The notes under the pieces: generated by a model
The model's database searches: none
What the model saw: the letters and a program-made list of their open reading frames with translations, nothing else
Told to the model about the DNA's origin: nothing
In this document: positions 1 to 53,270 of the stretch, piece by piece
Layout of the letters: every line of letters begins with the position of its first letter
Numbering within the stretch: position 1 is the stretch's first letter
Translations under genes and position numbers: made by a program
From: Bacteroidales bacterium
Lineage (GTDB): Bacteria; Bacteroidota; Bacteroidia; Bacteroidales; ML635J-15
Reading direction: 5' to 3'
Length of the DNA stretch: 53,270 bases
NCBI GenBank assembly: GCA_027858835.1
Contig: JAQIBY010000013.1
Coordinates: 1-53,270, forward strand

Positions 1-332
1 ATATCGCAAACCTGTGTCTCAGTTAATGCAATTACAGAGTATTTTGCAATATCATTACCGAACAACCCGCTCAAACAAATCATCCTGCCTTTTGGCACAA
101 CATCTAAAACCACAGTACCTGTCTCAGTTTCTAACTCCAACTTAACATAGCCTGACTGGACAAACATAATATGATTCACCATTGTGCCCTGTTTTACAAT
201 CGTTTCCCCTCGCTTAAACCATACTTCACTACCTTGCTTACTATCGTTAAGTGCTTCTTCAAAAAGCCGGTCGTAGCCTTCAAAGGGATTTTCACAACCT
301 CCTACATCATAATGTAAAATCTGCTCTTTCAT
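1..332 (-). CDS. Crp/Fnr-family cyclic nucleotide-binding regulator, N-terminal part (cut by window edge)
   Basis: The visible 110 residues start at the ATG at 330-332 and run off the window. They form a cNMP-binding beta-roll: a short N-terminal helix region, then a stretch like KRGETIVKQGTMVNHIMFVQ followed by SGYVKLELE, the usual 'G..i...G.....y.v..G.v.v' pattern, and a later GRMICLSGLFG segment. The DNA-binding helix-turn-helix would lie outside the window, so I cannot say whether it is a true transcription factor or a stand-alone sensor. It is divergent from the respiratory operon that starts at 525, so it could control that operon, but this is inference from position only. Confidence 0.8.
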   Translation of the reverse strand, partial: MKEQILHYDVGGCENPFEGYDRLFEEALNDSKQGSEVWFKRGETIVKQGTMVNHIMFVQSGYVKLELETETGTVVLDVVPKGRMICLSGLFGNDIAKYSVIALTETQVCD

Positions 333-463
333 TCTTTTCGTATTTTAAATCACAAACTTAGAAAATATTTATGACATATGTCTATAATTTGCTATTCTTA
401 TATTTTATAATTACTTTTCAGATGTTTAAACTTTTTGCATCATCTATCGTTAATTATTTAACA

Positions 464-491
464 GGGGATATCCCAACTTTGTTTAAATTTG
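464..491 (+). promoter_or_regulatory. Possible promoter and palindromic operator of the respiratory operon
   Basis: TAAATTTG at 484-491 fits the Bacteroidota -7 element TAnnTTTG and would start transcription near 497, giving a leader of about 28 nt before the ATG at 525. No good TTTG lies at the expected -33 distance (TTTA at 457-460 is the nearest). A perfect 10-bp palindrome, GGGATATCCC (464-473), sits between the two elements, where a repressor or activator would bind. Moderate to low confidence. Confidence 0.35.
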
Positions 492-524
492 TTTCGTAAA
501 AGTTCACTTTTTATTCTTAAGCGT

Positions 525-1019
525 ATGAAGTTAAAATCATTTATCGTATCGTTTATCATTTTGATGATAGTTTGGTTGCTGCTTACAAGCAGTTTTGACC
601 TTGCATATTTGATTACGGGAGCTGTCGTTTCAGCAATATTATCTTTATTGCTTTGTAAGCGCTGCACCATTTTCAAGGGCATGAAACTGAATCCCATGGC
701 ACTGGTTTACACAATCATTTATTTGTTCGTTTTTATCTTTGAACTGATAAAGTCAAACTTAGATGTTGCCAGACGGGTCTTATCTCCATCACTGCCGATA
801 AATCCGGGAATTGTTGAAGTGAAAACCACATTAAAATCTCCCATGGCACGCATGATTTTAACCAACTCAATTACCTTAACGCCGGGGACACTTACTATAG
901 ATATGGTTGATGACAGCATTTTCATACATTGGATTGATGTAAAATCAACCGATAAAACTGAAGCCACAGAAAAAATTGTAAAACGATTTGAAAACATAAT
1001 AAGCAAAATTTATGATTAA
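525..1019 (+). CDS. Mrp/Mbx complex subunit A (MnhE/MrpE-like)
   Basis: Small MrpE-type membrane subunit of about 164 residues: two N-terminal membrane segments (FIVSFIILMIVWLLLTSSFD and a second around ITGAVVSAILSLLL), then a third (MALVYTIIYLFVFIFELIKS) and a soluble tail with the family pattern NSITLTPGTLTID and a final IHWIDV. In this family it helps form the cation-translocating side of Mrp antiporters and Mbh/Mbx complexes. An in-frame TTG at 489 would add 12 residues, but it overlaps the likely -7 element, so I choose the ATG at 525. First gene of the operon; overlaps the next gene by 8 nt. Confidence 0.88.
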   Translation: MKLKSFIVSFIILMIVWLLLTSSFDLAYLITGAVVSAILSLLLCKRCTIFKGMKLNPMALVYTIIYLFVFIFELIKSNLDVARRVLSPSLPINPGIVEVKTTLKSPMARMILTNSITLTPGTLTIDMVDDSIFIHWIDVKSTDKTEATEKIVKRFENIISKIYD

Positions 1020-1272
1020 TACGATATTAATAATATCTGCCGGATTCATTAGTCTGGCATTGCTTTTTAGCCTTTATCGATTTATTAAAGGCCCATCAGT
1101 AAGCGACCGCGTGGTGTCTTTTGATATCATTACAATTAGTTCATTAACACTCATTGCATTAATCGCATACATTTCAGGACGCAGTATATATATAGATGTT
1201 GCATTAGTGTATGGATTATTGAGTTTTATTGGAGTGATAATTGTCGCAAGGTACTTAGAGCGTGGAATTTAA
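1012..1272 (+). CDS. Mrp/Mbx complex subunit B (MnhF/MrpF-like)
   Basis: 86 residues with three membrane segments, the normal size and layout of MrpF. The conserved GPSVSDRVVSFDIITISS stretch after the first helix is diagnostic (family pattern 'RGPt.aDRvvAlD...'); the Asp in the second helix is the residue tied to ion translocation in MrpF proteins. Its start overlaps the stop of the MnhE-like gene, which suggests translational coupling within the operon. Confidence 0.9.
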   Translation: MINTILIISAGFISLALLFSLYRFIKGPSVSDRVVSFDIITISSLTLIALIAYISGRSIYIDVALVYGLLSFIGVIIVARYLERGI

Positions 1273-1293
1273 CCCATATTTAAGCAAATTATT

Positions 1294-1653
1294 ATGGAAA
1301 CATTAGAAATTATTGGAGCATTCATTCTTTTGAGCGGGTCAATTTTTATTTTCCTGGGCTCATTGGGATTAGTAAGAATGCCGGATGTATATAATCGTAT
1401 TCAGGCAGGAACAAAAGCCTCAACATTAGGGACACTTCTGAGTTTAACCGGAATTGCACTTATGACACCCTCATGGTGGTCACGATTATTACTGCTGGCG
1501 ATTTTCATTATCATTACAAACCCGGTCTCTAGTCATGTATTGGCAAGAGCAAGTCATAAAGCAGGTATAAAACTGTCAAAACGAACAGTGTCAGACAAAT
1601 ACAAAGCATATAATCAAGCAAAAGAGGAGGCAGAGCATGGAAACGAATCTTAA
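1294..1653 (+). CDS. Mrp/Mbx complex subunit C (MnhG/MrpG-like)
   Basis: 119 residues, three membrane segments. The family signature is clear: a first helix ending GLVRMPDVYNRIQAGTKAST, then a second helix starting TLGTLLSLTGIALM, then NPVSSHVLARASHKAG. MrpG is a small scaffold subunit of the antiporter module. The C-terminal charged tail overlaps the start of the next gene by 17 nt. Confidence 0.9.
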   Translation: METLEIIGAFILLSGSIFIFLGSLGLVRMPDVYNRIQAGTKASTLGTLLSLTGIALMTPSWWSRLLLLAIFIIITNPVSSHVLARASHKAGIKLSKRTVSDKYKAYNQAKEEAEHGNES

Positions 1654-1891
1654 TATAATTCTCGCCATAGTTATTGGAGTACTGGCATTGGTTTTTGCCA
1701 TTATTGCAATTTACCATAAAAAACTCAGTGTCGCGATTATTGCATCCGGTGCTGTTTCACTGATGGCATCAATACTGTTTTTGCTGCTTTCAGCTCCTGA
1801 TGTCGCAATGACAGAGGCCGCAATCGGGAGTGGTTTAAGTGTAATCATATTCTTTTATGCATTAAGTAAAATCCGTAAGCAACATGATTAA
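1637..1891 (+). CDS. Mbx subunit D (MbhD/DUF4040-like, MrpA C-terminal-type)
   Basis: 84 residues with three predicted membrane segments. The motif SAPDVAMTEAAIGSGLS (about residues 52-68) is typical of the MbhD-like domain that in classical Mrp systems is fused to the C-terminus of MrpA. Its presence as a separate small gene is characteristic of the Mbh/Mbx group rather than of seven-gene Mrp operons. It overlaps both neighbours by a few nucleotides. Confidence 0.88.
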   Translation: METNLNIILAIVIGVLALVFAIIAIYHKKLSVAIIASGAVSLMASILFLLLSAPDVAMTEAAIGSGLSVIIFFYALSKIRKQHD

Positions 1892-2582
1892 AAAATTGAC
1901 ATTTCTAGCGCTAATTGCCGGATTCGGATACATGCTTTGGACAGGTCTGGCAAAATACAATGCCGCTGAATCCCTGAACCGGATATCATCCTATTATGCA
2001 CAGGACGGCCTTGAAGAGGTTGGAGCAGCAAACCTCGTTACTGCAGTTGTGGTAACCTATCGTGGTTTAGACACGCTTGGTGAAGTAAGTATTCTATTTC
2101 TTACTGCCAGCATTCTTGGGTTTTTTCTTGTAAGCGGTAAAGGACCGAAAATTCCATTACAGGATTCAAGCGAAATTCTTAAAACAGCATCAAAACTCCT
2201 TGAACCCATTATTTTGCTTTTTGGAATTTATGTTTTCATTAATGGACATTTAACGCCCGGAGGAGGTTTTCAAGGTGGAGCAATTCTGGCATCAGCTTTA
2301 ATTTTGGCTTACCTTGCAAATCCAAAAGAAGGTATCAACAAATCGATTTTCCGTATCACAGAATCAATTTCCGGTGTTGTTTTTATACTCATCGGGATTT
2401 TGGGAATTGTCCTCGCTGGCGGTTTTCTTGATAACAGAATCATTCCTGTCGGAAGTATCGGAGACTTAATCAGCGCCGGAATCATTCCTATCATTTACAT
2501 TTTTGTAGGAATGAAAGTCGGAGCAGAATTGACAAGCATAGTAACTAATCTTAAACATTCACCTAAAAATAACGTTGAATGA
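1884..2582 (+). CDS. Mbx subunit E-F fusion (MbhE-like plus MnhB domain)
   Basis: 232 residues. The N-terminal part (about 1-88) has a membrane anchor and an MbhE-like section with AANLVTAVVVTYRGLDTLGE followed by VSILFLTASILGF. The C-terminal part (about 105-225) is an MnhB domain with FINGHLTPGGGFQGGA, the glycine-rich MnhB signature, and four membrane helices. In MBH-type operons the two parts are often separate genes, so this looks like a fusion. Part of the cation-translocating membrane arm. Overlaps the next gene by 4 nt (ATGA). Confidence 0.87.
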   Translation: MIKKLTFLALIAGFGYMLWTGLAKYNAAESLNRISSYYAQDGLEEVGAANLVTAVVVTYRGLDTLGEVSILFLTASILGFFLVSGKGPKIPLQDSSEILKTASKLLEPIILLFGIYVFINGHLTPGGGFQGGAILASALILAYLANPKEGINKSIFRITESISGVVFILIGILGIVLAGGFLDNRIIPVGSIGDLISAGIIPIIYIFVGMKVGAELTSIVTNLKHSPKNNVE

Positions 2583-2938
2583 TGGCACTTGAACACATTA
2601 CATTAATAATTGGCAGCTCGCTTATCCTTTTGGGCTTGTGGGGTCTGATTACTCAGAAAAATCTGATAAAAATTGTGATTAGTTTCACACTCGTAGATGC
2701 CGGAATCCATATTCTGATGATAAGTTTAGGCTACCTTAAGAATCGTACTGCACCTATTGTGGATGGCACGATTGACAATGCGGTAGAGCAAATTGTTGAC
2801 CCTATTCCGCAAGCAATGGTACTTACTGCGATTGTTATCGGACTCGGAATTACAGCACTCATGCTTAGCTTTGTAATTCGCCTGGCAAAAGATAAAAATT
2901 CACTGAATGTTTCAAACTTTAAAGACTTGAAATGGTAA
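2579..2938 (+). CDS. Mbx subunit G (MnhC/NuoK-like)
   Basis: 119 residues with three membrane segments, homologous to NuoK/MrpC. The middle section has VDAGIHILMISLGYLKNRTA and the last part DPIPQAMVLTAIVIGLGITA, the usual 'DPlpQALvLTAIVIg.a.tA' signature of MnhC. Provides an ion-path segment between the E-F fusion and the large antiporter-like subunit. Overlaps the downstream gene by 7 nt. Confidence 0.92.
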   Translation: MMALEHITLIIGSSLILLGLWGLITQKNLIKIVISFTLVDAGIHILMISLGYLKNRTAPIVDGTIDNAVEQIVDPIPQAMVLTAIVIGLGITALMLSFVIRLAKDKNSLNVSNFKDLKW

Positions 2939-5900
2939 CACCAATTTATATTATCGCAATCGCGCTAGGAATCGCTTTTAGTTTGGGATTTTTCAGCAAA
3001 GGCAGCAAAGGAATTGCCAGCAGTTTGTTTTATCTTGCCTTAACTGCGCTTACAGCTATTGCAGGACAATGGCTAATTGCATTCCTAACCGGAGACCAAA
3101 GTACAGTTGAAGTATTTACATCGGGGTTTAAACCTCCCTTTTCTATTTCACTGCAAATGGGATTTGAAGAAGCTGTCCTGTTAAGCATGATTAATATAGC
3201 AGGGCTATTAGGCGCCGTTTATTTATTCGACCAATTTAAGAAATATGGAGCACACTTAATGATCACCTATCTGCTCCTAATCATGGGTTTGGATGTGATT
3301 GTAATGACACGCGATTTATTTAACCTCTTCGTATTTCTTGAAATTGCAAGCATTGCAATGGCAGGGATGGCACTGATTACAAATGAGGGAAAATCCGTGC
3401 AGGCAGGCTTCAAATACCTAACGGCAACAGCCATTATTTCCGCATTTTTCCTGATTGGAATTATTTTCGCGTACAATTTTGGCGACTCTTTATATATTAA
3501 CGAGTTACTCATGAGCGAAGGCATTCTGAAAGCCGGAATGGTTGTCAGTTTTCTAATTATCATGCCGCTTATTCTTGAACTAAAACCATTCCCTGCCAAC
3601 GGATGGGGTTTAGATATGTATCAGGCGACACATCCTGCCGTAGGAGCACTTTTAAGTGGCGCATCAGTAACAGCATCTGCATATGTACTGTATAAACTCG
3701 CACCACTTGGCGGCGAAATCGGGTATCAAGTCATTGCAATACTCGGATTAATCACCTTCTTGGGATCAAATCTTGCCGGGCTCAAACAAAGTCATACCAG
3801 AAGAATGCTTGGATATTCATCAATAGCACAAACAGGACTGGTTATGATTGTTATCGGCTTACAACCTATGCTTGGTGAAATGACACTTTGGATTGCATTT
3901 AGCATTTTAATCACTAATTTTTTGGCAAAATCCGGTTTATTCTGGCTTGCAGGAATTATCAATAAAGATGAACTTAAATCTTGGGGTATCCTTCGAAAAC
4001 ATCCGATCTTACTTTTCCTTTTCGTGATGTTTGTAATTGCACTTTCCGGACTACCACCTTTCCCTGCATTCTTCGGAAAATGGGAACTTATTATGGCACT
4101 CGCAAATTCAGGAAATGCCTGGTGGATTGGTTTAATCCTTCTCGGTAGTTTAATTGAAGCCGTTTATCTTTTCCGTTGGGTGGGATACGGAATTAAAGAT
4201 AAATCATTTGATTTCAGCATCAATTGCTCAACATACAAAACCATCCCGATTTACATTATGGGAGCCGGGCTTATTGCATTTGTCGGCTATTACCTGAATC
4301 ATTATTTTGGAGATGTGGTATGGTATTTTATCCCGCTAGCATTTGCTGCGCTTATGTTTATATTAGATTTTCTGCCGGCAAAACTCAAAAACATTATCGC
4401 CATTATTGGCATGGGAGGATACGCATATTATATGTACGACCATTTTCTGGGCGTGGATAATCTGCGATTTTTCTTTGCACTGATTTTCATTGTCGGAGGT
4501 ATTTTAACACTCATTCCCGGATTTACAAAATCAGGAAAACGGCTCGGATTCTATCCAGCTGCTCTGCTCATGTTTTCCGGTTTAGGAATGTTAATCTCCG
4601 CAACTGACCTATTGCAGTTTTTCATTGCATGGGAAATTATGACAATCGGTTCATACCTACTCATTATCAGAGGAAAGAACTCAATCAAACACGCATTCAG
4701 TTATATGCTGTTTTCACTTGGTGGAGCCTTTACAATGCTTGCAGGTTTTGCCTTTGCGCAAAGCGGAAACCCCGGAATTGGACTGGAAGTCTTATCAAAC
4801 ATGAATTATTTACCCGGACTTGCAGCTGCTTTAATCGCCATCGGGTTTATGACAAAAACTGCATCCCTCGGATTGCACATTTGGTTGCCCGGAGCACATG
4901 CCGAAGCTGAAAGCGATGTTTCACCAATGGTTTCAGCCATTCTACTGAAAGCAGGAGTTTTCGGAATAATTCTTTTATTCATCGGAATTGGCGCAGAAGC
5001 TGCAACAAATCATCCACTAACTTATACGCTTGGATGGCTCGGTGCATTGACAGCATTGATTGGAAACCTCGGAGCTGCATTTCAGGAAGATGCAAAACGC
5101 TTGCTTGCATGGTCAAGTATCGGACAGCTAGGATACATCTTGTTTGCATTCTCAATCATGACGCATCTTGGATGGTTGGCAGGATTAACATATACTGCAA
5201 ATCATGCTGCATTTAAAGCCATCCTTTTCCTCGGAATCGGTGGTGTCGTATTCCGCACTAAAACCCATAACATGTACGAAATGGGTGGTTTAATCAAAAA
5301 AATGCCTTTAACTTTCATTACCGTTTTGTTTGCGATTATTACACTGGCAGGAATTCCACCTTTGTCAGGATTTGCCGGAAAATGGTTGTTCTACAACGCT
5401 GTCATCATGAAAGAATGGTATTTGCAGGGCACCATAGTTTTCTTTGCCGGAATCATAGCTTTCTTATATAGTTTCAGAATATTATACGCAGTTTTTCTAG
5501 GGCATCTGAAAGATAAACATCGAAAAATCAAAGAAGCTCCGATATGGTATCTCATACCACAATTCTTACTAATGGGCTTTATTATGCTTTTCAGTATGCA
5601 ACCGGAGTTAATCCTGCGTCCTTTCGGAGATATGATTTCCGCATACTTTCCCACTGACGCTTTAACCTGGGATAACGGAACTGCACTCACTAGTTTGGGT
5701 TACTGGAACGGATTCCGCGTTGGCGTGATTATTTTCATCCTGTTTGGAATTCTCTTCGGATGGTTATTTCTCACAAGTCGTAAAGTCAAAAAAATTAAAT
5801 CATTCAATATTGTATATGCAGGTGAGGCACCTGAACGTCCTGAAACAACTCACATGGCGCACAATTTGTTTGCCGGATATAATAAAGCACTCGGATTTTT

Positions 5901-6063
5901 AGTTGCTCCGGGAATCACAAACATCTGGAAATGGATTGATGAGTCAACACACGACCTCGGAGATTTTATCCGAAGAATTTACACAGGAAACGCTCAAACC
6001 TATCTTGTGCACATTGTGGCTTATACAGTAATAGTATTTATGTTGATAAACTTTAGTATCTGA
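2932..6063 (+). CDS. Fused double antiporter-like subunit (MbxH-H', two MrpD/NuoN modules in one chain)
   Basis: One uninterrupted 1043-residue membrane protein that contains two complete antiporter-like modules. Module 1 (about 1-430) has the TM5 glutamate (E137, in FNLFVFLEIAS) and the broken-helix lysine (K218, in LILELKPFPANGW). Module 2 (about 450-950) has the matching E568 (FFIAWEIMT) and K642 (MTKTASLGLHIWLPGAHAEAE region). A long C-terminal tail (about 950-1043) ends in an amphipathic segment and a last membrane helix. MBH has one such H subunit; Mbx/MBS has two adjacent ones (H and H'), so a fused pair points to the Mbx/MBS type. Each module is expected to translocate an ion per turnover. 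No frameshift is seen. Confidence 0.92.
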   Translation: MVTPIYIIAIALGIAFSLGFFSKGSKGIASSLFYLALTALTAIAGQWLIAFLTGDQSTVEVFTSGFKPPFSISLQMGFEEAVLLSMINIAGLLGAVYLFDQFKKYGAHLMITYLLLIMGLDVIVMTRDLFNLFVFLEIASIAMAGMALITNEGKSVQAGFKYLTATAIISAFFLIGIIFAYNFGDSLYINELLMSEGILKAGMVVSFLIIMPLILELKPFPANGWGLDMYQATHPAVGALLSGASVTASAYVLYKLAPLGGEIGYQVIAILGLITFLGSNLAGLKQSHTRRMLGYSSIAQTGLVMIVIGLQPMLGEMTLWIAFSILITNFLAKSGLFWLAGIINKDELKSWGILRKHPILLFLFVMFVIALSGLPPFPAFFGKWELIMALANSGNAWWIGLILLGSLIEAVYLFRWVGYGIKDKSFDFSINCSTYKTIPIYIMGAGLIAFVGYYLNHYFGDVVWYFIPLAFAALMFILDFLPAKLKNIIAIIGMGGYAYYMYDHFLGVDNLRFFFALIFIVGGILTLIPGFTKSGKRLGFYPAALLMFSGLGMLISATDLLQFFIAWEIMTIGSYLLIIRGKNSIKHAFSYMLFSLGGAFTMLAGFAFAQSGNPGIGLEVLSNMNYLPGLAAALIAIGFMTKTASLGLHIWLPGAHAEAESDVSPMVSAILLKAGVFGIILLFIGIGAEAATNHPLTYTLGWLGALTALIGNLGAAFQEDAKRLLAWSSIGQLGYILFAFSIMTHLGWLAGLTYTANHAAFKAILFLGIGGVVFRTKTHNMYEMGGLIKKMPLTFITVLFAIITLAGIPPLSGFAGKWLFYNAVIMKEWYLQGTIVFFAGIIAFLYSFRILYAVFLGHLKDKHRKIKEAPIWYLIPQFLLMGFIMLFSMQPELILRPFGDMISAYFPTDALTWDNGTALTSLGYWNGFRVGVIIFILFGILFGWLFLTSRKVKKIKSFNIVYAGEAPERPETTHMAHNLFAGYNKALGFLVAPGITNIWKWIDESTHDLGDFIRRIYTGNAQTYLVHIVAYTVIVFMLINFSI

Positions 6064-6971
6064 TGGAAAATATTGCCGCTAAATTATTATGGACATTTTT
6101 AGGACTTCTCATTGTCCTGAATTGGGGCATGTTAAAGACCTCAATAGTTAGAAAAATTGTGGCTCGTGTCGGTGGACGCTATGGCATTCGCTGGTATCAG
6201 CCCTGGATTAATCTGATAAAATTATACGGAACAAGAGGTCAATTATCACATGGTGTCATGTTTTATTTAGGTCCCGTTTTCCGGATTGCCGGCGGAGTCG
6301 GTTTATTTCTCTTTATGCCGCTGATTTTTGGAGACCCGAGATGGAGCAATTTCGCATTTGCAGGAGACTTAATTCTGCTGCTTTATTTCAAATTTTTCGG
6401 AATGCTCGGCATGGCGCTCGGTGCAGGAGAAGGAGGACATCCTTATTCCGCTATCGGAGTGAGTCGTGGATTATCTCAATACACAACCGTAGAAATTCCA
6501 TTCACACTGGGAATAATTGCACTTGCCGTTCAATATGATACGCTCAGCCTCACAGAAATGGTAGCAGCACAACAAGGTGGAATCGCAAATTGGACAATTG
6601 TTACAAATCCAATTGCCTCGGCCGCACTTTTATTCTCCATGCTTGGGATATTTATGCACGCCCCATTTGATTTAGTCAAAGCACCAAATGAAATTCCAAT
6701 TGGTCCCCCAACTGAATATCATGGTTCTTATCTTGGTGTATTACGCACCAATGCAGCAATCATGCACATCACTGAAGCCGTATTATTCATGAACTTATTG
6801 TTCGGTGGTGCAAACAACTGGATAGAACTGATAATCAAAACATTCCTCATATACTTTATTACCGTATTTATCGGCGTGGTATTTCCGCGATTCAGGATTG
6901 AGCAATCGGTTCGGTTTTTCCTCGGAGTACCCTTAATTTTAGGAATATTGGCAATTATTTTAATAATGTAA
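6063..6971 (+). CDS. Complex I NuoH/MbxM-like membrane anchor subunit
   Basis: 302 residues, about eight membrane segments, the NuoH/HyfC/MbhM family. Recognisable features are the first loop VGGRYGIRWYQPWINLIKLY, the carboxylate-rich APFDLVKAPNEIPIGPPTEY loop that lines the quinone-like chamber in complex I relatives, and a C-terminal PRFRIEQSVRFF segment. It joins the membrane arm to the NuoB/NuoD-like peripheral module. Overlaps the upstream stop by 1 nt; four nucleotides separate it from the next gene. Confidence 0.92.
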   Translation: MENIAAKLLWTFLGLLIVLNWGMLKTSIVRKIVARVGGRYGIRWYQPWINLIKLYGTRGQLSHGVMFYLGPVFRIAGGVGLFLFMPLIFGDPRWSNFAFAGDLILLLYFKFFGMLGMALGAGEGGHPYSAIGVSRGLSQYTTVEIPFTLGIIALAVQYDTLSLTEMVAAQQGGIANWTIVTNPIASAALLFSMLGIFMHAPFDLVKAPNEIPIGPPTEYHGSYLGVLRTNAAIMHITEAVLFMNLLFGGANNWIELIIKTFLIYFITVFIGVVFPRFRIEQSVRFFLGVPLILGILAIILIM

Positions 6972-6974
6972 ACT

Positions 6975-7673
6975 ATGTCAGAAGAAACAAAACATAATAA
7001 TCAACCGGAAAACACAGAGGAAAGCAATAAATTTCCGAAAGAACACTTGCAAAAACGCACGGTTTACTCTCCGGATGGTGAAAAAATTGAAATTGATCCT
7101 TTGCAGGATTATTATCTGCAGGACAGACCTGAGCGACGAGATCCGAGATATCGTGTCGTTGAAAAATTCCTGAATTGGGCACGATCAGAATCCTTATGGA
7201 TACTCGGATTTGGAACCGGATGCGGCAGTATTGAACTACCACCGCTGACAACTCCGCGCTTTGATGCATTCCGCTTTGGAATTGCAATGCGACCCACCCC
7301 GAGACAATCCAATGTTTTCATTATCTCAGGATATATGTCAATTAAAACCTTGAAACGTGCAATTCGCTCTTACGAACAAATGCCAGACCCGAAATATGTT
7401 GTGGCACTGGGCTCATGTACGATCAATGGGGGAATGTATTTTGATTCCTATAACACCATTAACCGCTTAGATAAATATATGCCGGTAGATGTGTATATTG
7501 CAGGATGTATGCCTCGTCCGGAAGCGCTGATTGCAGGATTCAACAAACTGAAACAAAGAATTAAAGAAGGCAGAGCCGAAGGTGCAAATGAGTATGTTCA
7601 ACGATTTGATGAGTACAAAGCGAATCAGAAACAAATCATCAAAGACTGGAACATGCCGGATTATAACTGGTAA
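6975..7673 (+). CDS. NuoB/MbxJ-like [4Fe-4S] subunit with one ligand cysteine missing
   Basis: 232 residues; residues 1-60 are a charged extension and 62-200 the NuoB fold. Only three cysteines are present: C83 (GTGCGSIE), C148 (ALGSCTINGG) and C178 (IAGCMPRPEA). NuoB proteins coordinate cluster N2 with four: CC, C and C. Here the second Cys of the tandem pair is Gly, so the proximal cluster must have a non-Cys fourth ligand or another arrangement. Otherwise the landmarks (SPRQ-like TPRQSNVFIISG, VDVYIAGCMPRPEA) are normal. It would relay electrons from the ferredoxin-like subunit to the NuoD-like subunit. Confidence 0.9.
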   Translation: MSEETKHNNQPENTEESNKFPKEHLQKRTVYSPDGEKIEIDPLQDYYLQDRPERRDPRYRVVEKFLNWARSESLWILGFGTGCGSIELPPLTTPRFDAFRFGIAMRPTPRQSNVFIISGYMSIKTLKRAIRSYEQMPDPKYVVALGSCTINGGMYFDSYNTINRLDKYMPVDVYIAGCMPRPEALIAGFNKLKQRIKEGRAEGANEYVQRFDEYKANQKQIIKDWNMPDYNW

Positions 7674-7691
7674 ACCCGAAAATATTCGATT

Positions 7692-8222
7692 ATGAAAGAG
7701 ATATTAGAACGAATAAATCAACAATTCAACTGCTCGGCACATGAACATCAGCCGGAAAACCTTTCATGGGTTCAGCTTGACAAAAAACAGTTGGTTCCTT
7801 TGCTATCCTATTTAAAGCATACTGAAAATTTCAGCCATTTTGTCTTGTTAACCGCTGTTGATTGGATTGAAAACAATGAATTTCAACTCAATTATTTGTT
7901 AACAAATCATGAGCTTCATCAAGACATTGCAATTCGTGTTATGATTCCACGTGACGAACCGGAAATGATAACCGCACATCATCTGTGGCAACAAATTGCA
8001 ACTTATCAGCGTGAAATTAACGAGATGTACGGAATTAATTTCCCGAACAGCCCGAGAGTGAATGAAAGTTTCTTGCTTGAAGGTTGGGAGGGCATCCCTC
8101 CCATGCGCAGAGAATTTGATACAAAAAAATATTCTGAAGAGACTTTCTTCCCGCGTCCAAGACAGGAAGGAAAAGACCCTCAAACTCATATGAAACAAAA
8201 ACTATATCCGGATGAAGAATAA
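7692..8222 (+). CDS. NuoC/MbxK-like 30-kDa subunit
   Basis: 176 residues, the complex I 30-kDa subunit family. The C-terminal signature is clear: REINEMYGINFPNSPRVN, then LLEGWEGIPPMRREFD, matching 'ERE..DmfGi.F.ghp.l.rill...w.G.PlRkdf'. Structural subunit of the peripheral arm that packs against the NuoD-like subunit. The end overlaps the start of the NuoD-like gene by 11 nt. Confidence 0.92.
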   Translation: MKEILERINQQFNCSAHEHQPENLSWVQLDKKQLVPLLSYLKHTENFSHFVLLTAVDWIENNEFQLNYLLTNHELHQDIAIRVMIPRDEPEMITAHHLWQQIATYQREINEMYGINFPNSPRVNESFLLEGWEGIPPMRREFDTKKYSEETFFPRPRQEGKDPQTHMKQKLYPDEE

Positions 8223-9402
8223 ACTATTCAACATAAGCCCCGACCGAAGTAAATACCCAACAATCGGCAAAGACGGAAAACCGGAAATTGACCTTTCCTC
8301 AGGAAAGTTTGTAAAGATCTGGCAAGGTCCGAATCACCCTGGAGTAACAGGAAACATGTCACTAGAACTCACCGTAAGCGGCGATGAAGTTGTCGATGCA
8401 AAAACTCATGTGGGATATTTACATCGTGGGTTTGAAAAACTTTTTGAGCGCAGAAAATACATTCAGTGTTTTCCCACAAGTATACGCATGTGTGTTCCAG
8501 AAGCAGATTCTAATGAATATTGTCTTGCTGTCGGAACTGAAAAACTTGCCGGAATCGATGTTCCTGATAGAGCGAAATGGTTACGCATGTTGACTTTGGA
8601 AATGTCAAGATTGCAAATGCTTTTACGTATTGTCCCCGGACAAGGAGGAACCATGGGACTCGGAATTGGTGTTCAATGGGGAATGTATTTGCGCGATTTA
8701 ATTCTCGACCGCTTTGAAGAACTCACAGGCGGACGGATTTATCACATGTACATTCTTCCCGGTGGGGTTCGTGGTGGTTTACCCGAAGGTTTTGAAACGC
8801 GTTTGGAGGAAAACTTGAAAGATATCGAAAAATTTGTTCATCGAATTGATAATGTGTTGTACCAAAACGCCGTGTTCAGAAAACGTGCAATGGGTGTCGG
8901 ATATTTGGACCCATCATGGGTAGATGAATATGGAGTTGTTGGATCAAACGCCAGAGCAGCAGGCTTTAAACGCGATGTCCGTAAAGACAATCCGTATTTA
9001 TTTTATGAACAATTAGATTGGGAAGTTCCCATAAAAACCGAATCAGACATTTACACCAGAGCAAGAATTCGTTGGTACGATTTGCAAGTTACAATAGACC
9101 TGATTCGACAAATCTTAGCGAAAATCCCAAAAACCGGTGATGTCAGAGCAAAAACTCCAAATGTAATGCATTGGAAAATCCCGGCAGGGCAAACTTATGT
9201 AAAATCTGAATCATCTCGAGGCGAATTTGGCTTCTTTATGGTTTCTGACGGAACAGATAAACCCAGACGGATAAATTTACGCGGACCAAGCTACACGCAC
9301 GCTGTCCCATTGTTGGAACGCATGCTGATTAATACAAATATCGCAGACGTTGGTGCTTTAATGGTGTCACTGCAAACTTGTCCACCGGAGATTGAGAGAT
9401 AG
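8212..9402 (+). CDS. NuoD/MbxL-like 49-kDa subunit with CxxE in place of both NiFe-binding CxxC motifs
   Basis: 396 residues, NiFe-hydrogenase large subunit/NuoD superfamily: WQGPNHPGVTGNMSLEL near the N-terminus, VGYLHRGFEKLFE, EKLAGIDVPDR, GGVRGGLPEGF. At the N-terminal metal site the sequence is RMCVPE (C94, E97) and at the C-terminal site TCPPEIER (C390, E393). Hydrogenases have CxxC at both places and NuoD has none, so each pair keeps its first Cys and replaces the second by Glu. This excludes a normal NiFe centre and matches what I recall of Mbx/MBS-type L subunits, which keep two of the four cysteines. The substrate reduced here is not shown by the sequence. Confidence 0.92.
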   Translation: MKNKLFNISPDRSKYPTIGKDGKPEIDLSSGKFVKIWQGPNHPGVTGNMSLELTVSGDEVVDAKTHVGYLHRGFEKLFERRKYIQCFPTSIRMCVPEADSNEYCLAVGTEKLAGIDVPDRAKWLRMLTLEMSRLQMLLRIVPGQGGTMGLGIGVQWGMYLRDLILDRFEELTGGRIYHMYILPGGVRGGLPEGFETRLEENLKDIEKFVHRIDNVLYQNAVFRKRAMGVGYLDPSWVDEYGVVGSNARAAGFKRDVRKDNPYLFYEQLDWEVPIKTESDIYTRARIRWYDLQVTIDLIRQILAKIPKTGDVRAKTPNVMHWKIPAGQTYVKSESSRGEFGFFMVSDGTDKPRRINLRGPSYTHAVPLLERMLINTNIADVGALMVSLQTCPPEIER

Positions 9403-9451
9403 TTTGAGGTTTGAGGTTTGAGGTTGGAGGTTGGAGGTTGGAAGTTGGCAC
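9403..9451 (+). repeat. Tandem 7-mer array (seven copies)
   Basis: Seven contiguous heptamers: TTTGAGG x3, TTGGAGG x2, TTGGAAG, TTGGCAC. Strong G/T versus A/C strand bias. The array begins right after the stop codon of the NuoD-like gene. Related heptamers in opposite orientation occur at 9960-9979, so the transcript can fold the two ends together. Confidence 0.85.
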
Positions 9452-9541
9452 AAAGTAGGCGACTGAGGAGAGTCGAGGAACGAGGCTCATCTCGAAGGCG
9501 ACGGAGAAAGTTGAGGTTTAGAGAATGTAAAATGAAATAAT

Positions 9542-9931
9542 ATGGCAACTATAAGCAATTTTGAAGATCTTGAAATTTGGCAAAAAGCCAGAAATATCTG
9601 TAAGATGGTTTATGCTTTTTCTCAAAAACCTGATTTTTTTGAAAACACGCCATTGAGACATCAAATTTTAAGATCGAGTGGATCAATTATGGATAATATT
9701 GCTGAAGGATTCGAAAGAGAAGGAAGCAAAGAACTTATTTATTTTTTGTCAATTGCTAAAGGATCATGTGGTGAATGTAGATCTCAAACATATAGGGCAC
9801 TGGATCAAAACAATATTTCTCAAATTGAATTTGATGAATTGTACAAAATGCTAGCAGTAGAAAGTAAGCAGATTAATAAATTCATATCTTATTTGAAAGA
9901 ATCAAAGATAAAAGGAAATAAATTTAAATAG
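9542..9931 (+). CDS. Four-helix-bundle protein (S23/IVP family)
   Basis: 129 residues, matching the S23 ribosomal intervening-sequence protein family: NFEDLEIWQKARNICKMVY at the start, RHQILRSSGSIMDNIAEGFE in the middle, then FLSIAKGSCGECRSQTYRA. The fold is a four-helix bundle thought to form oligomers and bind nucleic acid; the Avd protein of diversity-generating retroelements is a relative. Homologues occur inside 23S rRNA intervening sequences of some bacteria and as stand-alone genes in Bacteroidota. Here it interrupts a respiratory operon and is more AT-rich in codon choice than its neighbours, which suggests it arrived later. There is no reverse transcriptase nearby, so it is not part of a retroelement seen here. 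Confidence 0.88.
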   Translation: MATISNFEDLEIWQKARNICKMVYAFSQKPDFFENTPLRHQILRSSGSIMDNIAEGFEREGSKELIYFLSIAKGSCGECRSQTYRALDQNNISQIEFDELYKMLAVESKQINKFISYLKESKIKGNKFK

Positions 9932-9995
9932 ATATTAATTGAGCAGTTAGAATTGAACTTCAAACCTCTAACCTCAAACAAATACAAACAATATT

Positions 9996-11801
9996 ATGAG
10001 CTTAAAACATATCATTAAACCATTCTCCGCATGGAGTAACGTTTTTCGCGATCCGGTTACGGTTAAGGACCCGCTGAATGATCGTCCGGGAGCAGCAAGG
10101 TACAGAGGTTTTCACCAAAATGATATTGAATCCTGTATCGGATGCGGCGCATGTTCTACAATTTGTGAAAATGAAGCAATAAGCTTGGTTCCCGTTGACG
10201 GAATTGAAACCAAAGAAGGCGATAGTGGTCTCCGTCCCCTCGTTGATTACGGACGCTGCTGTTGGTGCGCATTATGCGTTGATGTCTGCTCAACAGAATC
10301 ATTAAAACTGTCGAACCATTATACATGGGTAGGCGAAGATCCCGAAGCCTTCAAATTTATTCCCGGTGTTGATAAAATGCCTTGGGATGAAGAAGAATTA
10401 GGTTGGAAACGCCCCGAAGACAATTATGAATTGAATAATTTCAAACGCATATCAATGCTGGAACTTACTCCTGAAGCCCGCGACAAATCGTTCATTGAAA
10501 TTGTTAAAGGATATAGCAAACAAGAAGCTCAGGAAGAAGCCGACAGATGCATTGAATGCGGACTTTGTATTTCAACTTGTCCCGCTCACATGGGAATTCC
10601 CGAGTACATTGCCGCAATTCGTGAAGATGACATTAACGAAGGCTTTAAGAAATTGTATGAAACCAATCCGCTGCCCGAAATATGCGGCCGTATTTGCACC
10701 CACAAATGTGAAACGGTTTGCGCCATGGGACATCGGGGCGATCCACTTTCTATCCGCTGGCTGAAACGATATATAGCAGACCAGATTGAAAGCGATGATT
10801 ACAAAAAAGTGCTTGAACTGGACAGCATCGAAAATAAAGATCAAAAAGTTGCAATTATTGGGAGTGGTCCTGCCGGATTATCAGCTGCTTATTATCTCCG
10901 AAAACTGGGATATCAGGTTAAAATTTTCGAAGCTCTGCCGGAAGCCGGAGGAATGATGCGTTATGGAATCCCGGAATATCGTCTTCCTTACGATCAACTT
11001 GATAAAGACATTAATCTCATCCTCAACCTAGGCACTGAAATACAATACAATACACGTATCGGTAAAGACATCAGCATGGAAGAACTGCAAAAATCTTACG
11101 ATGCAGTTTTTGCAGCAACCGGTTTGCACGATGGTCGCAGTACACGTATCCCGGGCACAGACCACGAGCATGTATATATGGCTGCTGATTTGTTGCGTGA
11201 CATTACCTCGAGCAAAGAAATTCCGGTAATGGAAAAAGTTCTTGTCATCGGTGGTGGTAACGTAGCAATGGATATTACCCGCTCCATGGCAAGATTGCAA
11301 AATCAAAAATTCGGACGCGTTCAAGTCATCGCCACTGCATTGGAAGGTGAAGAAATTTTGCCGGCTGATCGTGAAGAAATCGTGGAAGCTCGCGAAGAAC
11401 AAGCAGTTATTAATCCGGGTTGGGGCCCGACAGAAATCGTTATTGAAGACGGGAAACTCAAAGGATTATTAGTACAACGTTGTCTCTCTGTTTTTGATGA
11501 AAATGGCGGGTTCGCTCCCAAATTTGATCCAGAAGACACCGATTTCTTCCCTGCCGATATGGTAATTGAATCCATCGGACAAGGAGCAAATCTATCGTAC
11601 ATCCCGCAATCCGTAAAAGATGAGTTGGAATATACTGACAGAGGTCGGATAAAAGTGGACAGCCACTTCCAATCATCTGCAAAATGGCTTTTCTTCGGTG
11701 GTGATATTATTGAAGGACCGGATGTCATTCATGGTATTGCGAACGGTCACAAAGCTGCAATAGGAATTGATCAGTTTATTCAGGAAACACAAAAAAAATA
11801 A
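9996..11801 (+). CDS. Fused 2x[4Fe-4S] ferredoxin (MbxN-like) and GltD-type FAD/NAD(P)H oxidoreductase
   Basis: 601 residues with two parts. Residues about 38-108 are a NuoI/MbxN-like domain with two CxxCxxCxxxC(P) motifs: C47-C50-C53-C57 and C88-C91-C94-C98. Residues about 170-600 are a GltD/NfnL/PreT-like flavoprotein: an N-terminal Cys-rich segment (CIECGLCISTCP and later CGRICTHKCETVC), a FAD dinucleotide fold (IGSGPAGLSAAYY), an NAD(P)H fold (VIGGGNVAMDITRSMARL), and the C-terminal FAD contact FFGGDIIEGPDVIHGIANGH. The fusion puts an NAD(P)H site on the electron-transfer arm, so the complex could couple NAD(P)H and ferredoxin-level electrons to ion transport; the direction is not shown by sequence. 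From memory, a GltD-like gene also ends the related Thermotoga operon. Confidence 0.92.
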   Translation: MSLKHIIKPFSAWSNVFRDPVTVKDPLNDRPGAARYRGFHQNDIESCIGCGACSTICENEAISLVPVDGIETKEGDSGLRPLVDYGRCCWCALCVDVCSTESLKLSNHYTWVGEDPEAFKFIPGVDKMPWDEEELGWKRPEDNYELNNFKRISMLELTPEARDKSFIEIVKGYSKQEAQEEADRCIECGLCISTCPAHMGIPEYIAAIREDDINEGFKKLYETNPLPEICGRICTHKCETVCAMGHRGDPLSIRWLKRYIADQIESDDYKKVLELDSIENKDQKVAIIGSGPAGLSAAYYLRKLGYQVKIFEALPEAGGMMRYGIPEYRLPYDQLDKDINLILNLGTEIQYNTRIGKDISMEELQKSYDAVFAATGLHDGRSTRIPGTDHEHVYMAADLLRDITSSKEIPVMEKVLVIGGGNVAMDITRSMARLQNQKFGRVQVIATALEGEEILPADREEIVEAREEQAVINPGWGPTEIVIEDGKLKGLLVQRCLSVFDENGGFAPKFDPEDTDFFPADMVIESIGQGANLSYIPQSVKDELEYTDRGRIKVDSHFQSSAKWLFFGGDIIEGPDVIHGIANGHKAAIGIDQFIQETQKK

Positions 11802-11805
11802 AACT

Positions 11806-12792
11806 ATGGCAAATCTGACAAGCGAATATATGGGCTTAAACCTCCCATCACCAATAATAGCAGGAAGTTCCGGATTAACGGATAATCTTGAAAAAATCAA
11901 GGAAATTGCTGAAGCCGGAGCCGGAGCCATTGTGCTAAAATCACTCTTTGAGGAGCAAATCAATATGGAAGTTGAGGCTCAGGCAGTTAACAATATGTAT
12001 GGCAATTATAACGATGTCGAAAATTATGTTTCATTTTACACAAAAAAACATAATCTCAACCAATACATCAAACTCATTAAGGATGCAAAAGCTGCAGTTG
12101 ACATTCCGATTATTGCAAGTATCAACTGCATTTCAGCGGGTGAATGGACAAATTTCACCAAAGAAATTGAAATGGCCGGAGCCGACGGATTGGAGCTGAA
12201 TATGTTCATACTCCCGTCAGATCCACAATTAACAGGCTTTGAAATTGATAAGAATTATTTCGAAATCATCCGAAAAGTTTCAGCAGTAACTGATTTACCC
12301 CTCGCGGTGAAAATGTCCTGGTATTTTTCATCCTTAAGTCGTCATATGGTTGAAATTTCAAAAATTGACAGCGTAAAATCCATTGTGCTATTTAATCGCT
12401 TTTATAATCCGGATATTGATTTGGAAAATGAAACCGTCAATAGTGGACATATCTATTCCGTTCCGGAAGAAAATGCAATGTGTTTACGCTGGGTTGGTGC
12501 ACTTTACGGACATGTAAAAAGTGATATCGCCGCTACAATGGGAATTCATGATGGAGAGTCTGCATTAAAAAACATTCTGGTCGGAGCATCCGCAGTGCAG
12601 ATTGCATCAGTACTTTACAAACAAGGTCCTGAAGCGATTACAAAAATGAATCAGCGAATCAATGATTGGATGGATGAAAAAGGATATGAAAACCTCGATG
12701 CATTTAGAGGCAAATTATCGCAACAAAACATAAAACGCCCAATGATTTACGAGCGGGCACAATTCATGAAATATTACTCAGAACATCGATAG
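11806..12792 (+). CDS. Dihydroorotate dehydrogenase-like flavoprotein
   Basis: About 328 residues from the ATG at 11806; a longer frame from 11767 would overlap the previous gene by 35 nt and lacks family similarity. FMN-binding TIM barrel of the PyrD family: YMGLNLPSPIIAGSSGLTDN, AGAGAIVLKSLFEEQI, IPIIASINCISAGEW, ADGLELNMFI, LPLAVKMSW, and a C-terminal ILVGASAVQIASVLY phosphate-binding segment. It lacks the Cys-rich ferredoxin domain of PreA. GltD-like plus DHODH-like pairing recalls PreT/PreA, the NAD-dependent dihydropyrimidine dehydrogenase. Its place at the end of the respiratory operon suggests a redox role rather than, or besides, pyrimidine synthesis. Substrate unknown. Confidence 0.85.
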   Translation: MANLTSEYMGLNLPSPIIAGSSGLTDNLEKIKEIAEAGAGAIVLKSLFEEQINMEVEAQAVNNMYGNYNDVENYVSFYTKKHNLNQYIKLIKDAKAAVDIPIIASINCISAGEWTNFTKEIEMAGADGLELNMFILPSDPQLTGFEIDKNYFEIIRKVSAVTDLPLAVKMSWYFSSLSRHMVEISKIDSVKSIVLFNRFYNPDIDLENETVNSGHIYSVPEENAMCLRWVGALYGHVKSDIAATMGIHDGESALKNILVGASAVQIASVLYKQGPEAITKMNQRINDWMDEKGYENLDAFRGKLSQQNIKRPMIYERAQFMKYYSEHR

Positions 12793-12995
12793 TTTTTTTT
12801 ATTTTCAGGGTTTTAGGAATAATTCTCATAAGCGTGTTTCTGTGATTAACATTAAGTATTATGAAGATAACATTGATAATACAATTTGAGTGTGATTGAT
12901 TATTTATTTGGACAGGTATAAATACCCTTGTTTGTAAGAAAATAGAAGCATATCTTTATGACATAGACTTATTATTAACTTAAACTAAAGTAATT

Positions 12996-13553
12996 ATGAA
13001 AACTAAATCAATTATTTTGGCTATGCTAATGCTTTCTATGTTTGCATTTATTAGCTGCGAAGATGAAACTACACAAACTAGTATTGTAGAAAATGATTCA
13101 AACGAACTAGCGTTGAAATTAACAGAACCTGAACCTGGTGTCAATGTTGTGTTTTTGAGAGGGACAATTAGACGAGCAATTTATCAGCGGCCGAGGGATG
13201 GTAAAATTTGTGATTGTATGGAATGTTTTGGAATCTGTGATGTGCGATTTGTCAATCCTTTTGGGAGTACTGCTGATCCAAACACAGCACCGATTATCAT
13301 AACAGTAGATACTATTTGTGATGCTAATTATATTTATATTTGTGAAAACGAATCATTTTTTGAATCTGAATTTGGAGTTGACAATGAAGTAGAAGTGCCA
13401 TCAGAAGCACTAAGGAATACTGATTTAACCGAGCTCACAATAAAAAATGGACTGTACACTTATACTCAGGAATATGATACTCTACGCTACAACAATAATG
13501 ATTATATTTATTATGGAATTGTTGAAGTAAATGTTGATGCAAAATTCAAATAA
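12996..13553 (+). CDS. Unknown cysteine-rich lipoprotein
   Basis: 185 residues with a lipoprotein signal peptide (MKTKSIILAMLMLSMFAFIS then Cys21). The mature part has a tight Cys cluster CDCMECFGICD around residues 69-79 and two further cysteines near residues 106 and 114 (TICDANYIYIC), which could form disulfides. I recognise no family. The following gene starts on the next base, so the two are probably co-transcribed and may act together. Codon use is more AT-rich than in the upstream operon. The 203-nt gap before it (12793-12995) shows no clear promoter; TATCTTTA near 12951 is a weak -7 candidate. Confidence 0.7.
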   Translation: MKTKSIILAMLMLSMFAFISCEDETTQTSIVENDSNELALKLTEPEPGVNVVFLRGTIRRAIYQRPRDGKICDCMECFGICDVRFVNPFGSTADPNTAPIIITVDTICDANYIYICENESFFESEFGVDNEVEVPSEALRNTDLTELTIKNGLYTYTQEYDTLRYNNNDYIYYGIVEVNVDAKFK

Positions 13554-14171
13554 ATGAGAAAAACAAAACAGCTAATCTATATACTATTAACAATTTGCGT
13601 TTCAGCTTTAAGTTGTACAAATACTCTTCGAATAAGGATTAACAAACCGCGGAGTGAAAAAACAATATTAAGAGACATTAACAAGTATAAACTTGACGGA
13701 CTTAATCACTACATGGCTTCTAATGTGTATGTCGAGAACTATTTTAAATTTAAAGACCAAAATATTGCAGTAAGTCCCGTTGACTATGCAAACTTCTGTT
13801 TGTTTTTTAATAAAGATGGGTATTTATTAAAAGAAAAAAAACCTTTAGTTTGTAATAGTGGCGGCTGTAGTAGCAACCCTTATGGTCTATTACATCGACT
13901 TAAGAAAGATAGCACCTTTAATCTATCTGATGATAATTTGATTGAGATTGATTCCAATTTTAATATTATAGATTATGTTAATAGGAATGAGATTTATGCT
14001 TTTAATGATAGCTTGGAATTAAACTTTGAAGATAATGATTATTTGGCAATATTGCACTGGGGTGTATTTTGTAATTGTTTCAATAAAAACACAAAATACA
14101 ACATGAAATATCTTTCTAATCTCAATTTGCCAATAAAAACAATTTATCTCAATGTTGATTTTAAAAAATGA
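13554..14171 (+). CDS. Unknown lipoprotein
   Basis: 205 residues. N-terminal MRKTKQLIYILLTICVSALS followed by Cys is a lipoprotein signal. The mature protein is rich in Asn, Asp and Tyr, with one Cys group (VCNSGGCSSNP) and another near the end (WGVFCNCFNK). No family recognised. It abuts the previous lipoprotein gene without a gap and is followed by a good hairpin terminator, so these two form a transcription unit. Confidence 0.65.
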   Translation: MRKTKQLIYILLTICVSALSCTNTLRIRINKPRSEKTILRDINKYKLDGLNHYMASNVYVENYFKFKDQNIAVSPVDYANFCLFFNKDGYLLKEKKPLVCNSGGCSSNPYGLLHRLKKDSTFNLSDDNLIEIDSNFNIIDYVNRNEIYAFNDSLELNFEDNDYLAILHWGVFCNCFNKNTKYNMKYLSNLNLPIKTIYLNVDFKK

Positions 14172-14183
14172 ATCAAGAAGGGA

Positions 14184-14215
14184 GGGAGCTTTATTAAGCT
14201 CCCTTCTGATTTTTA
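14184..14215 (+). terminator. Rho-independent terminator of the lipoprotein pair
   Basis: 8-bp stem GGGAGCTT (14184-14191) with AAGCTCCC (14196-14203), TATT loop, followed by GATTTTT. The same stem could also serve the convergent arfB side less well. Confidence 0.75.
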
Positions 14216-14307
14216 ACACAATCCAAATATCATTATGCAGCAATTAAACGCTCAGCCTAAGAGTAATTCTCAACCTAAGTCTATTTGATTAGGGGAAATT
14301 TACAAGA

Positions 14308-14727
14308 CTAAACAGGTGGTTCGGGAGGTTTCCTGTATTGTTTCTTTTCAGACAATTTTCGCTTATTCTCAAGCCGTTTTTTCTTTTCTACTTTAGGAAC
14401 TTTCGTTTCTTTTCTAGGCTTTTCTTCTTTTAATGCATCCCTTAAAACCTCAATAAACCGCTCAATCAATTCCGCTTTGTTTGCAGATTGACTTCGACTC
14501 GTTTCACAAGCCATCTGCAAAACTTCATCTTTCGTTAATAAATTTGCTGCATTTTCAATCAAGCGCTCCTTTTCATCATCCGTTAAAAAAGCCGACTGTC
14601 TGATATCAAATGCCAATTGCACTTTCGTTTCGGTTTTATTCACATGCTGACCGCCTTTCCCGCCACTTCTACTGGTTTTAAAGGAAAGTTCCTCAAGTAT
14701 TGCCGGTATGTTTATCTCAAAAGACAT
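14308..14727 (-). CDS. arfB: ArfB-like ribosome rescue hydrolase
   Basis: About 139 residues from the ATG at 14725-14727 (a TTG three codons upstream is possible). It carries the release-factor GGQ loop in SRSGGKGGQHVNKTETKVQL, near residue 28, and a Lys/Arg-rich C-terminal tail (EEKPRKETKVPKVEKKKRL), which in ArfB/YaeJ enters the empty mRNA channel of stalled ribosomes. There is no codon-recognition domain, so it is not RF1/RF2. It frees peptides from ribosomes stalled without a stop codon. It lies 14 nt after prfC on the same strand, making a small translation-termination operon. Confidence 0.9.
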   Translation of the reverse strand: MSFEINIPAILEELSFKTSRSGGKGGQHVNKTETKVQLAFDIRQSAFLTDDEKERLIENAANLLTKDEVLQMACETSRSQSANKAELIERFIEVLRDALKEEKPRKETKVPKVEKKKRLENKRKLSEKKQYRKPPEPPV

Positions 14728-14741
14728 TGGTCTCAAATAAA

Positions 14742-16355
14742 TTAAAACTCCGACTGCGCAGCCTGAGCCGTATTACTGACTTCAGAAGTTTCATTAAACT
14801 GAACATCCGGATGCGACTCTTTAACCACTTTTAACACCCACTCATTTTCAACCATAAAGACCGGAGTGTTTGTTTTATCATACGCAATGTGATTCGGACG
14901 GGTTTTAATCAGTTCATCAATTTTTTTCGGATCATCTGCAGATAACCAACAGGCTTTCTGATAAGATAATTGCTGAAACTCGCAGGTGGCATTGTATTCA
15001 TGCGCTAAGCGATAAACAATTACTTCATATTGCAATTCGCCCACTGTCCCAATAATTTTTCGATTTCCGGGCTGTTGGACAAATAATTGTGCAAGTCCTT
15101 CTTCAACAAGCTGGCTTAAGCCTTTTTCCAGCTGTTTTGATTTCGCCGGATCTTTATTTATCGCTTCTTTTAGAATTTCCGGTGAAAAACTTGGAATTCC
15201 GGTAATATGCAGCTTTTCTCCTTCAGATATAGTATCCCCGATTTTAAGGTTTCCGGTATCAAATAATCCGATAACATCTCCGGGATAGGCTTCATCAATA
15301 GTACTTTTTGCATTTGCCAAAAATGTTGCCGGTGCAGAAAATCGCAAATTTTTATTTAATCGGGTATGATAGTACAATTTATTACGCTCAAATCTCCCTG
15401 AACAAACCCGCAAAAATGCCATGCGATTACGATGTTTCGGATCAATATTCGCATGGATTTTAAATACATATCCGCTAAATTTCTTTTCATCAGGATACAC
15501 ATCCCGCTCCAGCGTTTTTGCGAATGTCGGAGGAGGTGCAATGTCAACGAAAGTTTCAAGCAATTCAGGAACACCGAAATTATTAAGCGCGCTACCGAAA
15601 AATACCGGAGCCAAATAGCCTTCTCGATAAAGGGAGGTATCAAAATCATCAAATAATTCAAGTGCCAGCTCTCTATCTTCAATTAGATTTTTCAGGTTTT
15701 TTCCGCCGATAAATTCTTCAAGCACATCATCTTTCAAGCTTTGTGTTTTATAATGACTTTCAGCAAGACTTGTTTTTTCAGACTGATACAAGGTCACGCT
15801 TTCATCGGTCAAATTAAACACACCTTTAAACCGATCACCACTACCTATTGGCCAGGTAAACGGACATGCAGTGATTTTCAGCTCCTCTTCCAACTCTTCA
15901 ATCAAATCAAATGCATCTTTGCCGACCCGATCCATTTTATTGACAAAAATCATCACAGGAGTCGCACGCATCCGACACACTTCCATGAGTTTTCGGGTTT
16001 GTTCCTCAACACCTTTTACGCTGTCAACAACAAGAATTACGCTATCCACGGCGGTAAGTGTCCGATAGGTATCCTCAGCAAAATCTTTATGACCGGGAGT
16101 ATCCAGAATGTTAATCACACAATCCCTGTAATTAATTGTCATCACGGAAGTTGCAACAGAAATACCACGTTGTTTTTCAATTTCCAAAAAATCGGACGTT
16201 GCCGTTTTCTTAATTTTATTATTCTTTACTGCACCGGCAACTTTTATGGCACCACCCAAAAGTAGCAACTTTTCTGTTAAAGTCGTTTTTCCTGCATCAG
16301 GATGCGATATAATGGCAAATGTTCGTCTTCGTTTTATTTCTTTTGATAATTCCAT
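14742..16355 (-). CDS. prfC: Peptide chain release factor 3
   Basis: 537 residues, normal RF3 length. GTPase motifs: ISHPDAGKTTLTEK (G1), DTPGHKDFAEDTYRTL (G3), VNKMDR (G4). The segment LLGGAIKVAGAVK after G1 is RF3-specific, and domains 2 and 3 follow (KIHANIDPKHRNRMAFLRVC; GTVGELQYEVIVYRL). RF3 recycles RF1/RF2 after peptide release using GTP. First gene of the prfC-arfB pair. Confidence 0.95.
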   Translation of the reverse strand: MELSKEIKRRRTFAIISHPDAGKTTLTEKLLLLGGAIKVAGAVKNNKIKKTATSDFLEIEKQRGISVATSVMTINYRDCVINILDTPGHKDFAEDTYRTLTAVDSVILVVDSVKGVEEQTRKLMEVCRMRATPVMIFVNKMDRVGKDAFDLIEELEEELKITACPFTWPIGSGDRFKGVFNLTDESVTLYQSEKTSLAESHYKTQSLKDDVLEEFIGGKNLKNLIEDRELALELFDDFDTSLYREGYLAPVFFGSALNNFGVPELLETFVDIAPPPTFAKTLERDVYPDEKKFSGYVFKIHANIDPKHRNRMAFLRVCSGRFERNKLYYHTRLNKNLRFSAPATFLANAKSTIDEAYPGDVIGLFDTGNLKIGDTISEGEKLHITGIPSFSPEILKEAINKDPAKSKQLEKGLSQLVEEGLAQLFVQQPGNRKIIGTVGELQYEVIVYRLAHEYNATCEFQQLSYQKACWLSADDPKKIDELIKTRPNHIAYDKTNTPVFMVENEWVLKVVKESHPDVQFNETSEVSNTAQAAQSEF

Positions 16356-17010
16356 ACTTTATTTCTCACGGATTAAACGCCTCACTAGTGTTAATAAACA
16401 AAAAACCAATTAGTTAAGATTTCTGTCAGATTGAATTTATATTACAAATTCAACTTATTTTCACTATGCTTTCTTTCAGTTTACAAAACTACACTAATTT
16501 AATGAATTGGGAAATTTTGCATCAAGTACAAATGTGTTTTCACTAAAAAAGTCTTACTGTAAACTTTGTGGGAGAAAATGAAAACATAGCAAATATCTTG
16601 GTTTGCGAAACACGGCTTCTTTGTCCTGTTTCAAACGGATATGCAGAACTTCTGAGTTGTACCGAGGAGAGTCGCAAAGATGCAGATTTTTTCCTTAGCG
16701 GTTCTCTGCGCTTCTTATGCGAAACTCTGCGTTACTAATTTATCAACTCAATCATTAACTGCATCTCGTTTAGTTAAAAATAATCCAAAATAATCCCTAT
16801 TCTTAAAAATATGACGTTTTTCAATCTAACGGTATAGAAGTAAGGTTTTTTTGACCTTCACCATCTTGTTAACATCGTAAAATCAAGCAAATTGTTAATA
16901 AGCTAAATAGCCGCATTATCGACTTGAATTACCAAAGAATATGCAGGGATTTATTTGTTAATATACTGTTGATAATCAAGTGAATTCATTGTGAATTTAA
17001 AAAGGCTATA
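16356..17010. other. Gene-free region with a degenerate repeat
   Basis: No coding frame with protein-like composition on either strand. The interval is upstream of both prfC (minus) and the candidate ncRNA (plus). The part 16640-16740 looks like a decayed dispersed repeat (see that entry). The rest is AT-rich and I see nothing else in it. Confidence 0.5.
16640..16740. repeat. Decayed dispersed repeat ('ctctgcg' type)
   Basis: Contains GAGGAGAGTCG (16664-16674), an 11-mer also present at 9465-9475 in the S23 element, followed by a run of related pieces such as agcggttctctgcg and gaaactctgcgtta. Such 'tctgcg' arrays are familiar to me as flanks of S23 and GxxExxY genes in Bacteroidota. No gene remains beside it here. 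Confidence 0.4.
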
Positions 17011-17014
17011 AAAC

Positions 17015-17046
17015 TTGACAAAGGGGGTGTCAATCATGTATATTTG
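17015..17046 (+). promoter_or_regulatory. Bacteroidota-type promoter with embedded dyad, upstream of the candidate ncRNA
   Basis: TTG (17015-17017), 21 nt, then TATATTTG (17039-17046), a perfect TAnnTTTG. Transcription should start near 17052. An inverted repeat TTGACA (17015-17020) / TGTCAA (17028-17033) covers the -33 region, which could be an operator. Confidence 0.65.
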
Positions 17047-17051
17047 AAACA

Positions 17052-17525
17052 CAGGTTAGAGATAAAGCCTGCTGAAATGGTTCAAATGTTTTGAAGAATC
17101 TTTTCTACGGATAAGAGAGTTCAAAGCAGGATTTCAGGAAACATTCCGGTGCGAACCGAAATGATAACAAGAAAACCCACCATGAAAGCCTGGTGACAAA
17201 CCAAAAGCAGAGATGCTGATGGTGAGCGCTCCGAGATGGAAACAACAAGGTGAAATCCCTTTGAATTGAAATCCGGCATTCAGGAAGCAAAGCAGAAATC
17301 TTAGGATGACTGTGGAGAAAAAGCTTAAAACTGAGCAATCAGTAAGAGCGAATGAATGAAAAATCCGAAAATGAGCTTAGTGCTCAGGACGGAAACGCTG
17401 ACTCAAAAGAATTCTGAAACAAGAATTTGAGAGGAAAGAAGGCAGAACTGTAAATCTGGCAGAATGTGGAGCTACGGCAAAGTATTTCTGGAGGGAACAT
17501 CAACATGGTGTTCCCTTTACTGTTT
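17052..17525 (+). ncRNA. Candidate long structured non-coding RNA, family unknown
   Basis: About 475 nt between a good promoter and a terminator-like hairpin, with no protein-like frame. Local hairpins include three with GNRA tetraloops: CGGT-GCGA-ACCG (17147-17158), AGCA-GAGA-TGCT (17206-17217) and ACTGA-GCAA-TCAGT (17330-17343). Others are TTCAAA/TTTGAA (17081-17095), CACCA/TGGTG (17178-17195), TGAGC/GCTCA (17372-17386) inside TCCG/CGGA (17364-17393), and CTCAA+ATTCT/AGAAT+TTGAG (17402-17431). Longer-range pairs include CCTGCT/AGCAGG (17068-17073 with 17125-17130) and GGATTTCA (17129-17136) with either of two TGAAATCC copies (17251-17258, 17267-17274). Unpaired stretches are A/G-rich on the plus strand, as in large RNAs. 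I do not see RNase P, tmRNA or SRP signatures. No downstream gene on this strand, so it is not a riboswitch leader. Confidence 0.6.
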
Positions 17526-17527
17526 TT
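17493..17527 (+). terminator. Terminator-like hairpin at the 3' end of the candidate ncRNA
   Basis: Ten-pair stem GGGAACATCA / TGGTGTTCCC (one G-T pair) with an ACA loop, followed by tttactgttttt. The interrupted T-tract makes it a moderate terminator. It also lies beyond the 3' end of the convergent minus-strand gene ending at 17585. Confidence 0.6.
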
Positions 17528-17584
17528 ATGAGGTGGTAGGTTTTGGATCAAGCAAACTGTCTGTGAATTCACACCCAAAAATCC

Positions 17585-18361
17585 TCAAGAAACCGCATTC
17601 GCCTTTTTAGCGACATAAAGAATTTCCCCTTTCGGAAGTCGGTATCGGTCAATTTCCTCATCGGAAAATTCATCAATAAATCGATTTTCATCTACATCAA
17701 ACCCTGCTGATGCGAGCCGCTTGCCGTAATCTAATCCGTGCCAACGCACATGATCATATTGTCCGAAAATTCGTTCGCGTTCTTTGGGGTCAATTATGCT
17801 GAGATCTTCATGTGTTTCTTTGTAAGTGTAATTAATCGGAACCTGCAATAAAGCCCAGCCACCGGGTTTCAACACCCGTAAGACTTCTTGCATTGCCTTG
17901 ATATCACTTTCAACATGCTCCATGACATGATTGCAAATCACTACATCAAAACGATTATCCTCGAAAGGAATATCCATGATGTCCATTTTTACATCCGCAA
18001 TCGGACTCAATAAATCGCCAGTGGTGTAATCCAGATTTTCCAATTTCTTAAATCGCTCTAAAAACGGCTGTTCCGGAGCAACATGCAGCAATTTATTCGG
18101 GGCAGTAAACAAATCAGTTCTATGCTCAAAATAAAGCCACATTAATCGATGTCTTTCCAGCGATAAACACTTGGGACATAGTCGGTTTTCGGCGCCTTTG
18201 TTTCCATAAGGCAACATTTTGCGGAATTCACCCCCACAAATCGGACAGCTATGATTTTTCCCTTTATAAAACGGCAAAATCAGCCATCGAAAAATATATG
18301 ACATTCTAATTAGCCAAGGTCTCGGGATATGTCGAACTAAAAATCGTATAAACTTTCGCAT
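17585..18361 (-). CDS. SAM-dependent methyltransferase with N-terminal zinc ribbon
   Basis: 258 residues. Residues about 38-65 hold two CxxC pairs (CPICGGEFRKMLPYGNKG then CPKC), a likely zinc ribbon. The second half is a class I methyltransferase: LLHVAPEQPF, then DIMDIPFEDNRFDVVICNHV followed by MEHV and EVLRVLKPGGWALLQVP. The family is close to methyltransferase type 11 proteins often found in surface-polysaccharide regions. Substrate unknown. A basic, hydrophobic N-terminus (residues 1-33) may contact the membrane. Confidence 0.82.
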   Translation of the reverse strand: MRKFIRFLVRHIPRPWLIRMSYIFRWLILPFYKGKNHSCPICGGEFRKMLPYGNKGAENRLCPKCLSLERHRLMWLYFEHRTDLFTAPNKLLHVAPEQPFLERFKKLENLDYTTGDLLSPIADVKMDIMDIPFEDNRFDVVICNHVMEHVESDIKAMQEVLRVLKPGGWALLQVPINYTYKETHEDLSIIDPKERERIFGQYDHVRWHGLDYGKRLASAGFDVDENRFIDEFSDEEIDRYRLPKGEILYVAKKANAVS

Positions 18362-18497
18362 GTATCAAATTTTATCATCACAAACACAACGACCCGTCTG
18401 CCAATTTTATTTGATTAAAAGGCGGGCAGGCAAGCATCAAAGATACATTGAAATTTTTATCTGAACGATATATTTTAGAAATATCCGTGCAAAACCT

Positions 18498-19763
18498 TCA
18501 TCGACGTGAGTTGCCTCCGCGCTTGGGTCTTGATTCTTTTTTCCGACGGTTAGCAAAAAACTCCTGTTTCTTCTTGATTTTCTCCTTTTCAAACAGCTTT
18601 TTCTCAGCGTTTGTCATGGGTTTTTCAGTTTGCGGATACGGATGTTCAGAAACTACCGGGATGGTAATTTTTATTAATTGCTCAATCTCTTTAATAAAAC
18701 TATTTTCTTCAGGTTCACAAAGTGATATAGCATTCCCGAGTTCTCCTGCCCTACCGGAACGCCCAATGCGATGCACATACGTCTCCGCAATATTAGGAAT
18801 ATCGTAATTTATGACATATTGTAATTTATCAATGTCAATACCACGAGCCGCTATATCGGTAGCAACAAGCACACGAATTTCACCTGCTTTAAACTGACTT
18901 AAAGCTTTCTGACGCTGATTTTGGCTTTTGTTTCCATGAATTGCAGCTGCTTTTATTTTTTGCTTGCTAAGATTTTTGGCAATCCGGTCTGCACCATGCT
19001 TTGTCCTGGCAAAAAGTAAAACCTGATCCATATCATCATTCTTTAAAACATGAATCAATAGGTCTGGTTTGTCAGACTTATTCGTGTAATACAGTTTCTG
19101 TTGCAGAGTTTCAGCGGCAGATGACACGGGACTAACCATGATTTTTTTCGGTTGTTTCAGAATTTTACGTGACAAATCCACAATATTCGACGGCATGGTA
19201 GCCGAGAAAAATAAAGACTGGCGTTTTGCAGGTAAAAGCGCAATAATTTTCCGGATATCATGAATAAAACCCATATCCAGCATACGATCTGCTTCATCAA
19301 GCACAAAGTACTCAATATCTTTTAAGCGGATATAACCTTGTTGAATTAAATCCAACAAACGACCAGGAGTTGCGATTAGCACATCAACACCCTGTTTTAC
19401 TGCATTGACTTGTTTGCCTTGCGGAACACCGCCAAAAACGACGGTATTGCGGATACCAGTATAGCGTCCGTAATTTGTAAAACTTTCGCCGATTTGTATT
19501 GCTAACTCACGAGTCGGAGTAACAATTAAGGCTTTTATTTTTTTCGATTGATGCGCATTTCGCGAATCTTCGTACAAATGTTGAAGGATTGGAATAGCAA
19601 ATGCCGCGGTTTTCCCTGTACCAGTTTGCGCACTGCCCATCACGTCGTGACGAGCTAAAATAATTGGAATTGCTTTTTCCTGAATTGCTGTGGGTTCAAT
19701 ATAATGTTCGTCGTCGAGAGCATCTAATATTGGTGGGATAATTTTGAGATCTTTAAATTGCAT
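18498..19763 (-). CDS. DEAD-box ATP-dependent RNA helicase (RhlE-like)
   Basis: About 421 residues from the ATG at 19761-19763; an upstream in-frame start near 19868 would add 35 residues unlike the family. Motifs in order: Q motif region (ILDALDDEHYIEPTAIQEKA), Walker A AQTGTGKT, PTRELAIQ, TPGRLLD, VLDEADRMLDMGF, SAT, ATDIAARGIDI, HRIGRSGRAG. The basic C-terminus (KKKQEFFANRRKKESRPKRG) is an RNA-binding tail as in RhlE. Probably acts in RNA decay, ribosome assembly or cold response. Confidence 0.93.
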   Translation of the reverse strand: MQFKDLKIIPPILDALDDEHYIEPTAIQEKAIPIILARHDVMGSAQTGTGKTAAFAIPILQHLYEDSRNAHQSKKIKALIVTPTRELAIQIGESFTNYGRYTGIRNTVVFGGVPQGKQVNAVKQGVDVLIATPGRLLDLIQQGYIRLKDIEYFVLDEADRMLDMGFIHDIRKIIALLPAKRQSLFFSATMPSNIVDLSRKILKQPKKIMVSPVSSAAETLQQKLYYTNKSDKPDLLIHVLKNDDMDQVLLFARTKHGADRIAKNLSKQKIKAAAIHGNKSQNQRQKALSQFKAGEIRVLVATDIAARGIDIDKLQYVINYDIPNIAETYVHRIGRSGRAGELGNAISLCEPEENSFIKEIEQLIKITIPVVSEHPYPQTEKPMTNAEKKLFEKEKIKKKQEFFANRRKKESRPKRGGNSRR

Positions 19764-20040
19764 GTTGTAAATAATAAATTCCCGTTTTATTTTTTGTGGG
19801 AATCCTCCAAAAGTGGAGTGGTAAATAAATTGGGACAAATGTACGCATAATAAAGGGCAATCCCGCATTTATTCATAAACATCGCAAACAGTTTGCTGTC
19901 AATACGACACAGCGACAATTCAAAAATTGCGACTTGGCCTCTCATCGGTTTTATCGGGTAAAAACGTCAGATAATATCGGGGGTTGTGTTTTTTTTTGAG
20001 ATGTATCATCCCTAAAAAAGAATAACAACAAAGCGATTCC

Positions 20041-20631
20041 TTAAAAATCAACAGAAACAAATTCCGCTTCAGCTTTAATTTCCGTTTCCATGGCAATAAC
20101 TTGATAATTCTTAAAGCAGATGCTCACATCCATCATTTCACCACCCTCTAATTTTTTCACGTTTTCTTCACCAAGTGCATTATGAAAAGCATCAGTATTG
20201 GTGAAAGTCGTCCACATGTACAGAGGCTTTTGCATCTCATCTATAACAATTTGTGCTTTATCCCGAGTTACTTCATTTGGGGTGAAATCTATGCCATCAG
20301 CCATGCCGAGGCTAAGTTTTCCGTCGAAACAGAAATCACCCTTCAACATAAATCCAAATACAAATTTCTCCTGATAATCAACAGATTTTACTTCATGACC
20401 CAAAATAATATCGCCAAGTTCAATTTTAGCAGGATTTATTTTTACCGGTGCGATAGAAGTTTCACTGACAGGTCCCTCCTGCGTATCCGTTTCAACAGTC
20501 TTATTTTGAGTATCACTCGTATTCTGTTCCGTATTTTCAGATATTTCAGTTTTATTTGACTGATTGTTCTGACATGATGAAATGAGACCAAACAGCAGAC
20601 CGATAATCAATAAAGGCAATAATGACTTCAT
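20041..20631 (-). CDS. Unknown lipoprotein
   Basis: 196 residues with a lipoprotein signal peptide (MKSLLPLLIIGLLFGLISS then Cys) and a low-complexity Asn/Ser/Thr/Glu linker (about 22-62). The folded domain (about 66-196) includes KIELGDIILGHEVKSVDYQE and two Cys (GDFCFDG, SICFKN). I do not recognise the family. It stands alone between the helicase gene and a divergent transporter. Confidence 0.7.
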   Translation of the reverse strand: MKSLLPLLIIGLLFGLISSCQNNQSNKTEISENTEQNTSDTQNKTVETDTQEGPVSETSIAPVKINPAKIELGDIILGHEVKSVDYQEKFVFGFMLKGDFCFDGKLSLGMADGIDFTPNEVTRDKAQIVIDEMQKPLYMWTTFTNTDAFHNALGEENVKKLEGGEMMDVSICFKNYQVIAMETEIKAEAEFVSVDF

Positions 20632-20818
20632 AGCAAACTAGTTTTAATTAGTTTGTAAACATACGAAAAAAACAAGTAGAAATCGAAACGATTATTTTGA
20701 ACTTTTTCTAAAAAAAACAGTTATCTTCACAATTCATTTCCCACAAAATTAAGGGAGTATTTGTTGAGTTTGACAAGGAAATTTATATAATTATCCGGCA
20801 CTCAGTAGTGTATTTTAC

Positions 20819-22042
20819 ATGGAAAAATTGAGTAAGCACATATCAACTCGTAATTTTAATGCCTTTGTCTGGCATGCGAGCTTTCTGGCAATTGCCAAAA
20901 ACTTCATGGATGTTGATACCATCATTCCGTCCATGCTGATAAAATCCGGCGGAACAAATTTCCAGCTGGGGTTGCTTACTGCAATAATGGTTGGAGGCGC
21001 AAGATTTTCGCAAATTCTGTTTATCGCACCAATTTCAGGCGCACAACGTAAAAAACCATTGCTTTTGGGAGCCATTAATCTACGGATTCTCACATTATTC
21101 GGCATGGCACTTTTGTTTGCGTTTTCCGGAAATTTATCTGGAGAATTGATTATTCCGCTTATTTTTATCATCATCACAATTTTCTCATTTTCAGGAGCAT
21201 TTGCCAATATACCTTACACAGATATCCTCGGAAAATCCGTACTTCCGGCACGGAGAAAGCAATTTTTCTCATTGCGCACAATCATTAGCAGCGCAGGAAT
21301 TTTTGCATCTGCCTTTTTAGTTCGCGAAATACTGAAAAGCAACGAATACCCTGGAAATTACACCAAAGTTTTCGCTTACGCGGGACTTTTTCTCGGCATT
21401 GCTTCATTGGGATTTTGGCGTGTTAAAGAATTCATCCCGGAAGGGTTCAAATCCGTTCGCATAGGTATCAAATCAATTATCCCGACAATAAAATCCAATC
21501 AACGATTAAAATGGTATTTACTAAGTATCAATACTTTAGGAATAGGCTACGGAATGTTGCCGTTCATCCTGCTTTATGCAAACCATAACCACATGCTGGA
21601 TTCAGCAAACGGAGTCGGCAATTTATTGCTAGCAAAAACGCTGGGAGTGATTGTGTCGGGTATCTGGTTATACTTTCGAAACGACAAAGCTAAATATCAT
21701 CAAATGATGATGTTAATGATTGGCTTAGGAATCAGCTTTTCGCTGCTAGTGCTTTTCTTTCCGACTGCAGGACTCGCTTATTTAATAAGTTTTTTCATTG
21801 GAGGCATATTTTTAAGCCTATATCAAATTGTAATTAACGGCGTATTGCTTGAAATAAGCGACATTAAAAACCGCAGCCTATTTACCGGAATTTCCGGTGC
21901 TGGTAGCATTTTACCTGTTATTTTTCCCTTATTCGGCGGGGTGTTGATTTCACTCATCGGATTTTACGGATTTTTTGCGTTATTTATTATCCTAATTGGG
22001 CTATCATTCTTTTTTATTCGAAAACTAAACTGTCAAAATTAA
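20819..22042 (+). CDS. MFS-like multi-pass transporter
   Basis: 407 residues with about 12 membrane segments, arranged as two halves with a cytoplasmic loop near residue 210. The N-terminus has NFMDVDTIIPSMLIKSGGTN and a later FSGAFANIPYTDILGKSVLP motif, which resembles the MFS_1 group of uncharacterised Bacteroidota exporters. No substrate can be named. The following gene begins 2 nt after its stop, so the two are probably co-transcribed. A possible promoter with TTTG near 20694 and TATCTTCA near 20720 gives a long leader; weak evidence. Confidence 0.8.
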   Translation: MEKLSKHISTRNFNAFVWHASFLAIAKNFMDVDTIIPSMLIKSGGTNFQLGLLTAIMVGGARFSQILFIAPISGAQRKKPLLLGAINLRILTLFGMALLFAFSGNLSGELIIPLIFIIITIFSFSGAFANIPYTDILGKSVLPARRKQFFSLRTIISSAGIFASAFLVREILKSNEYPGNYTKVFAYAGLFLGIASLGFWRVKEFIPEGFKSVRIGIKSIIPTIKSNQRLKWYLLSINTLGIGYGMLPFILLYANHNHMLDSANGVGNLLLAKTLGVIVSGIWLYFRNDKAKYHQMMMLMIGLGISFSLLVLFFPTAGLAYLISFFIGGIFLSLYQIVINGVLLEISDIKNRSLFTGISGAGSILPVIFPLFGGVLISLIGFYGFFALFIILIGLSFFFIRKLNCQN

Positions 22043-22043
22043 T

Positions 22044-22454
22044 ATGAAAGTACTATTTTTATACTGCGAGGATTTTTCTTATGAAGCAACGATTAAGACA
22101 TTGGATTTTGTCCCTGAAGCGAGTGGCAAAAAAAGTTTTCAAAATGTACAAACAGCCTTCATTCATGTTGAAGATGGAGACGAGGAAAACGAAGCCTCCT
22201 TGTTTAAGAAGGTAGTAAAACAGCTCAAATGGATATTGAAGAAGAATGAAACCAATCAGCTGATTATCCATTCCTTTGCGCATTTGGCGGAAACTAAAGG
22301 CGATCCGAAATTCACTTATGAGTTTCTGAATAAATTGGAAAAACGCATGGCGGATTCAGGGTTTGAAACCCATCAAACTCCCTTCGGACACTTTTTAAAT
22401 TTGCATATGGATGCTCCCGGCTTTTCACTGGCAAGGGTTTTCAAAAGTTTTTAA
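22044..22454 (+). CDS. Free-standing archaeal-type threonyl-tRNA synthetase editing domain
   Basis: 136 residues that match the N-terminal editing domain of archaeal ThrRS (a DTD-like fold that hydrolyses Ser-tRNA-Thr). Evidence is the start MKVLFLYCEDFSYEA, the strand-loop LIIHSFAHLAETKGDP (archaeal pattern 'vliPfaHLs'), the helix with LEKRMADSGFETH, and the final PFGHFLNLHMDAPGFSLARV. There is no catalytic or anticodon-binding domain, so it would act in trans. Similar single-domain proteins exist in bacteria. Next to it is a decayed TrmO-like gene, another tRNA-related function. Editing activity is inference. Confidence 0.75.
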   Translation: MKVLFLYCEDFSYEATIKTLDFVPEASGKKSFQNVQTAFIHVEDGDEENEASLFKKVVKQLKWILKKNETNQLIIHSFAHLAETKGDPKFTYEFLNKLEKRMADSGFETHQTPFGHFLNLHMDAPGFSLARVFKSF

Positions 22455-22455
22455 A

Positions 22456-23001
22456 ATGAAAAGCTGCTGAACACTGTTGTAATGTTCGGCTTAACAGCTA
22501 TGCTTCAGGCGCAAACAAACAGCTACACTCCCATTGGTCATTTTCACACGCCCTACACAACGAAAACAGGAGCCACGAGACAAGGAAGCCTAAGCCCTGA
22601 CAGAAAGGGATACATTGTTTTGGACAGTATTTATCTGGATGCACTTACCATGCTAGATTGGTTTGAATACATTATTGTGCTGTATCATTTTGATAAAGTC
22701 AGTGGCTGGGAATCCTATGTTCAACCACCGGGCAGCAATCATGCGCATAATTTCGGATTATTCAGCACCCGCATTCCAAAACGTCCCAACCCAATCGGAT
22801 TTACCATTGTAAAATTAGAACGCATTGCCCGAGACACACTTTTTTTGAGCGGAGTTGATGCATTTGACGGCACACCTGTCCTCGACATTAAACTACTTAC
22901 CTTCGATGGACATGATTCACTCTCCGCAAAACGAGCTGATAGAAATTGAATTCGGACATCATGATGAGGATTTCATCAATGACAGTACGTTTTACCGATA
23001 A
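22456..23001 (+). pseudogene. TrmO/TsaA-like gene with two frameshifts and a putative signal peptide
   Basis: The core (about 22482-22900) is TrmO-like: SYTPIGHFHTPYT, then the SAM-binding-type FSTRIPKRPNPIGFTIVKLE and DAFDGTPVLDIK. The ATG at 22456 is one frame off: adding one A to the AAAA after it gives MKKLLNTVVMFGLTAMLQAQ joined to the core, a good signal peptide. At the end, the reading frame shifts by about 22890: after VLDIK the conserved continuation is in another frame (YLPSMDMIHSPQNELIEIEF, then GHHDEDFINDSTFYR and a stop at 22999-23001). So two indels, consistent with decay, or with assembly errors. TrmO methylates N6 of t6A37 in tRNAs; a secreted version would be unexpected. Confidence 0.7.
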
Positions 23002-23220
23002 TAAACGTTTCATTCATCTTCTTGAACTCCCGATACTCTCCCTAAGCGGAGGCATACATACAGAAACGAAAAACTTGAGTAAAAAAATGCGAATGAGGTT
23101 TCAGAAACAACACCATCGGAAATAACTGACTAGTAGCTACATATCCATTTACAACCGCTTACAAACGAATAACAAACGAAAGCAAATAATTAATAACCGA
23201 CTATTTATTCGCTCCTTCTA

Positions 23221-23228
23221 TATGTTTG
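23221..23228 (+). promoter_or_regulatory. -7 promoter element of the SSB gene
   Basis: TATGTTTG matches TAnnTTTG exactly. It lies inside the longer in-frame extension that starts at 23222, which supports starting the protein at the ATG at 23264 instead. I find no clear -33 TTTG. Confidence 0.5.
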
Positions 23229-23263
23229 CAGCAAAATTATGTTTCACTAAAAATTTTAACATT

Positions 23264-23593
23264 ATGGCACGAATTAACAATCAAGTTATGCTAATCGGAA
23301 ATTTGGGAGCAGACCCAATTATTAAAACTTTTGAAAGCGGTCAACGTATGGTACGCATGTCCCTAGCAACCGATGAACGCAAACACAGCCTTCGCGGAGA
23401 AACAAAATCCATGGTCAAATGGCACAATCTGGTTGCTTGGGGCACAACCGCTGACATTGTCAGTAAAATGCTAAAAAAAGGCGGACGCATTGCGCTCGAA
23501 GGCAGAATCAACAATCACAGTTGGGAGGACAAATCCGGACAAAAACACAGAAGTACTGAAATTGTCGTTAGAGATTTTACTTTGCTGCGCTAG
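23264..23593 (+). CDS. Short single-stranded DNA-binding protein (SSB paralogue)
   Basis: 109 residues: MARINNQVMLIGNLGADPII, then MVRMSLATDERK, WHNLVAWGTTADIVSKML, LEGRINNHSWEDKSGQKH, and EIVVRDFTLL. This is one complete OB fold of the bacterial SSB family. It stops right after the fold, without the flexible linker and acidic tip (like DDDIPF) through which the main SSB recruits partners. It is therefore likely a secondary SSB, perhaps in stress or natural transformation, not the housekeeping one. Start choice rests on the -7 element upstream and on the family N-terminus. Confidence 0.88.
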   Translation: MARINNQVMLIGNLGADPIIKTFESGQRMVRMSLATDERKHSLRGETKSMVKWHNLVAWGTTADIVSKMLKKGGRIALEGRINNHSWEDKSGQKHRSTEIVVRDFTLLR

Positions 23594-23605
23594 ATACAAA
23601 AGTAC

Positions 23606-23651
23606 ATAATAGATATAGCACAAACTTTAAAGTTTGTGCTATATCTATTAT
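23606..23651. terminator. Perfect 46-nt palindrome between convergent genes (likely bidirectional terminator)
   Basis: Every position of 23606-23651 is complementary to its partner across the centre at 23628/23629, including the inner AAACTTTAAAGTTT. It lies between the stop of the SSB gene and the convergent T9SS gene. Stem capacity is 23 bp, but neither side has a strong T-tract. Confidence 0.65.
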
Positions 23652-23761
23652 CATTGTAACTTGGTGAAAATATTGTGTGTATTCTAAGCGAAACTACCTA
23701 AAATAAAAAAACCATACCATCGAATGAAAAATCAACTTATTGCTTCAAATTATTTTTTTCA

Positions 23762-25349
23762 TCATTGTTTAACTATTTTTGAAGTAAAGGATTTATCATC
23801 AATAATAGCATTCATAAAATAAACACCAGATGGCAGCTCCTCAAGATTTAAATGCTGAAAATCATTTTCAGTTTCAAAAACTATTTTGCCGGAGAAATCA
23901 ACTAAACTAACGTAACTAACACCCTGGTTTTTTACATATAAGAAATTACAAGTAGGATTTGGATAGCATTCTAGTTTATTCTCAACAAACTGATGTATTA
24001 TAAAGGATGTAAACGGAGGAATTTGCATTTCAGCAACCCATATATCAGACACCCCTACTAAAGGAACATTTCTGTCAAAACTAATATCTGAGGAAGAAGA
24101 ACCGTAAAGCATTAGATTTGTTGAAGAGATAGGCAAACACCCCCTTAGAAGATCTCTACTATCTCCTCCAATGGTTTTATCCCAAACAATTTCAAAATCA
24201 ACATTCAAACTTACCACCCAGTAATCTTCATTAAAGTTTGAAGGGTCATATGCATCTTCTGATTTTTCAAATCCAGCGTCTGATTTTGATGACCCACCTA
24301 TTATTATACCTGTTGTATCAGTATAGTAAATACATGCAGCCAGATCAACATTATTCCCACCAATAGTCTTATCTATAATTACATTTCCGAACAAATCTAC
24401 TTTTACAAGCCAATAATCATCACCTCCTCGACAATCTTCAGTTTTATCCCCGGATATATCACCTAAGGATGACGATAAAATATAGAAATTATCTCCAGTA
24501 AGAAGAAAATCTACAGGATTATCAGTATTATTAGAACCAATTGTTTTATCCCAAATAACGGATCCATTTTCAGGATTTATTTCTGTTAACCATATATCAT
24601 TTCCCCCAATGCAAGCTTCCGTTTTTTCATAACCAATACCAGATGAGGAATTTGATAACAAAAATACATTATCAGAATCTGAAGACATTAGCCGTACACC
24701 TAAATCAAATTCTTCACCTCCCAACGTTTTATCCCAAATTACCTCTCCATCAGAATTAATACAAACCAACCATACATCAAAACTACCACGATTAGCTTCG
24801 GTCTTTATTCCAGAAATACCCGATTGCGAAGTTCCTGTCATTATTATATTCCCATTAGACAATAATAAAGATGAATTAAAAGAATCATATTGATCTCCTT
24901 CCGTATGAGTTTTGCCAAATTTCATTACCAAAACTATCTAGTTTTATTATCCAGTAATCATAACTACCATAAGAATCAACAGTTTTATTACCTGAAATAC
25001 CTGAAGCAGAATTACCAAGCAAATAATAATTACCGTCATTATCAATTAGAACATCAAGAATATCATCTGAACTGCTTCCACCAAAGCCCTTTTGCCATTG
25101 AATATTATAACTCAAATCAGTACAAACAACCCAATAATCATTTAAGCCATAATTCGGTACCGTTTTATTTTCTCCTTCAGGAGAGTCAGAATTTGCTATC
25201 CAAACATAACAATCAGTATTTTGAATAACTCCCAAAACATCCTCCACATTCGATCCACCAAAAGAGACTTCTTCGGTTAAAATAAAATCTTGAGCATAAG
25301 AGAATATAGATACAAAGGCAAAAAACAGCAAAAACGATATTCTTGACAT
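23762..25349 (-). pseudogene. T9SS-secreted repeat protein, split by one frameshift
   Basis: Reading from 25349 downward: signal peptide (MSRISFLLFFAFVSIFSYAQ), then repeats of about 50 residues of the type 'GG...D.....Y.v.G.S.sGi.G.Kt......DyW.vk.d..G.i.WdkT', a beta-propeller-like pattern, then a C-terminal T9SS type A domain (LECYPNPTCNFLYVKNQGVS with LPSGVYF). The frame breaks near 24894-24902: the N-terminal part ends WQNSYGRRSI, but removing one A from 'ggaagg' restores WQNSYGGDQYDSFNSSLLLS, continuous with the second frame (ending at 23762). So one extra base splits an otherwise intact gene of about 530 residues. A sequencing error is possible. T9SS would export it to the cell surface. 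Confidence 0.85.
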
Positions 25350-25355
25350 AACAAC

Positions 25356-25650
25356 TTATTTATATGATGAAAAACTGTACGTAAAACCATCAGGAAATGT
25401 AAAAACATTTATTATTAAACCCCTTGGTAGATTCTCAATTGAGACCAGTATCTCTACTTCTTTATTAGCAGGAATTTTATATTTATCATGATAAATTGGT
25501 TTCCCATTTTGATCATAAACATCAAGATAATCATCTGATTTACAAACTATAAACCCTTGTGTCGTTAGCGGATCATACTTTAACGCCTTTTGAATATACA
25601 CATTAAAAAAGAATACAATAAAAACTAGCAATAAAATGCTTTTTTTTCAT
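25356..25650 (-). pseudogene. Small membrane-anchored protein with a poly-A frameshift at its start
   Basis: The open frame from a TTG at 25631 gives 91 residues with an N-terminal membrane segment and a beta-rich outer part (YDPLTTQGFIVCKSDDYLDV, NLPRGLIINVFTFPDGF). An ATG at 25648-25650 is followed by eight A's; with seven A's it would read MKKSILLLVFIVFFFNVYIQ, a complete signal/anchor, in frame with the rest. So either the poly-A tract has slipped, or translation slips on it, or it is an assembly error. Family unknown. It lies 6 nt upstream of the frameshifted T9SS gene on the same strand. Confidence 0.55.
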
Positions 25651-26122
25651 AGATTTAGCTATTTAATTTATAACCAAAAAGCCAATTATCATACTTCCTC
25701 TTTTTGTATTTACAACAGACCCAACTATTAATAAACTATGACACCAAAAATAATAATTGCAATTACAAATTTCAACCAACTTATAACTTATTCAATTCTC
25801 AAATATAAACATTTTTTAATAAAGCCCAAAAGCCTTTTCGAAAATTTAATTTACATATAACAACAATATAAATAATACGAATGTCTTTCGATTTTTTAAA
25901 ATTTTAACAGAAGTAATACAAACTGAATAAAATAGTTCTATACATAAGACCACTTTATTTTACTAGGCTAATCCATCAAAAATCAAAAAATATATTGACG
26001 AGATTCCTCATCGCAGCTGTCGATTAAGAATCTCAAAAATATTATCGGACAAGAGTGATGTTTTTTTTACAAGCACATCATAATTCAATAAAAATCAAAT
26101 GTTTTACAAGCACAGAAATTTC
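25651..26122. other. AT-rich gap without recognised genes
   Basis: Very AT-rich, upstream of divergent genes. The only structure seen is a 13-bp direct repeat, TTTTACAAGCACA, at 26065-26077 and 26102-26114 (37-bp period), just before the -7 element of the next gene. Confidence 0.5.
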
Positions 26123-26130
26123 TATCTTTG
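26123..26130 (+). promoter_or_regulatory. -7 promoter element of the YwqK-like gene
   Basis: TATCTTTG, a perfect TAnnTTTG, 66 nt before the ATG at 26196. The two 13-bp direct repeats immediately upstream (26065-26077, 26102-26114) might bind a regulator. Confidence 0.5.
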
Positions 26131-26195
26131 CAGTGGCATTGAATTTGTAACAATAAAATGTTTTAATATCGGTTTAATAAATAAACAATCGCATT

Positions 26196-27017
26196 ATGCA
26201 AAAACTACTGTATCTCATCGCAATAAGCATACTCACTGTGAACCTGAGTTTTGCGCAAAACACTCAAGGCGAAGATTCCGTATTGAATTACACCGACATT
26301 AGCGGAAACAAACAGGGAAAGTGGATAAAATATTACGATGATGACAATCAATACATTCGCTACAGCGGATTTTTCATCAATAATGAGCCACAAGGCGTGT
26401 TCAAACATTATCACGGAAACGGGAAAATTAAAGCCATTCAGGAATTTACTGATGATGGCAGCTCAATTATAGAAATGCACTGGGAAAACGGAAACATTGG
26501 AGCACGAGGAAGTTACAATGCAGATAAAGAACGACACGGCAAATGGATTTTTTATTACGCCGGCGGGGAAAGACAAAAAGAAACTACCTACAATAATGGC
26601 GTTATAGAAGGACTGGAAACCGCATATTATAAAAACGAGCAAAAACTCACTGAAATTTATTATGAAAACGGGGTTAAGCAAGGAGAATATACCTTCTATT
26701 TTGACAATGGAAAAATCCGTGAAAAAGGGTTTTATGACAAGGACATGAAACAGGGTGAATTTAAGGTTTACTACCCCGATGGCAGTTTAGATGAACAAGG
26801 ATTTTACCGAGAAAATCGCAAAGAAGGAGATTGGTTAGTTTCAAATCAAGAAGGAAAATTTGATACCGTTGAATACCGTGCAGGAGTTCGCACAGATCGA
26901 GACAGCCTTGAAAGTGAATTTTGGGACAAAGTGGAATGGGCAAAAGAAAATCAACAGAAATTCCAAAATCCGGAGGATTATCTCGACAATCCATTTGAAT
27001 ATTTCCGCCGACCTTAA
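26196..27017 (+). CDS. Secreted MORN/YwqK-like repeat protein
   Basis: 273 residues with a signal peptide (MQKLLYLIAISILTVNLSFA-Q). The body is a series of roughly 22-residue repeats of the type 'G.w..Yy.nG.....g.y.....G.w..yy', for example KQGKWIKYYDDDNQ, RHGKWIFYYAGGERQ, KQGEYTFYFDNGKIRE, KQGEFKVYYPDGSLDE. Bacteroidota proteins like this are called 'YwqK family antitoxin', but nothing here supports a toxin partner. Likely a periplasmic or surface beta-sheet scaffold. It is followed 9 nt later by mnmA. Confidence 0.8.
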   Translation: MQKLLYLIAISILTVNLSFAQNTQGEDSVLNYTDISGNKQGKWIKYYDDDNQYIRYSGFFINNEPQGVFKHYHGNGKIKAIQEFTDDGSSIIEMHWENGNIGARGSYNADKERHGKWIFYYAGGERQKETTYNNGVIEGLETAYYKNEQKLTEIYYENGVKQGEYTFYFDNGKIREKGFYDKDMKQGEFKVYYPDGSLDEQGFYRENRKEGDWLVSNQEGKFDTVEYRAGVRTDRDSLESEFWDKVEWAKENQQKFQNPEDYLDNPFEYFRRP

Positions 27018-27026
27018 GCATATATC

Positions 27027-28106
27027 ATGAAAAATTTATTATTGGCAATGAGTGGCGGAACAGACAGTTCAGTTTCTGCCATTTTATTAAGAAAACAAGC
27101 ATATAACATTCAAGGACTCACTTTTAAAATGTGGGAAACTGAACTTAAAGCATGTGACGAAAAAGAAAAAGGATGCTGCGATGCAGAAAGCTTACTTGAA
27201 GCGAGAGAACTTGCGCGCAAATTAGATTTCCCCCATGAAATCATTGATATCCGTAACGAATTTGAACATTATGTTATACAGGATTTTGTCAATGAATACA
27301 TGAACGGAAAAACTCCAAACCCCTGCGTTGTCTGCAATACACATATTAAATGGGGCATACTGATTGACGAAATGAAGAAACGAGGCTGTACCTATTATGC
27401 AACCGGACACTATGCACGAATCCGTCAAGAAAACGGACGCTTCATCCTGATGAAAGGCGCTGACACAAAAAAAGATCAATCCTATTTTCTTTGGACGCTC
27501 ACGCAAGAACAGCTCAAACACACAATTTTCCCTTTAGGAGAACTGACAAAAGACAAAGTTCGTGAAATTGCAAAAGAAAACGGATTTGAGCGGATTGCCG
27601 AAAAACGTGAATCGCAAGAAATATGCTTTGTTAGAGACAATAATTATCGAAATTTTCTAAATACATACGTCAAAGACATTGAGAAAAAAATTAAACCAGG
27701 GAATTTTGTAGATACAGAGGGAAAAGTTCTTGGACAACATAAGGGATACCCTTATTACACGATTGGACAACGAAAAGGACTGAATATTGCTCTCGGAAAA
27801 CCTGCCTACGTTTTATCAATCGATGTACAAAAAAATGAAATTGTATTGGGAGATTATAATCTGTTAGAGCGAAAATCAGTACGATTAAAAAACACGAACT
27901 GGATAAAATTCCCCGAACCTCCTGAAAACCTGAAAATTGAAGCAAAAATTCGCTACAATTCACCCGCTGTTCCCGGAAATATCCGAAAAGAAAAACAAAC
28001 TTACTACTTAGAGCTCAATCAACCGGTTTATGCAGTAACTGCAGGACAATCCTGTGTCATTTATGATGGAGACGATGTAATTGGAGGTGGAATTATTGCA
28101 GAATAA
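27027..28106 (+). CDS. mnmA: tRNA-specific 2-thiouridylase
   Basis: 359 residues, normal MnmA length. P-loop of the ATP-pyrophosphatase type (MSGGTDSSVSAILLRKQAY), NPCVVCNTHIKWG with the catalytic Cys, ATGHYARI, DTKKDQSYFLW, SQEICFV with the second catalytic Cys, and C-terminal GQRKGLNIALGKPAYVL and AVTAGQSCVIYDGD. It puts sulfur on uridine 34 of Lys, Glu and Gln tRNAs. Slightly unusual: SGGTDSS where many have SGGVDSS. Confidence 0.95.
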   Translation: MKNLLLAMSGGTDSSVSAILLRKQAYNIQGLTFKMWETELKACDEKEKGCCDAESLLEARELARKLDFPHEIIDIRNEFEHYVIQDFVNEYMNGKTPNPCVVCNTHIKWGILIDEMKKRGCTYYATGHYARIRQENGRFILMKGADTKKDQSYFLWTLTQEQLKHTIFPLGELTKDKVREIAKENGFERIAEKRESQEICFVRDNNYRNFLNTYVKDIEKKIKPGNFVDTEGKVLGQHKGYPYYTIGQRKGLNIALGKPAYVLSIDVQKNEIVLGDYNLLERKSVRLKNTNWIKFPEPPENLKIEAKIRYNSPAVPGNIRKEKQTYYLELNQPVYAVTAGQSCVIYDGDDVIGGGIIAE

Positions 28107-28133
28107 TTCGTATATTTATAAAAATTTCCAGCA

Positions 28134-28841
28134 ATGAAAAAACTGTTTGGCATATTAAGCCTTTTGTTGATTCTTTCAGCTTGTACCAAGGAAAACGAGA
28201 ATTTTTTTGCAAGCTTAGACAGAGATTATTACCCTTTAGAATCCGGGGCATACAATCTATACGACGTGATTGAGATCAATATTGATGAACCATCAAATGT
28301 GTATGACACAAGCAGATACCAACTTAAAGAGCTTATTGGCGGTGCCTATCAAGACGATTTGAGTACAACAAGCTATCTCATACTTCGATACAAACGAGAA
28401 AATGCGAATCAATCCTGGGATGTTTCCGATGTTTGGTCCGTACAATACAATGATTACAGGCTTTTTGTCACAGAAGAAAATATCCGCTATGTCAAAATGA
28501 TTTTTCCACTTGCCATAAATAAAACATGGGACGGAAATGCCTACAATACACTCAATGCAAATGATTACGAAATTACCGGTTTAGATAAAAGTTTAATCCT
28601 GAACGGACAAGCATTCGATTCTGTCCTGACTATCATCCAAGAAGCTGACTCATCGCTGATTCATAAAAACTATGCACTTGAACAATATGCCCGCGATACA
28701 GGTTTAATCTATAAAGAAAAAATCCACTTAAACTCACAAGAAATTGAGCCCGGTGTTCCCTTGGAAGAGCGCGTAACAACAGGCACAATTTATAAACTAA
28801 CATTTATTGAACGAGGAAGAGAAACGAATTATGAAAATTAG
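28134..28841 (+). CDS. Unknown lipoprotein
   Basis: 235 residues with a lipoprotein signal peptide (MKKLFGILSLLLILSA then Cys). The mature domain has pairs of strands such as DYYPLESGAYNLYDVIEINI, SYLILRYKRE, NKTWDGNAYNTLNANDYEIT and ends GTIYKLTFIERG. It overlaps the start of the following subtilase gene by 11 nt, so they are translationally coupled and may work together. The pattern 'yyPl..G.y..Yd' recurs in secreted Bacteroidota proteins of unknown function. Confidence 0.75.
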   Translation: MKKLFGILSLLLILSACTKENENFFASLDRDYYPLESGAYNLYDVIEINIDEPSNVYDTSRYQLKELIGGAYQDDLSTTSYLILRYKRENANQSWDVSDVWSVQYNDYRLFVTEENIRYVKMIFPLAINKTWDGNAYNTLNANDYEITGLDKSLILNGQAFDSVLTIIQEADSSLIHKNYALEQYARDTGLIYKEKIHLNSQEIEPGVPLEERVTTGTIYKLTFIERGRETNYEN

Positions 28842-30453
28842 TATTATCATCACATCCCTATTACTATTTACTGCCAGCCTTTTTGCGCAAGAAAATGCCG
28901 ATGTTTATTGGATTCAATTCACCGATAAATCCAACAACAGTTATGAATTATCGCAGCCGGAACAATTCTTAAGCCCAAAAGCACTACAACGACGCGATAA
29001 TCAAAACATCGAAATTAACAATAAGGACCTTCCGGTATCCGATTTTTATCTTGACTCCCTATCAAACATGGGAATCCATATCCGATACACATCAAAATGG
29101 ATAAACGGAGCAGCAATTCAATCTACTGATACAGCACTCATCGACACCATTGAAAATCTGGGATTTATTATTGATAAATTCATTATCCGGGAGCTAATCG
29201 AATTTCCAAAATCAGCGAAAGCGACAAAAGAAAACGCCCTCAGTTACGGGCAATCAGAAAATCAAATCAGCATGTTAAACGGACATATTTTGCACAACCA
29301 AGGCTATACCGGACAAAATATGCTTATTGCCGTTTTGGATTCAGGCTTTCTGGGTGTCCCTTCACTTTCAAGCTTTCAGGCACTACTAAACGAATCCCGG
29401 GTAATTGACACCAGAGATTATGTTGACGGTGATAATGATGTTTACGCTCATCACAATCACGGAAGAGCAGTACTCTCAATTCTCGCTGCAAATGTAGAAG
29501 ACAGTTTAGTCGGTAGCGCACCCAATGCAAATTACCTTTTACTTCGTACCGAAGATGCGGCATCAGAACAACTCATTGAGGAATATAACTGGATTGCCGC
29601 AGCAGAATACGCTGACAGCATTGGAGCAGACGTCATTAGTGTCTCTTTAGGATATAACGTGTATGACAATGAAGCATGGTCTTATACCAATGCAGACCTC
29701 GACGGGAGAACTGCACCAATTTCTATTGCAGCCACAATCGCTGCATCCAAAGGAATTTTAGTACTTACTGCTGCCGGAAACGGTGGAAATGACACCAATC
29801 CAAAAATTTCGGTTCCTGGTGATGCGGATAGTGTTTTAACTGTCGGAGCAACAAATAGCGATGGAGAATATGCATCATTTTCTTCCATTGGATACTCAGC
29901 GGATAATCGAGTTAAACCCGATATTGTAGCACAAGGCGAAGCAGCCTGGTTTCAAGGTGGCGACGGACAGTTTGCCAGTGGAAACGGCACTTCATTCTCC
30001 ACACCGATTGCATCAGGATTAGCCGCATGTTTGTGGCAGGCAAATCCTCAATTAAGCAATATGGAAATACTACGTGCAATACAAGAAAGCAGTAGTCAGT
30101 ATAACAATCCAGATGAATATCTCGGATACGGACTCCCCGATTTTGCCGCCGCAAATCTGGCGCTTAAAAACATTAATTACACGGCTTTCGGTTCTGAAAT
30201 GCTCACAAATCTGTATCCAAACCCTTGTTCAGATGCCTTACAAATTGAATTCTACTCCGTTGACACTCAAAAACTTGAAGTCTCAATTGTGAATATGCAG
30301 GGACAAATCATGTATAAACATCAACATTCGGTCTATCGAACATCATACAACAGCCTGAGAATAATGGATGTTGCAACTTTTCCAAAAGGAATGTACATAC
30401 TTAGAATCCAATCACAAAATAAGGTTTACAGCAAAGCATTTATAAAACAATAA
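28831..30453 (+). CDS. Secreted subtilisin-like (S8) protease with T9SS sorting domain
   Basis: About 540 residues from the ATG at 28831 (an earlier in-frame start at 28807 would place non-signal residues first). Signal peptide MKISIIITSLLLFTASLFAQ. Catalytic triad: Asp in LIAVLDSGF, His in AHHNHGRAVLS, Ser in GNGTSFSTPIASG; oxyanion Asn in TAAGNGGND. C-terminal type A sorting domain: LYPNPCSDALQIEF, then FPKGMYILRIQSQNKVYSKA. It would cross the outer membrane by T9SS and digest external protein. An N-terminal pro-region (about 21-150) is like that of other S8 family members. Operon with the preceding lipoprotein. Confidence 0.92.
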   Translation: MKISIIITSLLLFTASLFAQENADVYWIQFTDKSNNSYELSQPEQFLSPKALQRRDNQNIEINNKDLPVSDFYLDSLSNMGIHIRYTSKWINGAAIQSTDTALIDTIENLGFIIDKFIIRELIEFPKSAKATKENALSYGQSENQISMLNGHILHNQGYTGQNMLIAVLDSGFLGVPSLSSFQALLNESRVIDTRDYVDGDNDVYAHHNHGRAVLSILAANVEDSLVGSAPNANYLLLRTEDAASEQLIEEYNWIAAAEYADSIGADVISVSLGYNVYDNEAWSYTNADLDGRTAPISIAATIAASKGILVLTAAGNGGNDTNPKISVPGDADSVLTVGATNSDGEYASFSSIGYSADNRVKPDIVAQGEAAWFQGGDGQFASGNGTSFSTPIASGLAACLWQANPQLSNMEILRAIQESSSQYNNPDEYLGYGLPDFAAANLALKNINYTAFGSEMLTNLYPNPCSDALQIEFYSVDTQKLEVSIVNMQGQIMYKHQHSVYRTSYNSLRIMDVATFPKGMYILRIQSQNKVYSKAFIKQ

Positions 30454-30456
30454 GAC

Positions 30457-31824
30457 ATGGCAGAGCAGGCAATTAGTTTACTCGAATTGCAAAACAATAT
30501 TCAGAGTGCAATCAGAAACAATCTGGATATGCATTACTGGGTAATTGCCGAAATCAGCGAACTAAATGTCAATTATCGTGGGCACTGCTATCTGAGCTTG
30601 GTTGAAAAAAATAAAACTGGAGACAATGTGAAAGCAAAAGCCCGTGCAATTATTTGGGCAAGCAGATATCGCATGCTCAGTGCCTATTTTCAATCTGGTA
30701 GCGGGGAAAACATGAAAGCTGGAATCAAAGTCATGGTAAAAGTTACCGTCGATTATCATGAACTCTACGGATTGAGTTTGCAAATCATTGATATCGACCC
30801 AACCTACACCCTCGGAGATATTGAGCGAAGACGCAGAGAAACGATTCAGCAATTAGAAGATGCAGGGATAATGGATATGAACAAAACCCTCGAACCGCCA
30901 CTCCTAATTCAGAATATTGCCGTAATTTCCTCAGATACTGCAGCCGGATTCGGCGATTTTGTCGCACAAATTGAAACAAATTCAAAACACTACAAATACA
31001 AATTGCACTTGTACAAAGCGGCAATGCAGGGTATCGATACACAAAAAACAGTCATTAAAGCACTTGAAGCAATTTACAGTGCTGAAACCGATTACGATGT
31101 TGTAGTAATTATCCGTGGCGGTGGTTCAAGAACAGATTTAGCTGCTTTTGATAATTTCGAAATTGCGTCAAACATTGCGCAGTTCCCCATTCCCGTGCTT
31201 TCAGGCATTGGTCATGAACGAGATGCGTCGGTGGTTGATTTGGTAGCATTCAAGCATTTAAAAACACCAACTGCTGTTGCAGAATTCATACTTGAACATA
31301 CCGAAGGACTTGAAGAAAGCTTAGATTACGAACTTGACCGGCTCTTAGATGTCACAAGGCTATTTATTGAAAACCAAGAAAACAAACTCAACCGACTTAA
31401 CACAATATTCATTCCGACCGTTAAACGGGCACTCGCAAATCAAACAAATCAACTGAATTTTCAGGCTAACAAACTGCATCGCTCAATTCGAGCCAATCTA
31501 TTTGCCAAAGCAAGTCGAGTTAATCAACTTGAATATCAGATAAAAAGCAATCTAAATGCGCTATTTAAAGCCAACAGCAACAATCTAGACAAGCAGACAA
31601 CCCACTTAATATCAGCAACAAAAGCATTTATCAGCACGCAAAACATCCAACTTGACAAATTGGAACAAAGTACGCTGGCAAACGACCCAAAACATTTGTT
31701 AGAAAAAGGTTACAGCCTGACAACAAAAAACGGAAAACGCATTGACAGCGTAAAATCATTAACAAAAGGAGAAACAATAAAAACTTGGTTTAAAGATGGC
31801 ACAATGGATAGTGAAATACTTTAA
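30457..31824 (+). CDS. xseA: Exodeoxyribonuclease VII large subunit
   Basis: 455 residues. N-terminal OB domain (ISLLELQNNIQSAIRNN, HYWVIAEISELNVNYRGHCY), the central catalytic core with IQNIAVISSDTAAGFGDFVA, VVIIRGGGSRTDLAAFDNFE and PVLSGIGHERDASVVDLVAF, then long coiled coils and a C-terminal LEKGYSLTTKNGKRIDSV segment. It degrades single-stranded DNA with XseB. No xseB follows; the next gene instead begins within this one's last 29 nt. Confidence 0.93.
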   Translation: MAEQAISLLELQNNIQSAIRNNLDMHYWVIAEISELNVNYRGHCYLSLVEKNKTGDNVKAKARAIIWASRYRMLSAYFQSGSGENMKAGIKVMVKVTVDYHELYGLSLQIIDIDPTYTLGDIERRRRETIQQLEDAGIMDMNKTLEPPLLIQNIAVISSDTAAGFGDFVAQIETNSKHYKYKLHLYKAAMQGIDTQKTVIKALEAIYSAETDYDVVVIIRGGGSRTDLAAFDNFEIASNIAQFPIPVLSGIGHERDASVVDLVAFKHLKTPTAVAEFILEHTEGLEESLDYELDRLLDVTRLFIENQENKLNRLNTIFIPTVKRALANQTNQLNFQANKLHRSIRANLFAKASRVNQLEYQIKSNLNALFKANSNNLDKQTTHLISATKAFISTQNIQLDKLEQSTLANDPKHLLEKGYSLTTKNGKRIDSVKSLTKGETIKTWFKDGTMDSEIL

Positions 31825-32551
31825 ATATGCAGCATTCGCATTACTTTTCATCATGCACTTTCAGGAACTTAGCGCATGGGAACGCCGCAGCGACTCAACC
31901 TTCTATCTTTCTGCAAGTGGCGGATTAATCAACACATCACTATTTAATCATGCTTACGGTGCTCGATTAATCCCACAATATGGAACTGCATTTTCTGTCC
32001 AAACCTATTTAAAAGCCTCTCAGGAATTTGGGTTCAGTGCAGGTTTCATGATTCAATCCCGAAAATTTCAAATAGACGATGTTACGCCCTATTACAATGA
32101 AAGTTTAGAATTATTAGGATATGCACCAGCAATTTATTCCTTAAATTATCTAAGCATACCATTAAAAGCACGGTATAATTTCGGACGTAAAATCAATGTC
32201 TATATTGAAGGCGGCTTTCAGGGAAATATTTTACTTTCTGCCCAACGACGCGCAAATTTTGATACCATTCAGAATTTCACGGGAGATCATGCAGATTATA
32301 TTGCAGATATAAAACAAGACCATCCAAATTTTTCACTGAGTTTAATTGCCGGCGGAGGCATTGAATATTTCCCGAAATCAAATATCGCTCTATTTGCTGA
32401 ATACAGCTATCAAAGAGACATTACCAAATTATTTGTGTACGATAATCTTGCAGGAGGTGTAAAACCCAAAATGCTTGCACACGGACTGCAAATTGGCATT
32501 CGATACGGCATCCCTCTGAGATATTCCGTCCAAAACCGACGACGCATTTAA
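31796..32551 (+). CDS. Outer-membrane beta-barrel protein (PorT/OMP_b-brl-like)
   Basis: 251 residues; signal peptide with a hydrophobic core (YAAFALLFIMHFQELSA). The mature chain alternates polar and hydrophobic residues in segments ending in aromatic residues (FYLSASGGLINTSL, SLNYLSIPLKARYNFG, FSLSLIAGGGIEYFPKS) and ends RYGIPLRYS. This fits an eight- to ten-stranded outer-membrane barrel. Start at 31796 overlaps xseA, which is common in this operon style, but a later start cannot be excluded. Confidence 0.75.
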   Translation: MAQWIVKYFKYAAFALLFIMHFQELSAWERRSDSTFYLSASGGLINTSLFNHAYGARLIPQYGTAFSVQTYLKASQEFGFSAGFMIQSRKFQIDDVTPYYNESLELLGYAPAIYSLNYLSIPLKARYNFGRKINVYIEGGFQGNILLSAQRRANFDTIQNFTGDHADYIADIKQDHPNFSLSLIAGGGIEYFPKSNIALFAEYSYQRDITKLFVYDNLAGGVKPKMLAHGLQIGIRYGIPLRYSVQNRRRI

Positions 32552-32623
32552 TTATTACAAGCTCACCTATCAACAAAATTATTATACTATAATAAACCAA
32601 AACCGCATTGTTATTCCGTGATG

Positions 32624-32634
32624 ACCTGACAGGT
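32624..32634. repeat. ACCTGACAGGT palindrome, copy 1
   Basis: Perfect 5+1+5 palindrome between two genes. Identical copies at 39291-39301 and 39357-39367, always intergenic. Confidence 0.6.
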
Positions 32635-32710
32635 GGGGAAAGGTTTTAAAATTGTTCATAGCCTGTTAAGAATATATGAAAAAACACAGTCTGATTTTGT
32701 CAGATTCTTT

Positions 32711-32718
32711 TACTTTTG
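32711..32718 (+). promoter_or_regulatory. -7 promoter element of the transketolase genes
   Basis: TACTTTTG matches TAnnTTTG and lies 30 nt before the transketolase ATG at 32748. The expected -33 TTTG is not evident. Confidence 0.4.
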
Positions 32719-32747
32719 TAAATGCAAATCATCTAAGAATTGAAACA

Positions 32748-33593
32748 ATGGCAGATATTGAACGTTTAGAAAAAATTGCCTCGCAAGTAAGACGAGATAT
32801 TGTAAGAATGGTACATGCACAAAACTCCGGACATCCGGGAGGCAGCCTGGGTTGTACAGACTATCTCGTTGCGCTGTATTTTGAATGCATGAAACACAAT
32901 CCCGAAGAATTTTCCATGGAAGGACATAACGAAGACATGTTCTTCTTATCCAACGGACATATTTCTCCCCTTTGGTATTCAGTGCTGGCTCGCAGCGGAT
33001 ATTTTCCAACAAAAGAAATGGAAACATTCCGAAAAATAAATTCCAGATTACAAGGACATCCGACAACTCACGAAGGACTGCCAGGAATTCGGGTTGCTTC
33101 AGGCTCACTAGGGCAAGGATTATCTGTCGCAGCAGGTGTTGCACTTGCAAAAAAAATAGATGACGACCCGCAATTTGTCTTTTCACTCCACGGCGACGGG
33201 GAAATGCAGGAAGGACAAATATGGGAAGCCGCTTTATTCGCTGCTGCTAATAAAATTGACAATTTAATTTCCACAATTGACTACAATGGCAAGCAAATTG
33301 ATGGGCCTGTTGATGAAGTCTTATCATTAGGCGATTTGAACGCGAAATGGAAAAGCTTCGGGTGGGATGTTTTAGAAACAAATGGCAATAACATGGCAAA
33401 AATTGTTGATACCTTAAAAGAAGCAAAATCCCGCACCGGAAACGGAAAACCCATTATGATTCTCATGAAAACAGAAATGGGCGCAGGCGTTGACTTTATG
33501 ATGGGATCTCACAAATGGCACGGTGTGGCTCCAAATGATGAACAATTAGCGGATGCACTTGCCCAATTAGAAGAAACCATCGGAGATTATTAA
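32748..33593 (+). CDS. Transketolase, N-terminal (TPP-binding) subunit
   Basis: About 281 residues from the ATG at 32748; the longer frame from 32676 adds residues unlike the family and includes the promoter. Features: QNSGHPGGSLGCTDYLVALY, LSNGHISPLWYS, LPGIRVASGSLGQGLSVAAG, HGDGEMQEGQIWEAALFAA, IDYNGKQIDGPV, TEMGAGVDFMMGSHKWHG. This half binds thiamine diphosphate. The C-terminal half is encoded separately at 35032, with a VWA gene between them. Its last base overlaps the VWA start (TAATG). Confidence 0.92.
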   Translation: MADIERLEKIASQVRRDIVRMVHAQNSGHPGGSLGCTDYLVALYFECMKHNPEEFSMEGHNEDMFFLSNGHISPLWYSVLARSGYFPTKEMETFRKINSRLQGHPTTHEGLPGIRVASGSLGQGLSVAAGVALAKKIDDDPQFVFSLHGDGEMQEGQIWEAALFAAANKIDNLISTIDYNGKQIDGPVDEVLSLGDLNAKWKSFGWDVLETNGNNMAKIVDTLKEAKSRTGNGKPIMILMKTEMGAGVDFMMGSHKWHGVAPNDEQLADALAQLEETIGDY

Positions 33594-35029
33594 TGAAAAA
33601 TATTCGGTACATAGCATTTCTATTCATCGCTTTTCTTGGTGCAGCTCCGGGTTCCAATGCACAGGAATTTAACCCGCAGGACTCGCTGATTATCGACTCA
33701 ACACATGTAGAGGACATCAAACGGGCGGACAAACCAATCACACGCATCCTGTTTATCTTCGATTCATCGCAAAGTATGCTCGGACGTTGGGACGGAAGAC
33801 GAAAAATCGATGTCGCAAGAAATCTTATGTCTGAATTGTTGGACTCGCTCGCCACAGTCGAAGGGCTGGAAATCGGGCTCCGAGTTTACGGACATCAAAA
33901 ACCCGTACCTCCGCAAGATTGCAGCGATACAAAACTCGAAGTTCCATTTGAACCCGACAATATCGATAAAATAAAATTTGTGCTCGAAGGATTAGTTGCA
34001 CGAGGTACAACGCCCATTGCCCGCTCATTAGAAGAAGGCGCTTATGATTTCCCCGACGATGATTTCAGTAGAAATATTGTTATTTTAATTACCGATGGAG
34101 TGGAAGCATGCAATGGAGACCCATGCGCCGTATCCCTTGCACTGCAAAGCCGAGGTGTCATTTTGAAACCTTTCATTATCGGATTGGGACTTGACGTGGA
34201 ATTTAGAGACGTGTTTGAATGTGTCGGATTCTATTTTGACGCAACCACGAGTCGTGAATTCCGCCATGCGCTTCGTGCGGTAATGGATCAAGTGCTTAAC
34301 TACACAACTGCACAAGTAAATTTACTCGACACAGACGGCAACCCCACCGAAACCAATGCCACCATGACATTCCACGACAGACTTTCAGGCGACATTCGAT
34401 ATAATTACATGCACACCATTAACGAACAAGGAAATCCGGATACTGTACTTTTGGATATCATGACAAAATATGATTTAGTTGTGCATACCATTCCTCCGGT
34501 CAGGAAAGACAGCATTGTACTCAACCCTGGAATCCATAATATCATTAGTTTACCTGCACCACAAGGATATTTACGCATTGAAATTCCCGGTGGAAATTCG
34601 CGCGACAGCCTTGTTGAATGTATTGTACGAAAACAAGGAGATCCCACAACGCTTAACGTGCAACAAATACATCAAACAGGGAAATATATCACTGGAAATT
34701 ATGACATTGAAGTACTCACCATTCCAAGAAAAAGCTTTACGGATGTAAATATAAAACAGACCTTTGTAAGTAAAATCCAAATTCCCGAACCCGGGGAAAT
34801 TATCATCCATTTTAACGAGCCCGTTATCGGGGACATTTTGCATGAAGACGGAGATTTTCTGGAATCTGTTTACAAATTATCACCCTACAAAAACAATTAC
34901 AGCATTCGCTTATTACCAGGCAGATACCGCTTGGTTTATCGCGATGCAAAAGATAAAAAAACAAAATACACCGTTGAAAAACGATTTAATGTTTACTCAG
35001 GACAACATTTTGAAATTAAAACAAAATAA
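33593..35029 (+). CDS. Secreted von Willebrand factor A domain protein
   Basis: 478 residues, signal peptide [27 protein letters not shown] domain about residues 50-235 with an intact MIDAS: FDSSQSM (DxSxS), [11 protein letters not shown] (Thr), [14 protein letters not shown] (Asp). The rest (about 240-478) has beta-sandwich-like sections ([39 protein letters not shown]) perhaps for partner binding. Such proteins are usually periplasmic or surface adhesion/assembly factors. Its position between the halves of transketolase, with a 1-nt overlap on one side and 2-nt gap on the other, is unexpected for a metabolic operon. Confidence 0.85.
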
Positions 35030-35031
35030 GC

Positions 35032-35985
35032 ATGAAAGCATTTGAAGTTCAAAATCATAAAGACACACGTTCCGGCTTTGGCGCAGGACTCGAAGAATTA
35101 GGAAAAACAAATGATAAGGTGGTTGCATTATGTGCCGATTTAACCGGATCATTAAAAATGAACGCTTTTGCGGATAATCATCCGAAACGCTTCATTCAAA
35201 CCGGAATTGCAGAAGCCAATATGATAGGGATGGCAGCAGGATTAGCAACTGCCGGGAAAATCCCGTTCGCCGGTACATTTGCAAATTTTGCAACCGGTCG
35301 CGTTTACGATCAAATCAGACAATCCGTTGCTTATTCAAACAAAAATGTAAAAATCTGCGCCTCACATGCCGGATTAACCCTTGGTGAAGATGGAGCAACA
35401 CATCAAATTCTTGAAGATATCGGTTTGATGAAAATGCTGCCGGGAATGGTAGTAATTAATCCTTGCGATTACAATCAAACTAAAGCAGCAACAATCGCAA
35501 TTGCTAACTATGTAGGACCTGTTTATTTACGTTTCGGACGGCCAAAAGTACCGAATTTCACCCCGGAAAATCAGCATTTTGAAATTGGGCAAGCCGTTCA
35601 CCTCGATGAAGGAAGCGATTTAACAATCATTGCAACCGGACACTTAGTTTGGAAAGCAATTGAAGCGGCTCAAAAACTCGAAAAAAACGGAATCTCTGTT
35701 GATTTAATAAATATTCACACAATTAAACCTTTGGACAAAGAAGCCATCTTACAATCAGTAAGTAAAACTGGTGCTGTAGTTACAGCAGAAGAGCATATGA
35801 TGAATGGAGGACTTGGAGATTCCGTCGCACAATTGTTAGCACATTATTTACCTTGTCCGATTGAAATGGTAGCCGTAGATGACAGCTTTGGTGAAAGCGG
35901 AAAACCCGAAGAACTGATGACAAAATACGGACTTGACACACCAGACATTATTGAAGCTGCTGAACGCGCCATAGCACGCAAATAA
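35032..35985 (+). CDS. Transketolase, C-terminal subunit
   Basis: 317 residues: pyrimidine-binding domain with [60 protein letters not shown], and a C-terminal domain with [18 protein letters not shown] and [18 protein letters not shown]. With the product of 32748-33593 it would form a heteromeric transketolase of the non-oxidative pentose phosphate pathway. Split transketolases are common in Bacteroidota and other bacteria, so this is not a break. The ECF sigma gene begins 6 nt downstream. Confidence 0.93.
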
Positions 35986-35991
35986 GGCTGA

Positions 35992-36540
35992 ATGAACGAA
36001 CATCTTGACGACCGGGAAATATTAGAACGCTTCAGGACAGATAATCCTGATTACGCATTTCATTTGTTGGTAAAAAAGTATCAGGAAAAACTTTATGCAT
36101 CCATTCGGAAAGTATTAGTCAATCATGAGGATACAAACGATGTGCTGCAAGAAACCCTCATAAAAATTTATCAAAATCTTAATACATTCAGATCTGATTC
36201 TCAATTATTCTCATGGATGTATCGTATCGCAATCAATGAAGCGCTCGGGTTTATCCGAAAACAAAAACGCAAATATGTTTTTTCATCATTATCTTATGAA
36301 GACAGTCTGATTCAATCGCTTCATGCGGACAGCTTTTTTGACGGCGATGCGCTGCAAAAAAAATTACAGGAAGCCATTTTAAAATTACCGCAAAAACAAC
36401 GACTAGTTTTTAATATGAAATATTACGACAACTTAAAATACGATGAAATTTCCGAAATATTGAAAACCAGCACAGGCGCACTCAAAGCATCATATCATCA
36501 TGCAGTGAAAAAAATTGAAAAATATTTGCAAGAAGATTAA
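35992..36540 (+). CDS. ECF-type RNA polymerase sigma factor
   Basis: 182 residues. Region 2 (about 25-90) with LYASIRKVLVNHEDTNDVLQ and TLIKIYQNLNTFRSDSQLFS followed by WMYRIAINEAL; region 4 (about 120-178) with ILKLPQKQRLVFNMKYYDNL, then KYDEISEILKTSTGALKASY. No domain 1.1 or 3. It heads a three-gene set with a one-pass membrane protein and a CpxP-like protein, suggesting envelope-stress control in which the membrane protein is an anti-sigma factor. Close spacing to the transketolase gene suggests read-through. Confidence 0.92.
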   Translation: MNEHLDDREILERFRTDNPDYAFHLLVKKYQEKLYASIRKVLVNHEDTNDVLQETLIKIYQNLNTFRSDSQLFSWMYRIAINEALGFIRKQKRKYVFSSLSYEDSLIQSLHADSFFDGDALQKKLQEAILKLPQKQRLVFNMKYYDNLKYDEISEILKTSTGALKASYHHAVKKIEKYLQED

Positions 36541-36571
36541 ACGAAATCAGTAATTTAGCATCTAAAGTATA

Positions 36572-36991
36572 ATGAAACGATTAAACGACATACCGAAAAA
36601 AGATCCCTTCAAAGCACCGGACGGTTACTTTGAAACACTCCCTGATAAAGTGCGGGACAGAATTCAGGCTGAAAAGCAAGCAGATGCGAAGCCCGGATTT
36701 TTCGCTGTTTTCAAACCATACCTATACTTTGCCGGATTTTTTATTGCACTCGCTTTTCTTTTTAAAGTCGGACTAAATACTTTTACCGGTGATTATCACG
36801 ACCAACAAATTATTGCCAATCAAACAGAAACTGTAGAATCTGAATATTTTGAGTATGATATGATTTCCGAAGAAACAATTTATGCGGCAATTTTAGCGGA
36901 AAATACTGATGAAGAAACCGAAATCCCTGAGGAAACCATGATTGCTTACCTTACACAGGACGATTATAGCAGCATATTGTATTATGAATAA
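36572..36991 (+). CDS. Candidate anti-sigma factor (one-pass membrane protein)
   Basis: 139 residues: a cytoplasmic N-terminus with the motif DPFKAPDGYFETLPDKVRDR (about 11-30), common in proteins following Bacteroidota ECF sigma genes, one membrane helix (PYLYFAGFFIALAFLFKVGL), then an acidic periplasmic tail (EYDMISEETIYAAILAENTD and more). No zinc anti-sigma motif is present. Function inferred from position and topology. Confidence 0.7.
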   Translation: MKRLNDIPKKDPFKAPDGYFETLPDKVRDRIQAEKQADAKPGFFAVFKPYLYFAGFFIALAFLFKVGLNTFTGDYHDQQIIANQTETVESEYFEYDMISEETIYAAILAENTDEETEIPEETMIAYLTQDDYSSILYYE

Positions 36992-37003
36992 AACTGAAAA
37001 ATT

Positions 37004-37495
37004 ATGAAACGTATTTATATTATTTTCCTTATCAGTCTCATCCCACTAATGACTTTCTCACAGCGTCATCACGGACAAGGCAGAATGCAAAAAATTTCTC
37101 ATGAAGAAATGCGCTCCGAAAAAGTCGCTTACCTGACTACTCAAATTGATTTGAGTATGGATGAAGCACAAAAATTCTGGCCAATTTACAATGCATATCA
37201 AAAAGAATTTGAGTCATTAATTACTGAAGCTCATGACATTATGTTTTTCTTTGATGAAAATGAAAGCAACTTGAGTAATACTGAAGTAGAAACAAAAATT
37301 GACCGCTTAATACAAATTGACGAAGAAAAAGCAGCAGTGGCTTCAAAATATCACAAACTGTTTAAAACTGTACTTTCAAATCAAAAAATCGCAAAACTAT
37401 ATTGCGCCGAACAAGGCTTTAGAAGACATCTACTTGAAAAATACCGCCAACACGGACGGGGTGGGAATATGCCACCACCAGAAATGAAAGAATAA
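37004..37495 (+). CDS. Periplasmic CpxP/Spy-like protein
   Basis: 163 residues with a signal peptide (MKRIYIIFLISLIPLMTFS). The mature part is mostly helical, with an LTTQIDLSMDEAQKFWPIYN segment that matches the 'LTxxQ'-like pattern of CpxP/Spy chaperones and the following YQKEFESLITEA; C-terminus is His/Pro/Gly-rich. Spy/CpxP proteins bind unfolded proteins and modulate envelope stress sensing. Third gene of the sigma cassette; ends before a strong terminator. Confidence 0.7.
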   Translation: MKRIYIIFLISLIPLMTFSQRHHGQGRMQKISHEEMRSEKVAYLTTQIDLSMDEAQKFWPIYNAYQKEFESLITEAHDIMFFFDENESNLSNTEVETKIDRLIQIDEEKAAVASKYHKLFKTVLSNQKIAKLYCAEQGFRRHLLEKYRQHGRGGNMPPPEMKE

Positions 37496-37547
37496 TTTTA
37501 CACATTATTGCTTTAGCAAAAAGCAATTCTTAAAAAATCGTAAAATA

Positions 37548-37580
37548 AACAGCCCCGATTTCAAATAAATCGGGGCTGTT
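37548..37580. terminator. Bidirectional terminator between convergent genes
   Basis: A stem of 14 bp (AACAGCCCCGATTT with its complement ending at 37580), 5-nt loop CAAAT, then ctgttta on the plus side and A/T-rich flank on the minus side. Serves the sigma cassette (plus) and the dipeptidase (minus). A smaller 7-bp hairpin ATTGCTT/AAGCAAT at 37507-37527 precedes it. Confidence 0.85.
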
Positions 37581-37602
37581 CTGTTTATGTAGTTAACTAT
37601 TT

Positions 37603-39213
37603 CTAAAACCCCAATCCAAACCTCTGCCAGTACTCATCCTCAAGTTGTTTCCAGCGGTATTTTGTTTGACCGGTAAAATCACGAGTAAAATCATTCAGCA
37701 ATTCCTGAGCGGCTTCCTTCTCCCCTTTTTCAAGCAATTCGTTCACCTGCTTTTCAATTTCAGCCGTTTCGCGTGTTGCTTTTTCTTCAAAGTATGAAAC
37801 CTCCTCTATCATTCCGTCTCTGGTTGATTGCCATTGCAAGGTAGCCAGTTTATTTGCTTTACGATAATCCCAAATAGTAGCATCCTCACGGTAGCGCTTT
37901 TGTCCACAATACGCAAAACTTTCAGGCAGTTCAGTTGTCCCTGCAAAAATCGGAATTCGAGGACTTTGTGCCGGATTATCGAATGAGAACCATACCAGAC
38001 CTCCAATTTCATCAGGCAGCCAATCTCTCAATTGAATAATGTGTGAATATGAGCACCATGACACAGCAACCGTACGTTGGAATTCTACGGTTTCCTCAGC
38101 CAAGGCATTATAAATATTTCTTTCATTGCGCATAGGCCAAGGCTGTGCAATTTCTGATTTCACTGTATCTACACCAATTTCCTCGCCTGTCTCTTCGTCG
38201 TACTTTTTCTTAGCGACTAAAAGGTTTTGAGTCATATCATACTCAGTCCCCTCATAGGTTTCACGATACAAGGCAATTACATCATGTACAGATACTTTCT
38301 CATCAGGTTTCAATGAGAATGGCAATTCGTCTGCTTCATAATCAAGTTTCAAAGAAGGAGCCAATGCATCCAGAATAAAATATTCACGAATTTTAAATGG
38401 TTTTTCGACAGTGCCGTATGCCTTCCAGAATTTGAATTCACTTTCACCATCCCAGAGATCCAATTTTTTAGCAACTTTTTTTACATTTTTTGAAGCCATA
38501 AAATAGTCAGGATTATCTAGATCCAATGTCCCAATGCGGGAAATATTCGCAGATACGCCCACATGATCATCCGGAATACGCTGAGCAGCCCAAACACCAC
38601 CTACTTTTTTAGGACCTTCCCCAAAAATCTCCATTTGCCAGATTTCATTTTTATCTGCTATCGTGATGCATTCCCCCCAGTCTCCGTATCCATATTTGTC
38701 AATCAAATCAGCAATCAGTTGAATTGCCTGCCGAGCAGTAGTACATCGCTGTAATGCTAGACGTTGCAATTCCTCAACATGGAACCAAGCGTCTTCATTC
38801 ACTAGTTCTTCATGACCAACAATGGTGGTTTCTCCCATGGCCAATTGTTTCTCATTCAAACAGGGATAAGCAGTATTCAGATAAGCATATACATGCTCAG
38901 CCTGAGGAATTTCCCCGGCAACTTCCACACCACGCATATCCCATGGAGTTTCAGTTTTTAAACGATATTTATAGATTTTATCGGTTGTGTCATTTTCAAA
39001 CGTCTGCGCTTTTTCCATCTGCAACCAAGTACGATATCTGCCATCGCAGGTATGACTGGTAATTACTGAGCCATCAGTTGATGCTTTTTTCCCAACTAAA
39101 ATACTGGTACAACTCTCTCCAAAATACGGATCATTCATCTGATTGTAAATGCGTTGTGAATTTCCAGACATCACAAATAACAACAATGCTGCAAATAAAA
39201 AATTTCGTATCAT
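37603..39213 (-). CDS. C69-family secreted dipeptidase
   Basis: 536 residues with a signal peptide (MIRNFLFAALLLFVMSGNSQ). Peptidase C69 (PepD-like): SCTSILVGKKASTDGSVITS carries the nucleophile Cys (about residue 35), followed by HTCDGRYRTWLQMEKA and TTIVGHEELVNEDAWFHVEE, then ITIADKNEIWQMEIFG and SWCSYSHIIQLRDWLP. These Ntn hydrolases cleave dipeptides and expose the Cys by self-processing; here a propeptide of about 34 residues including the signal would be removed. Role: peptide use in the periplasm or outside. Confidence 0.88.
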   Translation of the reverse strand: MIRNFLFAALLLFVMSGNSQRIYNQMNDPYFGESCTSILVGKKASTDGSVITSHTCDGRYRTWLQMEKAQTFENDTTDKIYKYRLKTETPWDMRGVEVAGEIPQAEHVYAYLNTAYPCLNEKQLAMGETTIVGHEELVNEDAWFHVEELQRLALQRCTTARQAIQLIADLIDKYGYGDWGECITIADKNEIWQMEIFGEGPKKVGGVWAAQRIPDDHVGVSANISRIGTLDLDNPDYFMASKNVKKVAKKLDLWDGESEFKFWKAYGTVEKPFKIREYFILDALAPSLKLDYEADELPFSLKPDEKVSVHDVIALYRETYEGTEYDMTQNLLVAKKKYDEETGEEIGVDTVKSEIAQPWPMRNERNIYNALAEETVEFQRTVAVSWCSYSHIIQLRDWLPDEIGGLVWFSFDNPAQSPRIPIFAGTTELPESFAYCGQKRYREDATIWDYRKANKLATLQWQSTRDGMIEEVSYFEEKATRETAEIEKQVNELLEKGEKEAAQELLNDFTRDFTGQTKYRWKQLEDEYWQRFGLGF

Positions 39214-39235
39214 ATGTTAAGTTTTCAATTTGAAC

Positions 39236-39267
39236 GAAAAATACAATTTATTTACGATGGAATCAAA
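39236..39267 (-). promoter_or_regulatory. Promoter of the C69 dipeptidase gene
   Basis: On the minus strand: TTTG (39264-39267), 20 nt, TATTTTTC (39236-39243; one mismatch to TAnnTTTG). Distance to the ATG is 22 nt. Confidence 0.5.
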
Positions 39268-39290
39268 TAAACAAATCAAAACAAATCCCT

Positions 39291-39367
39291 ACCTGACAGG
39301 TCTGCACTAAACAACTGTAGGATGATTAAATATCTGTAGGACCCTGATTATGGGAGACCTGACAGGT
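39291..39367. repeat. Two more ACCTGACAGGT palindromes
   Basis: Copies at 39291-39301 and 39357-39367, separated by 55 nt that contain a direct repeat CTGTAGGA twice. Same sequence as at 32624-32634. Intergenic, so probably a dispersed palindromic repeat family. Confidence 0.6.
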
Positions 39368-39399
39368 GGTATTCACAAAACTGTTTTTATAACCAAAGG

Positions 39400-40131
39400 C
39401 TAGTTACTTGCTGAAACAACCAATGCTTTACTTTCTGATGAAAAGTTCTCTTTAGAAAAACTCCCATAAGCACAAATATCAGTAAAACCAGCAGTTTCAA
39501 GTAATGAAATCAATCGCTTCTTACGAATAGGATAAAGTAAAACAGAATTATCAATTGTTTGGGCATTTTCTTTGACCAATAAATGAGTATCAAATTGAAT
39601 TTTCCCTGTATCAGACTGAAAAACATATTTTCGTTCAAAACGAATGTAGTCATTCTCAATGCTTGGCAATTCATCAATTGCATTATCTAAAACTCTGTCA
39701 TAATTAACAATCTGAAACATAAAGCACCCATTTTCTTTCAGTACCGAATATACAGCAGTAAAAAACTCAAGAATCTCATTCTCAGAACTCAAGTGCACAA
39801 TGGTATTTCCAAAGCATATTACCGAATCAAATTGATTTTCATGAAAGACTTGTCCTAAAGACAACATGTTTTCCTGCTTAATATCCAAATTAGAAAGACC
39901 TTTTGCTTTTTCCTGAGCAAAATAACACAACTGTTCATCAAGATCAATTCCTATAACAGACTGAAAGCTGTCTGATAGTTTAACTGACATATCCCCCACT
40001 GCGCAACCAACATCCAAAATACTGGAGTTTGACAAATCAGAAGTAAGGTTGGATTTTACAAATTTTACCTGTGACTCTTTCACAGGAAAAATGTGATGAT
40101 AATAAGGAGCGATGCTTTCATAAAACTTCAT
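39400..40131 (-). CDS. Class I SAM-dependent methyltransferase
   Basis: About 243 residues from the ATG at 40129-40131 (a TTG two codons upstream is possible). Motif I: SILDVGCAVGDMSVKLSDSF; motif II: VIGIDLDEQL; then NQFDSVICFGNTIVHLSSEN and VLKENGCFMFQIVNYDRVLD. Family similar to methyltransferases 11/25, substrate unknown. It lies alone, between the C69 dipeptidase and rluD. Confidence 0.83.
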   Translation of the reverse strand: MKFYESIAPYYHHIFPVKESQVKFVKSNLTSDLSNSSILDVGCAVGDMSVKLSDSFQSVIGIDLDEQLCYFAQEKAKGLSNLDIKQENMLSLGQVFHENQFDSVICFGNTIVHLSSENEILEFFTAVYSVLKENGCFMFQIVNYDRVLDNAIDELPSIENDYIRFERKYVFQSDTGKIQFDTHLLVKENAQTIDNSVLLYPIRKKRLISLLETAGFTDICAYGSFSKENFSSESKALVVSASN

Positions 40132-40228
40132 ACACAAATAGCTTTATCACAAAACAATAAGCGAGGAATATAGTTTAAAGAATTCATTGAAATAAACACA
40201 ATTCGTCCCTAACAAATACGATTAAACT

Positions 40229-41281
40229 TTAAATTTCCCGATTGGAAACATAAGCACGCCATTTCTCAATTGCCAGTCTCATATCTTCCGGAATCTCAGA
40301 ATCAAACATCATTTGCTCACCACTTACCGGATGAATAAATCCGAGTTCTTTGGCATGCAAAGCCTGACGAGGTAATATGGTAAAACAATTTTGAACAAAC
40401 TGCTTGTATTTCGTAAATACCGTTCCACGCAGAACCTTATCGCCGCCATAAGTTGAATCATTAAATAATGGATGCCCAATGTACTGAAAATGCACACGAA
40501 TCTGATGCGTTCGTCCGGTTTCCAAGCGACATTCCACCAAATTAACATAACCCAACTCTTCAATCACTTTATAATGCGTCACTGCATGTTTCCCTAAATC
40601 TTCATCGGGAAAAACATACATTATTTTACGATTTTTTAAGCTTCTGCCAACATTTCCAGTAATGGTTCCCTCAGCCGGCTTAGGCAAGCCCCAAACCATA
40701 GCGATGTATTTTCGATGTGAAGTTTTATTAAAAAATTGTTTTGACAAATGGGTTAAGGCATGCTCTGTTTTTGCAACCACAAGCAAACCGCTGGTATCTT
40801 TATCGATACGATGAACTAATCCGGGACGCTCATTTCCACCTTCAAACATTGGCAAATGTTTAAATCGGTAAACCAATGCATTGAGCAAGGTTCCGGTGTA
40901 ATGTCCATAAGAAGGATGCACAACCATCCCTGCCGGTTTATTGACAACAATCAGACTTTCATCTTCATACACAACTTCAATAGGAATATCTTCAGGGATA
41001 AGTTCAATGTCCCGTTTCGGATAATCCATTTGAATACTAACCTCATCACCGGGTTTAACTTTGTAATTCGATTTTCGGGCTATCCCGTTTACAAGTACAT
41101 TTCCTGCATCTGCAGCAGCCTGAATTTTATTTCTCGAGGAGTTTTGCAAACGGTCAACAAGAAATCGATCTAACCTTAGTGCCGCTTGTCCGGGGTCAGC
41201 CTTAAACCGATGATGCTCAAAAGTTTGTGATTCTTCACGTTCGTCGTCTAATATTTCGTCAAATTCCGGATTTTCTGTCAT
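40229..41281 (-). CDS. rluD: 23S rRNA pseudouridine synthase RluD
   Basis: 350 residues. N-terminal S4 RNA-binding domain (LRLDRFLVDRLQNSSRNKIQ), then the RluA-family core with ESLIVVNKPAGMVVHPSYGH and the catalytic loop LVHRIDKDTSGLLVVAKTEH (Asp nucleophile), RKYIAMVWGLP, and the C-terminal ECRLETGRTHQIRVHFQYIG. RluD makes pseudouridines 1911, 1915 and 1917 in helix 69 of 23S rRNA. Start overlaps nothing; 4 nt separate it from the upstream T9SS gene, so it belongs to the PASTA-T9SS-rluD operon. Confidence 0.9.
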   Translation of the reverse strand: MTENPEFDEILDDEREESQTFEHHRFKADPGQAALRLDRFLVDRLQNSSRNKIQAAADAGNVLVNGIARKSNYKVKPGDEVSIQMDYPKRDIELIPEDIPIEVVYEDESLIVVNKPAGMVVHPSYGHYTGTLLNALVYRFKHLPMFEGGNERPGLVHRIDKDTSGLLVVAKTEHALTHLSKQFFNKTSHRKYIAMVWGLPKPAEGTITGNVGRSLKNRKIMYVFPDEDLGKHAVTHYKVIEELGYVNLVECRLETGRTHQIRVHFQYIGHPLFNDSTYGGDKVLRGTVFTKYKQFVQNCFTILPRQALHAKELGFIHPVSGEQMMFDSEIPEDMRLAIEKWRAYVSNREI

Positions 41282-41285
41282 TCCC

Positions 41286-43136
41286 TTAGTTTCTTATCAA
41301 TAATTTTTGTTTCCCTATCATCCGGTTCTGCTTGTAAAACAGTACAATATACAGTGCATCGGTGAGATTTGAAATTTCATATTCATTCCGCTTTGCGACA
41401 TCATAAACGATGCGCCCGGTTGTGTTCACAATTTTTAGCCGCTCGTAATCCGTATCTTCGGCAACATAAAATTTCCCTTGAGCAGGATTTGGGTACAGTG
41501 CAAAATCTTGCATCGGGCTTTCCTTTTCAGGGATTGCCGTGTAAGGCTCTGTGCTAAACACAGGGCGAATCATAACTGCGCCTGACAAACTGCTTTGTTG
41601 CCATTCTCCAAACAAATTTATTCTCAGTTTATCGCTTGCATCCCGATTTTGGTCAAAACCTACATTTAACATATCATCCGAGGTTTTTGACCATCCGATA
41701 TGAAATGTATTATTAACGTAAACCGGTGTATCCAGAGCGTAATAACGATATTGATATAAACTGTCTTTAAACTCCGGCCTGACACCAATCTGATAAGCAA
41801 GCGTATCTCCCGGCAATCCTTCGTTATCCTCCCAAGCCATTAAATAAAAATAGTTGACATTTTCATCATTAAGGACATGATTGAAATAAATATTAACGCC
41901 GCGCAAAGTATCTCCGACAAGGGGCGTAAATTCATAAGCCAGTGAGGCAGAACTTGTCCCAACTCCACCAATACCATATCCAACTTCCGGAACACCGTCA
42001 TCATACGCATAATAATGCTCAAATTTCTGATAATAACGAACCGTGTCGTTCCAACGGAAAGGTTTCCGGATTGCTTCTTCGTCAGTACTAATAAAACCTT
42101 TTATCTCAAAACGTGCCGTATCTGTTTGATCTGAATCAAAAACATAAGGAACCGGTTTTGTGTAAGACATGGTTTCAAAAGGATAAATATTTTCACTGTC
42201 ATCGATTGATTCATATCCGGCTCCGTTTCCCCAAATATCCGAAATCACATATTGCCGATTGACACCCTGTTCGTTTTCTCCGTTACTTCGATACACAAAG
42301 CAAACGCTATCGGTAGGAACTTCAGCCTGATTTTGCAAATAATGTTTCCATGGAACCGCTTCAAATCCGGTGACAAATGAATCAAAATTCTTTATCATGG
42401 CGATATCGTTAATAATCGTATCATTAATACTTCGGGCTGTATCCAACCAAACATAATCTAAATTCCAAATGTCATTATTTGAGTTAAATGAAGGTTCAGG
42501 AGCATTTGCATAATTTGAGGCATAATTAAGAAAACGAAATTGAAATCCTTTTTTTAGCAAATATTCTTTCTGGATCGGAATTAATATATAATGAAAACTT
42601 GTATCTAATTCGCCGCCTGGCATATTCCAAACCGAATGCCAAGTTGTATCGGGTGAGCTAAACATTAAAACCAGAGAATCTTGTTCCTCTGGGATATGCG
42701 CATTTCCGCCACGTTGAACAGCAAAACTCAAATACACGGAATCTGCAACATTGTAATCCAAATCAATTGGACGTGAAGTTAACATCTCGGAAAGTTCTCC
42801 TGATGCTGATAATGACCGAATCACACCGAGGGAATCCGCCTGATCAAAGCTTGCAACACCGTATGAAATCGGATTTAGACCCCACATGTCATTCACAAAC
42901 ACGTCCCATCCTATCCATTTTTCCTGATTCGGATAAACCGTAATAACAGAAAAATCATCAAAAAAAGGCAAGCTTAATGTATCTGCAGTAACGGATTTTG
43001 TCATTGCAGCAGCAGCTTTCGATTTTGCAAAATTTGACAAAACAGGGTTTCCATCAAGCTCAATGAGTTGCTCTTGTGCAAAGCCCAGAATTGCAAACAG
43101 CAAAAAGGGAAATAGTATCAGTTTTTTAATCTTCAT
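41286..43136 (-). CDS. T9SS-secreted protein, function unknown
   Basis: About 616 residues from the ATG at 43134-43136. Signal peptide (MKIKKLILFPFLLFAILGFA-Q), then beta-rich domains with sections like SLPFFDDFSVITVYPNQEKW and LVLMFSSPDTTWHSVW, and a C-terminal type A sorting domain (DFALYPNPAQGKFYVAEDTD with VNTTGRIVYDVA). The long middle part has no recognised catalytic motif. It overlaps the PASTA gene by 11 nt, which suggests a linked role in cell-surface biology. Confidence 0.82.
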   Translation of the reverse strand: MKIKKLILFPFLLFAILGFAQEQLIELDGNPVLSNFAKSKAAAAMTKSVTADTLSLPFFDDFSVITVYPNQEKWIGWDVFVNDMWGLNPISYGVASFDQADSLGVIRSLSASGELSEMLTSRPIDLDYNVADSVYLSFAVQRGGNAHIPEEQDSLVLMFSSPDTTWHSVWNMPGGELDTSFHYILIPIQKEYLLKKGFQFRFLNYASNYANAPEPSFNSNNDIWNLDYVWLDTARSINDTIINDIAMIKNFDSFVTGFEAVPWKHYLQNQAEVPTDSVCFVYRSNGENEQGVNRQYVISDIWGNGAGYESIDDSENIYPFETMSYTKPVPYVFDSDQTDTARFEIKGFISTDEEAIRKPFRWNDTVRYYQKFEHYYAYDDGVPEVGYGIGGVGTSSASLAYEFTPLVGDTLRGVNIYFNHVLNDENVNYFYLMAWEDNEGLPGDTLAYQIGVRPEFKDSLYQYRYYALDTPVYVNNTFHIGWSKTSDDMLNVGFDQNRDASDKLRINLFGEWQQSSLSGAVMIRPVFSTEPYTAIPEKESPMQDFALYPNPAQGKFYVAEDTDYERLKIVNTTGRIVYDVAKRNEYEISNLTDALYIVLFYKQNRMIGKQKLLIRN

Positions 43137-43995
43137 CTTCAATCATTTCAGGCAAAGTATCATTCACACGATACAAAGAATCCATTAACACCGAATCCGG
43201 AACATAAGTTGGGATCAGGCTGGTATCACTAGATAACCATAAATCAACCGATGTCCCAAGATTCATATTTCTTACTGTATCAAACGCAGGATACTGCCGA
43301 TATATTTTAGCATCCATTGAATCTTTTAAATTTTGAACATCTTCAGCATAAATCATTGCGCCAACATTCAAAAACTTCTCATTAAGCAAAGTCGTTGCAG
43401 CATTGATTGAAAGCCCTTCAACATTTGGAACAAAAGTTTTCTCATCACTTAAACCTTGACCAAGCACCAAATCCAATTCCGAACCTTTCAACAACTCATC
43501 ACCCGGCTTTAATAATTCCCCTTTTGATTTTACACGAAGCACAACATTAACACCAATATCGGGAATATACTCCAGTTTACCGATCGTAAACCCATAGGCT
43601 TCAAGCGTAGATTTTGCACGGCGTAAAGATATATCTTTTACATTTGGCAATGGAATCATTTCAGGCATTTCTGAATTTTTAATCAGGTAAATTGTACGTC
43701 CGGTTTTAACATGAAAATCCGGCTTCGGAAATTGCTCTGCAATAGCTCCCAATGAAACCTGTTTAGTATATAACGAATCAACAATTATATAGCGCAAATC
43801 TAATTGATTCAAAAGGTCTTTAACTTCAGGCTCCTGCAATCCAATTAAATTCGGCACAGAATACGACTTTCCATGGTCAGTATAAATTTTTAAAAACTGT
43901 GTTACAGCTAGAAATATGACAACAGATATTGCTAAAGCTAACAGAAAGTTCAACAAAAACACCCGACTAATTATAAACCGAAAAAATCTTTTCAT
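43126..43995 (-). CDS. Membrane-anchored PASTA-domain protein
   Basis: 289 residues. Short cytoplasmic N-terminus, one membrane helix (VFLLNFLLALAISVVIFLAV), then three PASTA-like repeats (YSVPNLIGLQEPEVKDLLNQ; IPLPNVKDISLRRAKSTLEA; TFVPNVEGLSINAATTLLNE), each with the VPN/GL start. PASTA domains bind peptidoglycan or its precursors; without a kinase or transpeptidase domain the protein would be a cell-wall-binding accessory. First gene of the operon. A fair promoter on the minus strand (TTG, 19 nt, TATTTTTA) lies upstream. Confidence 0.85.
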   Translation of the reverse strand: MKRFFRFIISRVFLLNFLLALAISVVIFLAVTQFLKIYTDHGKSYSVPNLIGLQEPEVKDLLNQLDLRYIIVDSLYTKQVSLGAIAEQFPKPDFHVKTGRTIYLIKNSEMPEMIPLPNVKDISLRRAKSTLEAYGFTIGKLEYIPDIGVNVVLRVKSKGELLKPGDELLKGSELDLVLGQGLSDEKTFVPNVEGLSINAATTLLNEKFLNVGAMIYAEDVQNLKDSMDAKIYRQYPAFDTVRNMNLGTSVDLWLSSDTSLIPTYVPDSVLMDSLYRVNDTLPEMIEDED

Positions 43996-44077
43996 CTTAA
44001 TATGATTAAACCAATTTGTAAAAATATGAAAATCTTAAGTAATGGCAAGTTATATTCACAGGAAAAAAATGATTTAG

Positions 44078-44273
44078 TCTCTGATAAGAAAACGCCAAAT
44101 ATTGCGTTATTCTCGTTTCTAAAATAGTCGCTTACAAAAGCAAACTGACTTTGTCTTCTTCCTCCTTGCAAGGCATAGTCAAAGTAAACTTTGCCTCTGC
44201 TCTTGATTCGTTCGTCAGTTCCTTGATTTCAGAGACTTCTAAAGCCTTGTTTTTGACTTTTTCTTATCAGAGA
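44078..44273. mobile_element. 196-bp segment with perfect 15-bp terminal inverted repeats
   Basis: TCTCTGATAAGAAAA at 44078-44092 and its exact complement at 44259-44273. Nothing inside looks like a coding frame. There is a further small palindrome, CAAAGTAAACTTTG, inside it. Looks like a miniature inverted-repeat element, or a large hairpin RNA/terminator; no target-site duplication was recognised. It fills the gap between the PASTA gene (minus) and the elbB-like gene (plus). Confidence 0.55.
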
Positions 44274-44342
44274 ATGGGTTTTCGTTCAAACACTTTTAAA
44301 AGATATGTCTAAAATATTTAATCAATTTCAAGAAAAATTCGC

Positions 44343-44373
44343 TTTGACAAGTGTCAGTATTTTAATATATTTG
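44343..44373 (+). promoter_or_regulatory. Bacteroidota promoter of the elbB-like gene
   Basis: TTTG (44343-44346), 19 nt, TATATTTG (44366-44373), a textbook match to TTTG-N19-TAnnTTTG. Transcription start near 44380, only about 10 nt before the ATG at 44389. A longer frame starting at 44305 contains the promoter and is rejected. Confidence 0.75.
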
Positions 44374-44388
44374 AAAAAAAGACGTATT

Positions 44389-45036
44389 ATGAAAAAGAAA
44401 ATTGCAGTAATCTTAGCCGGAAATGGTGTATATGACGGTTCTGAAATTTATGAAACGACAATGGCCTTGTATGCAATTGCTAAAAATGAAATGGAATACA
44501 TGTGTTTTGCTCCGGATATTCCACATGCGCATGTAATAAACCATTTGAGCGGCGAGGAAATGAAAGAAACCCGAAATGTTCTGGTGGAATCGGCAAGACT
44601 GGCACGCGGGCAGGTGAAAAATCTAAATACGCTTAATGTAGATGAATATGACGCAATATTAATTCCCGGTGGCTTTGGAGCAGCAAAAAATCTTAGTGAT
44701 TTTGCCTTTAAAGGCGATGCAATGACGGTGCTTCCCGAGTTGGAAAAAATCATTAGAGCCTTTCATAAAAAGCGAAAACCAATCGGGGCATTGTGTATCG
44801 CTCCCACCATCATCGCAAAAGTGCTTGGTGCAAAAGTAACGATCGGCAATGATCCCGAAACGGCAAAAGCAATTGTCAGCATGGGTGGTGTGCATGAAGA
44901 AAAAAATGCCACCGACATTACTATCGATGAAAAAAATAAAATTGTTACGAATCCATGTTATATGTCGGCTGCCAATATATACGAAATTGGAGAAGGCACA
45001 GAGGCTTGTGTTGAAGCTTTGAAAGGATTAATGTAA
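44389..45036 (+). CDS. elbB: ElbB-like DJ-1/PfpI glyoxalase
   Basis: About 215 residues, DJ-1/PfpI superfamily, ElbB group: VILAGNGVYDGSEIYETTMA, MCFAPDIPHAHVINHLSGEE, IPGGFGAAKNLSDFAFKGDA, GALCIAPTIIAKVLGAKVTI (nucleophilic Cys in ALCIAP). ElbB proteins have glyoxalase III activity and are linked to isoprenoid metabolism. Start chosen by the promoter and by the family N-terminus. Confidence 0.9.
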   Translation: MKKKIAVILAGNGVYDGSEIYETTMALYAIAKNEMEYMCFAPDIPHAHVINHLSGEEMKETRNVLVESARLARGQVKNLNTLNVDEYDAILIPGGFGAAKNLSDFAFKGDAMTVLPELEKIIRAFHKKRKPIGALCIAPTIIAKVLGAKVTIGNDPETAKAIVSMGGVHEEKNATDITIDEKNKIVTNPCYMSAANIYEIGEGTEACVEALKGLM

Positions 45037-45142
45037 TTCTGCTAAGTGTTTTTCAGAAATAATTTTTGCACAAAATGCGTATTTTCTCATATGCAATAAA
45101 GCGACATTTGTAGATATTCAAGTGAAAAAAGGGCGGCATTAT

Positions 45143-45173
45143 TTTGCAGAACGAAAAAAAAGTTGTACATTTC
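45143..45173 (+). promoter_or_regulatory. Probable promoter of the GNAT gene
   Basis: TTTG (45143-45146), 19 nt, TACATTTC (45166-45173), one mismatch from TAnnTTTG. It leaves a leader of about 85 nt that has no recognised structure beyond short repeats of the type TTTTGCA. Confidence 0.45.
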
Positions 45174-45265
45174 CGTTTTTGGTGCAAATCGCATCATATT
45201 TTGCAATGAATAGATTGAGCAAAATATAAGTTTCACTATAAATTATTAATTAAAAGAAAAACTTT

Positions 45266-45709
45266 ATGTTAGAAATCAAAAAGATTGAAAAAGAAGCAGA
45301 ATTTAAAAACATTAGCAGAGTCGAATTCATTGATTTTCTATTTACACATCTCGACAGATTTGGTGATCCAAAACCGGATATAAACAAATGTTTGGACTAC
45401 GCATTTTCTGAAAATCCTTCAGAAGGAGGTTTTGCATTAGCCGCATTTTATGAAAACAAGCTTGTTGGAGCACTCATTATGAATAAAACCGGCATGAGCG
45501 GATATATCCCCGAAAATATTTTAGTGTATGTTGCTGTTGACGCAAAATATCGCGGACAAGGATTTGGCGGTAAAATTGTAAAGGAATCCTTCAAACATGC
45601 AAACGGAAAAGTAAAACTTCATGTCGAATATGACAATCCTGCAAAACGCTTGTATGAGCGCGTTGGATTTGAATCAAAATATGCAGAAATGCGTTACGAA
45701 AACAAATAA
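45266..45709 (+). CDS. GNAT-family N-acetyltransferase
   Basis: 147 residues. Acetyl-CoA site: VYVAVDAKYRGQGFGGKIVK (R/Q-x-x-G-x-G/A pattern RGQGFG), then HVEYDNPAKRLYERVGFE near the end. Substrate unknown. Twenty-three nt after its stop lies a frame running into the racemase-like gene, so the next genes may follow in the same unit. Confidence 0.88.
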   Translation: MLEIKKIEKEAEFKNISRVEFIDFLFTHLDRFGDPKPDINKCLDYAFSENPSEGGFALAAFYENKLVGALIMNKTGMSGYIPENILVYVAVDAKYRGQGFGGKIVKESFKHANGKVKLHVEYDNPAKRLYERVGFESKYAEMRYENK

Positions 45710-45786
45710 TTGACACTAATAATAATTGGGAGTTGTCGCAAAATGATGGCAACTCCTTTTTTCCATTCAACAACAAAACTTATGTT

Positions 45787-46887
45787 ATGGCAGAGTTAAG
45801 AATTAATATTACAGAGATTAAAAACAACATAATAAAGCTAAATAACTATCTTGAAAAACACAATATAGAATGGAGTCTTATTACCAAAGTGTTCAGCGGT
45901 GATAAAGAATTCATGAAACAAATACTAACCCCCGATGTCATAAAAGGCATTCAATCTGTCGGGGATTCTCGCCTTTCAAACTTAAAACGACTGAAAGAAC
46001 TTAATAAAGATCTTAGAACCATTTATATCAAACCACCGGCACAAGCCTATGTGGATGATGTTGTGAAATATGCAGACATTTCATTAAATTCCTCATTTCG
46101 GACAATTCAAGCATTGGATAAAGCTGCAAAAAAGCAAAACAAAATACACAAAGTCATTATCATGGTTGAACAAGGCGAATTGCGCGAGGGCGTTAACCGT
46201 GACGATTTGTTCGAGTTTTATAAAAAAGTGTTCAAGCTTTCTAACATTAAAGCAGTTGGCTTAGGAAGTAACCTGGGATGCATGTACGGCGTTGAACCAA
46301 CCTATGATAAATTGTTGCAATTGCATCTTTATAAAGAACTTATTGAAGCAAAACACGGATCAAAACTGCCGTACACATCAGGTGGAAGCTCAATTACACT
46401 CCCATTGGTCGAAAATGGAACAATTCCAAGTGATATCAATCACTTTCGAATTGGTGAAGCAGCATTTTTCGGAACCAGCCCCTATGATAATGAACAATTT
46501 TTAGATTTATGTACGGATACTTTCAATTTTTATGCACAAATCATTGAACTCCATGAAAAAGACATCGTTCCGGATGGTATAATTAATGATGCAAGCATAG
46601 GACATTCTGCTGACTTTGAAGATGCTGATCTGGGAAAAACAACTTATAAAGCAATTTTAGATTTCGGCTTATTAGATGTTGATCAAGAAGGCTTAGAAAT
46701 GAAAGATACGGAAATTAATTTTGTCGGAATTACATCAGATATGACAGTAATAGACCTCGGTGACAATGAGGACGAAAACGGGAAACCAAGATACAAAGTT
46801 GGCGACATGATTTGCATGAAGCCCAGCTATCTCGCCGTTGCCAGATTATTAAACTCTCGATTTATTGAAAAGAAATTTTCATATTAA
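45787..46887 (+). CDS. Alanine/ornithine racemase-like PLP enzyme
   Basis: About 366 residues from the ATG at 45787, alanine racemase N-terminal-fold superfamily (type III PLP): MAELRINITEIKNNIIKLNN, SLITKVFSGD with the PLP lysine (about K34), SLNSSFRTIQALDKAAKKQN, VIIMVEQGELREGV, AVGLGSNLGCMYGV, PYTSGGSSITLP, and HFRIGEAAFFGTS. Closest to the group described as ornithine racemase, so D-amino-acid formation is likely but the exact substrate cannot be read. The adjacent M23 peptidase starts 3 nt after its stop, and both may touch peptidoglycan. Confidence 0.85.
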   Translation: MAELRINITEIKNNIIKLNNYLEKHNIEWSLITKVFSGDKEFMKQILTPDVIKGIQSVGDSRLSNLKRLKELNKDLRTIYIKPPAQAYVDDVVKYADISLNSSFRTIQALDKAAKKQNKIHKVIIMVEQGELREGVNRDDLFEFYKKVFKLSNIKAVGLGSNLGCMYGVEPTYDKLLQLHLYKELIEAKHGSKLPYTSGGSSITLPLVENGTIPSDINHFRIGEAAFFGTSPYDNEQFLDLCTDTFNFYAQIIELHEKDIVPDGIINDASIGHSADFEDADLGKTTYKAILDFGLLDVDQEGLEMKDTEINFVGITSDMTVIDLGDNEDENGKPRYKVGDMICMKPSYLAVARLLNSRFIEKKFSY

Positions 46888-46889
46888 AC

Positions 46890-47567
46890 ATGCTTGATAT
46901 TTCAAATTTATTAGAGAAAAACCGTTCCAATTTTCACTCTGTTTTTCCTTTTGCTTTAAACAAATTGAAAATTTGGAAACTTGATTTATCAATCAACAAT
47001 CCGGAGCTGCAAAACTATGACATCCTTCACACCGAAGGACTTGACCACTATATCCAAACAAAACTTTCAGAAGAAAAAGCGGATATTTGCATTGGTGGAT
47101 ACTTGGAAGACAGGCTTATTTACCGAAAAAGCACACATTTTGGAACGGATGATAATGCACGAACTATTCATCTTGGAATTGATGTTTGGAGCGAGGCAAA
47201 AACTCCGCTTTTCGCCCCTTTAGATAGTGTGATACATAGTTTTCAAATCAATGATAATTTTGGCGATTACGGTCCGACAATTATTCTATCGCACGAATTA
47301 AACGGACAAAAATTCCATACGCTTTACGGACATTTATCTGAACAATCCTTAGAAAATTGCAGCATAGGCAAAAGAATAAAAAAAGGTGACCCATTTGCGG
47401 CACTTGGCGCTCAGCACGAAAACGGAAACTGGCCGCCACACCTGCATTTTCAAGTCATTGTTGACATGGAAAATAAACAAGGCGATTATCCGGGTGTTTG
47501 CAGCAAAGCAGATATTCCAAAATACAGTAAAAACTGTCCGAATCCGGCGCCGTTGCTTGAGGTTTGA
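46890..47567 (+). CDS. M23-family (LytM-like) metallopeptidase
   Basis: 225 residues without an obvious signal peptide. M23 core: HLGIDVWSEAKTPLFAPLDS (HxxxD metal ligands), GDYGPTIILSHELNGQKFHT, LYGHLSEQS, then PPHLHFQVIVDME (HxH). This family cleaves peptidoglycan cross-links or acts as regulator. The missing export signal means either a cytosolic role or export by another route. It is 3 nt from the racemase-like gene. Confidence 0.83.
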   Translation: MLDISNLLEKNRSNFHSVFPFALNKLKIWKLDLSINNPELQNYDILHTEGLDHYIQTKLSEEKADICIGGYLEDRLIYRKSTHFGTDDNARTIHLGIDVWSEAKTPLFAPLDSVIHSFQINDNFGDYGPTIILSHELNGQKFHTLYGHLSEQSLENCSIGKRIKKGDPFAALGAQHENGNWPPHLHFQVIVDMENKQGDYPGVCSKADIPKYSKNCPNPAPLLEV

Positions 47568-47724
47568 AAAGGAAATATTAGTCAGTATTACAATATGCTA
47601 AGATAAGAGAGAAATAATGAATTCTGAGCAAAAGCGTATCTAAATTCATTGTTTTCCGGTTAAATATTTAAGATCTCTCCCTGAATTTTTATCTGGAATC
47701 TAAACACTTTTGATGAAATAAAAA

Positions 47725-47759
47725 CAACTTCTCTAAAGCCAAGTGCTTTAGAGAAGTTG
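47725..47759. terminator. Bidirectional terminator between convergent genes
   Basis: Perfect 14-bp stem CAACTTCTCTAAAG / CTTTAGAGAAGTTG with a 7-nt loop (CCAAGTG), flanked by A-rich sequence on the left and AAAATTATT on the right. Serves the peptidase operon (plus) and the T9SS gene (minus). Confidence 0.85.
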
Positions 47760-47782
47760 AAAATTATTAGAATTTTAGTGAT

Positions 47783-50700
47783 TTATCGTTTCACGACAAA
47801 TTGTTTCTTTTCAGAAAGTTGTGGTGAATATAGAATGTAATTTCCGGATTTTAGGCTGGACACATCAAGCACAAAGAAGCCGAGTGCTTCGTTGCGAGTG
47901 ATTTGTTGAACGATTTTTCCATTCATGTCATACACAACAAAATCGCAAGTTTTACTCATTGAAATGAATTCAACGGATAATTTGTCATTTACAGGATTCG
48001 GGAAAATATCAAAACGTGATTCCAGTTCAGGTGTAATGCTTGGACGCTCAATATTTTCATGAGAATTATCTGCAATTGCGGATTTTTCTTGATTTGGATC
48101 AGGTAAAATCACAATTGGTTCATACGACTCAAGACCGGAAGCCATTAAAATTGCACGTGCATCTCCTCCTGATTTATTACTGTAATCTTCCGCTAACTCA
48201 TAAAGATAGTTTAAGTCAGAAGCGGGAATTTCAGCAGATTGTGGGTTTTGACGAACAGCAAGACTAATTTGTTTTACTCTAACTTGTTTTAGCTTTTCTG
48301 TGTTTTCTGTACCGATAAGCATGCTTTCAATGTTGGCAAGCAGGTTTTCTGCATCATTAAATTGATTTTGCTTAATGTACATATCTGTCAATTTAAGTTT
48401 GGAGTGCAAATCTGTCTTCGCTTCCAGATATTCAAGCCATTCAGCTTGCATTTCATCCGTACCGTTGTGCACATATTCCAATTGCAATCTATCAGTAAGA
48501 TACTGGCGAGCAGCCTTTGCCATTTGTATTTTATTTTCCAAATTCTCCAAACGATTTACACCTGTTTGGTATTGGCTAATGTAGTATTTCAACTCAGGAC
48601 TTAAATTTGATATTTCCACATCCTCTTTCACACTACTTGGCAAAGGCGAATTTGCAATCATTACAGAAGTTCGTGACAATTCATTGGCATTATCATTCAT
48701 TAAATATGAAATTAAAATGGTATCTGTCAAATTCGGAGAAACTTCCATTAATGAATTATGTACCGCTTGTTGATTGCCATCAGTTGCAGTTTGTGCCGCA
48801 ATTACCAACTCTAATTCATTCACATCAGCGAGAAGCGCATTATACTCTGTCTCAAGACTGTCCTGCTCCGCTTCTTTATCATCAAGACTATTGCGAATGG
48901 GGAAAATAATTATTATCCCGCCGGAACTTAAATTTGAGGGGCATTCTTGTTCGCGGGTTGTGAAGGTCCCGTAATACGCTCTCCTAACTTCATTGCTGTC
49001 AAAACTATTTATATTTGCATCTTTATTTGATAAATTATCATAAGATCCATTATATTTATATTTTTCACCCTGAAGGTTTACCCAAGAAGTATTACCATCA
49101 ACGTAGAAATCACGTTCCCCTCCTAAACCATGTGTCCAAAATGTATTGAGTGATGATTGAAGATCATTAGTAATATTATTTTGACCTTGTATCCAAGAAA
49201 TTGCAGAATAATCAATATTAATTAATCCCTGTTCCTGAGTTTGAATCAGTCCTCCTGTCACTGCAATTGCATAAGAAGTCTGGTCAAAATCATTGCATTT
49301 AAACTGAACACCATTCGGTTGATCCACAATTGCACCTCCATTTATACCTATGCCTAATGCACTTATTGAAAACGGGTAGCCTTGAAAATTATAAAAATCA
49401 TTATAGTAGATTTCATTGACATCAAAGCCTGAATTATATAAGATAAGCCCGATTACTCCATCGTGAAAATCATTTTCTTCAATCTGATAGCCGGTACAAC
49501 TTTCAAGGTACAAACCAAAAGAATTATTAAAATAAGCATTATCTATTGTATTATATACATCTAAATCATTTCGTGTAAACTGCAAAGCAGAGCTGCCGAT
49601 AATCCATGCACCACGTTGATTTTCAGTGAAATTACAACGATCAATCACAATGTTGTTGCCATCATTTGATTTAATCCCATAATTTAAGTTATTAAAATTA
49701 TTACGTTGAAAATTCATGTAGGGATAAATTATACCAAGCCCCATTCCTGTAATTTCAAAATCAGTGATGTCAGCTAAAATGCCAACTCCACGATCACTCA
49801 TAAGGATGTTACTTCCAGCATCATTTCTAAAGTCACAACCTAGCATTTTAACTCCACTGGCATTCCATAAATGCATGTGAATGCTTGCTTCTAGTCCGTT
49901 TGCATATAAATTATCATCCCAGTAAAAATCGCAGTTTTTGAAAAGGCTGTGTTGATCTGTATATGAAGTGAACGAAGTGCTAACTACATTGTTAATAAAA
50001 CTGCTATTGTCAGATTTTACGTAACCTCCGGCAGGTGCATCTATCGCTATATGTGCAAATGAGATGACAGAATTGTTGTACATGTAAAGATATGGTTGAT
50101 GTGAAGTTGCTACCGGTATTTGTGGCTGACCTCCCCAACCACCATTCATGTCAATACCTAGCCACATTGCATTCTCTTCACATTGATCAAATACGGTAAG
50201 TGTGGTATTATTAAGGGTTAAACGTGAGCCAACACCCGAAGGATTATCATCCATTTGAATTTCGTAGCCCTCACGAAAGTGAATGATCATATCTTCAATG
50301 GTGAGCGAAGCTCCGGGTTGAATGATAATGTCTCCTCTTTCCATAAAGGCTTCTGCGACATTGCCAAAGGAATTGCTGGTAGCTGTCCATGTAACGCTGT
50401 TGCCACTTTGAATGATGATGTCTCTGTCATCGCCACTGGTTTGGATTTGAACGCCTTGCATAGTAGCGTCGGCGGGGGTGTTATTGTAATCATAACAACA
50501 AAATACATCATCATTTACAGTATAATCGTATTCACTCCCATCCATTTGATCCGGAATTACATAAAAATTAAATGCAGCCTGAGTTAATGGATCATTAGCA
50601 TGCATTGCATTGTTAATTATCGCTGATGAACCGATGTTTACTTCAGGTTGCATTCCACTATAAAAATAATTAGCATCAAAATAACCTAAATTCCCATCAG

Positions 50701-51715
50701 ATTTTACCATATAATACCAATTGTTATGGGCTCTTTCAATTTGGGAGTAAGAGTAATCATTTTGATTTAGAAAGTACCCATCGTTTTGCACATTATTTAA
50801 ATCCGAAACATCAATACGGTAAGTACGGTCTCCCATGCTGTTTACATACGCATAATTGTTGTCGTGGGATATTTCCAAGCCTGCAAAATGCTTTGTAAAG
50901 CTTGGATCGATATCATAATGAACTGTTTGTTGAGTGAAATAGCCATCATAACCTAATCCATGAAACATTAATTGTCCATGATTCCCGCTGTGTGCAAAGG
51001 GTCTGGTATAAGCAATAAAAGATCGATCAGAGGCAAGTTCTAATTCCCCAACAGACGCAGGAGAACTGCATGCTGTCCAGATAATATCGTCTGCCGGACC
51101 TCGCCAATCAGGCCCTTTAAAGAATGCTATTTTAATTGTATCTTGTGACTTTGTAAAGGTGTTTGAAGTAACCGCCATATACAGCCAACGCTCATTTGAT
51201 GTGTTAACAAAGTCAGAAACAACAATGGTGCCTTTCGTGTAATCGGGATGCCAGCTATACATTAGCTCTTCATCAACAATATTTAAGGCTCCAGTATGAT
51301 ATTCTGCACGCCTAAGTTCAAGGTGATCCCGATTATCAACAGAAACAACATAAAAGATGTCAAATGTACAATTATTATTATGCTCCTGAGGTGCGATTAC
51401 AATTTGGTCTGTAAGCAAGTCATCACCAGCCGGGTCATAAAATAACGATCCGACAAGATTATTATCACCGTCATATACATTGTTGTCCACAACGCGTACA
51501 ACGAGTTCATTATTTTCATCATAATAACTTGCATATGCACCATTGGCAGAAGAAATGGGTGTAGAAATTGTTTGCGTGGTAACTGTTGCTCCGGTAAAAT
51601 CCACCTCGACACCATTAAATGCCCATTTTCGCATTTGTTCTGTAGTTTGTGCATTTACACTAAACGTAAGGATTATCAAACTAATCCAAATCAAAATTTT
51701 ATTTTTTTGTAACAT
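47783..51715 (-). CDS. Large T9SS-secreted protein with beta-helix and coiled-coil regions
   Basis: 1310 residues. Signal peptide MLQKNKILIWISLIILTFSV. Residues about 30-400 are beta-rich with Asp/Asn/Tyr repeats; about 430-830 form a right-handed beta-helix-like region with turns such as NNVVSTSFTSYTDQHSLFKN, GSNILMSDRGVGILADITDF and IVIDRCNFTENQRGAWIIGS. Residues about 930-1190 are helical with Leu/Glu-rich coiled coil (LENLENKIQMAKAARQYLTD). The end is a type A sorting domain (FDIFPNPVNDKLSVEFISMS; LKSGNYILY). Likely a surface protein with an adhesin or scaffold role; no enzyme motif seen. Confidence 0.88.
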   Translation of the reverse strand: MLQKNKILIWISLIILTFSVNAQTTEQMRKWAFNGVEVDFTGATVTTQTISTPISSANGAYASYYDENNELVVRVVDNNVYDGDNNLVGSLFYDPAGDDLLTDQIVIAPQEHNNNCTFDIFYVVSVDNRDHLELRRAEYHTGALNIVDEELMYSWHPDYTKGTIVVSDFVNTSNERWLYMAVTSNTFTKSQDTIKIAFFKGPDWRGPADDIIWTACSSPASVGELELASDRSFIAYTRPFAHSGNHGQLMFHGLGYDGYFTQQTVHYDIDPSFTKHFAGLEISHDNNYAYVNSMGDRTYRIDVSDLNNVQNDGYFLNQNDYSYSQIERAHNNWYYMVKSDGNLGYFDANYFYSGMQPEVNIGSSAIINNAMHANDPLTQAAFNFYVIPDQMDGSEYDYTVNDDVFCCYDYNNTPADATMQGVQIQTSGDDRDIIIQSGNSVTWTATSNSFGNVAEAFMERGDIIIQPGASLTIEDMIIHFREGYEIQMDDNPSGVGSRLTLNNTTLTVFDQCEENAMWLGIDMNGGWGGQPQIPVATSHQPYLYMYNNSVISFAHIAIDAPAGGYVKSDNSSFINNVVSTSFTSYTDQHSLFKNCDFYWDDNLYANGLEASIHMHLWNASGVKMLGCDFRNDAGSNILMSDRGVGILADITDFEITGMGLGIIYPYMNFQRNNFNNLNYGIKSNDGNNIVIDRCNFTENQRGAWIIGSSALQFTRNDLDVYNTIDNAYFNNSFGLYLESCTGYQIEENDFHDGVIGLILYNSGFDVNEIYYNDFYNFQGYPFSISALGIGINGGAIVDQPNGVQFKCNDFDQTSYAIAVTGGLIQTQEQGLINIDYSAISWIQGQNNITNDLQSSLNTFWTHGLGGERDFYVDGNTSWVNLQGEKYKYNGSYDNLSNKDANINSFDSNEVRRAYYGTFTTREQECPSNLSSGGIIIIFPIRNSLDDKEAEQDSLETEYNALLADVNELELVIAAQTATDGNQQAVHNSLMEVSPNLTDTILISYLMNDNANELSRTSVMIANSPLPSSVKEDVEISNLSPELKYYISQYQTGVNRLENLENKIQMAKAARQYLTDRLQLEYVHNGTDEMQAEWLEYLEAKTDLHSKLKLTDMYIKQNQFNDAENLLANIESMLIGTENTEKLKQVRVKQISLAVRQNPQSAEIPASDLNYLYELAEDYSNKSGGDARAILMASGLESYEPIVILPDPNQEKSAIADNSHENIERPSITPELESRFDIFPNPVNDKLSVEFISMSKTCDFVVYDMNGKIVQQITRNEALGFFVLDVSSLKSGNYILYSPQLSEKKQFVVKR

Positions 51716-51746
51716 GATTTATTGTATTTTTAAAAATTAATAATGG

Positions 51747-51802
51747 CTTCGGGAAGGCTGACCGTCGATATTTGGAATTGTCATGTCGGTTAGCTCCCGA
51801 AG
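51747..51802. repeat. Large inverted repeat between two T9SS genes
   Basis: CTTCGGGA (51747-51754) and GCTGACCG (51757-51764) pair with CGGTTAGC (51787-51794) and TCCCGAAG (51795-51802), 16 bp with one wobble and a 2-nt bulge; loop of 22 nt. On the plus strand a TTTTTAGTTTT tract follows; on the minus strand it is in the leader of the 1310-residue protein. Could be a terminator of the upstream T9SS gene or a leader structure. Confidence 0.5.
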
Positions 51803-51928
51803 TTTTTAGTTTTCGGTCTGCCTGCCACTGCTACATCTTTACATAAGACTGTTTTATGCGTAGCATTGATGCAATGACAGGTAAATAAAGTAGTTTTATT
51901 CGCATGGTTTTTAAAATCATATTTCTTA

Positions 51929-53270
51929 TTATTTTATAATTAATTTTCCGGAATACAACTTGTTTACACGGAGTACATACAATCCGGATTTGATATGACC
52001 AACATTTATTTGACAGTCTGCATTATCACAATATTGTTCCATCACAATTCGTCCAAACATATCATAAATCTTCACTTCTTTTATGGGATTATTTGATGAT
52101 GCCTTTACATGCAAAATATTTTTAACCGGATTTGGATAATATAGAATTTTGGGTTTATTATCAGGTGTTTCTATCGCATTCCACCCCTCGGATAAAGGTA
52201 AATTCAATAAGCTGTCACATTTCATTACGATATTATTCTGCCCTCCATCATATCCGGTAAATAAGTAGCCCCCATCGTAAGTTTGACTAATGCCTCTGAT
52301 TCTAAATGCATCACCTGCATTTCCATAATTAGTTTCACTTATAATATTTAAATTATTTGTATATTTGTTGACGAACAAATTCTCAAAAACAAATGATCCA
52401 TTGTCTGTTATTGAAAAACTACCGAGCACATCAAAACCATAATTTCTTTTGAATAATTTGTAAATCCTTTGTACTTCATATTCTCCCCTTGTTATGTATT
52501 TTTGATTCAGTATTGTTCCGGTATCATCAACTTCTAAGAGTACTCCAACATTATCTATACATGTATCACATTGAAAATAAATGGCACCAATTAAATATTT
52601 ATCTGTATTTGTTTGTATAATGTCACAAGATATAGGTCCAAGAAAATATTCATACTCACCCCAAAGCCTGTACCATTGCATAATACCATCGCTTGATATT
52701 TTCAAGATTAATCCACGGGTATAAGTAACACGGGTACCATTTATGTCACTTAATTGACCTATTAATATCAAATCACCATCATTATTTATTATTCCTCCTA
52801 ATAATTCCCCTGTCCCTTGTCCTTCATTATTTTGCATAGCCCATGTCCAAATTGTGTCTCCATAATAATCAGTACACACAACATAGGGCTTATATACATG
52901 TTCTGCATTAAAGGAATTAGAAACACCAATCGCATACAAGCGCTCATTAACACTGTCTATCAAAACATCACTAAATCCCTCAGCATAATTATAATACGGC
53001 TCTTCATTATCGGGAAAACCAGGAGCATACTCACCATAGCGATTTTGCCATAACACATCACCTGCCTGATTAAAACAAACAAAGACCGGGGTATTATCTA
53101 TTAAGATGCCTGTACTGTCATGGTATAAATCAAATGACCCATACAGTAAAAACCGATTTGAATCTATGCGTGTTAAGCCGTTTTGGTAAAATGATTCATC
53201 CACATCGAGGTACTTGGCATCTAACACATTTCCTGCCGAATCCCATATTACCCGGCCGCCAAGTCCGTAA
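51929..53270 (-). CDS. T9SS-secreted repeat protein, N-terminus beyond the window
   Basis: At least 446 residues; the frame is open to the window edge (GLGGRVIWDSAGNVLDA), so the start is missing. The visible part has 'Asp-rich propeller'-type repeats (NRFLLYGSFDLYHD, VLWQNRYGEY, LYAIGVSNSF, YLFTGYDGGQNN), like the frameshifted protein at 23762-25349. The C-terminus is a type A sorting domain: KILYYPNPVKNILHVKASSN, then YDMFGRIVME and IKSGLYVLRVNKLYSGKLII. Confidence 0.88.
   Translation of the reverse strand, partial: YGLGGRVIWDSAGNVLDAKYLDVDESFYQNGLTRIDSNRFLLYGSFDLYHDSTGILIDNTPVFVCFNQAGDVLWQNRYGEYAPGFPDNEEPYYNYAEGFSDVLIDSVNERLYAIGVSNSFNAEHVYKPYVVCTDYYGDTIWTWAMQNNEGQGTGELLGGIINNDGDLILIGQLSDINGTRVTYTRGLILKISSDGIMQWYRLWGEYEYFLGPISCDIIQTNTDKYLIGAIYFQCDTCIDNVGVLLEVDDTGTILNQKYITRGEYEVQRIYKLFKRNYGFDVLGSFSITDNGSFVFENLFVNKYTNNLNIISETNYGNAGDAFRIRGISQTYDGGYLFTGYDGGQNNIVMKCDSLLNLPLSEGWNAIETPDNKPKILYYPNPVKNILHVKASSNNPIKEVKIYDMFGRIVMEQYCDNADCQINVGHIKSGLYVLRVNKLYSGKLIIK

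Follow-up and report, generated by a model that had tools for sequence, protein, structure and literature searches.

To our knowledge, the large structured noncoding RNAs of bacteria include only a handful of classes whose function is unknown, most of them outside Bacteroidota. 6S RNA, for its part, is a rod of ~180 nt whose central bubble is bound by RNA polymerase. OLE RNA forms a membrane-associated ribonucleoprotein and an RNA dimer (PMC9723947, PMC12265935, PMC12286853), ROOL and GOLLD assemble into nanocages (PMC12286853), and the raiA motif, or ModT RNA, is a structured noncoding RNA conserved in many species (PMC11706538).

Here we analyze a feature at positions 17015-17527, plus strand, of a 53,270-nt stretch of Bacteroidales DNA (contig JAQIBY010000013.1 of assembly GCA_027858835.1; the whole stretch is called the window below). 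An earlier, sequence-only reading had taken it for an orphan, standalone, large structured RNA, and our analysis supports that view.

A candidate RNA gene with its own promoter and terminator

The promoter and terminator that had been proposed for the feature both hold. Its parts, several of which were recognized through the homologs described below, are the following:

17015-17020 (+): -33 promoter element TTGACA, from the sequence and from TTG at the same distance in homologs
17039-17046 (+): -7 promoter element TATATTTG (TAnnTTTG), from the sequence; conserved in homologs
17050-17077 (+): 5' box; matched by model R2 at 28.4 bits and best match in the window of a leave-one-out 5' HMM (E 0.63)
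17052-17057 (+): 5' strand of P1, CAGGUU, pairing with 17453-17458; family covariation
17067-17070 (+): 5' strand of P2, GCCU, pairing with 17440-17443; family covariation
17072-17137 (+): helix of CUGAAAU (17072-17078) with AUUUCAG (17131-17137); compensatory differences in the congener G001
17100-17115 (+): hairpin with cUACGg tetraloop, CUUUUC-UACG-GAUAAG, inside the preceding helix
17147-17158 (+): GNRA hairpin CGGU-GCGA-ACCG; GUGA loop and different stem in G001
17178-17195 (+): hairpin CACC ... GGUG, also present in G001, where its loop length differs
17206-17217 (+): GNRA hairpin AGCA-GAGA-UGCU; CACA-GAGA-UGUG in G001
17218-17439 (+): variable middle domain, its helices purely from thermodynamic prediction
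17440-17480 (+): 3' box, with P2' AGGC (17440-17443), the conserved loop ACUGUA and P1' AAUCUG (17453-17458)
17472-17477 (+): CUACGG loop of the 3'-box hairpin
17489-17527 (+): intrinsic terminator, hairpin and T tract, from the sequence

TTGACA stands 18 nt upstream of TATATT, with 11 of 12 consensus positions matched and an overlap with the Bacteroidota -7 element. Of 60 copies of the RNA, 59 have TTG at the -33 spacing, whereas a control stretch gives 4 of 60. At the other end, the terminator hairpin (17489-17519) has 14 pairs and is followed by CTGTTTTTAT. Transcription would start at about 17050-17053 and yield an RNA of ~475 nt, whose gene is present as a single copy in the host genome. 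The numerous hairpins seen by the sequence-only reading go with a strong fold: the 475-nt transcript 17053-17527 folds at -134.1 kcal/mol, versus -107.3 +/- 5.8 kcal/mol for dinucleotide shuffles (z = -4.58), and none of 100 shuffles folds as low. GNRA tetraloops are present (GCGA at 17151-17154, GAGA at 17210-17213), together with a cUACGg loop at 17106-17109. The long-range pairing suggested between GGATTTCA and TGAAATCC fared less well. Both sequences exist, the first at 17129-17136 and the second at 17251-17258 with another copy at 17267-17274, but their pairing found no support; the congener favors another partner for AUUUCAG at 17131-17137, namely CUGAAAU at 17072-17078 (UUUUCA and UGAAAA in the congener). 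Elsewhere in the window, an intergenic stretch at 16640-16740 (GAGAGTCGCAAAGATGCAG...CTTAGCGGTTCTCTGCGCTTCTTATGCGAAACTCTGCGTTACT) presumably resembles a dispersed palindromic intergenic repeat.

The feature had also been said to hold no plausible protein frame, and our counts agree: the longest ATG/GTG/TTG frames within the locus reach 48-77 aa on either strand, and the longest ATG frames of the homologs are no longer than those of shuffles (median 35.5 versus 39 aa). Across the family the locus does not behave as a protein gene, as there is no conserved ORF, pairs covary and length varies from 283 to 644 nt. Nor does it behave as a cis-regulatory leader or riboswitch, since homologs share no conserved same-strand downstream gene. 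The next gene downstream in the window is on the minus strand, and the recurrent downstream genes of family loci, dnaG and a carboxyl transferase gene, are convergent. This frequent convergence makes cis-regulation unlikely; the commonest neighbor, dnaG, is convergent at 7 of ~60 loci, an adjacency consistent with inheritance of an old chromosomal location. No protein common to the RNA neighborhoods was found over ~60 loci, and a search of named genomes by way of the neighboring methyltransferase, whose best relatives come mostly from Bacteroidales and Marinilabiliales MAGs, turned up no copy of the RNA. Upstream at L114, L128, L129, L173 and L179, a divergent gene of ~280-333 aa recurs, and its copy at L114 is without a Pfam or NCBIfam match.

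Searches against known RNA families

Rfam 15 comprises 4227 models, including RNase P, tmRNA, SRP, 6S, OLE, GOLLD, ROOL, raiA, HEARO and the group II intron, and none of these families matches. The whole window gave nothing at gathering scores, at the locus itself a snoRNA match, due to chance, was the only one at E <= 10, and 27 loci, mostly homologs, gave chance matches below threshold only. That the RNA is not RNase P, tmRNA or SRP, as had been suspected, is further borne out by strong matches to all three elsewhere in the same genome (RNase P at G000:C56, SRP RNA at G000:C122 and tmRNA at G000:C132). 6S-Flavo (RF01685) gave no match in this genome, and the same model gave none in control genomes either. 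A group II intron origin was rejected, there being no domain V/VI (D5/D6) match at E <= 10. Looking into mobile elements, a strict pattern of the 5' box had no matches in 2.9 million viral contigs (IMG/VR), a pattern of the GCGA hairpin had five isolated exact matches of the chance type in viral contigs, and blastn against plasmids and phages returned chance matches of ~30 nt only. In the open-access literature, searched outside supplementary lists (such as that of PMC8040213, with thousands of candidates), we did not find such a Bacteroidota RNA described.

From a congener to a widespread family

Among 100 related genomes, blastn gave a sole match, in the congener G001 (nhmmer E 1.2e-9 against the window). 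This copy lies at the end of a contig, on the minus strand, next to an exopolyphosphatase-like gene and in a genomic context unlike that of the window. It carries the promoter and the first ~170 nt of the RNA, and shares with the window copy the promoter, the start (AGGUgAGAGAUAAAaGCCUGCUGAAA) and the series of hairpins. Several of the differences from window to congener are compensatory: UUGA/UCAA becomes CCGG/CCGG, UGAAAU/AUUUCA becomes UGAAAA/UUUUCA, and AGCA-GAGA-UGCU becomes CACA-GAGA-UGUG; in another hairpin the loop changes from GCGA to GUGA and the stem is also different. A candidate for the 3' half of the RNA in G001 was discarded as a chance match, the flank there looking like an ATP synthase gene.

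The window and congener copies were aligned by hand, with N at gap positions, into a two-sequence covariance model, R1. Over 393 genomes of the order, R1 found five genomes of one other genus, three of them with E values between 2e-11 and 6e-10 and two with 6e-6 and 1e-4, as well as several single genomes. These copies, from another family than the window's, are full length, with the promoter, a common 3' segment and a strong terminator. R2, a 45-position model restricted to the 5' box, matched 75 of the 393 genomes at E <= 0.05. Both boxes, judged by eye or with a fuzzy pattern so that genome and family counts are approximate, were found in ~60 copies from ~57 other genomes of 24 other families of the order, and R3, a sequence-only model searched over the class, added ~18 genomes with both boxes from ~6 families of other orders. 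The RNA family spans about 30 families of Bacteroidota. Beyond the class, the sole phylum-level match inspected (L144) was weak and lacked the 3' box; it was dropped on inspection, as were the weak R1 or R2 matches L095, L096, L101, L102, L182, L185, L186, L190, L194 and L195, likewise without a 3' box.

The boxes are 200-580 nt apart in RNAs of 283-644 nt. Some genomes contain two or three copies. For instance, L191 (in G185) has tandem copies ~0.5 kb apart, at 1001 and 1485, and L160 (in G068) near-tandem ones at 1 and 1494, each copy with its own promoter box, and both G037 (L136, L164) and G154 (L133, L180) hold paralogs of two length types, with ~350 and ~450 nt between boxes. In G005, a genome of the window's own taxonomic family, a truncated copy (L198, reverse strand, ~1500-1600) consists of the promoter and the first ~90 nt without a 3' box. 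It lies directly upstream of a protein gene (MKKILFTISLQLLLGL...), which its promoter and leader may now serve.

The ends of the RNA form a conserved core

The consensus of the 5' box is AYCARGYGAGNGAUAAAAGGCY, and that of the 3' box RGYCAnAAUAACnGUArCYUGGCrC ... cUNCGg ... AGUGAACGGGAA, followed by the terminator. These two ends of the RNA pair as two long-range helices: P1 closes nearly all of the transcript, the variable middle lies inside P2, and the cUNCGg hairpin and the terminator come after P1'. The core alignment and the pair counts were hand-anchored on the two boxes and not on the pairing; the exceptions are three sequences from a single family, shifted by two bases, and the window copy, with manual gaps and one omitted base. 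In the 59-sequence core, the top six of 1431 column pairs by MIp all belong to P1/P2. Over 55 distinct sequences, the nine P1/P2 pairs are standard in 96.6% of cases and eight of the nine show two-sided changes. Their covariation score is 0.489; shuffles score 0.297, and slid partners reach 0.164 at most. Conservation and covariation, which the sequence-only reading had named as a check, were both strongly positive, in that a family was found and its top-ranked pairs form P1 and P2.

The internal loop between P1 and P2 is nearly invariant (5' strand UGAGNGAUAAAA, 3' strand AUAAUAACNGUA): GAG, GAUAAAAG, AUAAUAAC and GUA hardly change across orders, and the flanking helices covary. The middle domain is highly variable in length and sequence across the family, and its subgroup alignments contain many two-sided changes, for example at 63 of 157 pairs in five sequences of family f8. 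Two further elements were abandoned. One, a 5' hairpin GUGAG/CUCAC of model R2, suits only part of the members. The other was a pseudoknot pairing CNGUA with the CUACGG loop; in many members it is CAGUA that faces CGG, and the loop is compatible with a UNCG tetraloop.

Proposed role and alternatives

We think it probable that the window locus is a noncoding RNA gene of a widespread, uncatalogued family, whose folded product acts in trans through the core made of P1, the internal loop and P2. P1 and P2 are long-range helices between the opening ~25 nt and a segment that precedes the terminator by ~50 nt, and a fast-evolving middle domain, rich in GNRA and UNCG hairpins, is inserted within P2. 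The RNA would act in trans as a stable folded molecule. Its core would be the functional site, where a protein or a second copy of the RNA binds or where catalysis may take place, and its variable middle arms would provide packing or scaffolding, much as in OLE, ROOL and GOLLD. The conservation of the core loop suggests a ribonucleoprotein, a scaffold or a catalytic RNA acting in trans; a role in ribonucleoprotein or RNA assembly, in the manner of OLE, ROOL and GOLLD (PMC12286853), appears the most likely, catalysis being its main competitor and a 6S-like role a lesser one. We are evenly divided on the broader proposition that this is a new large noncoding RNA class, ancient in Bacteroidota, in which the core formed by the ends is a catalytic site or a site of RNA-only or RNA-protein assembly, and the middles, of ~200-580 nt, are lineage-specific.

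A ribozyme with its active site in the internal loop would account for loop strands that are near-invariant across orders amid helices that covary. We nevertheless hold it to be unlikely: known Rfam ribozyme families give no match, and the conserved ends and spacing between promoter and 5' box point to a transcript that stays whole, which speaks against self-processing of its ends.

The window copy is a divergent family member. The leave-one-out 5' HMM matches G001 at E 4e-9 and the window at E 0.63, and the corresponding 3' HMM did not detect the 3' box of the window, so that membership depends chiefly on the congener. The order of the 3'-box elements in the window (AGGC, ACUGUA, AUCUG, CUACGG) arose in none of 20000 dinucleotide shuffles, a figure that is indicative only, the pattern having been written post hoc, and forcing P1 and P2 in a constrained fold of the window copy costs 5.5 of 135.6 kcal/mol. 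One could see in this weak 5' box and unrecognized 3' box a decaying, non-functional member of the family, all the more since the same taxonomic family has the truncated copy of G005 and nearly all genomes of genus g3 are without a match, the sole exception being chance-like only. However, the promoter and the terminator are intact, P1/P2 complementarity is kept with different base pairs and the congener retains the 5' hairpins through compensatory changes, and we judge decay quite unlikely.

A 6S-like regulator, in which the P1/P2 stem and the A/U-rich loop near the ends mimic an open promoter and bind RNA polymerase, is very unlikely given the length of the RNA (283-644 nt versus ~180-200 nt for 6S), its large structured arms and its incomplete distribution in the order (a 5'-box match at E <= 0.05 in 75 of 393 genomes); the long-range closing stem, the asymmetric A/U-rich bubble and the strong, constitutive-looking promoter would suit it, as would the failure to find 6S-Flavo in the genome, though that search matched no control genome. 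Equally improbable is a trans-acting sRNA or sponge that base-pairs with mRNA through the fast-evolving middle, because, for all that the gene is standalone and ends in a Rho-independent terminator, the structured ends are the most conserved parts and the middle is folded into stable hairpins without an exposed conserved seed.

Comparison with known large RNAs

Some 30 family-level lineages of the class carry this RNA and Rfam missed it, which may be because its carriers look largely uncultivated (draft, MAG-like assemblies). Genomes of families f128 and f174, outside the order, come near isolate quality by their appearance. The precisely defined core of the RNA makes mutational tests straightforward, and cryo-EM and ribozyme assays gain a new target in this family. 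Like the large ornate noncoding RNAs, it exceeds 250 nt, has a conserved complex structure and no ORF, and is standalone, as far as its predicted transcript tells. On comparative grounds, we would place it in a new class of standalone structured noncoding RNA with no related known family.

6S and 6S-Flavo RNAs share with it a stem that closes the ends and an internal bubble, but the window RNA is two to three times longer and has no Rfam match to them at the locus. Group II introns, including circularly permuted ones (PMC8637638), are likewise large, ORF-less and structured; unlike them, with their exons, the window RNA ends tightly at a promoter and a terminator, without a domain V/VI match. 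The raiA motif, or ModT RNA, belongs to different phyla (Bacillota and others) and has no Rfam match to the window RNA. ROOL and GOLLD are also large, with many structured hairpins and no protein coding, but they too have no Rfam match to it. OLE RNA (~600 nt) is likewise standalone, large, ornate and of unknown biochemical function, but it belongs to a different phylum, Bacillota, and neither the window RNA nor its homologs have an Rfam sequence or structure match to it. In its general kind, then, the RNA family resembles these other large orphan noncoding RNAs.
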